From Acanthamoeba lenticulata (taxonomy: Eukaryota; Discosea; Longamoebia; Acanthamoebidae), in the NCBI GenBank assembly GCA_002179805.1, contig NAVB01000025.1, positions 1-53,421 on the forward strand: DNA of 53,421 nucleotides, given 5' to 3'. Below, piece by piece: positions 1 to 53,421 of this stretch (positions are counted from its first letter, which is position 1; the number at the start of each line of letters is the position of its first letter). The notes under the pieces were generated by a model. It saw only the letters and a list, made by a program, of their open reading frames with translations. It made no database searches and was not told where the DNA came from. Both the position numbers and the translations under genes were made by a program.

Positions 1-565
1 AACGCACCTTGAACTGCTCGTACTCGATCTTCTTCGGTGTTGCGTCATCATCCCACTGACGCACGCCCACCTTGATGTCCAAAAGGCAGGGGTGGCGGTA
101 TTGGGCTGTCAGGTCCTCGAGCACGATGTATTCTGCATTGTTTTGTGTGACTTGCTCAGCACCAGAACAGGTGGCACTTCCTTCCAAGAAGACTAGTCAC
201 GTACTGTGCGTCTGGCTGAGGGGCTCGGAGGTGATGTGGCGTTCCAGGTCGTGGTACACCTTGTCACTCCAGGTGACGACTTCAGGGTGTTTTCGTTCCT
301 CCTCAGCAGCAGCGTGAACAACTTGAAGGAGGACGTCGTTGGAGATGTGAAAGCAACCGAACCACTGAGGCACGAAGGCGGGCAGAAGGGTGCGGCCAGA
401 GAGGGCCAAATCGCGATAGAATGCCAACTCGCGGGATAGAAGCGGTTTGCAGATTTTGCCGCCATGTGCTTTAATGATGGCCCCATGACCGGCCACTTGA
501 TGCGAAAAGGCCTCCACCAATCTTAACGTTTGCTCTCCGTAGCAAGTCTCTTCATCGGGCTCCAT
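1..565 (-). CDS. Inositol polyphosphate kinase (IPK/IP6K family), 5' part, runs off the left edge
   Basis: Two exons are visible: 565-205 (ATG at 565) and 132-8. Introns start GTACGTG at 204 and GTGCGTT at 7, so the gene continues left of the window. Phase 1 is kept across the first intron. Exon 1 carries the N-terminal family signature (GHGAIIKAHGGKICKPL, then a conserved E.xFY stretch). Exon 2 ends near PCLLDIKVG, which matches the PxxxDxKxG inositol-binding motif. Family members phosphorylate inositol polyphosphates (IP3 to IP6), yielding higher phosphates or pyrophosphates. The catalytic C-terminal half is not in the window, so IP6K cannot be told from IPMK or IP3K. The neighbouring phosphatidylserine synthase gene ends 71 bp upstream on the same strand. 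Confidence 0.85.
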
Positions 566-636
566 CTTATGTGATTTAACGTTTATTTTCTTTGTACGAA
601 ACCAAAATAAAAACAAAAACGAAGAAAGGGGGGAGC

Positions 637-2658
637 TTATTTGTTCTTCTTGCTGCTGGCGGCGGGGTTGGTCGCAGAGCTCCCGGCGGCGTCGTTGCTG
701 GCCTCTCCAACACTGGTCCCGCTCGACAGGGAGGACTTGCTGCTCTCCTTCTTCTTGCCCTTCTTCCGCTTGCTTCCGCCGTTGGCCGCACCGCCGCCGT
801 TGTGCTGCGTCTCCTTGCGGTAGAAGTAGACCACCGCCGCCAGCGTGCCGCCCACCAGGAAGATCACCCACGGCCAAAACACCTGCGTTGGTTGTTGTCG
901 TATTCACCGCGCCATCCCCACATCATCAGCACTTCCGATTGTCATCACTGCAGACGCACAAGAAGAGGGGAAGAAGGACCTCGGGCGGGGTAGGATCCGG
1001 GAACATGCCGCGACCAAACTTGATGCAGATGAGGCCTTCCGTGCAGAACACGAGCGTGCAGAGCCACGTCATCGATCCCATCTTCTTGCACTTCCTGTGA
1101 CGCAGAAAAAAAGAAAAAAAAGAGTCAGGCGACCAAGCAAAGGAAGGAAGGAAGGACGGACGAAACGAAAAGACTGAGCACGTACGGGTCCGAGACGAAC
1201 TGGTAGTACTCGCGGAGGGCCGGGAAGCCCATGAACAGCCACAGGCACAGGCGGAGGACGTTGAGCGGGTGCGGAGGCGGCACCCACAGGATGTACTTGA
1301 GGTAGAACGCGTTGAGCTCGATGATGGAGACTGCGATGCAGAGGAGGAGCACGCTGACGAAGCGCTTCCAGCTCGAGAGGAACTCCCAGTGATACTCATC
1401 GAACGAGGTGGGCACAAACGAGCGCACGACGCGGCCTTGCTTGGAAGCCCACAGGCCCGTCCAGTTGAACTCCTGTTGTGTACGTGTGTTTCGTGTGTTT
1501 GAGAACAAGAGGGCGTGGAAAAATCTTCAAGAGGAAGAGGAGGAGGAAAGACCTTCATCTTGAAGAGGTAGCGGCAAGTGATCATGCCCACGATGATGCC
1601 GATGTTGTTGCAGATCAGAATGTCCAGGATCACCTGTGCGCGTGTTGGCCGCGTCAGCTTGCCATCCACAGGAAGACAATTCAAGTTCGGGACGGTCGGG
1701 GGAAGGACGCACATGGTCCCACCAGCACTCAGCAAAGTTGGGGAGCTGGTGCTGCAGCGTCATCTCCCAGATCTCAAACATGACTGAGAGGAAGAGGCAC
1801 AGGTAGGCATCGCGCAACAGCAACGTCTTGGCGAACCAGCCCACGACGTGCGCCAGCACGAACTCGTCGTTGACAGTGTCCTGCAGTCAGCCACCCAGCA
1901 AGCACATCAGAATCGTCGTCCGTATGTACAGGAAGTCTGGCGAGTCCAACGCAGAGTGAGAACATACCATGAGGTGACGGAAGCTGGACGACGGGTCGTC
2001 AGGGGTATAGAGATCGCAGTCGGCGGCGTAGGAGCGCTCCGGCAGCGGTTCGCCGAGACGCGAGTCAAAATACTTCAAAAACAAGCGCACATCATGCACG
2101 TTCTGGTGTGTGTAACATGTAGGAATGTGAGCATCCGTCATGAACGAATAAGATCTGGGCTCCCGGTGCTGGGCCGAGTAGTAGAAGCGGTGCGTACCTG
2201 GAAGAGGATCCAAACGAGCGAGCACAGGTAGAGGATGCCTATGCCTGTAACCACTCGCCAGACAGCTGGGTGAGGTCGCACAAACGGCCCGTCGTGGAGA
2301 TAAAGCAAACAGAAAACCAAGAACACTACTGCGCCGGCGCAGAGCCCACTGTTTACAAAACAGCGTAAGTTCTCAGGCGCAAAGAAGCTCCCTCCAAAAA
2401 GAAGTTAGCGTACAATTTAACGTTGGACACAGTCTCGGTGCCATCTCTCGTGAAGGCGCCAAAAATGAGCACGATGAGCGCGATTCCCATCACGGTGATG
2501 GTGTGGGGCTTCTGAAACCAGTTGAGTGAGGGATCATCGACCATGAGATGGTCAGGCAGCTTCTTAGCAAAGTAGTCCTGCTCTTCAGGCAGATCCTCGA
2601 TCTTCTCGTAGTTCCATCTCTCGGAGGAAGATTTCTTCTTATCGGAAGCGGCGGACAT
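637..2658 (-). CDS. PSS: Phosphatidylserine synthase (base-exchange type)
   Basis: Eight exons: 2658-2414, 2348-2198, 2102-1968, 1880-1713, 1633-1553, 1472-1186, 1094-980 and 882-637. All phases close and give 475 aa. The protein is a polytopic membrane enzyme, expected in the ER, that exchanges serine for the choline or ethanolamine head group of phospholipids. Hallmarks are the [11 protein letters not shown] motif in exon 4, a hydrophilic N-terminus (MSAASDKKK) before the first membrane segment, and repeated hydrophobic segments such as [17 protein letters not shown]. The last exon is a membrane segment ([12 protein letters not shown]) followed by a Lys/Ser-rich cytosolic tail. The ATG at 2658 was chosen because the only in-frame upstream alternative is a TTG. 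Length fits the PTDSS1/2 family. Confidence 0.93.
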
Positions 2659-2869
2659 GGTTTCCAACGCTCAAGTTAACAGAGCGCACACCAAGACCAA
2701 ACGCCCAGAAGAGCAATGAGGGCGATACAAGACGATGACGTCTGGCTGGTGCTCGATGCAATGCAAAGATGCCGACCACACCAAAACCTGGCTTTAACCC
2801 CCGGCGGTTTAACGGTTATCGGAAAAAAGAAAATTGTTTTTTTAATTGTTCTTATCGCACTGCGCGCAG

Positions 2870-3511
2870 GACGGCGAAGACAGCGGCGGAGATCAGGTTC
2901 GAACTGTACAAGGGGCAGGGCCGCGTGATCAACCTCAAGGACTGGTTTGACGCCTTTTGCGAACGCATGCGTCCTGAGGTACAACTTCCCACCAAATTTC
3001 TTAATTTTTTTTGTAAAGATTTATATTTTGTAATGATTTTTATTTATTTCTCGCGCAATTTACACAATTACAGGCGTTCGTGGAGGTGAAGGACGAGGAC
3101 GAGGAAGAAGAGGAGGAGACGCGGAAGACGCCCGCCGCCAAGCGACGGCGCGTCGCCCAGGGGCGCCCCGCAACGGCCAAGAAGCAGGCCATGGCCCGCG
3201 TCAAGGTAGAGCCCGAGAAGGAGGAAGAAGATGACAATGAGGAAAAGGACGGGAACGAAGAAGAAGAAGAAGAGGACGAAGCTCGCACATCGAAGAAGGG
3301 CAAGAAAGCAAAGAGCAGCAAGCAGAAGAAGCAGAAGCAGAAGCAAAAGGAGAAGAAGAGGAGCGTGCTGCCGGTGGCCGAGGAGGTGGCCCTCATGTCG
3401 CGATTCCTCGCGGCCATCGGCGAGCTTCAGATGCTGGGCTTCGTGTGCCCGCCGCCAGCCAGCCGCCGACAGGAGGTCCTCGTCAAGGTCCCTCTCGGCG
3501 GCGGTCCGTAA
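2870..3511 (+). pseudogene. ORC3-like C-terminal fragment (5' part missing)
   Basis: Two exons are readable: 2870-2978 and 3074-3511, with intron GTACAA...TTACAG. They encode GRVINLKDWFDAFCERM, then a long acidic/basic insert, then RFLAAIGELQMLGFV near the stop. This pairing is the C-terminal winged-helix signature of origin recognition complex subunit 3, which helps load the replicative helicase. ORC3 proteins are normally about 600-700 aa. Here an apparent splice acceptor (CGCGCAG ending at 2869) opens the first exon, but only about 210 bp separate it from the divergent phosphatidylserine synthase ATG. The rest of the gene is therefore absent locally. Options are a truncated duplicate, a rearrangement or assembly error, or a small gene reusing this domain. 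The long Glu/Lys insert (about residues 40-130 of the fragment) is unusual. Confidence 0.62.
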
Positions 3512-3551
3512 GAAGAATTAAAAATCTATGCATAGCCATTGGTCGTTTATT

Positions 3552-6500
3552 TCAAAGGGCACGCACAAACGTGCCATCAAGGGTCCACTCTTGCACTCCG
3601 TTCTCTCCAGCCACGAGGACGTGGCCCGAGCGTGAATCCATCGCCACGCCCCTTGGGAATATGAACTGGCCTGGGCCGGTCCCCTTGGAACCAAAGGCGC
3701 ACACAAAGGTGCCATCGTCGCTCCACACCAGCACCCGGTGGTTGCCAGCGTCGGCCATGATGATGTGGCCCGATTGCTCATCTACCGCCACGCCCCTGGG
3801 GCATCGGAACTGGCCAGGGCCATCTCCCTGGGAGCCAAAGGCGCGGATGAGGGTGCCGTTGGCGCTCCACACTTGCACTCGATGGTCGTCGACAACAACA
3901 ACGTCGCCCGAGTGTGAATCCACCGCCACGCCCTTCGGCGCGATGAACTGGCCGGCGCTGGTGCCTCTTGAGCCAAAGGCGCGAATGAAGGTGCCGTCAG
4001 TGCGCAACACCTGCACCCGATCATTTCCGGCGTCGGCAACAACGAGCTCATCCGATCGCGCGTTGAGCGCCACGCCACGGGGCTCAATGAACTCGCCAGG
4101 GCCTGATCCACGGGAGCCAAAGGCACGCACGAAGGTGCCGTCGGTGCGCCACACCTCCACCTGCAACTCGCCATGGCGAGAGTCGGTAATGAAGATGTCG
4201 CCTGAGCGTGCATCTACCGCCACGCCCCTGGCCCCCTGGCCCGTTCGTTTTGTGCCAAAGGCGCTGATGGCCTTGCCGCTGGCAGCACTCCACACCTGTA
4301 CAGTGTTTCTGGTGTCGGTGACGATGATGTTGCCCGAGCGCGGATCCACTGCCACACTTGACAGACTCTTGCATTTGTCGGGGACCGCGCCTGATAGCGG
4401 GTGATGGATTGCCGTCGAGGGCCGCAGGTCCACCGCTGCTTTGTCGCTGCTCGTCAAGACGCCGAAGCTGCGCGGTTCGATGATGGAGCTTTCAAACGAG
4501 ATTTGCCTCTCGCGGCAACTCTTCTGGGCCGCCTCAGCAGCTTCCACCGCCGCCGTTGCTGCTGTCGTCGCCGTGTTCACTGTCTCTGGCACCAGCAAGC
4601 GACTCCCACTGCTGGCGAGGAAGGGAGCGCGCACACGCTGCTCCAGCTCGTGCTCTGCCGCTTCGAGCGCCGCTCTAGCCGCTTCGAGCTTGGCCTCCCG
4701 CGCCTTGTTCTCGGTCTCGCATTTGGAATCCCACGCGTCCATCTCCTCCTCCAGCTTGCGCTGCTGCTTGGCAACGGCCACGAGCAGCTCGTCAAAGTGC
4801 TTTTTCATGGCCATGCGCGCCTCGTGCCCGCTGGCCCGCTCCTTCTCGGCCCTGCCCCGCTCGGCTTGCACGGTCTCGTCCAGGCCGGCCATGGCGTTCT
4901 TGACTTGGTCGAGCTCGTCCTGCGCGGCCTTGCGCAGGCGCGCCTCGGCCTCGGCCAGCATGACGGCATCGTGGCCCTTGTGCGGCCCAGAGATGAGGCA
5001 CATGGAACACACAGGCGTGGCGTCTCGCTCGCACCACAGCATAGCCCGTCGGTCCCGGTGGCGCACGCACTGCGGCGCGTGCGCGCTGGCGGGCGCATGG
5101 GCCACTTTGACGCGCTCGTGCCTAGAAAGGGCGCGCGAGACGTGTTTTGCGCTGTCACATGCGGTGCACAAGGACACATCACAGGTGGCACAGAAAAACG
5201 AGGCGGGCCTCTCGTCACACTCGGCACACATGATGGGGAGGGCCACATCGGCACTTGGTGGCTCCTTGTTCCCCTTTTCACCTGCACCAGGCCGCATAGC
5301 CATGATGAGGAACCACGCATGCGAGACGATGAATTGAGGAAACGCACCGGCGGGAGGCGGGACGACGCTCGGGTACACGAGGGCCCGCGGCACATCATCG
5401 ACCTGGCCAGACGCGTTCTTGGCCACAGGATCACCACCAATCGGCCTGCGCAGGGCCGCGATGAGCGCAGTCGCACGTGCCTCCTTCTCCTCTTCTTCCT
5501 CCTCCTTGAGAAGAGACTCGAGAGGCAGCAGGTCGGATAGGCCAGAAGACGAGGACACGTCGGGAACGGGAAGCGGCACCGGTTCCTCCTCCTCCTCCTC
5601 CTCTTCCTCCTCCTCTTCTTCCTCATGTTCCTCTTCTCCCCCTTCCTCTTCTTCCTCATCGGACGAATCGCCAGCCAGCTCCAGCTTGTCCAAGCACGTC
5701 GGGCACAGGACCCTGTCGGTGATTGGGTCGTTCTCAGAGGCCTCCCCTTGAACCGCTTCCTCTTGTGCCTCTGCCCCTGCCACAGGTACTGGTGCCATCC
5801 GCTCTCTCAGAAAGGGCAACATGCACAGGAGTTCAGGAGGCGCGTACGGTGAATCATCTCCCAGGCGTTTTGGCTGTGGATGAGCTTGCCATCCTTGTCT
5901 GCGATGAAGACTCCCAGCATCTTGGACAGGGGCCCGTTCTCGCCTGGGCTGTGCATCGCCTCGACGTGATCCCAGCCGCAGGCCACTTCGATGACGCCAT
6001 GCGTCCTCCTCAGCTCAAAATCGGCCGAAATATGCGCCCACGTGTAGTGCTGCTGCTCGGGCATGTTGGAGTGCTGGCCTCGAAAGCCTGAGAACGTGAC
6101 TGAGGGTCGGATGGCACGGGCCTGGTCCAAGGACAGGTGAATACTCAGGCGTGTCGTCGTGGGTTCGACCACGAGCTGGGCCATCGGCACGGCCGGGCAA
6201 AGGAAGGGCCGACGCGTTGACGTCGTCGTCACAGCCGTTGGTCGGGCCTGCTGCTCTTGTGGCGGGCGGATGCTGGAAGAGCCGGAGCTGGATGCAACCC
6301 GGTGGAGCTTGGCAGACCCGCTGGAGGTTGCTGTTTCCTTGCCTGCAGGAGGCGCACTCTCCTTGGAGAACACGGGACGAAGTCGCTTTGCTCCTTTATC
6401 GACGACAGTTGCATTTGGGTTGGTATTCCTCCTCTTCCCTGTCTGACCCTTCTTTCCGTGGGTCGTTTTGTGTTTGCCCAGGCCCTGAGCATTCTTGCAC

Positions 6501-6713
6501 TCTTTTCCGCAGTCACTGCAGGTAAGCGCACCTGCTCACGTACGCCTCTATGAGCCCATGCAACGGCCGAGCGGGGGGAGGCTGCTCTATTGATTTATGG
6601 CTGCCCCCTTAGCCCTTGATTTATTCAAGGAGCCAAAGTGAAATGTGTGAAAGCGCACCAGCCGGCACAACGACGTCGGCACCCTGAGCGTCTTCGAAGT
6701 ACCCATTGTCCAT
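3552..6713 (-). CDS. C2H2 zinc finger - B-box - coiled-coil - NHL repeat protein (TRIM-NHL-like)
   Basis: Model: exons 6713-6659, 6531-5848 and 5776-3552; phases close to give about 987 aa. Residues 19-45 form a C2H2 finger (TCSDCGKECKNAQ then GLGKHKTTH). A central region of about 100 aa (SFxGFRGQHS... to NAWEMIH) is unrecognised. A CPTCLDKLEL Cys pair follows, then long Glu tracts, a B-box pair (CAECDERPASFFCATCD and CVRHRDRRAMLWCERD), a coiled coil rich in Ala/Glu/Arg, and at least six NHL repeats of the form GVAVDxxSGxxVVxDxxNxRVQVW. NHL propellers bind RNA or protein, and TRIM-NHL proteins are often ubiquitin ligases, but no full RING is visible. A 66-bp stretch at 5347-5282 has intron borders (GTGCGT...GTGCAG) and keeps the frame, so it may be spliced. 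The gene could instead be split at exon 2/3, with a separate start at 5822. Confidence 0.72.
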
Positions 6714-6789
6714 TTTTACAGCACAAAATTAGCGGTGAACTCTTTTATTTTATTTTTTTATGTTTATTTTTTAAAACTTCGGCGGAAGT

Positions 6790-7087
6790 CTCTGGGGCTG
6801 AGTTGTGATACATACGTGCCTGAGGTTGTCGCTCCAGAAGGCGGCCAGCGGCCTCGCGTCCTCGTGCGTGTACCCACTGGCGGCGGACGACTTCCAGCCG
6901 TTTGGCCACACCCCCGACGACGAGTGGCTGCCGCAGCCCCTTCACCAACCGCAGCAGCAGGCTTTGCAGAACGGCACCGCACGACGCCCAAGTCGACAGG
7001 CAGCAGAACAAGCGCGCGCTGCTGGCCGAGATCGACCGCCTGCGCGGCCTCATGCAGGAGCGCGTTGCGGCGTGGCGTGCCCTGGCG
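6790..7087 (+). pseudogene. Unidentified coding relic in two frames
   Basis: Protein-like sequence appears first in one frame (ADDFQPFGHTPDDEWLPQ, about 6870-6970). It continues in another frame (a basic/acidic helix around RALLAEIDRLRGLMQERV, about 6985-7075). This is what a frameshifted or badly joined exon remnant looks like. It directly precedes the NHL fragment at 7088. I do not recognise the parent gene; it could also be an alternatively spliced exon pair. Confidence 0.3.
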
Positions 7088-7327
7088 AGTTCTTTTGGCC
7101 CCATGGCGTGGCGATCAATGCGCAATCGGGTGAGCTAGTTGTTGCCGACGCCGGAAACGATCGGGTGCAGGTGTGGCGCACAGACGGCACCGTTGTACGC
7201 GCCTTTGGCTCCAGAGGCACCGGCTATGGCCAGTTCACCGCACCGAGGGACGTGGCGGTGGATACGCGATCAGGCCACCTCGTGGTTACTGACTGGCACA
7301 ACCATCGTGTACTAGTGTGGAGCGCCG
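7088..7327 (+). pseudogene. NHL-repeat fragment, inverted relative to its B-box part
   Basis: About 80 codons of NHL repeat read on the plus strand. They include GVAINAQSGELVVADAGNDR and a second repeat ending NHRVLVWSAD. They closely resemble the NHL repeats of the intact gene at 3552-6713, which lies on the minus strand. The similarity stops abruptly near 7327, where the sequence switches to the minus-strand coiled-coil part of the same gene type. No start codon or splice context supports independent expression, so this is the inverted 3' piece of a broken paralog. Confidence 0.75.
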
Positions 7328-8275
7328 ACGTCGGCTGCGGCCGCTTTGAGCTTGGCCTCCTGCACCTTGCTCTCGGTCTCGCATCCGGCCTGCCACGCGT
7401 CCATCTCCTCCTCCAGCTCGCGCTACCGCTTGGCCACGGCCATGAGCAGCTTGTCGAAGCGCTGCCTCATGGCCATACGCGCCTCGTGCCCGCTGGCTCG
7501 CTCCTTTTCGGCCCTTCTCCGCTCGGCTTGCACGGCCTGGTCCAGGCCGGCCATGGCGGCCTTGACTTCGTCGAGCTCGTCCTGCGCGGCCTCGCGCAGG
7601 CGCGCCTCGACATCAGCCAACAAGACGGCCTCGTGGCCCTTGTGCGGCCCAACAAGCAGACACTGAGAGCACACGGGCGCGGCGTCGTGCTCTCACCACA
7701 GCTCGGCTCGCTCGTCCCGGTGGTGCACGCACTGCGGAGCGTGCGCACCGGCAGGCGCATTGGCCACTTCAATGCGCTCATGTCCGTGAAGGATGCGCAT
7801 GACGTGTAGGGCGGTGTCACATGCAGCGCACAAGAACACGTCTCAGGTGGCACAGAAAAACGAGGCCGGCCTCTTGGCGCACTCGCCACACATGGCGAGG
7901 GTCACATCCAGACTTGGCTGTTCCTTGTCTTCTTAGGCACCTGCGCAAAAGTGAATTTCAGTGATGAAATTGGTTGCAATATAGACGACATACCAGAACG
8001 CCAGACGACGCTCGGGGGACTGCAGCGGAGCATCATTGACCTGGCCAGATGGCAACGCAGTTTTGTCGTCACCAGTCAACCTATCAGACGCGCGTTCCTC
8101 CTTCTCTTCCTCCTCTTCTCTTGCCCCTCTCCCCTTTGCTCCCTCCTCGGATGAATCGCCAGCAATCTCTTCCTCCTCCAAGCACGTCGGGCACAGGACC
8201 CTGTTGGTGATTGGTTCGTTCGCAGAGGCCTCCCAGGGGCCGCCTCCTCTTGTGCCTCTGCCCCTGCCTTGAGTG
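7328..8275 (-). pseudogene. Broken B-box/coiled-coil paralog of the 3552-6713 gene
   Basis: Minus-strand reading gives a CPTCLEEEE stretch, acidic tracts, both B-box halves and the coiled coil (ARLREAAQDELDEVKAAMAG), in the same order as the intact neighbour. Three in-frame stops are visible: TGA at 7843-7845 (FFCAT-stop-DVF, replacing a zinc-ligand Cys), TGA at 7693-7695 (ELW-stop-EHD, replacing the next Cys) and TAG at 7423-7425 (VAKR-stop, replacing Gln). The copy ends at about 7328, where the NHL part continues in the opposite orientation. The 5' region equivalent to exons 1-2 of the intact gene is missing. It is a non-functional duplicate. Confidence 0.85.
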
Positions 8276-8280
8276 CTGGT

Positions 8281-8700
8281 GTGATTGTTGGGTGATGCAT
8301 CTGGTGCCGGATGACGCTGAGAACCTCAGGCTACGAGCCGGCGTTCCAGAAGCGACACATCCGGAAGCACGTGATGGTGATGTTGACATTGAGCGTGTTC
8401 TGCGTGTCCAAGATGCCAGAGCCCATGCCGAGTGCCCAGAAGTCGGTTACCTCGCAGTAGATGCAAGACAAGACTGAGTGGGAGGGAGAATATTGACTAC
8501 GCAAGGTAGTTTATCACCTGCTATGTGGCTTCATTGCCCAAGCAAAATGCGTGCCATGATAATGTGTACTATTTGCAAGAAGTGTGTAACCAATGGCCCA
8601 TTGCAATCCTTCAACTTGAAAGCTTGACTTTTACGCAAAATCGGACCAACTGTAAAGTTGTGTTCTTGACGTGCTCAATGTCGCACAAAAACACTGGGCC
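8281..8700. other. Spacer with an unidentified protein-like stretch
   Basis: On the minus strand about 8480-8330 there is an open, non-repetitive reading (CEVTDFWALGMGSGIL, then LNVNITITCFRMCRFWN) that stops near 8330. It does not look like random GC-rich antisense, but it has no start codon or clear splice sites and I cannot assign a family. The stretch 8490-8700 is AT-richer and likely serves as 3' flank of the dioxygenase gene. I see no other gene. Confidence 0.35.
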
Positions 8701-10361
8701 TCAGCTCTTAGGCTCCTCCCTGTCGTCGTCCAAAGGGACGAGCTTACGCGCGCTGGGCGAGAGCTGCGGCGGCTTCCACTGGCCCCGAACAGCGTCGATG
8801 ATCCCACCTGCATGGTGTGGGTTGGTTGGTTTGTTTGTTTGTTAGTTTGTTTGTGAGGAACGTACGAATGTAGCACAGGTCCGCGGTGTTGGTTGTGGAG
8901 TTGAGACCAGAGGCGTACCGCTGATCTCGGCCAGTTCGGGCCAGTGGGTGGTGCTGTAGCCCTCGTTGTAGCACAGACGCCGCAGATCCTTGATTGGATC
9001 GGTCAGCCGCGAGGCGGGCGTCATGCACACGTAGGCCACCAGCCGCCTCGGCGGCAGCACCGAGCCGTCCGACGGCAGCGGGCGCGACTGGGCGCAGAAC
9101 ACAACAGAACAGGTCATCATCATCATCATCGTCATCATCGTCTTCATCACCATCATCCGCGGCAGAACGCACCTGCGTGGGCGGCGAGTTGCAGTGGATG
9201 AGGCGGCTGTCCCACAGGAGCATGTCGCCTGCGTGGAAGCAGAGCTTGACCGCCCGCAAGCCCGCCGCCTTGATCTCCTTCTGCCACGGCCCAGACTGCC
9301 ATGACACCAGGACAAGCAACAAACACACAAGCGGCGTAAGAGTTGCGTTCCTGCGGCCAAGAAGAGGAAGGAGGTCAAGCTTGTCGTACGGGGCCAAAGT
9401 TGGTCATCTCCACGTAGTCGCCCTGATTGCCCAGCGAGGGACGATTGCGGAAGATCTCGGCAAAGATGTTGTGCGAGCCCGGCACGCAGACGAAGCCGCC
9501 ATCAGCCTGTTCGTGCACAAGGTGAGTTTGGTAAGGGGAAGGCCTGCATCATGCGAGGTGGTATGCGTGGTTGTGGTGGAGCACCTCGCCGCTGTCGTAG
9601 TAGTTGACGAGGCCCTGCACGCAGACCTTGCCGGGCTTGGTGACGCCGTCCTGGTCGACGTGGTACCACCGTCCAGAGTCCGTGGCCCAGGCTGGGTTGT
9701 ACTCGGTGGGCCTGAAGATGCCAAAGCCATCGAAGCTCGTGGCAATCTTGAGCGCGTGAGACATTATCATCACCATTGTCATCGGTCAGCTGCTGGCCGA
9801 CATGAACATGACACAAAGGCGCGACGAGGACAGACAAGAGCGGCAGACTTACATCAGGTGTCTGCCAGATGGTGCGGAAGGTGGTCTGCACTGTGTCCAG
9901 GCTTCGGTTGAACCACATGAACTCGCTCTGACCCACGCCGTCGGACACGAGGATGCCCTTGCCAAACGGGTCGGGCCAACCTGCCCGTGCGCCACGACCA
10001 TCGTTTTGCATCAGCTCATGAGCAGGTTATGGTCTTTACACGATGGCCACTCTTCTTCGCACCTTCACCCCACGTTTCGGGCTGAGTACGGGAGATGCGC
10101 CTGTTGGGAAGACCTTCCAGGAAGTCCCATGCCAGCGAGCGCCCCTGCTCCACCTGTGCCCCGCTCCCTTCTCAGCACAATCAAAGGATTGGCAAGCACA
10201 AGTACAAGCTCTGTGTGTTGGCCTGGGCCAAGAACCTGTGCTGGCGTGAGGACGTCCTTGAAAACGACGTAGCCATTGTCCTCAAGGTAGGCATACCCCG
10301 CAGGGTCATCTACCCCGAAACGAGGAGGCGTGAATGGCGTTACCACAGGAGGTTCAGACAT
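8701..10361 (-). CDS. Phytanoyl-CoA dioxygenase (PhyH) family protein
   Basis: Eight exons: 10361-10236, 10153-10069, 9980-9853, 9746-9585, 9506-9390, 9295-9173, 9087-8919 and 8807-8701. All phases close, giving 338 aa. The fold is the Fe(II)/2-oxoglutarate-dependent double-stranded beta-helix of the PhyH group. Family-like motifs are VNYYDSGEADGGFVCVPGSH and AGDMLLWDSRLIHCN. The second supplies a candidate metal-ligand His (RLIHCN), with a basic residue further on for 2-oxoglutarate. Peroxisomal PhyH hydroxylates phytanoyl-CoA, but many protist members act on unknown substrates. No N-terminal PTS2 is obvious and the C-terminus (EEPKS) is not a classical PTS1, so peroxisomal location is not supported. 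Confidence 0.9.
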
Positions 10362-10748
10362 CTTTCGGTTCGCGTCTTTTGTGGTAAGTAATTATTTATG
10401 CATTTTTATCGCTTTATCCTGTTTATTTCTTCTTGTTTTTCCCTGAACAGCTGGCTGCCCGGCATGCCGGCAACTCCTGTCGTTTTCGGACGTCGCACGT
10501 CGACGCCGAACGGCCAACCGGCCATTGGCTTCTTTTATCAAAGGGCTGCCGACAAGAATCTGTAGCGCAGACAACGGTTCGTGTGCGATGAAGCGGAAGT
10601 GGTAGTTGCTCCAGAAGAGCACGAACAAACGACGGCACCGGAGCAACGCGGATCACCTGGAGGAGCTTTAAAAGGCCCCTGGAGCCCCACAGCTGCACTT
10701 TCGTCTACCTCCCCGAACCAGGACAACAACACTACCCCCTTCTTGGTG
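10362..10748. other. Intergenic region between PhyH and expansin-like gene 1
   Basis: No gene is visible. The region is shared upstream DNA for the divergent dioxygenase (start 10361) and the expansin-like gene (start 10749). A TATA-like element is present close to the latter and is listed separately. Confidence 0.6.
10667..10674 (+). promoter_or_regulatory. TATA-like box upstream of expansin-like gene 1
   Basis: The sequence TTTAAAAG sits about 75 bp upstream of the ATG at 10749 in otherwise GC-rich DNA. The spacing would allow a start site about 30 bp downstream and a short leader. Inferred from position and composition only. Confidence 0.5.
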
Positions 10749-11750
10749 ATGACTGCCCCGTCCTTCTCTTCACGATCCTGGTCCTGGCTGGCCTTGGCGA
10801 TGACTCTGCTCTTGTGCACGATGAGTGTTTCCGGCCAGCAGGCCCTCGGGGACTGGCAGGTGGGGCGCAGCACCTTCTACGACGGCATCGACGGCGGCAA
10901 CTGCGGCTTCGAGACCATTCCCTCCGCCCAGTTCCCCTTCCGCTTCGTCGCCGGTGCGCCAATCTCTCCACTTCTGCATCAACCTCCTCCTTGATGATGT
11001 CCCCATGTGGCTGACGTCTTGCTTGAACCAACAGCGGCCAACACGGCCTTCTTTGCCAGCTCGGCCGCGTGCGGGCAGTGCTTCGAGGTCAAGTGCACGG
11101 ACTCGGTCTATTTGGCCAACGCGTGCGTCAACGGCAGCGTCATCGTCGAGGTCACTGACCAGTGCCCGTGCGGGGGCAACGAGGGCTATTGCTGCGGCGA
11201 CCGGGTCCACTTTGACCTGAGCCCGGGCGCCTTCACCAAGATCGCCAACGTCAACGCGGGGGTCATCAACACCCTCTTCCGGCCCGTGGCCTGCCCGGTC
11301 CAGGGCAACGTCCAGGTCAAGATCAAGACGGGCTCCAACGCCTGGTGGTTCGCCCTGCTGGTCAACAACGTGGGCGGCAGCGGCAGCGTGACCAAGGTCG
11401 AGCTGAGCAGCGGCAACACGGGCGTCTGGGTGGCGGCCGCCCGGCAGGACTACAACTACTGGCTCACTACGTCGGGCACCGGCCTGCAGTTCCCGCTGGG
11501 CGTGCGCGTCTGGCAAGGCGCCCAGAGCGTGACGGGCACCCTGGCCTCGCTTTCGGCCGGCTCGGTCTTCTCGCTCAGCGCCAACTTTGGCTCGGGCACC
11601 ATCGTGCCTTCGCCCGCCGCCGCTTCCCCGTCGTCCTCGCCTGCGGCCCCTTCGCCTTCGTCCGCGCGTTCGTCGCCTTCGCCGATGCCCTCGTCGACGC
11701 CCTCATCAACCCCCGCGCACAGCGGAGGCTGCTTCATTCCCAACCCCTGA
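10749..11750 (+). CDS. Secreted expansin-like protein with Ser/Pro-rich tail
   Basis: Two exons, 10749-10953 and 11035-11750 (intron GTGCGCC...CAACAG), encode 306 aa. A signal peptide of about 30 residues ends near SVSGQQ. A cysteine-rich double-psi beta-barrel follows (GDWQVGRSTFYDGIDGGNCG, VTDQCPCGG, VHFDLSPGAF). The HFD motif and cysteine spacing match the expansin/GH45-like fold. The second domain (NAWWFALLVNNVGG, YNYWLTTSGTG) resembles the CBM63 cellulose-binding domain. A tail of about 40 residues of Ser/Pro/Ala follows and ends in a Cys-containing HSGGCFIPNP. Expansins loosen cellulose networks without hydrolysis, which suits remodelling of a cellulosic cyst wall. Its partner at 11875-12916 is convergent and lacks the tail. 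Confidence 0.93.
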
Positions 11751-11874
11751 TGAACCCCTCAGGACACGTCTTGTAAAAATGAAAAAGCAAATTGTAAATG
11801 AAAATGTAAATCAAGTCGTAATTGTACACTCGAGAAATCAATCCGTAAAATGGAAGAAAAGAGAAGAAAAAGAA

Positions 11875-12916
11875 TTAGGAAAAGTTGGTGGTCAGCTCAA
11901 AGACGGCGCCGGCGGCCATCTGGGGGATGGTGCCCGTAATCTGCTTGGCGCCCTGCGAGACGCGCACGCCCAGCGGGAACCGGAAGCCGGAGCCCGATGT
12001 GGCGATCCAGTAGTTGTAGCTCTGGCGCTGCATGGCGATCCACTGGCCGTTGTTGCCGTCGCTGACCTCCAGCTTGGTCACCTCGCCGCTGCCGCCCACG
12101 TTGTTGGCCAGCAGCGCGAACCACCACTGGTTGGCGCCGTCCTTGATCTGCACCCTCAGGTTGCCCTGGTTGGTGGTTGGGTCAGCCAATCGGCAAGCGC
12201 ATGTAAACATAAACACGGGGCCAATCAACGGTCAGCAGTACCGAGACGGGGCAGGTCACAGGCCGGAACTGGGTGTTGATGACGCCCGCGGCGGTGTTGG
12301 CGATCTGCGAGAAGGCCTCGGGGCTCATGTCAAAGTGGACCTTGTCGCCGCAGCACCACCTGAGGTGAAGAAGAGAACAACAACACGGGCAAGTCGTCAA
12401 GCGTCGGTCGTCATGAAGAAGATGAGGATGATGATGAAGAAGACAGAAGAGGGCGCTGCGTGCAAGACGTTACCGCTCGTTGCCCGAGCAGGGGCACTGG
12501 TCGGTGACCTCAACGATGACGCTGCCGCCGAGGCACGCGTTGTTCAAGTAGTCTGAGCTCGTGCACTTGACCTCGAAGCACTTGCCACACGCCTTCGCGT
12601 CGGCATAGAACGCCGTGTTCGGGGCTGCAAACAAAATTATTTTTAAAAAAGCAATTTTAAAAAGGATGAAAATTAAATAAAAGAAGAAAAAAAACTAAGC
12701 GACGAGGACGAAGTTGAAGATGAAAAACGTGATTGATGTACCCGCGATATGGCGGAAGGGGAACTGGGTGGCTGAAATGCCGCCGAAGCCGCAGTTGCCG
12801 CCGTCGATGCCCTGGTAGAAGGTGCTGCGCCCGACCTGCCAGTCCCCGAGGGCCTTTTGCGCGTTCACGCCCCCAAAAAGGGCGAGCACAACCAGGAGCG
12901 CAACCATCTTCATCAT
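11875..12916 (-). CDS. Secreted expansin-like protein (second, tail-less copy)
   Basis: Four exons: 12916-12742, 12624-12474, 12359-12242 and 12165-11875. Phases close, giving 244 aa. The start at 12916 is the first ATG of a close MMKM series before a short signal peptide (VALLVVLALFGGVNAQ). The mature N-terminus KALGDWQVGRSTFYQG nearly repeats that of the neighbour at 10749. VHFDMSPEAF and NQWWFALLANNVGG show both expansin domains. The protein stops right after the CBM63-like domain (ELTTNFS). The neighbour has one intron; this copy shares its position and has two more. That points to an old tandem inverted duplication with later intron loss or gain. It is probably a wall-active protein like its partner. 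Confidence 0.93.
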
Positions 12917-13093
12917 CTTGCGTGGGCTTGGTGAAAGCAGTGCAGGGCTGAATGAAATGCTGCGGGCATGCCCCGTTGTTGTGTTGTTTCGGTTTAAATT
13001 GCACATACAGCCGTGGCCAACCAAAAGAGCCGAAATCGGGCCTTTGCCCAAGAGCCTAGGAGCGCGTGGCTGCTCGCGAAAGAGCTCGACACG

Positions 13094-13857
13094 CTACAGC
13101 AGGTTGGCCTCGGCAAGCGCTCTTGTGAGGTCGTCCATCTCGCTGCCCTGGGCTTGCTTGATGATCTCCTGTATGACGGTTTCCTGCAGCTCGCCCGCCA
13201 TGAACATCTCGTCCAGAATGCCGTAGCACTGCCAGCCACACAAAGGCAAGTTGAACATGAAAGATAAATGAGCGTCACTTCATATCGACCACTCAAGGGA
13301 GGAAGAGTACCTTCTCGAATTCAAAGATGAGGTCGAGTTCGCAGACGTTCTCAAAATATCGATCCATCGTACGCACTAACAGGTGCATGACCTGCCCGCA
13401 TATACAAGTGGTGAGCTTTGCCGCATCGGCCACTGGTCGCACGTGAAAGAGATGCACCTCCAGAGTTATCAACTCGTTGTCCTTGTTATCGATACAAAAT
13501 ATGAAGTACAAGCTCGCATATCTGAGGTGAATGAATGGTCAACAGAAGAAGAGGGCAGAACAGTGAGTGAAAGGACGAGAAGCAGTACCGTTTATATACA
13601 ATGGTAAATTCTCTCCAGGTGACAAAGTTGCACATGTTGCGCTGCCGTTTGAGCAGGCATGCACACATCTCCTTCTTGATTCTGTTTCTCTCGTGCTAGC
13701 AAAGTAGTTCAGCGTCAAACATAGACTCCAGTCCACGGACACTTTCTTGAACGTGAACTCGACCTCGAAGCAGCCGTACCTGGGTATGTGCGGTGTACCA
13801 CTTGTCCAGCCGGGTGAGCCCTTGACCATTCATGGCTAAAATCCAGTGTATCTGCAT
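13094..13857 (-). CDS. AP1S: Clathrin adaptor sigma subunit, AP-1 type
   Basis: Five exons: 13857-13780, 13695-13589, 13521-13458, 13391-13311 and 13228-13094. Phases close, giving 154 aa, the normal length for a small adaptin. The chain starts MQIHWILAMNGQGLTRLDKW and contains WREFTIVYKRYASLYFIFC and NVCELDLIFEFEKCYGILDE, all typical of the longin-like sigma fold. The NELITLE stretch and YKRYASLYF favour AP-1 over AP-2, AP-3 or AP-4. The subunit stabilises the AP core and helps bind dileucine cargo at the trans-Golgi/endosome. The start at 13857 gives the usual family N-terminus; in-frame open sequence continues upstream but has no family similarity. Confidence 0.92.
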
Positions 13858-14251
13858 GCAGCCCCTCGCGTCAGTCAGGTTCTCAGAGGACAGTTTCAGG
13901 GCCCACAAGGTACCATCTTGCTTCAATTGCTCGCTGACAAGCTGATGCCGTCGTACTTGCCTTCCGAACCGGCAGCGGAGGCGAAAAGAAAATGCACCCA
14001 AAAAAGCAAAAGGAAAAGAAATCTTGCGGCTTGTTCGTCTACCACATGGAGACCGAAGATGCTGGCAGGTCTTCCGGGGGTGGCCCAGCCCCTCTGGCCC
14101 GAAGGAAGGCGTACCGAGGCAGGAGAGCGACCGAAATGAATCAAATGGATAACAGTCTGCTCACCTTGACCCCGGACGGTACGCAATTGCATCTTGTCGA
14201 ATTCAATCTCGTCGGCTGATCTTGGGGTGGGACAAAGCAGAAACAGCCGAG
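13858..14251. other. Intergenic region between sigma adaptin and the coiled-coil gene
   Basis: Both strands have short open frames but no recognisable domain, and no set of splice sites joins them convincingly. A minus-strand stretch near 14210-14160 (ADEIEFDKMQLRTVRGQ followed by GTGAGC) could be an exon of a small unknown gene. It is more likely divergent promoter sequence. Nothing firm is supported. Confidence 0.35.
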
Positions 14252-14644
14252 ATGGATGAAGAAGCGCAGGCGTACGTCTTTGCACCCACCCATCTGCAGA
14301 CCATAAAAGGATGAGTGGAACTCACACGCTCAGAGCAGCAACCACTTGGAGGTGCTGGAGGCGCACTCCAGGGCACAAGAGCAAGCACAGACCATGGCCA
14401 AGCTGTCGCGGCGTCCCGAGGAGGTGCTTCGCGACCTGGAAGCGGAATCAGAGGTACTACGCAACTTGCAGGAGAAGATATCGAAACACTTGCATAAGCT
14501 TCAGGTGCGTGCTCCTCTTGTTCCCGCGTAGCGCTTGTCACGCGCCCATCGCTCAACTATCTTGCTCAGGTTGAGGAGATCGTGCTGAAGAAGCAGCTGG
14601 AGCTTTTGAGCCGATACCAGCAAGACCAGCAGCAACTCTACTAA
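14252..14644 (+). CDS. Small coiled-coil protein (unidentified)
   Basis: Three exons, 14252-14271, 14336-14504 and 14570-14644, close in phase to give 87 aa. The protein is almost wholly helical and charged: MDEEAQASNHLEVLEAHSRA at the start, a heptad-like middle (EEVLRDLEAESEVLRNLQEK) and KKQLELLSRYQQDQQQLY at the end. No signal, membrane segment or zinc ligands are seen. Size and composition resemble small subunits of tethering or kinetochore complexes, but I do not recognise the family. The second acceptor (AGAG ending at 14335) was chosen because it alone keeps the frame. Confidence 0.62.
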
Positions 14645-14836
14645 GTCCAACCTACACCAGACCAGCTCATGCACGAGCTGCCCGACAGTCGGGCAACTAC
14701 GCGTTATTTATTTTATTTATTTGTTTGTTATTTATCGTGTTCCCTTTGATTTAGACAGAATTTCGGCGACACCAACAATACGCAAGTTGTTCGTTCGATT
14801 TGCTGAAATTGAGCATTCAACAAAGCAGCGTAAAAG

Positions 14837-15175
14837 ATGGAAGGCCAGCAGCAGCAGCATGCGGGTTCGAGCGGAGAGGCCAAGAAGAACCCCTTTGAGG
14901 AGTTGAGAAAGAAGGCTGAGGCAGCGGGAAAAACGCACCACGGGTCTTCTTCAACTGGTGCCTTTGGCATGAGCGGGACGCAACACATCGATCAAGCGCG
15001 AAAGCTGCTCTACGCAAAGAACGTGGCCGAGGCACGCAACGTGGCGAGCTTCATGCGGCTCACGAACTACGCTTGGAGTGGCATCTCGTTTGCGCTACTG
15101 TTTGCTTTCGGTATGACGAGCCTCTACCGGTATTTCAAGAAGCCCGAGCAAGTGGAAGACAACAAGAGCTCATGA
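14837..15175 (+). CDS. Small single-pass membrane protein (unidentified)
   Basis: An intronless frame of 112 aa starts at the first ATG (GTAAAAGATGG context). The N-terminal half is hydrophilic with Gln, Lys and Ser (MEGQQQQHAGSSGEAKKNPF). The region HIDQARKLLYAKNVAEARNV could form an amphipathic helix. One membrane segment follows (YAWSGISFALLFAFGMTSLY), then a short basic tail ending NKSS. The layout suits a small organelle membrane protein, possibly mitochondrial, but no family is recognised. Composition matches neighbouring genes and there is no sign of decay. Confidence 0.65.
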   Translation: MEGQQQQHAGSSGEAKKNPFEELRKKAEAAGKTHHGSSSTGAFGMSGTQHIDQARKLLYAKNVAEARNVASFMRLTNYAWSGISFALLFAFGMTSLYRYFKKPEQVEDNKSS

Positions 15176-15348
15176 AGTGTAAGTAAATTGGTAATGGGTT
15201 GATAAAAGCGCATTCAACATTAAAAACCTCTGGTTTTAGATTTAAAAACTCAAAGGGAAAAAAGGCAGCAAAAGGGAAAATGAAGGAAACACAGACCCCG
15301 AGCACTTCTTCGAATCATAGCTCACGAGTTGCATTTGTGTTGAGCGAG

Positions 15349-16281
15349 ATGAAGCGCAGCACGACCTTTGCGGGTTCTGTTGTGGCCCGGCCACTCACAC
15401 GTTCGTCTACGTTGTCGAGCAGATTGGTTCCCGCTCCCTCTGCAACGCTCCGTCTCTACTCCTCAAGTGCTGGTGGTGCGATTTTTCTCCTTCCTTCTCA
15501 TGGCCCTGCCTTGTCCTGTCTCCGTTGCACCTAATTGGCGGATTGCTGCAATCCATGTTCACCGATGCGCGGCATGATGGGCGTCTTCTACTCCTCTGAC
15601 AGACACCACATCCGCCCCTACGTGCGTCCTCCTTTCCTTCGTGTATAATTTAAGGAGGGGTTGGGATCTGCGCTTGTTGTCTTGGTGTTCCCAATTATTT
15701 ATTTTGAATTAAAAAATTGAATATTTATTTTTGAATATATTTTAGCGTGCCGGTCACCTTCATCGATAAGGACGGGCAGGAGATCCCCATAAACGCGCCC
15801 GTCGGCAAGTCCGTCCTCGAGCTCGCCCACGACAACAAGATCGACCTCGAAGGCGGTATGCGAGCACCGTCCTCTTGATCCTTCTCGCACCACATCATCC
15901 TTCTCATGTCATCATCCTCTTCATCCTCTCGTTCTGTTTCCTCTGCTGTGGCCAGCCTGCGAGGCGTCGCTGGCCTGCAGCACGTGCCACGTCATCCTGG
16001 ACAAGGAGTTCTACGACAAGCTGCCGGCGCCCGTCGAGGAGGAAGAGGACATGCTTGACCTCGCCTTTGGCCTCACAGAAACGTTTGCCCTCCTCTTCCA
16101 GCCCTCTCATCGCGCTCATGTGCAATTTTTATTTACATTACTATTTACATTACTTTTTATATATATATATATTTACATTTACGATGACAGGTCGCGCCTC
16201 GGGTGCCAGATCATCATCAAGCCCGAGTTGGCGGGGATCAGGCTCAAGTTGCCACCAGCAACGCGAAACATGATGGGTTAG
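15349..16281 (+). CDS. fdx1: Mitochondrial 2Fe-2S ferredoxin (adrenodoxin/Yah1 type)
   Basis: Five exons: 15349-15472, 15603-15621 (19 nt), 15746-15855, 15956-16082 and 16191-16281. Phases close only if the 19-nt exon is included, giving 156 aa. The N-terminus ([20 protein letters not shown]...) is Arg/Ser-rich and acid-poor, as in mitochondrial presequences. The mature part has [12 protein letters not shown], the cluster motif [12 protein letters not shown] (C-x5-C-x2-C) and the fourth Cys in SRLGCQI, followed by [24 protein letters not shown] is also typical. The protein passes electrons from ferredoxin reductase to Fe-S cluster assembly and related pathways in the matrix. The ATG at 15349 starts the presequence; frames further upstream look non-coding. 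Confidence 0.93.
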
Positions 16282-16619
16282 GGTTCAACCCGCCTCCACC
16301 ATCCACACAGCAGCAGCCGCGCCAGCAGCCACTTCATGCCGCATTCATTTCCACAACACGTTCTGAGACTCTGGCACACGCGCGTGTGTGTGTGTTGGCG
16401 TGTGCGCGTGCGGTGTGGTGCGTTTTTGTGTTTGTGCGCGGTTTGTGCGCCCAGTTGACGGATACAAGCCACCGCATCACTGAGGACGCTGGAGTAAAGT
16501 ATTCATTTTTTGACAAAATTATTTTTATTTTTGTTGTATTTTTGTTTTCGTTTCATATTCGTTTTGGTTTTGTTTCGCAAACTGCGCTACACGCGCGCAA
16601 GCAATAAGCTTGTTGTCGT
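16282..16619. other. Intergenic region with GT/GC alternating stretch
   Basis: This is the 3'-3' spacer between the convergent ferredoxin and SDR genes. It holds alternating purine-pyrimidine runs around 16376-16450 (GTGTGTGTG and GTGCGCGTG type) and a T-rich stretch at 16500-16570. No gene is seen. Confidence 0.6.
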
Positions 16620-17744
16620 TTAGTTGAGCGAAGCATGTGGTTGGTGGGCCTTGATAGCCTCGTAGAGCACGGGCAGCTCCTCGAGGATGCCCAGGTGGTT
16701 CGGCTGCCAGCCCAGCACGTCGACGGCCTTCCGCGGGTTGAGCACCACCGTCACGTCCGAGATTCGGCTGAAGGCGTCCTCCCCGGCGGGCTCGTAGGAC
16801 ACTTGGCCCGTGAAGCCGACGGCCTTGGCCGCGGCCAAGTGCAGCTCCTCGACCGTGGGCGCGTTGAGCAGGCCGATGTTAAAGACCTGGCCTCGGGCGG
16901 CGTGGATCCTCCGCGCGGCGAGCACGTAGGCCTGCGCCAAGTCGTCCGCGTGCACCCACGACCACTTCTTCTCTCGCTTACCTGCGCAGCGTACAACAAC
17001 AAAAAGTGGGCGCATGAGGTCGAGATGATGAAGACGACGAGCCGCAAGGGCCAAGCGTACCGCGAATGGAGAGGGTCGGGCCGGGGATGTTGAAGAACGA
17101 GGTGGACCAGCTCCCCGAGTAGCCATAGACGAAGCCCGGGCGGATGACCACGCCATGGACGCGCTTCTCGCCCACGATCCGCTTCTCGTGGTCGATCCGC
17201 CACTGAAGCGCAGGAAAGGGAGCGATGGGCGTCGTCTCGTCTACGACTTCGCCGGGGTGGTCTCCGTAGACCAGGAGACCCGATGTGAAGATAAAGGTCT
17301 TTTTCTGGTGCCAGCCCTGGTCCGCCGTCTACATGACGCGCACGTACGCGTGAGCTATGAACGCCAACATGAAGGCACACGAGGCGGGCCTACCTCGAGC
17401 ACAAGCTCATAGAGCTGGCGGTTGACACGACCCTTCTCGGCCTCGGCGTAGTCCATCACGTTGTCCACAATGATGTTGGCCTGCTTGACGTACTCGACGT
17501 AGGTGTCCGGCTTGCTCAAGTCCCTGTTGTTGGCGCGGTCACGGTCAACCAACTGCTCTACGCGTGTTGTGGAGGAAAGGAGGATGTACCCGAGGACGGG
17601 GATGATCTCGTTGCGGCGAAGGACCTCGGCCTTGGTCTCGCTGCGAACCAGGCCGTAGACGAGGTAGCCCTGGCGGCGGAAGGCGCGGGCCACTTCGAAG
17701 CCGATGTAGCCTGAAGCTCCCGTAATGAAGACCTTAGTGGACAT
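16620..17744 (-). CDS. NAD(P)-dependent epimerase/dehydratase (SDR family)
   Basis: Four exons: 17744-17590, 17523-17394, 17328-17061 and 16981-16620. Phases close, giving 304 aa. The N-terminus KVFITGASGYIGFEVARAFR is a Rossmann nucleotide-binding motif (GxxGYIG). VVIRPGFVYGYSG and KWSWVHADDLAQAYVLA are typical of extended or atypical SDRs such as epimerases and CC3-like proteins. The usual YxxxK catalytic pair is not visible: the position following TSGLLVYGDHPGE aligns with RIDHEK. A classical redox mechanism is therefore uncertain and the substrate cannot be named. It is probably cytosolic, with no targeting signal. The gene is convergent with ferredoxin. Confidence 0.88.
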
Positions 17745-18047
17745 GCTGTGGTGGCTGTGCGAGTCTTCGTGCAGTTGGCAGAATGCCGGGCGTGAATTGA
17801 GGGCCAGACATTTAAGCCAGGCCAGCAGGATTAGCCAAGGAGTGTCTCACGCCGAGAGGACAAAGGTCAGGGAGCGGCTCACGCCGAGAGAACAGGGCCA
17901 AGGAGGTGTGCCAAAGAATATCATGCTTTCTTGTGGGAACTCAAAGGAAACAGTCCTTTTCTTTCGGCAAAAAGCGCCGCACATGATTGGCCCATATCTT
18001 ACATTCCAAGTACTAGCTCTCAGTTTTATCCTGGAATTTATCGATCC
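17745..18047. other. Intergenic region with a short direct repeat
   Basis: This is the divergent spacer between the SDR gene and the membrane protein starting at 18048. A 13-bp direct repeat (CTCACGCCGAGAG) occurs at about 17848 and again about 31 bp later. In-frame open sequence continues upstream of 18048 but looks non-coding. No RNA gene is seen. Confidence 0.45.
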
Positions 18048-19283
18048 ATGCGGAAAAACGAAAGCGCCGCCACTTGGGCCGAAGTCGATGAGATGCAGCA
18101 GCCCGACGAGAGCGAGATACAGCTGCCCCCACGTGGCAAGAAGTACTACCTATGCATCCACCCTCAATGCCGACTGCGCCCCAACTTGTTCCGCCGCTGC
18201 GTGTACAACGGCAGAGTGGTACACTGGCAGGATGACCTTACCAACTTCAACAAACACCTCGGCACACACCTCAAAGGAATTACTCCAGAAACCGATGAAT
18301 GGTACTCTGCCGCGGCGCCCTTCGCCGTGGTAAATTCCAAGGTAAAGAAGACCGGCTTCACCTTTGCCAAACGCAAAGTGCTTCTTTTAACCGCACATTT
18401 GAAACAGATTGAGGGACAAGACCAGTACGCCGAACGCGTATGTGAGCCAACGGACCTCAGAGGCAGAAATGGACAGGCTTTCCCACGGTGGAATGAAGTG
18501 GAGTCTCTTCCTCGTTGGGTGGTGGCGCTCATGGTTGGAAGCGTAATGGTGACGCTTGCTGTTGCTGTTCTGGTCTTCCTCCCCGCTCCAGAGCCAGACG
18601 CTCAGGGAATCTCTGGCGACCTCCAGTCTCGGCGCGATACAGCCCTAGCGACGGTCTTGATACAGGAGCTTGACGCCATGTTCTTGGCCGCGAAGCCCTT
18701 CATCAACACTCAGCAGTGGGACCACGCCCTGGCTCAGCTCAGCCGCACAGTGCCAGCAGAGCTGATGGTCTTGGTCGACGAGCACAACCGAGAGAGCCTC
18801 GCAAGACACATCCGGGCTTACTCGTACGTGGCCATGGAGGCCAAAGGCCCGTCAGACGACACGCTCGCCTGGGCCGAGTGGTCGCGAGACCACTGCCTGA
18901 CGGACCAGTGCAGAGGAGCCTCGTGGATCAACCTTGGGCTCATGCACTGCCGCATGGGCAATAACGTGTCCGCCCTGACCTACGATTACCGTAACGCGCT
19001 GCGCCTTCAGACGCGGGCACTCTCGAAGGCCCAGCTCCACTACAACATTGCGGACTGCCTGCTGGACTCGGCCGGCGCAGACCCCCGAGACGTGACGCAG
19101 AACTTGCAGGCGTCGTTTGACCTCTATAAGCGGCACAGCAGCGGTGCTGTGCCTCAGGAGAACCAGTTCCACTTGAATGGCACGCTGGCCAAGTTCAGGG
19201 CAAAGATCACGGAGGGCGATCCAGCCTGGACACAAGCAGCCAAAGAGCTCCATGGCCATTTAACTGCCTTTGGGTATCTGTAA
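18048..19283 (+). CDS. Membrane protein with N-terminal Cys/His cluster (unidentified)
   Basis: An intronless frame of 411 aa is counted from the ATG at 18048; an upstream in-frame ATG (17931) would add 39 residues of low-complexity-free but unconvincing sequence. Residues about 28-75 hold a Cys/His arrangement (YLCIHPQCRLRPNLF, then NFNKHLGTHLKG) like an atypical C2H2/BED finger. A single membrane segment follows (WVVALMVGSVMVTLAVAVLV, about residues 160-180). The rest is helical, with paired-helix units (for example SWINLGLMHCRMGNN and QLHYNIADCLLDSAG) that look TPR-like. Zinc ligands on one side of a membrane and a helical repeat domain on the other suggest a scaffold or signalling protein. 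The family is not recognised. Confidence 0.7.
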   Translation: MRKNESAATWAEVDEMQQPDESEIQLPPRGKKYYLCIHPQCRLRPNLFRRCVYNGRVVHWQDDLTNFNKHLGTHLKGITPETDEWYSAAAPFAVVNSKVKKTGFTFAKRKVLLLTAHLKQIEGQDQYAERVCEPTDLRGRNGQAFPRWNEVESLPRWVVALMVGSVMVTLAVAVLVFLPAPEPDAQGISGDLQSRRDTALATVLIQELDAMFLAAKPFINTQQWDHALAQLSRTVPAELMVLVDEHNRESLARHIRAYSYVAMEAKGPSDDTLAWAEWSRDHCLTDQCRGASWINLGLMHCRMGNNVSALTYDYRNALRLQTRALSKAQLHYNIADCLLDSAGADPRDVTQNLQASFDLYKRHSSGAVPQENQFHLNGTLAKFRAKITEGDPAWTQAAKELHGHLTAFGYL

Positions 19284-19334
19284 GTTGATGGGTGCAACAA
19301 GGCTCAGTGTCAAGCAGTTTATTTGGTACAAGTT

Positions 19335-19910
19335 TCAACTAAGACTTCTGACTTCCAAGAGCTTTACAAGAATCTGCTCGTTCTCTGCTGCGGTCAGGGC
19401 GCGGGGATGGTATGTCATGTGATATTTGGTGTTGGAGGAGATCGTAGCCCCAAACACCAAATTCTTCTTGGTCTGCTTCTCGATCAGCTGGAGCCGTGGG
19501 AGGACGTTGGTCCAGCAAGTGACCCAGTGGGCCACGACATGCACCTGGCTGGAGGTGGTCTTTTGTGCTGTCACAGAGATCAGAGTGGCCGTGGCAGTCC
19601 TGTTGGCCAAATGGAAGTGGAAGCGACGTTCCTCAGTCTGCCCTGCCGAGGCAGCCCAATCCGCAATTGTGTGCATATCTGCCGGGCTGAGTGGCGTCTG
19701 GCGAAGCCCTGCTTTAAGTTCCGGCAGCACAGCAGGAGACTGGAATTGGACCGACAGAGGTCCGTCGACCTTGATTGGAAGGGTGTCGATGTCGATCGGG
19801 ACGTTGATTTGGCGGACAAGCTCATGGCTCACCTCCTTGCGCAGCCAGCTGCCTCGAGCTTGCATCAAGGCAAGGGTCAGGAGAAGCAAGGCCATGAGAA
19901 CGATCTTCAT
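19335..19910 (-). CDS. Secreted protein with signal peptide (unidentified)
   Basis: An intronless frame of 191 aa begins with a clear signal peptide (MKIVLMALLLLTLALMQARG). The mature part has no membrane segment and few cysteines. It has a Pro-rich middle (LPIKVDGPLSVQFQSPAVLP) and a beta-like second half (RRFHFHLANRTATATLISVT). One N-glycosylation sequon is visible (NRT). No known domain is recognised. It is convergent with the membrane protein at 18048-19283; the two ends are only about 50 bp apart. Confidence 0.7.
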   Translation of the reverse strand: MKIVLMALLLLTLALMQARGSWLRKEVSHELVRQINVPIDIDTLPIKVDGPLSVQFQSPAVLPELKAGLRQTPLSPADMHTIADWAASAGQTEERRFHFHLANRTATATLISVTAQKTTSSQVHVVAHWVTCWTNVLPRLQLIEKQTKKNLVFGATISSNTKYHMTYHPRALTAAENEQILVKLLEVRSLS

Positions 19911-20646
19911 GCTGAGTGGTGCTGGTGTAGTTGGTGGTCAAACAGCAATGGAGGTGTTTGGAACTAAATAGGTGGCGAGGAGGGATGTGATTGGATTCTC
20001 ATTTCGGCGTATGACATGCATTCGGAAAATGTTAGAAATGCAAGATTGGGGCTTGGAATCACTACCAACCACAGAAAAACATGCATGGCAATTGGACTTG
20101 CCTCTTCCTCTGGGGCAGCAGAGGAGACAGAGCCTGCAAAGGAGCCTGACCAATCTACTGCGAGAAGAAGGAAGAGGGTGTCCTCGGCAAGCTGCTTGGA
20201 TGTACCGCCATCGTTTTTCATCAAGCAGCTCACAGTCCAAAAGCTCTTCCCTGACTGCGTCGACAAGCTCAGTCCGCTCGTCTCAGAGCACCTTCTGGCG
20301 TCGCTTAAGACCAGGAGGATTGGTGGTTCGAGGACCTGAGGTTCGACCTTTAGTTCACTGACGGCAGGGGAGTACGGCGTGTGGCCTTTGGCGTGTCACG
20401 TCTTGAAAACGGCAACTACAGCCGCTACCGGGGCTATCTTGAGGGCTTGTCCATGGTCGCTCCCGACTACCTCGTGGGCTACCAGTCGAAGAAAGAAGAT
20501 GACTGCCCTGTTCACGTCCCTGATGCCGCAGATTGCTTTTGCCAGCTCCGCCTCCCCCCCCCCCCAAATTGCCTCTTCCTCGTAGGCTTCAGCCTCCTTC
20601 TGGAATGCCTTTCGGGCGAAAAGTTTTCCTGTTCCCTTTCCTTTGC
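19911..20646. other. Gene-poor interval with scattered coding-like sequence
   Basis: Apart from the weak candidate at 20085-20339, a plus-strand frame around 20385-20540 reads like protein (FGVSRLENGNYSRYRGYLEG then VAPDYLVGYQSKKEDD). I could not join the two with matching phases. The interval may hold a decayed gene that runs into the 3' end of the LIM gene. A run of C at about 20558-20567 could also be a sequencing-sensitive site. Confidence 0.35.
20085..20339 (+). CDS. Possible small protein or gene fragment
   Basis: A frame of 84 aa opens at an ATG (MAIGLASSSGAAEETEPAKE). It contains a helical stretch that looks protein-like (CLDVPPSFFIKQLTVQKLFP, then DKLSPLVSEHLLASLK). Leucine spacing is reminiscent of F-box or leucine-rich regions but not enough to name one. 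There are no clear splice sites to the following open stretch. It may be the first exon of a decayed gene. Confidence 0.3.
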   Translation: MAIGLASSSGAAEETEPAKEPDQSTARRRKRVSSASCLDVPPSFFIKQLTVQKLFPDCVDKLSPLVSEHLLASLKTRRIGGSRT

Positions 20647-21275
20647 TCAGACGTCTTCGCCGCGCACGCGCGCGTTGACGACCTTTTGGACGGCGCCCAC
20701 CGCGCAGGTCGGGCACACAGGCTTGCCGTTCTTCTCCCGCGGACGCGCGTTGGAGATCTGCTTGTTGCACACTGCGCAGATCACGCACTCGGGGTGCCAG
20801 TGCTTCCTGTGTGCACCCAGGCAGGAGAAGGGTCAGCCAAGCTCTGCGCCGTCGTCGTGACTGCAGTGGTGGCGGCTTTACCGGAGGCAGTAGGCAGACA
20901 CCGTGGTGATGGGCTTGCCGCAGCCGCCGCAGGTGCGCTGCTCGGCCTGCGGGACGTGGGCCGGGCAGTAGGCTGGCGTGTGTTTGCGCGTCAGCCTTGT
21001 GGTGTGGGGCGTGGTGCGCAAAAGGTAGCGCACCATTGCCGCTGGCGTCGGTGGCAAAGGCGCCGGTGATCTGCTGCTTGCAAGCTGGTGTGACCACACA
21101 ACAAGGTGCTCATGAGCCACAAGAGGAAGCAGGAATAGGAGAGGAATTGGGGGGGTGAAGGAGGAAGGATACAAGCGCAAACAAAGTGCTGCGGGTGCCA
21201 CTTGCGGTCAAGAGCGCTGAGGACTTGGTCTCCCGGCTTAAAGCCTTGCTTGCAGCCTGCACAAGCCCCTTCCAT
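20647..21275 (-). CDS. Two-LIM-domain protein
   Basis: Four exons: 21275-21173, 21084-21034, 20972-20882 and 20806-20647. Phases close, giving 134 aa. LIM 1 covers CAGCKQGFKPGDQ, KWHPQHFVCASCKQQI and YCPAH. LIM 2 covers CGGCGKPITTVSAY, KHWHPECVICAVCNKQI and CPTC. All eight zinc ligands can be placed in each domain. The protein is little more than the two LIMs plus a short tail (VQKVVNARVRGEDV). Such small LIM proteins act as adaptors in actin-linked or nuclear complexes. The exon 2/3 split falls inside LIM 1 (SGN-A-YCPAH), which supports the splice choice. Confidence 0.9.
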
Positions 21276-21489
21276 TGCTTTTGCAAGTAAATTGTTGTTG
21301 TAAAATAGTTGAACAACCAGGCATTTTTTTGTATTTTTTCTGGCCACAAATACAAAAGAACAAAAGGTAGAAAAAATGATAAAGCTCATCCGTCTGCTGC
21401 TGAAGATTGGTGCTTGAACTGGCTTGCTTCGGCGTTGCTGCGTGATTCTGCTTGACCTCGTTGCTCGTTTGGGCTCGATCGAAACCTGC

Positions 21490-22839
21490 TCAGCAGGCGC
21501 TGGTGGCAGCGCGCCTGGCCAACCTGGCCTCCTTTCTGGCTTGCCTGGCTTCGATGATCGACGCTACGCGTTCAACGTCGCCATCGAGCTTCTTGAGGAG
21601 GCGGAGGTTGCGCCTGCGGATCCTCTCGGCGTTGTCGCTGCCCTCCTCGGCACCGAGTCCTTTCTCGTCGAGCTGCGCCAGGAGCGGGGCCAACTCGCTC
21701 GGGACAGGCTGCTCGCGGCGCTCCTTGCGCTCGGCCATCCTGGCCTGGTTCTGCGCCTTCCTGGCGGTCAGATGCTGGGCCACTTGCTCGACGTCGCCGT
21801 CAAACTTGGCCAAGAGGCGCAGGTTGCGCCTGCGGAGCCTCTCGGCCGCGTTGGGCCTGCCGCTGCCGTCGTCGCCAAAGCCCATTTCATGGAGCTTGGA
21901 CAGCTGCGCGGCGTACGCGGCCTCGATGTTGGTGGCCTTTTGCTGGCGCTGTTCCTGCTTGGTGGACCAGGCCAGAAGCGCGGCTTTGGCGGCTTCGACA
22001 TCGCCGCTCCTGCGCAAGGCTGCTACGCACTTGCCGCGGCCAGCCGGAAGGCCCTTGTCGGCCATGAAGGCCACGAGGGCGTCGACCTCAGCGGGCGCCG
22101 CAGAGGACTTTTCCTGCTCCGCGTCGGCGCACTGCGCGCGCGACTGCTGGCGAGCAAGGCGGGCCGCGAGCCTCTCGTTGCGGCGGGCCTGGCGCTGCTC
22201 GGCACGCGCCTCGCGTTGGTGCTCCTCGGGCTTCTGCTGCTTCATCGCGCGGAGCTGCTTGCGCTCATGACAGCGGTGGAGGACGTCGGCGGCCTTGTCC
22301 ATGTCGCCGTTGAACCTGGCAAGGACGCGGGCGCAGCGCTTCTCGGGGAAGTCGGTGATGCCCGTCTCGGCAAGCTTGCGCAGGAGCGCCGCGACCCCGG
22401 TGGTCTGCTGGGCGCACGCTGGTTCCTCCTCTTCTTGGTCGGTCTTGACGGCAACGATGCTGGCCGGCTTGGCCTCGCTGGCGTCTTCCGCCTTCACAGG
22501 GGCGGCCGCGATGGGCGCAATGTTGGCGGTCACTGGGGCCGATGTCGCTGAGGTGGTGTCCATAAAGAGGCGGAGAAGAGTACGGCCAGGGGCGGCCACG
22601 AGGAGGGCGCAGGCGAGTTCGTCGTCGGACGAGACGCTGATGCGGTCACCCTCGTCATCGATGTAGTGCACCTGCAAGGCGGTGGTCGCTTGGTCGACGT
22701 TGAAGGCACGGCAGGCCTTGTCCACGAGCTGGGCAAAGGACGCTGGAGAGGACAGGGCGATGAAGCGGTTATCCTGGGTCGGGGAGAAGGTGACCTTGAC
22801 GCTGACGGCGTTGTCCAAAGAAGTCTGCTGAGAGTTCAT
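21490..22839 (-). CDS. PB1-domain protein with four UBA-like repeats
   Basis: An intronless frame of 449 aa starts at the ATG at 22839. Residues about 10-92 form a PB1 domain with an OPCA acidic motif (YIDDEGDRISVSSDDEL). Four helical repeats with UBA-like LxxMGF-type cores follow at roughly residues 150, 250, 300 and 375, for example LRKLAETGITDFPEKRCARV and LSKLHEMGFGDDG, each followed by LARFNGDMDKAAD-type helices. Highly charged Arg/Gln/Glu linkers separate them. The order PB1 then UBA recalls autophagy receptors such as p62/NBR1, but no ZZ finger or LIR was identified. The protein may self-associate through PB1 and bind ubiquitin; that function is inferred from the domains only. Confidence 0.82.
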   Translation of the reverse strand: MNSQQTSLDNAVSVKVTFSPTQDNRFIALSSPASFAQLVDKACRAFNVDQATTALQVHYIDDEGDRISVSSDDELACALLVAAPGRTLLRLFMDTTSATSAPVTANIAPIAAAPVKAEDASEAKPASIVAVKTDQEEEEPACAQQTTGVAALLRKLAETGITDFPEKRCARVLARFNGDMDKAADVLHRCHERKQLRAMKQQKPEEHQREARAEQRQARRNERLAARLARQQSRAQCADAEQEKSSAAPAEVDALVAFMADKGLPAGRGKCVAALRRSGDVEAAKAALLAWSTKQEQRQQKATNIEAAYAAQLSKLHEMGFGDDGSGRPNAAERLRRRNLRLLAKFDGDVEQVAQHLTARKAQNQARMAERKERREQPVPSELAPLLAQLDEKGLGAEEGSDNAERIRRRNLRLLKKLDGDVERVASIIEARQARKEARLARRAATSAC

Positions 22840-22960
22840 GGTGATGATTGGTTGGTGATAGTTGGTTGATTGCTCCTGTTACGGGTAATGCTGCGTGTTT
22901 CAGTAAGCCACGAGTTGGTTGTATGTTGGACTGACGGTTCGTTGGCCTTTTTATGGGCGT

Positions 22961-23057
22961 GTCGGGCCAGGTTCGGCGAGCCCGCCCGAAGATACGGGCA
23001 AAACCGGGCCTGTCGGGCCTGGTTCGGCGAGCCCGCCAGAGGACACGGGCAAAACCG
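22961..23057. repeat. Tandem direct repeat, two units of about 51 bp
   Basis: Unit 1 begins at 22961 and unit 2 at 23012. Both contain GGTTCGGCGAGCCCGCC and the tail ACGGGCAAAACCG, with a few substitutions between units. The repeat lies in the 485-bp spacer between the divergent PB1 gene and the ThrE-type gene (22840-23324). The rest of that spacer shows no gene. Confidence 0.8.
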
Positions 23058-23324
23058 TGGTACAAATGCCTCCCATTCTGGTGCTTTTGAACTCCGAAGC
23101 TACTTCTAACTCCGAAGAATGGGACCAATGCGCCGGGACCAACAGTTCTGTTTTGTTCACGGCCCAGAAGCAGAAGAGAAGCAAAGGTCCAATCGTGGCC
23201 CTTGAGGAAAGGGAAAGTCTCCGCTACAATTTTGTACTTGGCAAAGGTTTATCTGAAAGGACAGGCACAACGCGCGAAGAAGCCCCGACCGAACAACATA
23301 GTCCCCTTTTCTCCTGCCGCCATA

Positions 23325-25584
23325 ATGGACGGGACGACGCCCCCAGAGTGTGACCACAACAAGGCCCAGCAGCCACTGCAGAAGCTTTGGGGCTCGCTTC
23401 GGGACTGGGCGGTTTGGTTTTACGCCCTCTTTGCGCTGCCTGACTACGTCATCGGCGACCCGAGCAACTCAGCAAAAGATGACCATGAAGCGCTCCCCGA
23501 CTACAAGCTTGCGCTGGCAGAGGAGGGCTACACCGTGAAACAAGGCAAGGAGTTTATTCTGCGGTTTGCACGAGCGCTGGCCAATACGGATATGGCCACG
23601 CACAAGGTCACCGACATGTGCACCACGCTGGCCAAGTCGTTGGGCGTCGAGGCCACCTTCCTCGTGCTCCACTCGACGATCATCGCCTCGTTTCCTCCGA
23701 TCAAGCCCGCTGACGACGCCTCGTCGTCCGGCCCGGCCCCGCCCTCTCCGTCCGTTGATGCCCGACACAGCAACCCGCTGGCCGCCCCGTTGCTCGCGGT
23801 CCCAACGCCCACGGGGCAGGCCGTCGACGATGTAGAAGACGATGGTGAAGAAGAAGACGATGCCGCCACGTTCATGATAGAAGATCCGCCCAAAATGGGC
23901 CGGTCATGGTGGCCGCTGGCCAAAGTGGGCAAAATGAAAAAGAAGAAGAAGCCGCGATCGGTCAGCTGGGTGGCCTCCCATCGACTCGTTCGCTCGCGGG
24001 GCAAGCTCACCCGGCCCGTCACGCCCTTTCACCGCACGCCCTTCGTCTCGTCGTCCGCCGAACTCAGCGCCACGGAGACGCACATCGTCCCCACGGCCCC
24101 CGTCCGCAACTGCGAGATGATGCTCCTCCTGGGCCTCCTCCGCCTCCGCTTGGCGACAGGTTTGTACTTTCCGCCAACAGCAAGTTTATCTCTTTATTTT
24201 TTTTAATCTCTTATTTTTCGTATTATTCCTCTTTTTATGATTCTTATTATTTTTTTAATTAATATAATTTGCAGGTGAATTCACGCTGGGCCAGGCCATC
24301 GACTCGCTGGCCCGAATTGAGGCCGCGCCGCCGCGCTACCATCCGCTGGCCACCATCGCCAGCTACGCGCTGACGTCAACATCGTGCATCACCGTCTTCT
24401 ACGGCGGCCACTGGGCCGACATCTGGCTGGCCTTGCTCCTCGGTGCGTGCCAAGCGGACCGCAAGTTCGCGGGCTTGAACTGACCGCACGAGCTCGTGGG
24501 ATTCTCGTCGCGCAGGGACGATGGTCGGGACGGTGGCCTTCTTCTGCAGCCGGCGGCTGGGCATGCGCGGCTTCTCCGACTTTCTGTCGGCCATCGTGAT
24601 TGCCTTCTTCGGGTCGGTCCTGGCCTCGCTCCACGGCGGTCTGTGCTACCAAGGCGACATCATCGCCGCGCTCGTGTGGCCGCTGCCGGGCATCGCCATC
24701 ACCGTCGCCATGCAGGAGCTGGCCGCTCTCAACGTCACCACCGGCGCCTCGCGCCTCGTCCTCAGCTACTTTGCGCTCATCCAGCTCGGCCTCGGTACCT
24801 CCTCGCTCTGGCCTTGGCCGACCTTGGACCGGCACGAGGGCTGACTCCTGGTTGTGTTGCTGTTGTTGTTGTTGCTGCTGGTGGCCACCTGCGGCCCAGG
24901 CATTTCCATCGGCGAGACGATCCTGCAAAAGGCCTGGCCCCACCCGATCCCCAACGTGTGCCACGAGGTGGACCTGTGGGAAAAGCCCATCCTGCTGCCC
25001 CTGGCCTCCCTCGGCTTCTCCGGCCTGCTTCGGGTGCGTCGCGCGAATGGGGACGGCCGAGCCTGGCTCGTTGGGACTGACCTGGACCTGCCCCCTTCTT
25101 CTCCTCCCGCAGTCGCACCCGCGGCAATACCCGCCGCAGTTGATCATCGCTGTCCTGTCCTACCTGGTCAAGGTCGTCTGCTCCGAGTATCTCGGGTTCA
25201 GCGACGACAACGCCACGGCCATCAGCGCCTTTAGCGTGGGCCTCATGGGCAACCTGCACAGCCGGTTCACGGGCCAGCCGGCCTACGCGCTCACCCTCCA
25301 GTCGCTGTTTGTCGTGCGCACGGGCGGCATCGGCCTGCGAGGAATGCGGGCCGTCGCCGCGGGGGACTTCATGGGCGGCCTCACGCTGATCTACACCATG
25401 ACCTCCAACAGCTTCGCGCTTGCCATCGGTAACAAACTCTTGGCCTCTTGCCTTTTTCGTTCATTTCTTGATTGGTCTTCCCTTCTGGAGATCTCGTCTG
25501 ACCTTGGCGGGGATGACAGGCTTGCTGGCGGCCAACATTCCTTTCCGCTTCCGCTCCCGCAACCGATTCTCCAAGTGGGGTTGA
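23325..25584 (+). CDS. ThrE-family (DUF1212) membrane transporter
   Basis: Six exons: 23325-24159, 24275-24442, 24516-24794, 24900-25033, 25113-25428 and 25520-25584. Phases close, giving 598 aa. The N-terminal part has the soluble ThrE signature region (FILRFARALANTDMATHKVT, then LAKSLGVEATFLVLHS). A low-complexity Ser/Pro/acidic insert follows. The C-terminal half has about ten hydrophobic segments, including FLSAIVIAFFGSVLASL, MQELAALNVTTGASRLVLSY and GLRGMRAVAAGDFMGGLTL. Bacterial ThrE exports threonine and serine; fungal relatives (the Prm10 type) are vacuolar or plasma-membrane proteins of unknown substrate. The ATG at 23325 is the last of several in-frame options and is followed by plausible sequence, MDGTTPPECD. 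Confidence 0.9.
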
Positions 25585-25645
25585 AGGGAGTCGCCACATG
25601 TGGTCTTTTGTACGAATAAATACAATAAAAAACATTTCCTGTACG

Positions 25646-25809
25646 TGGGATGGGAGAACATGCAAGGCGGCGGCGATGGCGGGCCGCTTGGCCTTGCTCC
25701 AGTGGGCGCGTGCCAACGGCTGCCCGTGGGACAAGCGCACTTGCGAAGCGGCAGCAAGTGGAGGCCACCAGCGCGTGTTGGAATGGGCGCGTGCGAATGG
25801 CTGCCCGAA
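25646..25809 (+). pseudogene. Orphan ankyrin-like repeats (two units)
   Basis: About 54 codons encode two repeats of the type WDxRTCxAAAxxGxLxLLQW followed by ARANGCPW. These are the same 27-residue repeats as the gene at 41369-42541. There is no F-box part and no plausible start or splice context, and it lies in a 300-bp gap between two convergent genes. It is best read as a relic or retained fragment of a larger repeat gene. Confidence 0.7.
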
Positions 25810-25882
25810 TAAAACAAAAGCACGTTTGACTCCTCTGATTGAGACCAAAACCCAAACACAATGATGGACTCGAGCCTGAATG

Positions 25883-27566
25883 TCAAAAGGACTCGTTCTC
25901 GGCGATGATGGCCTCGAGGATGGCCGCTGGCACCAGCTCCGCTGCTCCGCCCTCGCCGAGCTGGCGAAAGGGACGTTCCAGCTGGAAACAATCAAAAAAC
26001 AATAAATACAAAGATTAGATAAACACATAAATACATAAATAAATATCTTGCGAGAACAAGAACGAGAATGGGTGGACAAAAACCTGAATTCTCTGGTAGA
26101 AGAGCATGTAGGCGCCCCGTTCGCCAACCGCAGGGATCTGCTCTGGGTCAAAACGCTGCACGACGGTGTCGTCAAACTTGTACCAGTTGAGCTGCGTTGC
26201 GCCCGCCTCCTTGGCCACATTCTCCTGCGAGAGCCGTTCGTTGATCGAAAAGTGGTCAATCGGCTGCTCACAACACACAAGGGACGTGAGCAACGATGTT
26301 TACGCGAAGGACGGCATAATAACGGCCTTTGCGTGTGGACTTGCCCGTGTGCACGATGAAGCCCGTGAGCTGGAACTGGTAGTAGGCCTTGTCCCGTTGA
26401 ACCTCATCGAGCACTGCACAAGAGGGACCCAAGGTCATGATGATGACGATGATGAAGATGATGTGTTTGTCGTGTGAAAGATGAGGAACAGCACGCACGG
26501 GACAAGCCCTCCTTCTTTGCCAGCGCCTCCCTGGTGTAGGGCTCCATGTCAAGGACCATTGGGAACGCGCAAACGTCGTTGATCTTGTCTAGCGTCATCT
26601 TTTCCAAGTTGAACTCGAATCTGCGCAGGTGGATGGTCAACATGTCGGGAAGAGACTTGAAGCAGCAGCGCTTGAGCGCCGCCACCTGATGTGACGATGA
26701 AGACAAAGGGGATGGTGATGTGTCTTGAGTTGTCTGTTCAAGTTCAATTAAATACGGTGTTGAAGTGCACCTCGCGCTCGCATTTCTGGCAGGTGAAAGA
26801 TCCCCAGTTGCAATCAATTCGTTCGCCCTCCACGTAGGCGGCCAAGGCCTCGGGCAGCGATTTGTGGTTCTTGATCTCCACGCTCAGGGCAAAAAGAGGC
26901 TCTGTGCACTCTAACAAGTGTGTGCAACGAGGGTCCCTTGTGATGTACTGGATGACCTGTTCATTCTCAAAGAATTGGCGGACCAACTCTTCCTAGAAAT
27001 ACACACACAACACACATAGTGTCAGAGCCTCCACCGTTGCTCTGCAGCAACATGTTGAGTTAAATCGTGTCGAGTACCGGAAGTTTGTCCAGTAAGAGGT
27101 GCCTGAACTCACTAACGTCCCGCATCGCAGTAACATCCATCGGCTTCAGTTCCATTCAGCGTCACACAAACATGAACGCTTAGAAAGACCTTTTCGTTTG
27201 CCTGCAACATCACCGCTGCAACTTACTTGGCCATCATAGTCCTTGAAAGCGTGACAGAAACTCTTGGGGTTGTGGAAATTGAGCTCGCTCTCTTGCAGGT
27301 ACGAGAACACCTTTTGCAGTTGCCACACGATGCTCTCCTTCTTGTCCTCGGCCGGATTCTCGGGGAGCGACATGATGGCCCACCGGAACTCGGGCACCAT
27401 GAAGAGCTGTTGCAGCACCACGTTGACGTAGCCCGTCGCACCAAGGTTCTTTAATCCAACATACTCTTCACTCCCTTGCCCTTTGTTTTTATTATGCACA
27501 GATTACAACTCTAAAAAGCAAAAAAGCACTCTTAAAAGCAAACGCGAGGTGCGTACCTGACTGCAT
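25883..27566 (-). CDS. Ubiquitin-specific protease-fold protein lacking catalytic Cys and His (pseudo-USP)
   Basis: Eight exons: 27566-27557, 27480-27227, 27143-27078, 26992-26771, 26685-26499, 26413-26304, 26266-26084 and 25981-25883. Phases close, giving 376 aa; the 10-nt first exon is the least certain. The frame follows the USP9X-like USP domain: GLKNLGATGYVNVVLQQL (Cys box), SEFRHLLLDKL, LPDMLTIHLRRFEFNLE, FQLTGFIVHTGKSTRKGRYY (His box) and WYKFDDTVVQRFD. The catalytic Cys of GATCY is Gly (codon 27433-27431) and the His of GHYY is Arg (26324-26322). No stop or frameshift is seen, so it may be a non-catalytic ubiquitin binder or a very young pseudogene. Its length is that of a bare domain; USP9X itself is far larger, so the 5' part may be lost. 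Confidence 0.82.
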
Positions 27567-28026
27567 GGTTGAAGATCTTGCGAGGTATGAGTCAGGCCCC
27601 GTTTTTAGTGTTTTCTTTTGCTGCATGGTTCTTCATTTGGCCCGAAGTTATTGCGCCAATAATTTTTCGGAGTTGATACAACAACGACCTCGGTAAAGGA
27701 AGCGGGAAGGCGAAAGAAGCCATCATCTCTCGTTCCTCTCTTCGCCGAAGGGCTACAGAGGTCGCGCTCCTGCCTTACCTTTGTGATGATGACCCGCTTG
27801 TACATCGCCAGAAACCAAACCTGAATTTCTTTCGTTTTTCCGGCGACTCCAATCCGGGCTTTGGCTGATCCCCTCGACCTCGTCTGGTCGTCAGTAATAA
27901 GAGGCGCCGAGGCTCTTTGCTTTCATCACTTCACCACAGCAACACACCAGCCAACAAACAACAAGAGCTCGCTCGCTCGCCTTCATTCCTTGCCTTTCTT
28001 CTCCACTCTCACCCGCCAGCCAGAAC
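27567..28026. other. Intergenic region between pseudo-USP and YccF gene
   Basis: This is divergent spacer DNA. A minus-strand open stretch at 27805-27605 has no homology I recognise. No further USP exons are recognisable upstream. No RNA genes are seen. Confidence 0.5.
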
Positions 28027-28656
28027 ATGTCTGCTCCCGTCGTTATCAACACGGCTGCGCCCGTGGCGACCACCACGACCGTGTCATCGCCCGCCAAGCG
28101 CCAGGGCTTCCTGGGCCGCCTGAAGCAGCGCACCAACAGCGGGCCGCTGCTCGCCATCCGCCGCGCGGTGTGGATCGTGCTCTCCGGCATCCCGCTGGCG
28201 CTGCTCTTCCTCACCGCGGCGCTGTCCTTTGCCGTCACCATCATCGGCCTCCCGGTCGCGTGGGAGCTGCTCAAGGTGGCGCGCTACGCCTTCTGCCCGA
28301 TCGGCTACAAGGCCGTCCCCGCGTCGGGCCGGGGCAAGAACCCCCTGCGCAACCCCAACTCGCCGCTGACCATCGCCGCCAACGTCATCTGGGCCATCTT
28401 CTTCGGCATCCCGCTCTCCGTCGCCTTCCTCTTCATGTGCATCATCCAGGCCCTGACCATCATCGGCATCCCGTCGGCCCTCCAGTTCCCCAAGCTGGCC
28501 CTCTTCGCCCTGTGGCCCGTGGGCAAGAAGATCGTCAGCGCCAACAAGTACGCCGCCGCCAAGCAGGCCCGCAACGACCTCGCCACCGCCGAGGCCATCC
28601 GCCGCAACGAGGCCGCCGCTGCCGTCGCCGCCACCACCCCGGCCGGCCTCGTCTGA
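28027..28656 (+). CDS. YccF-domain membrane protein, duplicated domain
   Basis: An intronless frame of 209 aa opens MSAPVVINTAAPVATTT. Two homologous halves each contain a YccF-like unit (IRRAVWIVLSGIPLALLFLT then FAVTIIGLPVAW; and LTIAANVIWAIFFGIPLS then QALTIIGIPSALQFPKLALF). The TIIGIP core and the FALWPVGK ending are characteristic of the bacterial YccF/DUF307 inner-membrane domain. The C-terminal tail is Ala-rich and charged. YccF function is unknown in bacteria. The lack of introns in an intron-rich neighbourhood and the bacterial family make lateral transfer plausible. Location is probably a membrane, topology four helices. Confidence 0.88.
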   Translation: MSAPVVINTAAPVATTTTVSSPAKRQGFLGRLKQRTNSGPLLAIRRAVWIVLSGIPLALLFLTAALSFAVTIIGLPVAWELLKVARYAFCPIGYKAVPASGRGKNPLRNPNSPLTIAANVIWAIFFGIPLSVAFLFMCIIQALTIIGIPSALQFPKLALFALWPVGKKIVSANKYAAAKQARNDLATAEAIRRNEAAAAVAATTPAGLV

Positions 28657-28977
28657 TGTGATCAAGTGGATCATCATCCCCATCATCATCATCATCATCT
28701 CCATCATCCTTAACCCAAGCCATACTCTCAACTCCCATCCCGCCTTCTCCAGCCTCCTCCTCCCTTCTCGTCTCTTTGTTGGCCGCAACCACAGAACATA
28801 TTGTTCCCCAAAACGAGTCTTTGCTTTCTCTCTTTTTTTCTCTGGTGGATGAAGCTTCGTGCTGTACAGAAGGTGAAGAGGGGCCTCAACATGCAAGTGA
28901 AGCCCGTCGCCGGTTTCGGGAGCGAGAGGCAGTTGTTTTGGGTGGTCTTGTCGAGAGGAGAAGGGAAAGAGCTCTTT

Positions 28978-29097
28978 TCACGACGTGAAGTTGGCCTGCG
29001 TGTGCTGGTAGATGTACTGCGCCGCGGCGTCAATTCTCGTCTGCTTGCCCTCCAGCCGGACACCTGCACCGAGAGATGCGTCCGCCACAATTTCCAT
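28978..29097 (-). CDS. Possible 39-aa small protein
   Basis: A short frame opens at the ATG at 29097 and ends TGA at 28980-28978. The predicted chain (MEIVADASLGAG, then TRIDAAAQYIYQHTQANFTS) reads like a structured protein end rather than random sequence. It could be a genuine micro-protein, or the last exon of a gene using the CAG near 29072 as acceptor. I do not recognise a family, and there is no other coding support nearby. Confidence 0.3.
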   Translation of the reverse strand: MEIVADASLGAGVRLEGKQTRIDAAAQYIYQHTQANFTS

Positions 29098-29330
29098 GTT
29101 GTTGGTATTTTATAAATATTACAAATATAATCAATAAATATAAATATAAACAGGCGAGAGGATTAAATAACATTTATCGGCGGAAAATAGAGATGTATAT
29201 ACACAAGTCGCTACTGAGTAGCAGAGAGGAAGAAGGGGAGGGGAGAGCTGCTGCTGCTTCAAAAGTCGGCAGCGGCGAACGTAGGAGGGGGCGGAGGGGA
29301 GGCCAGCCGCGAGACTGAAGACAGATAGCG

Positions 29331-29390
29331 CGCGAGAGAGACCAGAAAGAGGAATAGAGAAAGAAAGAGAGAGAGGGAGAAGAAAGAGGG
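29331..29390. repeat. Purine-rich (GA)n tract
   Basis: About 60 bases are almost wholly A and G on the plus strand (GAGAGAGACC, then AGAAAGAGAGAGAGGGAG type). It lies just downstream of the TPR gene and may form a triplex or act in transcript ending. Nothing more is seen. Confidence 0.7.
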
Positions 29391-29473
29391 ATGTATGAGC
29401 GAACACACCACCGACCGATCGGTTGATAGGTGGTAGAAGAATAAAAAAAGAAAAATAGAATTTTGCGCTGGAC

Positions 29474-31610
29474 TCAGCCTGAGGAGAAAATGCGAGCGAA
29501 GGTAGCGGCCACGACGATAAAGACGAAGAGTGAGATGACCTCGTGGGAAGGCGTACCGATCTTGCGAATGTCATCACGAAGCTTCTGCAGGTCTTTCTTG
29601 AGTTTCTCGTTGTTGGGGTTGGCCTGAAGCTTCCGCATATATTCCTCTTCGATGTGCACCAAGCATCGGCCCAGCTTATCCAAGCAGTCCTGGAAGAGCA
29701 GGAAAGTCAATAAAAAGAACTCATAAGGGAAGAAGAACATTGGCAACGCCAAACCTGATTTTTTGGTTCAAACCGGAGCGCCTTCCGGTAGTCCTCGGCC
29801 GCGAGGATGTACTCCTTCAACGCCACCCAGGCAGCCGCCCGTCGGGCAAAGGCCTTGATGGAGGGCTTGCGGTCAATCGAGGCCGTGCAGTCCGTGATCG
29901 ATTCGTAGAATCGACTCAACTTGAGGTACACCAGCGCTCGATTAGAGAAGAACACCGACTCTCTGCACGGCCGCAACATTAGGAGATGAAGGGAGTTCAC
30001 AACGCTCGATAGGAGAAAGTGCGCACTCGGGGAAAAGCTTGATGGCCCGCGAGTAGTGGACCAGTGCGACCAGGTGATGGTTGGCCAGGAACGCCTTATT
30101 GCCCTGAAAGAGGTTCGATAGTCCAGCCTTCGTTAGATTCCGGGCCAGCGAAAACGCACGAGATCAAGAGGTCGAGGTGGCGGTGAGGTAGAACCTTCTC
30201 CTTCTCGCGGAGGGCTTGCTCTTCGGCTTCACTGCGTGTCAGAGTCTCAAGGTCTGGAATATAGATGTCCAGCGCTTCTCCTAGGGGCACCAGCAGCGGC
30301 ATGTCGCTTGTGGGCGGCGCGGGTCGCAACCTACACCCGATAGAAGGACAAACCGTAAGATTGAGACGCATTAAAGAGATTCGAAAGGCCGTACGAGCTG
30401 TCTGCGGACTGCGGCGCAGCTGAATTCCCACTAAGTGGCTTGTCAGCCCTCTTGATCGACGCCTGCCCAGAAGAGACGTCCGTCGATGAGTCACCAGTGG
30501 GCCGGGGAAGGGAGACGGGATGATCATCGACTATTCATACCTCTACGTCGAGGCCCACAAGGGAGGTGTCGCCCATCCAGTCCAACACGCCTTTGTTCAC
30601 CTTAATATTCCTGTGCACATGTAGCACAGCGAGACCACATGACCGTCAGTCTCTTTCTACTCACCTCGAGAACAGGGAGAAAGGTGAAGTACTTGGCGGC
30701 GGGGTCCTTCTTCTTTTGAGCGATAGCCGCAATGCTCTCCTTGGCCTTTTGAATCTTCTCACGAAGGAACGTGTTGCCAGGTTCGAGCTTCGACGCGCGC
30801 TCAAAGTCTTCAAAAGCCTTTTTTGAGGAAGGCAAGTCAGTACTTTGTAAGGTCGACTACATGAAGAGGCAGCAAGCGCGGCAAAGAGTGTTGCGCCCAA
30901 ACGCGAACCTGAGTGAACTGCTGGAGGTAGAATCGGGAGAGGGCCCGGCACACATAGGCTCGCAGGTAGCGACCGTCGAGCTTGAGGGCCACCTTGCTGT
31001 CCTCTTCAGCCTTGGCAAACTCCTGAGAAGCGGTAGGAACATATTAGATGAGCCATGAAAAGAAAAGCAGGGGTAGGAGTAGATGCCTTGAGCATGATGT
31101 GGGCGGCAGCCCGGTTGGTAAAGACGCTAACCAGAAAGGCTGGGTGTCGGCCGTGCGACAAGGCAATGGCGCGTGTGTAGTGCATGACTGCGGTCGTGAA
31201 GGACGCCTTCAGGTACTCCTCATCGCCCTTCTTCTTTTCAGCCTTGGCGTGTTCGTGCACGGCCTCGGGCTCAAGCATGCCTGTCAATCAACAAAAGGTA
31301 AGAAAAGACGAGAAATTCTTTAACCAGGGGAATTCGCTGTACCTGGGGGTGGGCCAGCAACGGAACCTGTAATTGGCTGGAGGGGTGGCGGCTGATCTAA
31401 AGCTCGATTAGACGCTTGCTGGGACGCGTCAGACTGTGGCATAATGGCAGCGGAATGTGACGCCAGGTTGGCACTGTCAATTTTTATCAAAGGAGGAATT
31501 GCCGATAGAGGCGGAGCGGCGCTCGATTCGCTCTGTCCCTCTCGTGGTTCCTCTCGAGTCTTCCCAGCGACAGCCGCCGGGGCAGGCTTCTTCTTCCCCT
31601 TCTTCGGCAT
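29474..31610 (-). CDS. Tail-anchored TPR protein
   Basis: Ten exons: 31610-31343, 31280-31087, 31022-30909, 30817-30665, 30600-30541, 30462-30395, 30330-30156, 30103-30027, 29962-29755 and 29689-29474. Phases close, giving 510 aa. The N-terminus is basic and Ala/Pro/Ser-rich (MPKKGKKKPAPAAVAGK). Two TPR blocks follow: one with HYTRAIALSHG and FTNRAAAHIML, the other with VHYSRAIKLFPE and FFSNRALVYLKLSRF. Between them lies a charged linker. The last exon has a coiled segment and a C-terminal membrane helix (SLFVFIVVAATFARIFSS), typical of a tail anchor in the ER or mitochondrial outer membrane. TPR pairs of this kind bind Hsp70/Hsp90 tails. Intron 2 starts GC instead of GT (AAG|GCATCT at 31086). 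Confidence 0.86.
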
Positions 31611-31710
31611 TTGCGGCCGCGCAATCTAGAATCGATTTTACTTGTGGGCGCACAAGGAAACACTTTCTTTCATTTCTTTTCTGTATTGTTCTTTTGTAGT
31701 GCCTTTCTTT

Positions 31711-34236
31711 TCAGAGGTCGCGGGGCCGCTGAACCATGCAAAGGTTGTAGAAAGAGTCCTTGCGGAAGAGCGACGCGTCCTTCCAGCCACACCACTTCTC
31801 CTTGGTGATAGACTTGACCACGTCAGGTCCCGTGTAGTGTGGATCGAGGATGAGGAACTTGATGGCGCCCGTGTCCTCGTTGTAGTCCACCCCGAGCAGC
31901 GTGTAGGCCAACACGCCACCGCCTGGCCGTGTTGAGCATACAACGTGGTCAACCTTGAGATAGACTCAACATCACAGTTGATTCAAGGAGACGAACCGAT
32001 CATGACGGGTGTGCCCTGCGTGTCGAAGTGATGCGCCAGCTCGGAGCCCTTGTGGGCCAGCTCAGCGCCAGAGCTCACCCGCAGGATCTTGCACGACAGC
32101 TGCGCAAGAGGGCCAGTAAGAACAATCGAAAGAGAGCTCAACAATTTGAAGTGGACTCGTACGCCAAAAAGCTTATCGAGGCACATCTGGATCTCGATGG
32201 CACCGATCCACTCCTTTGAACCCACGAAGGAGGTCTTCTTGTCGCCCATTTCCACCAGCATCTGCTGTATCTCCCTGTAGCGGCGTGTGTAAGCACAGGC
32301 AAGTGGACAACGTGTTCATGTAGAAAAGAGTGAGACGCAATACCGGTGGGTGGGCACGTTGAGCTGGGAGTAGCCCTGGATCCGCACCCACGAGCAGATA
32401 GTCTGCATGCTTCGATAAGCGCAACCCCAGCCCTGTTCCCCGTCATCTTAGCATGTTGTGCGTTCTTCAAGATGGAAAAGTATGTGACGTACCCGGTCGT
32501 CGAAGTTGTCCTGCATGTAGTGGTAGTACTCGTAGGACCCATCCACCAAGTGCACCCGACCGTTCACTGTTCATTGGAGCACATGAGCTACACGCATTAA
32601 ACGCAAACGAAACGAAGAGCTTCTACGTACCACCAGAGGGACCGAGGTTCTTATGAACGTCCCGCAAGTGCACTACATGTGAAACGACTCGGGGTAAATA
32701 TACGGACTGAGCAGCACAGCCGTGGCGGGTGAGAAGAAAGCGTACAGCTGGTGCCCTCAGCGGGCGGGGGGACAGGCTCGAGCAACAGAGCGTTGGTGCT
32801 CTTGAGCAAGGGGCGATCCATGGGGAGCAGCAGCTTCCTGTGCAGCTGCTGGCGGAAGGGCCCTAGAAGGCGAGAGAAGGCAAAGTCAGCACACCAGACC
32901 TCGTCATTTAGCGTGTATCATGCATGCACATGCTTGAGCTGCGTGTCGTAGCGCACCCAAATAGTCCTCCCAGCCGTAGTTGCCGACCGGGTAGACGAGG
33001 GTGACGACATGCGACAGGCCAGCAGGGCAGAAGTGGAAGGCCTTCATCTGTTTTACAGCGCAAAGCGTCAGGCGCGAAAACAAACAAAGAAAAAAACAAA
33101 AATGCAAAAACGAGTAGAGGCAGACTTGCCTTGTTGAAGGTGCTGGCCGTGGGCGATGTACTGAGCTGGCGCACAAAGGCCGCCATCTGACGAAGCTGCG
33201 CCTGCAAGCCGGTGACCAGGGCCTGTAGGACGTCGCCCACTGTGTTGGTCTGTGAGAGTGAAGCGTAGGCGAGGGCATCGAGCTCGAGCTCGTAGTGGAT
33301 CTGCGCCGTTGGGGCGCTCGACGTGGAGGCGGGCGTGAACTGCAGCACGGGCGCGTTGACGACGGCCTTGTTGGACGCTCCAGCGCCACGCCGCGACCGC
33401 GACGTGTAGAGCTTGACCTCGACAGCGGCAGGCCCAGAGTCCTGCGCGGCCGCCTTGAACGCTTTGCTTGGGAAGGCCGTGGCCGCGGCGCTCGTACGGT
33501 TGAAGAGTTGCGCGCCGCCCTTGCTGCTCCCCGAGAGCGGGAACATGAAGTGTATGTCGTCACCTCCGAGTTGGGCTTCCAGCGACGCAACCCACGCCTG
33601 CAGGTCGTCGATGTGCTGGACGTGTAGCGGCAAGCGGAGCCGCGCGCGGAACAGGACCGACTCGCGCAGCGGGCCCTGGCTGGCCTTGGCGTCGGCCTCG
33701 ACGTCGGCCAGCTTGGTCAGCAGCGGCGATGATGAGTCGAGGGCGGCGCGGAAAAGGGTGGTCTGGGCGCCATCGTCAAGCTGTTGGAGAGACTTGATGG
33801 CAACCACAAGGCCATCTTTGTCGAAGATGGAGCGCAGGGCCCGGACGTTCGCCTCGAGAAAGCGTTGGGCGAGCGTCGACTGCGCCTCTTGGTTTGATCC
33901 ATCGTCGACGAAGCAGAAGTAGAGGCCGCAGGCGTTGAGCCCCTGAGGGAGAGCCGACGCGATGAACCTCGATTCCTCTTCCCAATTCGGCTGATTGGCG
34001 AGCAGATCCGCTTCACCTCCTTTCTCCACAAGCTCCTTGTTGACGAATTCGGTGCATGCAATACAATTTATCATGAGCTGAGGACTACCGCTCCCAATGA
34101 GCCAACCCACCCCATAGTCAAGTGCATGCCCTTGCACAACTTGACCACTTGCTGTGGAGCTTCCCGCACGGTTCTTGCGTTGTCGAATGGTCTGAGCATG
34201 ATGCTCGAGCGCATCGAGAGCACGCCGACCCAACAT
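31711..34236 (-). CDS. UFSP2: UFM1-specific protease 2 (UFSP2)
   Basis: Nine exons: 34236-33130, 33047-32957, 32862-32746, 32672-32631, 32566-32493, 32432-32344, 32274-32163, 32099-31997 and 31922-31711. Phases close, giving 648 aa. The C-terminal protease domain has [15 protein letters not shown] with the catalytic Cys, [36 protein letters not shown] and [10 protein letters not shown] with the catalytic Asp and His. All catalytic residues are present, so the enzyme should process UFM1 precursors and remove UFM1 from ER ribosome-linked targets. The long first exon encodes an N-terminal domain as in human UFSP2. Intron 1 begins GC (AAG|GCAAGT at 33129), a classical GC-AG donor. The gene is divergent from ERCC1. 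Confidence 0.95.
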
Positions 34237-34324
34237 CTCGCAAAACAACAGAAAAAACGAAAGGGAAAAAGAGAAAAGTTTTATCAAACTATTTCGTCGA
34301 ACGAATTTTATCCAGCACAAAGAG
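34237..34324. promoter_or_regulatory. Shared divergent promoter of UFSP2 and ERCC1
   Basis: Only 88 bp separate the two ATGs (34236 minus, 34325 plus). The spacer is A-rich in the middle (AACAGAAAAAACGAAAGGG type) with no clear TATA. Both transcripts probably start within it or inside the other gene's leader. Confidence 0.65.
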
Positions 34325-35960
34325 ATGGAAGAGCAGAAGGGAGCAGCCGGCTCAACCAGGAAGCGGAAGGGATTTAGCATTCCCTCGCTTGAGGAAATGG
34401 TAAGACAGGATACAAATGCGCCACAACCTTCAGTTGATCTCTTCGCTGCGAAATCCACCAAGATTTTTGCTTCGTCTCTGGTGTCCGCGAGCGGCAGCGG
34501 CACTTCCTCAACCGCTGATGATGGCGTCGTGCGCAGCCCTCACTTCACCCCAACATCTCTCGACTCTCCTGCCCCCAGCACCTCTCCTGCTGGTCGTATC
34601 GCCACGGCGAGCTCCACATCAACCACCACTTCGTCTGTCACAAACGCTTCACCAAGCTCCTCAAAGTCTCGTTCCCCGTTTTCTGTGGCTTCTCTTGTTA
34701 CAAAAGATCCCTACTCGCTCAGCTCCCCCACCATGCTCAATGCGCTTCTTGCCGCTTCTCCCTCTTCCTCCTCAGCTGTTCCACCTTCACGTGCGCCCCC
34801 AAACCGCCCTCGAGCATCTTTCCCTCCGTCCTCTTCTTCTTCTTCATCGTCGTCGTCATCTTCCTCCTTCACGAAGACGACGCAGAGTTCTTTCAGGTCT
34901 GCTTTCCTCATCCTCCTTCCTCCTTCTTCTTCTTCTTCAAAGACGATCTCGCTGACTCGTATGGTGTTCACAGTGGCGGTGGCGGCAGTGGTGGGCCCTC
35001 CCGGCCGCTGCTGGTCAACACTCGGCAGCGCGGCAATCGGCTCCTCAAGTACTTGCACAACGTGCGGTGGGAGTACTCGGACACGCTGCTGCCCGACTAC
35101 GTCATGGGCGGCCAGGCCTGCGCCCTCTACCTCAGGTTCGCCTCCCAACCACACCTCTGTGTGCTGCAGAACTTGAACAGGACGATGAGGAGATGAGGAG
35201 CCTCACGATCATGATGGCGTGCCACAGCATCAAGTACCACCTGCTCCACCCCGAGTACATCCGTACGCGCATGAAGCAGCTGGGCAGCCGGTTCAACCTC
35301 TCCGTCCTCCTCTGCATCGTCGACATCGAGGGCAGCACGCAGCCCCTGGAGGTCGTCCCCGCCCGCCACGAGAACGTGGTGGTTGTTGTTGTTGCTGACG
35401 ACGACGAGGACAATGTTGAGGAAGATGGCCTAGGCCAAGGCTGACGCGAGCTCATCGGACGTGTGCAGGAGCTGATGCTGTTGTGCGTCGAGATGGGCTT
35501 CACGCTGATCTGCGCGTGGAGCTTGGCCGAGGCCGCGCGGTACCTGGAGACCTACAAGGCCTACGAGCACAAGGGCGCCAAGACCATCAAGGAGCGGGTC
35601 CAGAGCAACAATCCCTACGCCGTGCTGTCGGACTGCCTCACGGCCGTGCGCGGGGTCAACAAGACCGACGTGCTCACGCTGTCGTCGACCTTTGGCTCGC
35701 TCAAGAACATCATCGACAGCTCGGTCGAGGAGCTGTCCCTGTGCCCCGGCCTGGGCGCGCGCAAGGTCAAGAACCTGTACGAGACCTTTCACGCCCCGTT
35801 CGACCCAACCAAGGCCAAGAAGCAGAAGACCGAGGCCCGCATCGAGTCCTTCCTCACCCGCCAGCGACGCGCCAAAGACGCCTCCACCACGCCCGCCACA
35901 ACAACACCAACAGAGGAAAAGGGCAAGGAGAAGGCGGACGACAGCAACGGGGATGAGTAA
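34325..35960 (+). CDS. ERCC1: DNA excision repair protein ERCC1
   Basis: Four exons: 34325-34896, 34974-35135, 35228-35351 and 35469-35960. Phases close, giving 449 aa. The N-terminal about 200 residues are Ser/Thr/Pro-rich and disordered. The central nuclease-like domain holds PLLVNTRQRGNRLLKYLHNV, WEYSDTLLPDYVMGG and YHLLHPEYIRTRMKQLG. The C-terminal part has AWSLAEAARYLETYKAYEHK and a helix-hairpin-helix pair (VNKTDVLTLSSTFGSL, LCPGLGARKVKNLYETF). ERCC1 lacks nuclease activity and targets XPF to damaged DNA in nucleotide excision and crosslink repair. The acceptor at 35227 was chosen because it joins CALYLS directly to IKYHLLHPEYI, as in other ERCC1 proteins. A charged tail of about 50 residues follows the HhH region. 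Confidence 0.95.
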
Positions 35961-36615
35961 GGGACCACGAGCTCGCTCTGTGTTGCCTGGTTGGTCGGCC
36001 GTTTAAACTTTGACGAGTTTGAAAAGTGACCGTTGGACTGTGGAATGTCCAATTAAATGTTCCAGTGTGCGCCGGGATTCTGGCCAGAACCCTCACCCAC
36101 AGCGCTTCTTTCGTCGATAAGGTTGATGCCTATGGAGACTGCCCAGGGTTGACATCAGCCACTTGGAGGTCAGCCCCATTTTCTGCCTCGCGCCGTTCCT
36201 CTTTTCTCCAATTCTCGTTCTGTTTTAAACCGCCGAGCGGCTGCGCCACTGGGCCGGCCGCGGCTCCATGTGGACCGACGCGCGCGCCAATGCCCACACT
36301 CGGGCCTTTGCGTTGTTCTCTGGAAGAGCCGAGCGGGTGAGGTGGGCCTGGGGAGGATGGGACCCGCAGCAAGAGGGCCTGTCGCGAGTGTCTCCGACCG
36401 GACGCGTTAATCACGCCGAACATCGTTTCGCTCCAGCTCCTGATGGCAAGCCGCTCGCCTGCTTTCGAAAACTCTGCACTTCTCCACTTTGTGTGGACGT
36501 CCCAGGGCCTATAAAGAGCTCGGCCGGCTGGTCAGTTTCATCTTTACCACCACCTTCTCTCGTGCACTACCGCAGCACAACAATCACAACAAGTCTACCC
36601 TTCAACACCAACCAC
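35961..36615. other. Upstream region of the choice-of-anchor-A gene
   Basis: No gene is seen. In-frame open sequence continues upstream of 36616 to 36268 but does not look coding, and the TATA element at 36510 argues that transcription starts inside it. Confidence 0.6.
36510..36516 (+). promoter_or_regulatory. TATA box of the choice-of-anchor-A gene
   Basis: TATAAAG within CCTATAAAGAGC lies 106 bp upstream of the ATG at 36616. A start site about 30 bp downstream would give a leader of about 75 nt with CACCA/CAACA runs. The strong TATA match suggests a regulated, high-output gene. Confidence 0.65.
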
Positions 36616-38190
36616 ATGAAGATCGTGGCTCTTCTGTTTGCTGCGCTGTTGGCCATGGCCGCGGCGCAGAGCCTTGCGCCTTCGCCCTCGCGGTCGCCTT
36701 TGGCCGCCAGCGGCAGTCCCGCGGCGTCGCCCTCTGGCGCAGCTTCATCCGGCGGATCGCAGTTCACCAACTGCAACACGCAGCTCCTGAACGGCACCGG
36801 CAACTACGACCTCCTCCTGCTCGGCGCGGCAGCCAGCGCTTCGTCGTCGCCGTCGGCTTCGGGCTCGCCCGCGGCTTCGTCGTCCGCGGCCGCCAGCAGG
36901 TCGCCCGCTGCTTCTGGCTCGGCCGCGGCGTCGCCCTCGCTGACCAACGCCTCGCCTTCGTTCAGCAACTCGCCCTCGGCTTCGCCGGCCGCCAGCTCCA
37001 GCGCCGTGCCGTCGGTGGCCATCAGCCCGGCCGCCAACGCGCGCCTGCTGGACCTATCCAACTCGCTTGTCGGCGGCCGCACGGCGGTAAACGGCGACGC
37101 CCGCATCGTCAACTCGATCCTAGGCGCCGGCCTCAACTGCGCCACGTCGAGTCCCTCGGGCTCCCCGGCCGCCTCTTCGTCGGCCCTCATCAGCGCGTCG
37201 CCGGCGACCTCATCGGCTGCCATTAGCGGCTCGCCGAGCGCTCTGATCAGCGGCTCGCCCGCGGCCTCGCCCAGCGTTGCGGCCAGCGGCTCGCCCGCGG
37301 CCTCGCCCTCGTCTGCTGCGACTTCGCCCGCGGCTTCGTCGTCTCCCTTGTCGTCCGGCCTGAGCCTGCTCGTCAGCGGCAACCTCCAGATCAGCAACGC
37401 CCAGCTGGCCTGCGGCGGCCTCGGCGTCGGCGGCCAGCTCACGGGCTCGCCCCTGCTCGGCCAGCAGAACGCCCAGAACCTGACCGGCCAGCAGGCCCTC
37501 GCCAGCGGCAACATCGACCTGACGACCCTCCGCCAGCGCATGCTGACCCTCAGCGACGAGCTGTGCGCCCTGCCGGCCACGGCCAACGTCTCCCTCATCC
37601 AGTCTGGCCAGACCGGCGTGCTTGACGCATCCAGGAGCAACAACGCGGGCAATGCCACCACCTCCACCACGAGCAGCAACGTGGTCATCTTCAACGCGCC
37701 TTCGTCTGACCTGGCCAACTTGACGTCAATCCTGATCAACGGCACCTCGCCCAACACCTTCGTCATCGTCAACATTCTGGACCAGCCCTCCTCCGCGGCC
37801 GGCGGTTCGGCGGGCGCGGCGGGCGCGACGTCGGGCGCCGCCAACCTGACCCTGTCTGGGATCAGGACCGACATTGGCAGCCTCAACGCGTCCAACCTGC
37901 TGTGGAACTTCTGCAATGCCACGCGCATCAACGTGGACAGCCTCCTCCTGTTCGGCACCTTACTGGCCCCGCGTGCCGCATTCACGGTCAACCGCGCCGA
38001 GCTCGAGGGCGCCCTCATCGCTGACTCGCTGACGGCCCAGTCCTTCAACCACATCCCGCTTCGCTTCCAGGGCAACTTCTGCCCGGCGGCCTCCCCCTCG
38101 CCAGCTGCCTCGCCTGCGGCGTCGCCCGCTGCCTCTCCGTCCGCCGCGGCCTCGCCTGCAGCCTCTGCGGCAGCCTCCCCTGTTGCCTAA
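36616..38190 (+). CDS. Secreted choice-of-anchor-A domain protein (Jonah-like cyst-wall lectin)
   Basis: An intronless frame of 524 aa has a signal peptide (MKIVALLFAALLAMAAAQ). Low-complexity SPAAS/ASGS repeats occur at the N-terminus, twice inside the globular part, and at the C-terminus (ASPAASPAASPSAAASP). The folded segments match the choice-of-anchor-A beta-helix: NYDLLLLG, LVGGRTAVNGDARIVN, VSGNLQISNAQLACGG, SNLLWNFCNATRINVDSLLL and FGTLLAPRAAFTVNRAELEG. In Acanthamoeba such proteins (named Jonah) bind cellulose/chitin in the cyst wall. The role here is inferred from family. Start choice is set by the signal peptide. Several Asn-x-Ser/Thr sites are present. Confidence 0.85.
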   Translation: MKIVALLFAALLAMAAAQSLAPSPSRSPLAASGSPAASPSGAASSGGSQFTNCNTQLLNGTGNYDLLLLGAAASASSSPSASGSPAASSSAAASRSPAASGSAAASPSLTNASPSFSNSPSASPAASSSAVPSVAISPAANARLLDLSNSLVGGRTAVNGDARIVNSILGAGLNCATSSPSGSPAASSSALISASPATSSAAISGSPSALISGSPAASPSVAASGSPAASPSSAATSPAASSSPLSSGLSLLVSGNLQISNAQLACGGLGVGGQLTGSPLLGQQNAQNLTGQQALASGNIDLTTLRQRMLTLSDELCALPATANVSLIQSGQTGVLDASRSNNAGNATTSTTSSNVVIFNAPSSDLANLTSILINGTSPNTFVIVNILDQPSSAAGGSAGAAGATSGAANLTLSGIRTDIGSLNASNLLWNFCNATRINVDSLLLFGTLLAPRAAFTVNRAELEGALIADSLTAQSFNHIPLRFQGNFCPAASPSPAASPAASPAASPSAAASPAASAAASPVA

Positions 38191-38334
38191 GCCAAGGCCA
38201 GCGTGAGGTTGGGGAAGAGTCCCACAACAGAATAAACATGAATTAAAAAGGTGGCGCTTAAAAAGAAAAGTCAAGGAAAATAGCTTGCTGGCATAGTTTG
38301 CTCTTTTCTTCTCTGTGGCTTTTGAGTCACAAAG

Positions 38335-40884
38335 ATGAGCGCAGAGATGGAAGTGAGCACGGAGGAGAAGCTGGCGGAGGCCAGCACGGAAGAGACGGAA
38401 AGCAAAGAAGAACAAGAAGAAGGCACAACGACTGCGGTGGAGCCCGACCTAGTCGAACAAGCGCCTGTAGCCACCCCAGCCCAGCCGCCGGAGGTGCCTA
38501 AGCAGGAGGCGTCTCAACCTCAAGTCCCCGCGCGGAACAACGACAACGTCAGCTCGGCAGCCCCACAGCCCTCCTCCGCCGCCACTGCGGAGCAGCAGAG
38601 AGCCGAGGGCGGAGGCTGGGGCGGGGGCTGGGGCGGCTGGTGGACGGCCACTTCCTCCCTCGTCTCCTCCGTCACGGAGACCGCTTCCAAAGCAGCCAAC
38701 CAACTTGGTACGTTGTTGTTGTTGGCTATTCACAACATCACATTGACGCAGCACGAGCGAGATTGATTTACCTCTTTTGCCACGTCATCAGCCGACCAAT
38801 TGAACGCGGCTCTACTGGATGAAGTTGATGAGGGTGACCCCACAAGCAAGGACAAGGGCAAGGAGAAGCTAAACGAAGAGAATGAAGTCAAGGAACAAGT
38901 AGAAGAAAAGGAGGAAGAGGAGGAGGAGGACAAGGGCGTCGTCCAAGTAAGTGCACCACTTACTTCCCTTCTTGTCCAGTGCCACACTTACATCCATCTT
39001 CTTTAACCTCACCACCATCTTGTGCTACACCATCATGATGGTGCAGTTCTTCGACTACCTCTCGAACGTGCTCCAGCAGCAGGTCCAGGACGCCGAGAAG
39101 ACCGCGACGGCCGTGCTCGAATCGACCATGACCTCTATCAACCAGTTCTCGCTCGAGCAGAGCGTAGAGATCGGGTTGGTGTTCTGCCCTCTTTCTTCTT
39201 CTTGTTGTTGTTGTTGTTTGCTGGTGGCTTATCATTCCATCACGGACTGGCGGCGCGCGCAGCCAAAAGTGGACGATGCAGTCGCTCGACGTGCTGGAGG
39301 CCGTGGGCAAGAAGGCCATCGAAACGCTCGAGCTCGACGAGAAGCAGATTCAGCAGTCCATCGACCAGCTCGCTCTCCTCGTACGTTCTTTTGTTTTGTT
39401 TTGTTTAGTTTTGTTTGTTATTTTTTTTTATTTTTTGTAGACTTTATGCGTATTATTCTTATTATTTTTATTAAAATGAATTTTCTGATTTCTGTCGGCG
39501 ACGTCGGGCCTGCAGGATGTGACCAGGTCCGAGGAGGCCAGCCAAGGCGGAGATCAGACTGCCACGGGCTCGCCGGCCGCCGCCAAGGCCACGGCCGTGG
39601 GCGCTGCCGTCACTTCGTCGCCGAAGCCGACGCGCCACCGGGTGGTGACCTTTGAGTCCAACTTTGAGGACTGCTACGGGAAGGCCCACCTCGAGGCCCT
39701 CGAGCACCTGAGCGCCAGCTGCCTCATGATCTTCTGCAAGGCCAACCCGCAGGCCCTCAAGAAGCTCGCCGGTACCGTCATGGCCCATCTGCCATTTTAT
39801 TTTGATTTATTTCTTTTATTTTGAGCAAATGTTTGATTATTTTATATTTTGTTTTAGTTTTTGAGGAATAATAACCGCAAAAATGACAGGCGCGCTGCAG
39901 CGAATTGAGATGCTCTTCAACGACGACGAAGATGAGGAGGAAGAGGACGAGGAGGGAGAGGAACGGAGCCAGCTGGACGCCAGGCTCCTGCGCAAGCTGA
40001 ACAGGAAGGCGCGCATGAAGCGAAAGATCATCGAAAAGTTCGTGGCCACTGCCAAGCAGAGCGCCCGGGAGCTCGTCGACGCGTTCGCTCGGCAGCTGGA
40101 GGCCGCCAAGTCATCCCCCGCCAAGCCCGAAGCCGAGCCTGAGGCGGAAGCTGAGGCCGAGGCTGAGGGTGAGGCCCAGGCGGAGAAGAAGGACGAGGAC
40201 GAGGCCAAGGTAGTGGCCATCACTGCTGAGGCCATCGCCGAGCAGACCCAGGCGCAGCTGGACAGGGCGTCGAAGATGGCGATGATGCGCCTGTCCGAGT
40301 TGAGCGCGATGGCTGTGGAGCTGCTCCTGCGCGTGGCCGAGAGCTACCTCGTCGGTGTCACGTCGCCCGTCGTCGTTCACACGCGGCCGGCCGAAGGCGA
40401 AGAGTCGGCCGCGACCGGCGCGGACGAGGCCGGACTCGAGGAAGAGGCCGACGGCAGCGATCAGGGCGGCGAGGCCATCGGGTCCGACGTCGACGTCGAC
40501 AGGGACACGCCCGCCCTGGTGGTTCATCTCCTGGTCAAGGAGCTGTCCCAGGGCTTGGAGGAGGTGACGCAGGCCTTTGTGTCGAGCGTGGCCAACATCG
40601 CCAAGGCTGGCAAGGCCGCGCTGCGAAGCACCGGCGGCGACGCTGCGGCTGCGACAGCGTTGGTGGAGAAGAAGGTCAAGAGCGTCAAGAAGGAGGTCGA
40701 GGCCAAGTACGGCAGCGGCGCGGTGGAGACCGTGCACGAGGCCAAGAAGCAGTTCCTCAACATCAGCAAGGCTGTTCTCGCCGCCACCACGACCACGGCC
40801 GCTGGCGCCTCGGGCGCCGCCCCGACGTCGACCACGGCGTCGCCCGTCGCGTCGCCCATCGCGCCGCGCAAGGCCGATGACTGA
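38335..40884 (+). CDS. FAM114A/DUF719 family protein
   Basis: Six exons: 38335-38707, 38792-38946, 39047-39174, 39263-39380, 39516-39771 and 39890-40884. Phases close, giving 674 aa. The N-terminus is acidic and Pro/Gln-rich, then GGGWGGGWGGWWTATSSLVS, the Trp/Gly motif of the family. Conserved blocks are SLDVLEAVGKKAIETLELDE, VTFESNFEDCYGKAHLEALE and RLSELSAMAVELLLRVAESY. The family (human FAM114A1/A2) is linked to Rab2 and Golgi/endosome transport. Long Glu/Ala tracts and coiled-coil regions separate the blocks. No membrane segment is seen. The terminal Ala/Thr/Pro-rich region is not conserved in the family. Confidence 0.88.
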
Positions 40885-41004
40885 GCGCCTCTGCTTCGTC
40901 GTCAAAATAAAATGATAAAAAAACATTTGTTTTTAAGCGGGCGTCCTCATCCACAAGTGTTGAAAAATTTACGGGTTTTGAGGAATACTCACTTCTCAGT
41001 TGAT

Positions 41005-41123
41005 GGATACGGCCATACTGCGGAGAAAGCACCGCTTCCCATCCGAACAGCGAAGTTAAGCTGCGCCAGGCGGTGTTAGTACTGGGGTGGGCGACCACCC
41101 GGGAATCCACCGTGTCGTATCCT
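41005..41123 (+). rRNA. 5S ribosomal RNA
   Basis: This 119-nt gene runs from GGATACGGCCATACTGCG to CGTGTCGTATCCT. The 5' and 3' ends pair (GGATACG with CGTATCC) as helix I. The conserved internal box-C-like region is present (AGTTAAGCTGCGCC, then GTTAGTACTGGGGTGGG). It agrees closely with the Acanthamoeba 5S sequence as I recall it. Transcribed by RNA polymerase III; a T run follows directly. Confidence 0.95.
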
Positions 41124-41124
41124 C

Positions 41125-41129
41125 TTTTT
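41125..41129 (+). terminator. RNA polymerase III terminator of the 5S gene
   Basis: Five T residues start two bases after the mature 3' end, the usual Pol III stop signal. Confidence 0.8.
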
Positions 41130-41205
41130 GTGGCCACTCGCTCTTTCCTTATCTTCCTCATTTCTTGCACATCTTGTTGCAACGACGTAGTGGCCCACTA
41201 CCGCT

Positions 41206-41306
41206 TTCCCGGGTGGTCGCCCACCCCAGTACTAACACCGCCTGGCGCAGCTTAACTTCGCTGTTCGGATGGGAAGCGGTGCTTTCTCCGCAGTATGGCC
41301 GTATCC
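41206..41306 (-). pseudogene. 3'-truncated inverted 5S rRNA copy
   Basis: The first 101 nt of the 5S gene are repeated exactly on the opposite strand. The match ends after CCACCCGGGAA and the last 18 nt (helix I 3' strand) are replaced by unrelated sequence (AGCGGTAGTGG). It cannot form helix I and has no T-run stop right behind it, so a stable 5S product is unlikely. Internal promoter elements are intact. Confidence 0.92.
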
Positions 41307-41368
41307 GACGTCGACTGTTTTTGCTTACACAATCGACTCGAAGTGCATTTAGATTTCAACCACGTTTT

Positions 41369-42541
41369 TCACCGCCTGGGCTTGATCCGTACGGGCAGCC
41401 ATTGGCTAGCCCACTGGAGAACCTCCATGTGACCTGCTCGGTCCGCCTCCTCGCATGTTCTCCTATCCCAGGGGCAGCCGTTCGCTCGAGCCCACTGAAG
41501 CACAGCCAAGTGACCTCCCCCGGCCGCCCAGGCGCAGGTCAGCTCGTCCCATGGGCAGCCGTTGGCGTGCGCCCACTGGAGCACGGTCAGGTGGCCGCCC
41601 TTGGCTGCCACGGCACAGGTCCACCAGTTCCAAGGGCAGCCGTTGGTACGCGCCCACTGGAGCACGGCCAGATGGCCGCCCCTGGCCGCTTGACCGCAGG
41701 TGTCCTCGTCCCACGGGCAGCCGTTGGCGCGCAACCACTGGAGCACGGTCAGGTGGCCGCCCCGGGCGGCCTCGCGGCAGGCTTTCCAACTCTGTGGGCA
41801 GCCATTGGCGTGGGCCCACTGGAGCACGCCCAAGTGGCCTTGCCTGGCCGCGTTGGCAAAGGTTGACATGTCCCATGGGCAGCCGTTGGCGCGGGCCCAT
41901 TGGAGCACGTGAAGGTGGCCTCTCGCCGCAGCGCAGGCACAGGTGGCCTCGTCCCACGGACAGCCATTGGCGCGCAACCACTGGAGCACGTTCAAGTGGC
42001 CCTCCCGAGCCGCCACGCGGCAGGTGTCCTTGTTCCAGGGACAGCCATTGGCGCGCGCCCACTGGAGCACGTCCAAGTGGCCGCCCTCTGCAGCGCGAAC
42101 ACAAGTGTCCTCGTCCCACGGGTAGCCATTCTCATGCGCCCACTGGAGTACGTGCAGGTGGCCTCCACTGGCCGCCTTGCTGCAGATGCCCGCGCTCCAG
42201 GGGCATCCGGTGGAGAGTGCCCACTGGAGCTGAGCCAACTGGCCCTTGGCCGCCACTTGAACTGCAAAACCGGGCAAAGAACGCCTCCAGCGAAAGGTGC
42301 ATGTGGTCATGCGTGGCAGCTTGATGTGCGGGTGCATGAGCAAAAGATGTTGAACTGCCTGGTCCCATGAGCGGCACACGGCGCGGCAGGCGGGCAAGGT
42401 GAGGAGGTCGACGAACTGGAAGATGAGACTTACAAGCTCCACCATGAGGTCGAGAGCGGGCAGCACGAAGAGGGCCTCGTCCACCTCCGCCACGGTCAGC
42501 TCAGTCGCCTGGGCTGGAAAGGCCTGGTGTGGCATGTCCAT
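41369..42541 (-). CDS. F-box-like protein with 27-residue ankyrin-type repeats
   Basis: An intronless frame of 390 aa starts at the ATG at 42541 (MDMPHQAFPAQATELTVAEV). Residues about 30-75 are F-box-like (LMVELVSLIFQFVDLLTLPA, then CRAVCRSWDQAVQHLL). About ten tandem repeats of 27 residues follow, each of the form WDEDTCxxAAxGGHLxVLQW plus ARANGCP. This is an ankyrin-like repeat class expanded in Acanthamoeba and in some giant viruses of amoebae. F-box proteins recruit targets to SCF ubiquitin ligases; the repeats would be the target-binding part. Near-identity of several repeats at DNA level suggests recent unequal crossing-over. Longer upstream in-frame sequence to 42814 is not convincing. 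Confidence 0.85.
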   Translation of the reverse strand: MDMPHQAFPAQATELTVAEVDEALFVLPALDLMVELVSLIFQFVDLLTLPACRAVCRSWDQAVQHLLLMHPHIKLPRMTTCTFRWRRSLPGFAVQVAAKGQLAQLQWALSTGCPWSAGICSKAASGGHLHVLQWAHENGYPWDEDTCVRAAEGGHLDVLQWARANGCPWNKDTCRVAAREGHLNVLQWLRANGCPWDEATCACAAARGHLHVLQWARANGCPWDMSTFANAARQGHLGVLQWAHANGCPQSWKACREAARGGHLTVLQWLRANGCPWDEDTCGQAARGGHLAVLQWARTNGCPWNWWTCAVAAKGGHLTVLQWAHANGCPWDELTCAWAAGGGHLAVLQWARANGCPWDRRTCEEADRAGHMEVLQWASQWLPVRIKPRR

Positions 42542-42663
42542 TTTGGTTCCGTTCGCCAACTGCAGTTTGGGAAGATGATTGAAATTTTTTAGTTGGGGAC
42601 AAAAAACGCGCGTTGGGAATGTTTTCACAGCACAAAGTGCTTTTCTACTGTGGCAGTCATAGG

Positions 42664-42704
42664 GGCCGCGCCGAGTGCCGCTCATGGGACCAGGCAGTTC
42701 AGCA
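42664..42704 (+). pseudogene. Fragment of an F-box exon, inverted
   Basis: The stretch GCCGCGCCGAGTGCCGCTCA and the following bases repeat the CRSWDQAVQH-coding part of the gene at 41369-42541, but on the opposite strand. The match is about 40 bp with a few changes and ends without neighbouring repeats. A small inverted duplication relic. Confidence 0.7.
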
Positions 42705-42849
42705 TGCCCTCCAACTTGCCTGCCACCAAGATACACACTGTTCTTCTTGGCCCAGACAGCCAAGGACCCAATGCAACGCACTACTTGAGCTTTGGTGCTG
42801 TGCGGGTGGCCCATACATGTGAAAGTAATGCTGTGCCTCCACTAATCAG

Positions 42850-43170
42850 TTGAGTTTGTTTTATTGTTCTCATGGAGGAAGGCCACAAGTACCAGCAGTG
42901 GCGCCAATGACATCAAACATGTATGTGAGTTCAGCACAAGAATGCCGAGCAGTGTTAAGGGCAGAAGAACGCCAGCTGATCAGCCCTGCACGTGGGGGCG
43001 TGTCCCCGATTCAGAGCGATGAAAACAACATGACGGAAGGCCACGGCCCGTCGACAAACGAGAAGAACGCCTGCCGTTCCAGTACTCTGCGCAGTGGCAG
43101 CAGAGGCAAGGGTAGAGGACTCAGCTCCGCCACTCTGCCTGGTGACAGCCTAAGAAGTAGGACAACCGTT
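42850..43170 (-). pseudogene. Relic of an AAAP amino-acid transporter gene
   Basis: Two patches match the transporter gene at 45480-47573 in the same orientation. About 42876-42965 resembles the exon end coding for VFGVIGATAG and its GTAC donor. About 43083-43140 resembles the Ser/Gly/Pro-rich N-terminal region near 47445-47490. The order is preserved but everything between is deleted, and frames are shifted (no open translation across the first patch). It is a decayed third copy. Confidence 0.65.
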
Positions 43171-43397
43171 GCATGCCAATAATGTCCTTGTCTGTCACAT
43201 CGAGTGCTTCATCGAGTTCTACCACCTTAGCACAACTCCAGTCAACCTTGGTTTGCCTTCTCCGGACCACGCAATTTAACACCTTGACCAACCACCGCTA
43301 GGTTTAAGGGAATGGACCACCAATAAGCCTTCACAGAAGAGCCCTTGTTGTGGCCCATACCCCAGAAGCAGGCGACGAGCAAAGCATAACAATCGCG

Positions 43398-45428
43398 ATG
43401 GCCACCTTTTCGGTGGCGCTTCTTATGTGGATGATTGGGTCTGACCTCTTGGTCGGTTCTTTCGCGGCGGACTACCCGACTGTGTGCTGGGGCAATGCGG
43501 CCTACCCGGCCCCCGAGGGCGCCTTGCTCCAGAGCGTGGCTGTAGGACCACAAAATGATGCCTGCGGCCTCCAAAGCAATGGCCTCGCGCTGTGCTGGGG
43601 CAGTGGTATGGTCGCACCGCTCTCGAGTTCGCTGCAGTTCAGTTTCATCACCGTTGGAAATTACATCGCATGCGGTATCCTGCTCAATGGCACCGTCACC
43701 TGCTCCGTGGTTCAGCCCTCCTCGCTCGTCATCAGCGACTTCGTCTCCACGCCCTTATTGAGCGCCTCGGCCGACCTCTTCGGCCTCTGCGGCATCATGC
43801 CCAACACGACCGTCCGCTGCTGGGGCGGATCGGCAAATTGCGCGGAAAGAATGACTGAGCGCAACTGTCTCCCAACGGACATCTTTCTCGATGTGCCGAC
43901 CAACCCCGGCGCCGACCAAATAGCGCTCTACGATTACGACGCCTGCGCCCACTACACCGACGGGATGACGCGCTGCTGGACCGCGGGGTCGTACAACCCG
44001 GCCAACGACATCAGCGGGACCAGCGCGATGTGCGTCGGCAACGGCTACAAGTGCTATCTTCGCTCGTCCGACGGCACGGCCGTGTGCGATGGCGGCCTGA
44101 CTCCGACTTCAGGAGTCTCCTTTGCGTCTCTCTCGTGCGGCACCAACGTGGCGTGTGGAGTCACGGCAGCGGGAGTAGTGTATTGCTGGGGAGATGCCAT
44201 GAGCCCGGTGCTCAGCCAAGTGCCGCCCTACCAGTTCAAGCAGGTCGCTGTGGGACTCAACTACGCGTGTGGCGTCTACGTTCCTTTGCCCACGCCCTCT
44301 CCGTCGATGGTGACGTCTTCGCCGACGGTCACACCGACAGCCTCGGCCTCGGCAAGTTCATCCGCCACGCCATCCCCGTCCGCCACCATCACTCCCTCCT
44401 TGTCGGCCACGCCGTCAGTGTCGGCATCGCCTTGGCCGTCGTCAGCGCCAGTCGTTGTCGTGGCGCCGCTGGCGGGCAACACCTCGGCCAGCTTTAACGA
44501 CAAGCAACCGACCGTTGACCTCTCCTCGACCGCGTCAGCGGGAGGGGACAACGTCACAACCTCGCCCGGCCCGGTGCTGGCCGTGCGCTCGAGCCTGCAG
44601 TCGATCCAAGTTGGCGAAAGCACCATCAGCGCAGTGTCCTGGAAAGCAACCAACACGAATAATAACAACGGCAGCAGCAGCGCTGACGGGAAGGTCTACG
44701 AGGCGGACATCACCAACCGCACCACCGCGACGCAAGAATTCATCTTCCACGCCAACGGCTCCACAGCCAACTCCTTCGCCGGGGTTCAGTTTGACCTCCC
44801 GCCCGGCTCGATCAAGTGGTCTGTTTCCTTTGTCACGAACAACACCGATGCCGACGACGGCCTCAACAACAATAACGGGACGGGTATCACGCTGCGCTAC
44901 GAGCTCTCGCAGCTGACCGTCAACACCAGCACCAGCGACGGCCAGACGTCGTCGCTGCGGGTGGTCGGGCGAGCTCGGAATACGCCACGGACCAACATGA
45001 CCACCTACTATGTGGCTCTCTCCCGCTCCAGCGCAACGTCAGCCCAGCAGGCCGTCGTGGTTGAAGTGTTTGACGTGGCCCTTGTCGATGGCGTGCTTCA
45101 TCCCGTGGACCACAACGTGCTCGTGCTCGAGTCTAGCAATGGCTCGGCATCGTCCTGCGAACTGGTGCTGACGTTTCCGCCCTTCCAGCACTCGCTGGAG
45201 TACGACCCGAGCATCAGCCTCGGTCTACTGCTGGGACAGCACGACGACGGCGGCACCCGCGGAGGGTCACTGGACGTTGGCCTGGTGGTGGGCGTAGTGG
45301 TGAGTGTGAGCGTGGCTTTGATCGTAGTCGCCGCAGCCGTAATAGTGGGGCTCGTACTGGCGAGGAACAAACAAAAGCGAAGAACTCTGTTGCTTCGAAA
45401 CTCACTGCAGCTTGCTCACGACTTGTAA
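43398..45428 (+). CDS. Type I membrane protein with RCC1-like extracellular repeats
   Basis: An intronless frame of 676 aa. A signal peptide (MATFSVALLMWMIGSDLLVG) is followed by RCC1-like blades with CWG motifs (TVCWGNAAYP, GLALCWGSGM, TVRCWGGS, VYCWGDAM), then a Ser/Thr/Pro stalk. A second domain of about 250 aa is rich in N-glycosylation sequons (WKATNTNNNNGSSS region; beta-rich). Near the C-terminus there is one membrane helix (VVVSVSVALIVVAAAVIVGL) and a short basic cytosolic tail (RNKQKRRTLLLRNS). The Cys pairs in each blade suggest disulphide-stabilised extracellular repeats. It is probably a surface adhesion or receptor-like protein; the ligand is unknown. Confidence 0.82.
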   Translation: MATFSVALLMWMIGSDLLVGSFAADYPTVCWGNAAYPAPEGALLQSVAVGPQNDACGLQSNGLALCWGSGMVAPLSSSLQFSFITVGNYIACGILLNGTVTCSVVQPSSLVISDFVSTPLLSASADLFGLCGIMPNTTVRCWGGSANCAERMTERNCLPTDIFLDVPTNPGADQIALYDYDACAHYTDGMTRCWTAGSYNPANDISGTSAMCVGNGYKCYLRSSDGTAVCDGGLTPTSGVSFASLSCGTNVACGVTAAGVVYCWGDAMSPVLSQVPPYQFKQVAVGLNYACGVYVPLPTPSPSMVTSSPTVTPTASASASSSATPSPSATITPSLSATPSVSASPWPSSAPVVVVAPLAGNTSASFNDKQPTVDLSSTASAGGDNVTTSPGPVLAVRSSLQSIQVGESTISAVSWKATNTNNNNGSSSADGKVYEADITNRTTATQEFIFHANGSTANSFAGVQFDLPPGSIKWSVSFVTNNTDADDGLNNNNGTGITLRYELSQLTVNTSTSDGQTSSLRVVGRARNTPRTNMTTYYVALSRSSATSAQQAVVVEVFDVALVDGVLHPVDHNVLVLESSNGSASSCELVLTFPPFQHSLEYDPSISLGLLLGQHDDGGTRGGSLDVGLVVGVVVSVSVALIVVAAAVIVGLVLARNKQKRRTLLLRNSLQLAHDL

Positions 45429-45479
45429 CCAACCACTAATGGCCATAAAGGCAAAGAGCTACACGTGTGCTTTCCCAAC

Positions 45480-47573
45480 TCAGCCACTAAATAGCTTTTT
45501 GCCCTCATCAAGGAGGATAACGATAAGGCTGACGAAGCCAAACACAACACCAACAATGGCCAAGATGGCGGCGACGATCTTGCGAGGCGACAACATTGGC
45601 CCAGGGGCCAGCTTGAGGTAAAAGAGGCCCGGGGCGGTGTACACGATCAGGTTCCCTGCCACTCCACTTGTCAACAAGGAGCCGGTGGTTGTTTTGAAAA
45701 CAGAGAAAGGCCACACGTACCAGCAGTGGCGCCGATGACGCCAAACACGAACGTGATGTCCGGCACAAGAATGCTGAGCAGGTACGAAAACACGACCGTG
45801 AAGAGTGTGATCGCAACATAGCGCGTATAGAGACTCGGTAGTCTACACACACACACACAGGATGAGTGAGCGTTTGCGGATAAGGGCGAGGGAACGGGGC
45901 CGGCACCGGTCGGGAATGGCCTCGAGGAGCATGCTGTCGGCGGCCATGCGGGCCGGATAGTGAATGATCGGGTAGGTGAAGCTGCATCAACGCCGCCAGC
46001 GGGATCAGCTTGGGCGACCAATCAATGTATGTTCTTGGGCTGTGCGTACATGATGACGATGCCGAGCAGAACCTTGCCGATCTCTGCGCGGTATCGCAGT
46101 GAATAAAAGCGCAGCCAATCACCAGCCAGACGGAGAGCTAGCGAGCGCGTACGGACAAAGAGGTCGTCGTCGTAGTTGTTGAAGATGTTGCCCTCCGTTT
46201 CGTCCAGGAAGGTGAGGTAGCCCAGAATGCCGACGATCAGATAGGCCGCGCCGCTCACGGCCACGGCCACATGCACCACAGTGCGCATCCGCGACACTGT
46301 GGGGTTTCTGGAGAGGAAGGCAACGCCGCGAGGTTGAGCCGACGAGAAACGAAAGGAAAAGTGGAGAATCGCTAGGGACGTACCGCATCTCGGAGAAGAC
46401 GGGGAAGATGTTGGGGTGGAAGGTGAAGGCGAAGCTCATGATCGGCAGCGAGCGGAAGATGTCTGGCGCAAAGTTGGCCAGCGTCAGCTCGCCCTCGGAC
46501 TCGTCCAGGCCCTCGTTAAGCAGGTCGCGGAACGAACGAAACGCGACCAGCGCCACTGATTTTGTTGCCAGCTTCATAAGCCCAATGAGCATGAGCTCCG
46601 ACGTGAAGACCACGACGAGGAGCAGGTCAATGCCGGGCAGCGCACCGAGGTAGATGACACAGGCCATGGCGGCCATGGACGTGTAGCCGAGGAGGCCGAG
46701 CGTACGGAGGAGGCATAAGGGCAGGAGAACCGCGGCCGCGATCAGCCCTGCTCGCATCCTCATCTGAGGAAAACTATAACGCGGCGATGGCGACAAGAAT
46801 GATACGACGACGACGCACCAACGACGAACCAACGGTGATGCAGCGGGCCGAGCCACTCGGTGAAGGGCAGAAGCACGTCCCCGATGACGATCATGTAGCC
46901 CGTGAGCCCGCCAAAGAGGAACCAGAAGAGGCACAAGTCGGAGAAGATGGCCCCTGTGGTGGCGCCACGCTCGGTCAGTCCAGTTCAGGCATAAAGGCAC
47001 GTAATGCGTCGTGTTGTGCTGGGAAGAATGGGACCTTTGCGGCCGGCGACCGCACGCGCGAGGCCCGTGTAGGACTTGTCCTCCACGTATTTGCTCACGT
47101 CGAGCAGGAGATAGCAGCTGTAGACGCACAGCACGCCCACCGTGATGAGCAGCAGCGTGCCGACGATCATGCCCGACGCCCGCAGGGCAAAGGGCAGCGC
47201 CTGTTGGACACAACAGCAGAACGGAGACCTCCTTAAGTGCTCGGAGTTAAAAGGCCGGAGGCCGAAGCAGGAAAAGACCGAACCAGAACACCGCCGCCGA
47301 TGATGTTGTTAATGAGGTTGAAGGTGGCGTTCTTGGCGCTTGCAACGGGCTGGGGCCTAGCGGCATCACCATGGAGAAGCAACACGTACTCGCCACTGTC
47401 GTGGGGCGGGACCTTGTTGTCGCCGTAGGTCGTGGCGGCTGTGTGCAGCGGCAGCAGAGGCAAGGACTCGGCACCGCCACTGCCCCGAGAGAGTTTGGAG
47501 GAGAACGTGAGACAAGGAAGCAAAACGAATGGTGTTTGGGCACGAGAACGTGCCTTGTGGTGTACTTGCTCAT
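45480..47573 (-). CDS. AAAP-family amino-acid transporter, copy 1
   Basis: Best model: 47573-47554, 47479-47284, 47200-47035, 46953-46834, 46750-46646, 46555-46384, 46307-46153, 46083-46050, 45981-45907, 45842-45721 and 45655-45480 (446 aa). It shows INNIIGGGVL, ALPFALRASGMIVGTLLL, DVLLPFTEWLGPLHH, FAPDIFRSLPIMSFAFTFHP and FNNYDDDLFV, typical of SLC38/AVT-like transporters with about 11 membrane helices. These carry neutral amino acids across vacuolar or plasma membranes. The first intron (AG|GCACGT) is GC-AG and uncertain; without it no ATG is in frame. The 90-bp intron at 46645-46556 has no stop and keeps the frame. Closely paralogous to 50340-52751. Confidence 0.86.
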
Positions 47574-48127
47574 GCTATGTGTGTGCGTGTGTGGCGGTAG
47601 TGGGGTGTGCCAGCCGAAAAAACCGAACAAACAGTGACGACTTGAGCTCGTCGCCGATACACCGAGGCGAGATGGGCGGTGTGGCTCAGCAAGCGCTTTA
47701 CATTTTTTCCGTTTATTGTTTTAAAAATGTGAAGAATGAAGACAGCCTGACCAGAAGATGTTCCTCAACTCCAGGTGGTGCGGAGTTCAGTTGACGTCAC
47801 GTGACTGTTAACACTCACACTTTATTTTCCAATTGCTGGTGTCGACCGCTACTCTGGTTGGCCCATTGAATCACGTTTTGCCCAACCGCGTGAGCGACGG
47901 AAACGAGCGTATATCCCCTCCAATGGCCGGGCAGTCCGGTTGCTGCGTGCTTGGCTATCTGTTCCCCCTTCATTCGCCGAGCTTCCGAGCTGGATTAACC
48001 CCACCGTTTTGGCGCCGATGCGGGGATCTCTCCCTTGAGGCAGCTCTTCCTCTTCATCTTCGTGGACCATTTTTCTATCGCCCCACAGCACAACCACACC
48101 AACAACAACAAGAACCACAACCACAAC
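47574..48127. other. Divergent spacer between transporter 1 and small gene 1
   Basis: No gene is visible. Composition is mixed; a CAACCACACCAACAACAACA-type leader precedes the ATG at 48128. No tRNA-like fold was noticed. Confidence 0.5.
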
Positions 48128-48544
48128 ATGCGCTTGCCTCGCCTTCGCCGTTCCAAGGAGGAGACCAACGCTCCGCCCCCTCCCCCGCCGCCCGTGGAGC
48201 CCGCGAACAAGCCTCGAGGGCTGGCCAAGTGGGAGCATGTCCTGCTCAAGACGCCTCCGCAGTCTCCTCCTCCATCCTCTCCGCCCCCCTCGCCCAACAT
48301 CATCGTGCGCATGAGGACGCAAGAGGACGAAGAAGAGCAACAACAACAACAACAAGGAGGAGAAGAGGTCGCACACGAGGTGTGCCGACGAAACGCGCGC
48401 GAACGGGCTACGATGGCTCCGTTGCCTCCGGGCTCGCGCATCGTGGACTACGCCGACGCGGGCGTCAAGCAGGCGCGCGCCGCCGCCCAACTCCAGGCTG
48501 CGGCCATCTTCAACCCGCCGACCGCCAACCTGGTGTGCGACTAA
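48128..48544 (+). CDS. Small proline-rich protein 1 of a three-gene cluster (unidentified)
   Basis: An intronless frame of 138 aa. The basic start MRLPRLRRSKEE is followed by two Pro-rich runs (PPPPPPPVEP, PPQSPPPSSPPPSP), a Glu/Gln stretch and a C-terminal helix-prone part (VKQARAAAQLQAAAIFNPP) ending LVCD. No signal or membrane segment. The N-terminus resembles those of the next two genes (MKIPLPWRRK and MRLPLFAQSK). A lipid-binding or membrane-associating basic start is possible, but function is unknown. Confidence 0.6.
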   Translation: MRLPRLRRSKEETNAPPPPPPPVEPANKPRGLAKWEHVLLKTPPQSPPPSSPPPSPNIIVRMRTQEDEEEQQQQQQGGEEVAHEVCRRNARERATMAPLPPGSRIVDYADAGVKQARAAAQLQAAAIFNPPTANLVCD

Positions 48545-49012
48545 CGTTGCAACCCAAGCTGGAGCTTGCCTCAAGAGAGCGCGTGTTTGCGAGGCATTCA
48601 CGGGCACAAAATAATTCATAATATATAAAAATAATAGTTTTCACACATTTCGTCACGTTGGCCATGCTTGGGCATCCAGCGACGGTGATTTGTTGACAGG
48701 CAGGTGGCCGCGCATTACCTTCGATGTTGTTGGCGGGCGGAGGGGAAACTAACGTCCTCATCTCGGCGAAAAGGGAACCAGCAACAACTGTTGGCGGTCC
48801 CTGTAGCCAGGCACGCGGGGTGCACCATCTGGCAGAGCAACCCAAAATACAGCGGGGCGGCCCGAGACAGCCTATCGAACCACTCGGGGTGCAATACTCA
48901 CTCTTCCCTGCAAGGTTCTCCTTTGTCGTGTGTTCTTCACTCCGCCTCCGAGCACGCAAACACATCTCCCTGCCTTCACCCTCCCTTCGCAACTCACACA
49001 CAGCACATCGCC
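48545..49012. other. Spacer between small genes 1 and 2
   Basis: No gene is seen. An AT-rich stretch at 48605-48650 is probably the 3' end of gene 1; the rest would be promoter of gene 2. Open frames on both strands are shadow-like. Confidence 0.5.
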
Positions 49013-49678
49013 ATGAAGATTCCCCTTCCCTGGAGACGAAAGCACAGCACAGCGCCTGCACTTGGCTCGTCGGCCTCTGCCTCGGGCGCCGTATCGTCCA
49101 GCTCCTCCACCACGACCCCGTTGCGAAAGTCGGCCCCATCTTCTTCCAGCTCCTCCTCGCCTTCGACCATCACGACGACGGCCTCGGCCCCGTCGTCGCC
49201 CCGCACACCGCGCGCAAACTCGACGACGGACACCTCGACGCCCCGCCTGCCCTCTTCGCTCTCCCTCACCACGCCCGCAGTCCACCAAACGACGCCACGC
49301 AAGCAGAGCACGCTCGCAGAGAACAACGGCCGGCCCCTATGGGCGACGTCGCCGCCGCGGGTAGCTGCAGCGGCGCCGACGACGTCCTCGCAGTTGTACG
49401 GCTCGACCGACGAGACGGACGTCTCGGTAGCCACGGTCGACACTGGCCTCTACCTCAGCACGGACACGACCCTCACCGACTGCCCGACGGGCACCGACCT
49501 GTACACATCGGCGGCGACCGTCATCGACGATGACGTCGTGACCGACGAGTTCCTGGATGGCGGCATGGCCGTGTGTTCGCCACGGTGGGTGGCCGACCAC
49601 GCCGACGAGCAAATTCGGGTCTACCGCAGTCGGGCCCAGATGGGCGCCTTTGAGCAGCTGAGGGCCCACCTCCCTTGA
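49013..49678 (+). CDS. Small Ser/Thr-rich protein 2 of a three-gene cluster (unidentified)
   Basis: An intronless frame of 221 aa from the ATG at 49013 (MKIPLPWRRKHSTAPALGSS). The first 110 residues are Ser/Thr/Pro-rich and disordered. The second half is acidic and Thr-rich (SVATVDTGLYLSTDTTLTDC), then a folded-looking end (GGMAVCSPRWVADHADEQIR). No signal peptide, domain or repeat is recognised. The basic start resembles the flanking small genes. Codon use fits the neighbourhood. Confidence 0.6.
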   Translation: MKIPLPWRRKHSTAPALGSSASASGAVSSSSSTTTPLRKSAPSSSSSSSPSTITTTASAPSSPRTPRANSTTDTSTPRLPSSLSLTTPAVHQTTPRKQSTLAENNGRPLWATSPPRVAAAAPTTSSQLYGSTDETDVSVATVDTGLYLSTDTTLTDCPTGTDLYTSAATVIDDDVVTDEFLDGGMAVCSPRWVADHADEQIRVYRSRAQMGAFEQLRAHLP

Positions 49679-49975
49679 GCGCTCAGGTTTATGCGTGCGG
49701 TTGATCTGGGCGGACCTCAGCCTGAACGTGATGGTCTCCCTTCTTTTCGCGGTTGTTGTGCATAGCAAAAAAAACAAAACAAAAAAGTTCATCGTCGACA
49801 AAATTGTGGATCGTTGTCGACAGAAAACGAGGCAACACACGAATCAAAGAACGTGATGCACCCTAGGGTTTATGTCGCAACCATAGCGACAAGGACGCTG
49901 TCGTGATACGGACCCCAACAAGCAAGCAAATAAATGTTGTGTCTTTGTACTGTCTCATTGTCCCTCGCCCTCATC
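49679..49975. other. Spacer between small genes 2 and 3
   Basis: No gene is seen. An A-rich run near 49766-49785 follows gene 2. Confidence 0.5.
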
Positions 49976-50320
49976 ATGCGTCTTCCCCTGTTTGCGCAAA
50001 GCAAGAGCACCACCACCGCCAAGTCCACCGCCCCAGAGATGAAGCAGAAGGAGAAGGAAGAGAAGGACATCCCGCCACGAGAGAGCCACCAGCATCCTCA
50101 CGAGAAACAACTCGCTTCGACCCGGCCAGCAGTCGTCGCATCACACACTGCCCACGACTGCAGCGACGAATGGGACGTGCCCAACAACCACAACAACGAC
50201 GTGGTTCCGTTCGTGGCCGGCGATGACGCCACGACCTCGACCACCACGAGGGATGTAGTGAACCCGCATGTATGCTTGAAGCGACGCGGCAGACAAATAG
50301 AAGACGTTCGGCCTTGGTAG
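49976..50320 (+). CDS. Small charged protein 3 of a three-gene cluster (unidentified)
   Basis: An intronless frame of 114 aa starting MRLPLFAQSKSTTTAK at the ATG at 49976. An upstream in-frame ATG at 49934 would add a short hydrophobic leader (MLCLCTVSLSLALI), so a signal peptide version is possible. The middle is Lys/Glu/Pro/His-rich; the end is Asp/Asn/Thr-rich and closes VCLKRRGRQIEDVRPW. The stop is only about 20 bp from the transporter 2 stop on the other strand, so the transcripts overlap. No family is recognised. Confidence 0.55.
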   Translation: MRLPLFAQSKSTTTAKSTAPEMKQKEKEEKDIPPRESHQHPHEKQLASTRPAVVASHTAHDCSDEWDVPNNHNNDVVPFVAGDDATTSTTTRDVVNPHVCLKRRGRQIEDVRPW

Positions 50321-50339
50321 CACATCACGAAGTTGGTGG

Positions 50340-52751
50340 TCAATCGAGCAAGGTTTTTATTTCGTCGATCGAGATGACGAGCACGCTGATGATCCCAAAG
50401 AGGACGCCGATCACGGCGAGGACGGCGGCGCCGACCTTCATGGGCGTCCCGTAGCCGCCGGGGGCCATCTTGATGTAGAAGATGGACGGGCCCGTGTACA
50501 CGATGAGGTTCCCTGCGATGGCAGTGGGAAACACGTTCATTCAGCCAACGACTCTCGTCCACAAGGAAGACGAAGAAGAGGAGGAGGAGGAGGAAGAGGA
50601 GGAAGGTACCCGCCGTGGCGCCGATGATGCCAAAGACGAAGCTGATGTCGGGGATGATGATGCTGAGGAAGTAGGACAGCAAGACGATGCAGCCCGTGAT
50701 GGAAACGTAGCGCACGGCAATGTCCGGCAGCCTGCAGCACAGACAGGGCAAGGGCGGATCAGACCTTTATCACCATCTTCGTCGTCGTCGTTGTCGTTTC
50801 ACACACACACACACACACAGCTCAAGAAGGAGAGAGAGAGTACTTGAAGTTGCTGTCGGCCGACGGGGCCACCTCGAGGATGATGCTGTCCACCGCGATC
50901 CGCGCCGGGTAGTGGATGATCGGGTACGAGAATCTGTGACACACATGGCATCGCTGTTAGCCAACTCACGGGCGCAACACGGCCGTGTCGGCCGCGGCGT
51001 GGGCGGCGTACATGATGACGATGGCCAGCAGCACTTTCCCGATCTCTGCCGTGCGTGTGAGTGCGTGTGTGCGTGTGTGCGCGCGCGTCAAGGAGGCAGC
51101 AAGTCAGGACCATGCACTCAAGGCGGTGAAGGAGAGGGCCAAGTCGCACCGACAAAGAGGTCGTCGTCGTAGTTGTTGAAGATGTTGCCTTCGGTCTCCT
51201 CCAGGAAGGTCAAGTAGCCGAACACGCCCACGATCAGGTAGGCCACGCCGCTCACCAGCACCGCCACATGCACGACGTTGCGCATCCGCGACATCGTCGG
51301 ATTCCTGAGACCAGCCAAAGAATTCGTTATTTTTCATTGTTTGTTTTAATTTTTTGTAAAATTAATTCTTAAAAAATTAAACGGAAAAGAAATCGTACCG
51401 CATCTCGGAGAAGATGGGGAAGATGTTGGGGTGGAAGGTGAAGGCGAAGCTCATGATTGGCAGCGAGCGGAAGATGTCTGGCGCAAAGTTGGCCAGCGTC
51501 AGCTCGCCCTCGGACTCGTCTAGGCCCTCCTCGGCGATGTTCTGGATCGACCGGAAGGCCACCAGCGCCACTGATTTGTGTTCCGGCCCCAGCCCGACCT
51601 CGAGTCAGCACGAGTTGGCGGCTCGTCATCACTATCATCATCATGATGGCGGTGGTGGTGGTGAGGATGACGGTACCGAGGTAGACGATGCAGGCCAGGG
51701 CGGCCAGGGAGGTGTAGGCCAGGGCGCCGATCTTGCGCAAGAGACAGAGCGGCAACACGATCACCGCCGCCGCCAGACCTGGGCCAGGGTCAGCAGGCGC
51801 TGACGACAAAACACGGGAGCAGGAAAAGAACGAAAACGAAAAGAAAAACGAAAACGAAGACGAAGACGAAGACGCACCAACGACGAACCAACGGTGGTGG
51901 AGCGGGCCGAGCCATCCGGTGAAGGGCAGGAGCACGTCCCCGATGACGATCATGTAGCCCGTCAGCGCGCCAAACAAAAACAGAAAATTACATAGATCGG
52001 CAAAAATGGCGCCTGCAGCGCGCGTGCGTTTTTGTCAGCGTCCGTTGTGAGTGGCACGCGCTTTTGTAGGCACAGCCGCGGGTGACATGTCGGGCGTGCG
52101 CGTGAGCCACCGCGCGGCCGAGTCGAGGGGAGTGAGCGGACGAAGGGCAGGGCCGTACCGCCTTTGCCGCCAACTGCTCGCGCCAGGCCGGTGTAGGACT
52201 TGTCCTCAACATACTTGCTGGCTTCGAGTAATAAATAACAACTGCACGTGTAGAAAAAAAAAAAAAAAAAAACATCAACATTATCAGCTTTTGCGTTCTC
52301 TGTGCCAAGTGAATTTGTGGCCGTCTGTACCTGTACACACATAGGAGGCCGACTGTCGTGAGCAACACGCTCCCGACGATCATGCCGGACGAACGCAGCG
52401 CAAACGGCAGAGCCTGGCAAGAAAGAAGGACAGTGAGTAAGAAGAAAGAACTATCACACACACACACACACAAGAAAGAAGTGGACGCACCAACACGCCA
52501 CCACCAATAATGTTGTTCACGAGATTGAAGGCGGCGCTCTTGGCGCTCGTTGTGTGTCGCACGTCGGGGTGCACCTCGAGCACATATTCGCCGTTATCAT
52601 TGAGCTTGATGGTGTGCTCTTGCTCTTCTCGTACATAGACGCCGCCCTCAACCTCGGAGTCACCCGTCGCCAGCACCGGGCCGAAGGCCGTCGGTGATGG
52701 GTGGGCGTAGACGTGTTGGTCCTGTTCGAGTACCCTGCCGAGCTTATCCAT
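50340..52751 (-). CDS. AAAP-family amino-acid transporter, copy 2
   Basis: Eleven exons: 52751-52491, 52413-52331, 52241-52159, 52012-51893, 51778-51677, 51570-51399, 51304-51150, 51045-51012, 50933-50844, 50731-50610 and 50512-50340. Phases close, giving 464 aa. The chain parallels copy 1 at nearly every block: NNIIGGGVL, ALPFALRSSGMIVGSVLL, DVLLPFTGWLGPLHH, FAPDIFRSLPIMSFAF, FNNYDDDLFV and SFVFGIIGATAG. Compared with copy 1 it keeps one extra intron (TAC-AG|GTACAG after the second membrane block). The N-terminal cytosolic region (MDKLGRVLEQDQHVYAHPS) differs completely, which hints at different targeting or regulation. Substrate is probably neutral amino acids; not shown by sequence. Confidence 0.92.
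50800..50819. repeat. (CA)n microsatellite in a transporter intron
   Basis: About ten CA units within the intron between exons at 50844 and 50731; similar short CA/GT runs occur in other introns of both transporter genes (near 45846 and 52457). Likely polymorphic. Confidence 0.85.
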
Positions 52752-53322
52752 CTTTAAAGCTGGCAAAGCGCTCACGTTTGGCAATACTTTTTGAGGACGT
52801 CCTGTTGTGAAGTGGGTCGCCGGTGGACTTGAAGATTAATCGAATTCCTGGCCGTAGACAATGCAAATTAACCTCGTGAGGCCTGAAAGGTGTGAACTCT
52901 GTTCCACGACTCGGCCGATACCGTTCAGTCTTCCTCTTCTTCTTCTGTGGATAAAACTTGATGCCCGCAACTGCGGAGAGGCGATGCGAACTACAAGCTA
53001 AACAAGGAGAAACTGGAAAACAAACGGGCATTAACTCGACAACCAAACCCAATTTGTCCAACTACGGCGAGTGGGATGAGGAACGCGAGCTCCAGGCACG
53101 AGGTGGTGCTTGCGGCACTTGCGCTACCCTGGCACCCAGCGTGTGGACGCAACTTGGCCCAATTCACTCGCGGGCGTAGTTGAAATGTCGTTAACCGCAC
53201 ATGCTGTCGGAAAAAATCAACGTTGCATCCCTGAAAAATTTCCGGCAGATGTCGTTTGTGAAATTTCGCGTCTCAGGAAACAATTTTTGGGGTAATAAAG
53301 CAGTTGTATTTATCTCTAAAAG
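52752..53322. other. Upstream region of transporter 2
   Basis: No gene is supported. Short open frames on both strands have no start context or domains. An AATAAA-like stretch near 53291-53300 could be a polyadenylation signal of something to the left, but no coding partner is seen. Confidence 0.5.
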
Positions 53323-53421
53323 ATGAGCCGTGAGGGACCGCCTGCTGCGCGCTTGGTTAAGTTAGAGAGCAAAAGCCGCCTCGAGCTTTCTAATGATGAC
53401 CTCACGGTAGCTAGAAATTTT
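53323..53421 (+). CDS. Possible first exon of a gene running off the right edge
   Basis: A frame opens MSREGPPAARLVKLESKS and stays open to the edge. GTAGCT at about 53407 could be a splice donor. The charged sequence looks protein-like, but 33 codons are too few to assign a family. Confidence 0.3.
   Translation, partial: MSREGPPAARLVKLESKSRLELSNDDLTVARNF

What the first reader, a model, noticed from the sequence alone, without database searches (positions are those of the whole stretch)
25883..27566. A complete USP fold that has lost both catalytic Cys and catalytic His
The frame is open through eight phased exons and keeps the USP core motifs, yet the Cys-box reads GATGY (expected GATCY) and the His-box reads GRYY (expected GHYY). 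Two independent hits on the catalytic residues without any stop or frameshift suggest selection for a non-catalytic ubiquitin-binding role. A very recent pseudogene is the alternative. An apparent loss of the large N-terminal part of USP9X-like proteins adds to the oddity.
Basis: partly seen in the sequence, partly recalled or inferred. Interest (0 to 1): 0.75.

Follow-up and report, generated by a model that had tools for sequence, protein, structure and literature searches.

The report
Catalytically dead duplicate of a deubiquitinase
An Acanthamoeba gene is a stand-alone copy of a ubiquitin-removing enzyme domain whose two key catalytic residues are gone although the reading frame is intact, so it is probably an inactive relative kept for some other role, of a kind already known from other organisms.

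Summary
On the minus strand, 27566-25883, eight exons with seven GT-AG introns give an open frame (380 aa as first read, 362 aa after two homology-guided splice corrections); Pfam UCH 7e-41. The Cys-box reads GATGY, the His-box GRYY; the third and fourth critical residues (FDD) remain. The protein is a paralogue of a catalytically intact USP9X/USP34-type gene on contig C409 (50% identity; sister at 99/91), cut down to the USP domain. Its branch is about nine times longer than that of C409 (1.65 vs 0.18), yet this is not free drift: its changes follow family conservation (r = 0.37; at most 0.18 in 600 neutral simulations), and it has no stop where neutral drift leaves 8-11 on average. Of 41 near-invariant columns 34 are kept; the seven losses include Cys, His and three neighbours in active-site motifs. 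All 34 other Cys-boxes inspected in this genome keep Cys. Best reading: a pseudo-deubiquitinase, a known kind (USP39/Sad1). A gene long constrained but now decaying is not excluded. Expression and ubiquitin binding are not shown.

The parts
27557..27566 (-). exon 1 (ATG, 10 nt); weakest part of the model
   Evidence: ATG plus GT donor, phase fits exon 2; no homology
27227..27480 (-). exon 2, Cys-box with Gly at the catalytic Cys (residue 20); Asn 15 kept
   Evidence: Pfam UCH hit to C25:27233-27460; alignments
27078..27143 (-). exon 3, QxD-box (conserved Q changed to M at residue 95)
26771..26992 (-). exon 4, fingers region, CxxC kept
   Evidence: donor corrected on homology to C409
26499..26685 (-). 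exon 5, best conserved part (61% to C409 in tblastn)
   Evidence: intron 5 after it shares position and phase with the C409 intron (read)
26304..26413 (-). exon 6, His-box with Arg at the catalytic His (residue 277)
26084..26224 (-). exon 7, WYKFDD (third and fourth critical residues kept), CFGG loop missing
   Evidence: acceptor corrected on homology to C409
25883..25981 (-). exon 8, C-terminal segment and stop; homology to C409 ends at the stop

Best explanation
A pseudo-deubiquitinase. The USP domain of a USP9X/USP34-type gene was duplicated in the Acanthamoeba lineage without the parent's long N- and C-terminal parts, and then evolved fast. Shown here: the copy lost catalytic Cys, His and several active-site neighbours, while the frame, the splice sites and most near-invariant positions of the USP domain were kept. 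Inferred: the protein is made, folds as a USP domain, cannot hydrolyse isopeptide bonds, and acts by binding (a partner of the parent enzyme, or ubiquitin outside the tail-binding cleft) as a scaffold or competitor.
For: Open 8-exon frame with 7 GT-AG introns; UCH 7e-41; sister to active-looking C409, 99/91; of 41 columns at least 95% conserved 34 kept, lost C20G S24V Q95M N174G H277R S280A G319R; identity to C409 goes, not quite steadily, from 28% in the most variable to 83% in the near-invariant columns, r 0.37, against flat 50% and r at most 0.18 in 600 neutral simulations; omega = 1 on the window branch rejected in four of four settings, p 1e-13 to 0.023; 34 of 34 other Cys-boxes inspected keep Cys.
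Against: GC3 is 0.75 against 0.94 in both paralogues, which fits relaxed selection or weak expression. Omega swings from 0.09 to 0.62 with the composition model, synonymous change being saturated. Loss of about 8 and about 24 residues and of both flanks could harm folding. The window row is flagged as a long branch in the tree. Some active-looking family members also lose 6-8 of the 41 columns. No transcript, orthologue or polymorphism data.
Confidence: 0.6

Rival explanations
1. A gene that was kept as a protein for a long time after duplication but has lately lost its function and is now an early pseudogene; the catalytic losses are part of the relaxation.
For: Branch 1.65 vs 0.18; lowered GC3; losses include the non-catalytic N174 and G319; truncated at both ends. 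The conservation test averages over the whole branch and cannot exclude a short final neutral phase.
Against: No stop, seven intact intron pairs. The wholly neutral version has a joint probability of at best about 0.001-0.002 without indels, about 0.0001 with an assumed indel rate, so the catalytic losses probably came before any neutral phase.
Confidence: 0.3
2. The copy is still a hydrolase using other residues, or has taken up a new chemistry, as has been argued for USP39 and USP52, which lack the canonical triad.
For: Third and fourth critical residues and Asn 15 are kept; activity has been reported for supposed pseudo-USPs (PMC10919355, passages; PMC12037411, passages).
Against: The nucleophile position is Gly and the base position Arg; S24, Q95 and S280 near them are also changed.
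Confidence: 0.05
3. Sequence or assembly error at the two codons.
For: Each of the two codons is one base away from the expected residue; no reads could be checked.
Against: The two losses come with other active-site changes, and Q to M needs more than one base; identity to C409 is only 50%, so this is not a mis-read copy of an active gene. No other place in the assembly matches above 61%.
Confidence: 0.05

Closest known systems
C409 USP9X/USP34-type gene of the same genome
   Same: USP domain homologous over the whole copy (50%), one intron at the same position and phase
   Different: C409 has GATCYM, GHYYS, QQD and CFGG, long parts on both sides (read from open frames, not fully spliced), GC3 0.94 and one intron in the domain
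USP34 and USP9X (FAF-X) catalytic domains (PDB 7w3r, 5wch)
   Same: Best solved-structure matches by sequence, 7e-43 and 3e-37
   Different: Both have the Cys-box Cys (alignments); the full-length proteins are far larger (recalled)
USP39/Sad1
   Same: USP domain lacking both catalytic Cys and His (PMC10919355, passages)
   Different: USP39 has an N-terminal ZnF domain, none found here; its Cys is replaced by Asp, here by Gly; another USP branch (recalled)

Membership tests
Peptidase family C19 (active USP) | UCH domain above Pfam cut-off | tested here: met
   140.9 bits against 23.9 (380-aa model)
Peptidase family C19 (active USP) | Catalytic Cys and His | tested here: not met
   Gly 20 and Arg 277; both columns invariant among those of the 122 comparison rows that have a letter there
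Peptidase family C19 (active USP) | Third and fourth critical residues (Asp/Asn, then Asp) | tested here: met
   WYKFDD kept; definition from PMC10867860, passages
USP9X/USP34-type subfamily | Nearest relatives by USP domain | tested here: met
   Sister to C409, then P0038, in a tree of 44 of the 123 aligned rows
USP9X/USP34-type subfamily | Large flanking N- and C-terminal regions | tested here: not met
   No match of the C409 flanks in the window at E 1e-3, apart from ankyrin-type repeats from a separate downstream frame
Pseudo-deubiquitinase | USP domain without catalytic residues | tested here: met
   (by sequence, not by structure)
Pseudo-deubiquitinase | Protein is made and has a non-catalytic function | not testable with these tools
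   No transcript or protein data
USP39/Sad1 | N-terminal zinc finger of the ubiquitin-binding type | tested here: not met
   Only UCH and UCH_1 found

The most novel reading that the evidence does not exclude
A lineage-specific, stand-alone dead USP domain retained as a competitor or adaptor of its active USP9X/34-type parent, guarding the parent's substrates or partners by occupancy alone; a double-dead copy in a USP branch for which I recall no pseudoenzyme (recall, not searched for this branch).
Probability: 0.2. Interest if true: 0.6.

Novelty: new member of a known kind. Interest (0 to 1): 0.35.

Why it matters
If made and kept, it would be a pseudo-deubiquitinase born by partial duplication of a USP9X/34-type gene in an amoeba, with the active-looking parent in the same genome, so parent and dead copy can be compared directly. 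It also shows that an open USP frame in a protist genome cannot be read as an active enzyme.

Tried and rejected
Orthologues: the 380-aa model gave 37 proteins at E up to 1e-3, the top hit 33% identical over 94%, candidates limited to about 209-665 aa. A C409-based search (candidates about 650-2080 aa) gave 2460 proteins at E up to 1e-20, 120 of them listed, top hit 59% to C409, none of the listed rows named Acanthamoeba, most rows unnamed. A neighbour gene as control gave 14 proteins, up to 82%, none named Acanthamoeba, so the database may hold few Acanthamoeba proteins and the absence of an orthologue says little. Nucleotide collections (prokaryotes, viruses) were not scanned.

Wholly neutral pseudogene: rejected. 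Introns invented to skip stops: considered; read against C409, introns 2, 4, 5 and 7 break the alignment without a gap at the junction and intron 6 nearly so, so they look like real introns; intron 3 coincides with a loss of about 8 residues and is less sure. C409 flanks in the window: none found. A dN/dS point estimate was given up as model-dependent. Enrichment of losses in active-site motifs (5 of 7 losses in 14 of 41 columns, p 0.035) used columns that I chose after seeing the losses, so it is weak.

Papers: PMC10919355, PMC12037411 and PMC10867860 were seen as passages only; the others only as search listings. (Acanthamoeba with deubiquitinase and USP: 11 papers; with ubiquitin carboxyl-terminal hydrolase: 7 papers) showed no title on this gene.

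Full report
What is there. The minus strand between 27566 and 25883 holds eight exons joined by seven GT-AG introns and ending in TGA; the frame is open throughout. Read against its nearest paralogue, two junctions move to other GT or AG sites: exon 4 ends at 26771 and exon 7 starts at 26224. This removes a five-residue insertion and a 40-nt intron, leaves introns of 76-102 nt, and gives 362 residues. The 380-residue model matches Pfam UCH with 140.9 bits, and the catalytic domains of USP34 and USP9X are the best solved structures by sequence. Residue 20, the catalytic Cys, is Gly (GATGY); residue 277, the catalytic His, is Arg (GRYY). The FDD that carries the third and fourth critical residues is kept (definition: PMC10867860, passages).

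Whose genome. A profilin gene of the same assembly (48.5 Mb, 1825 contigs) is closest to PDB 1f2k, profilin II (3e-73), then to profilins I and IA; that these are Acanthamoeba castellanii proteins is recalled. The species was not determined.

Where it comes from. In the own genome the best match outside the locus is on contig C409, 52% over residues 8-252, where a gene carries a full USP domain with GATCYM and GHYYS and long open frames on both sides. A second paralogue on C377 has GCTCYM and GHYYS. In a tree of 44 of the 123 aligned domains the window protein is sister to C409 (99/91), within a starred group with P0038; its branch is 1.65, that of C409 0.18. The tool flags the window row as a long branch, whose place is less sure. 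Homology to C409 begins just before the Cys-box and ends at the stop codon; no other part of the C409 region matches the window at E 1e-3 except ankyrin-type repeats from a separate frame downstream. The copy thus consists of the USP domain alone.

Introns. Intron 5 has the position and phase of the one intron in the C409 domain. The other in-domain introns (2, 3, 4, 6, 7) are absent from C409. Gain in the copy or loss in C409 cannot be told from these data.

Is the loss real, and is it special? Against 122 family rows (C409, C377 and the 120 proteins listed), 41 columns are at least 95% conserved. The window keeps 34 and loses C20G, S24V, Q95M, N174G, H277R, S280A and G319R; the median member loses 1, the highest five 6, 7, 7, 7 and 8. 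Cys, His, S280 and G319 are invariant among the rows with a letter there. At the 90% level 14 of 63 are lost, against a median of 2 and a maximum of 13. In the same genome 34 of 34 other Cys-boxes inspected keep Cys (23, 9 more, 2), several being near-identical pairs of contigs. The pattern left the Cys position free but fixed its surroundings; USP places without a listed Cys-box (for instance C1723, C914, C1732, C1070) were not checked, and a USP39-type box may be too diverged to be listed. His-boxes: 17 of 23 loci searched gave a GH match (one of them also a chance match in another frame); 6 gave none by the pattern, 2 of which show GH on reading.

Constraint. If the copy had drifted freely, its differences from the slow C409 would be indifferent to what the family conserves. 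They are not: identity to C409 over 347 columns is 0.28, 0.36, 0.49, 0.71, 0.59 and 0.83 in six rising classes of family conservation (r = 0.37). In 600 neutral simulations from the C409 codons to the same identity the profile is flat at 0.5, r is at most 0.18, and stops average 10.6 or 8.2, depending on the assumed base composition; at least one run of the 54% GC set had none. A three-sequence codon model rejects omega = 1 on the window branch in four of four settings, but omega runs from 0.09 to 0.62 and the weakest p is 0.023; synonymous change is saturated, so I rest nothing on its value. For a purely neutral phase the chance of both catalytic codons changing without any stop peaks near 0.001-0.002, and near 0.0001 with an indel rate that I assumed. 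All this averages over the time since duplication; a short neutral phase at the end would not show.

Against the pseudoenzyme reading. GC3 is 0.75, in both paralogues 0.94, and introns have 0.42 GC: relaxed codon choice at least. About 8 residues after the QxD-box and about 24 at the CFGG loop are gone. No transcript, strain or orthologue data could be had.

How it would work. Cleavage needs the Cys thiol and the His base; neither is there, and neighbours (S24, Q95, S280) have changed too, so catalysis is very unlikely. Most near-invariant positions and the CxxC of the fingers are kept. Inferred: the protein persists through a binding role. Whether it binds ubiquitin is open; changes at Q95 and after it speak against normal binding of the ubiquitin tail (the role of these motifs is recalled). 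Occupying a partner or substrate of C409 is the reading that I think likeliest, but nothing here tests it.

What it is like. Pseudo-USPs without Cys and His are known: USP39/Sad1 (PMC10919355, passages). Supposed pseudo-USPs have also turned out active (USP53 and USP54, PMC12037411, passages), though those have a catalytic Cys and His. The find is a new member of a known kind.

Noticed in passing
25517-25861 (+), also read on the minus strand 25646-25858: Fragment of WARANGCPW-type ankyrin-like repeat just downstream of the USP copy; Ank_4 below its cut-off.
   Followed up: partly
41369-42841 (-): Open frame of 490 aa made of many WARANGCPWD-type repeats by eye, a long ankyrin-like protein.
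   Followed up: no
28027-28653 (+): YccF membrane protein gene, head to head with the USP copy; unnamed or metagenome relatives up to 82%, the named bacterial hit 31%.
   Followed up: partly
3552-6014 (-): 820-aa frame that looks like a B-box plus NHL-repeat protein by eye.
   Followed up: no
25982-27226, introns: In-domain introns 2, 3, 4, 6 and 7 of the USP copy have no counterpart in its paralogue C409; gain or loss unknown.
   Followed up: partly
own genome, contig pairs such as C760/C191, C700/C981, C72/C238: Several USP genes occur with the same Cys-box letters on two contigs, as if alleles were assembled apart.
   Followed up: no
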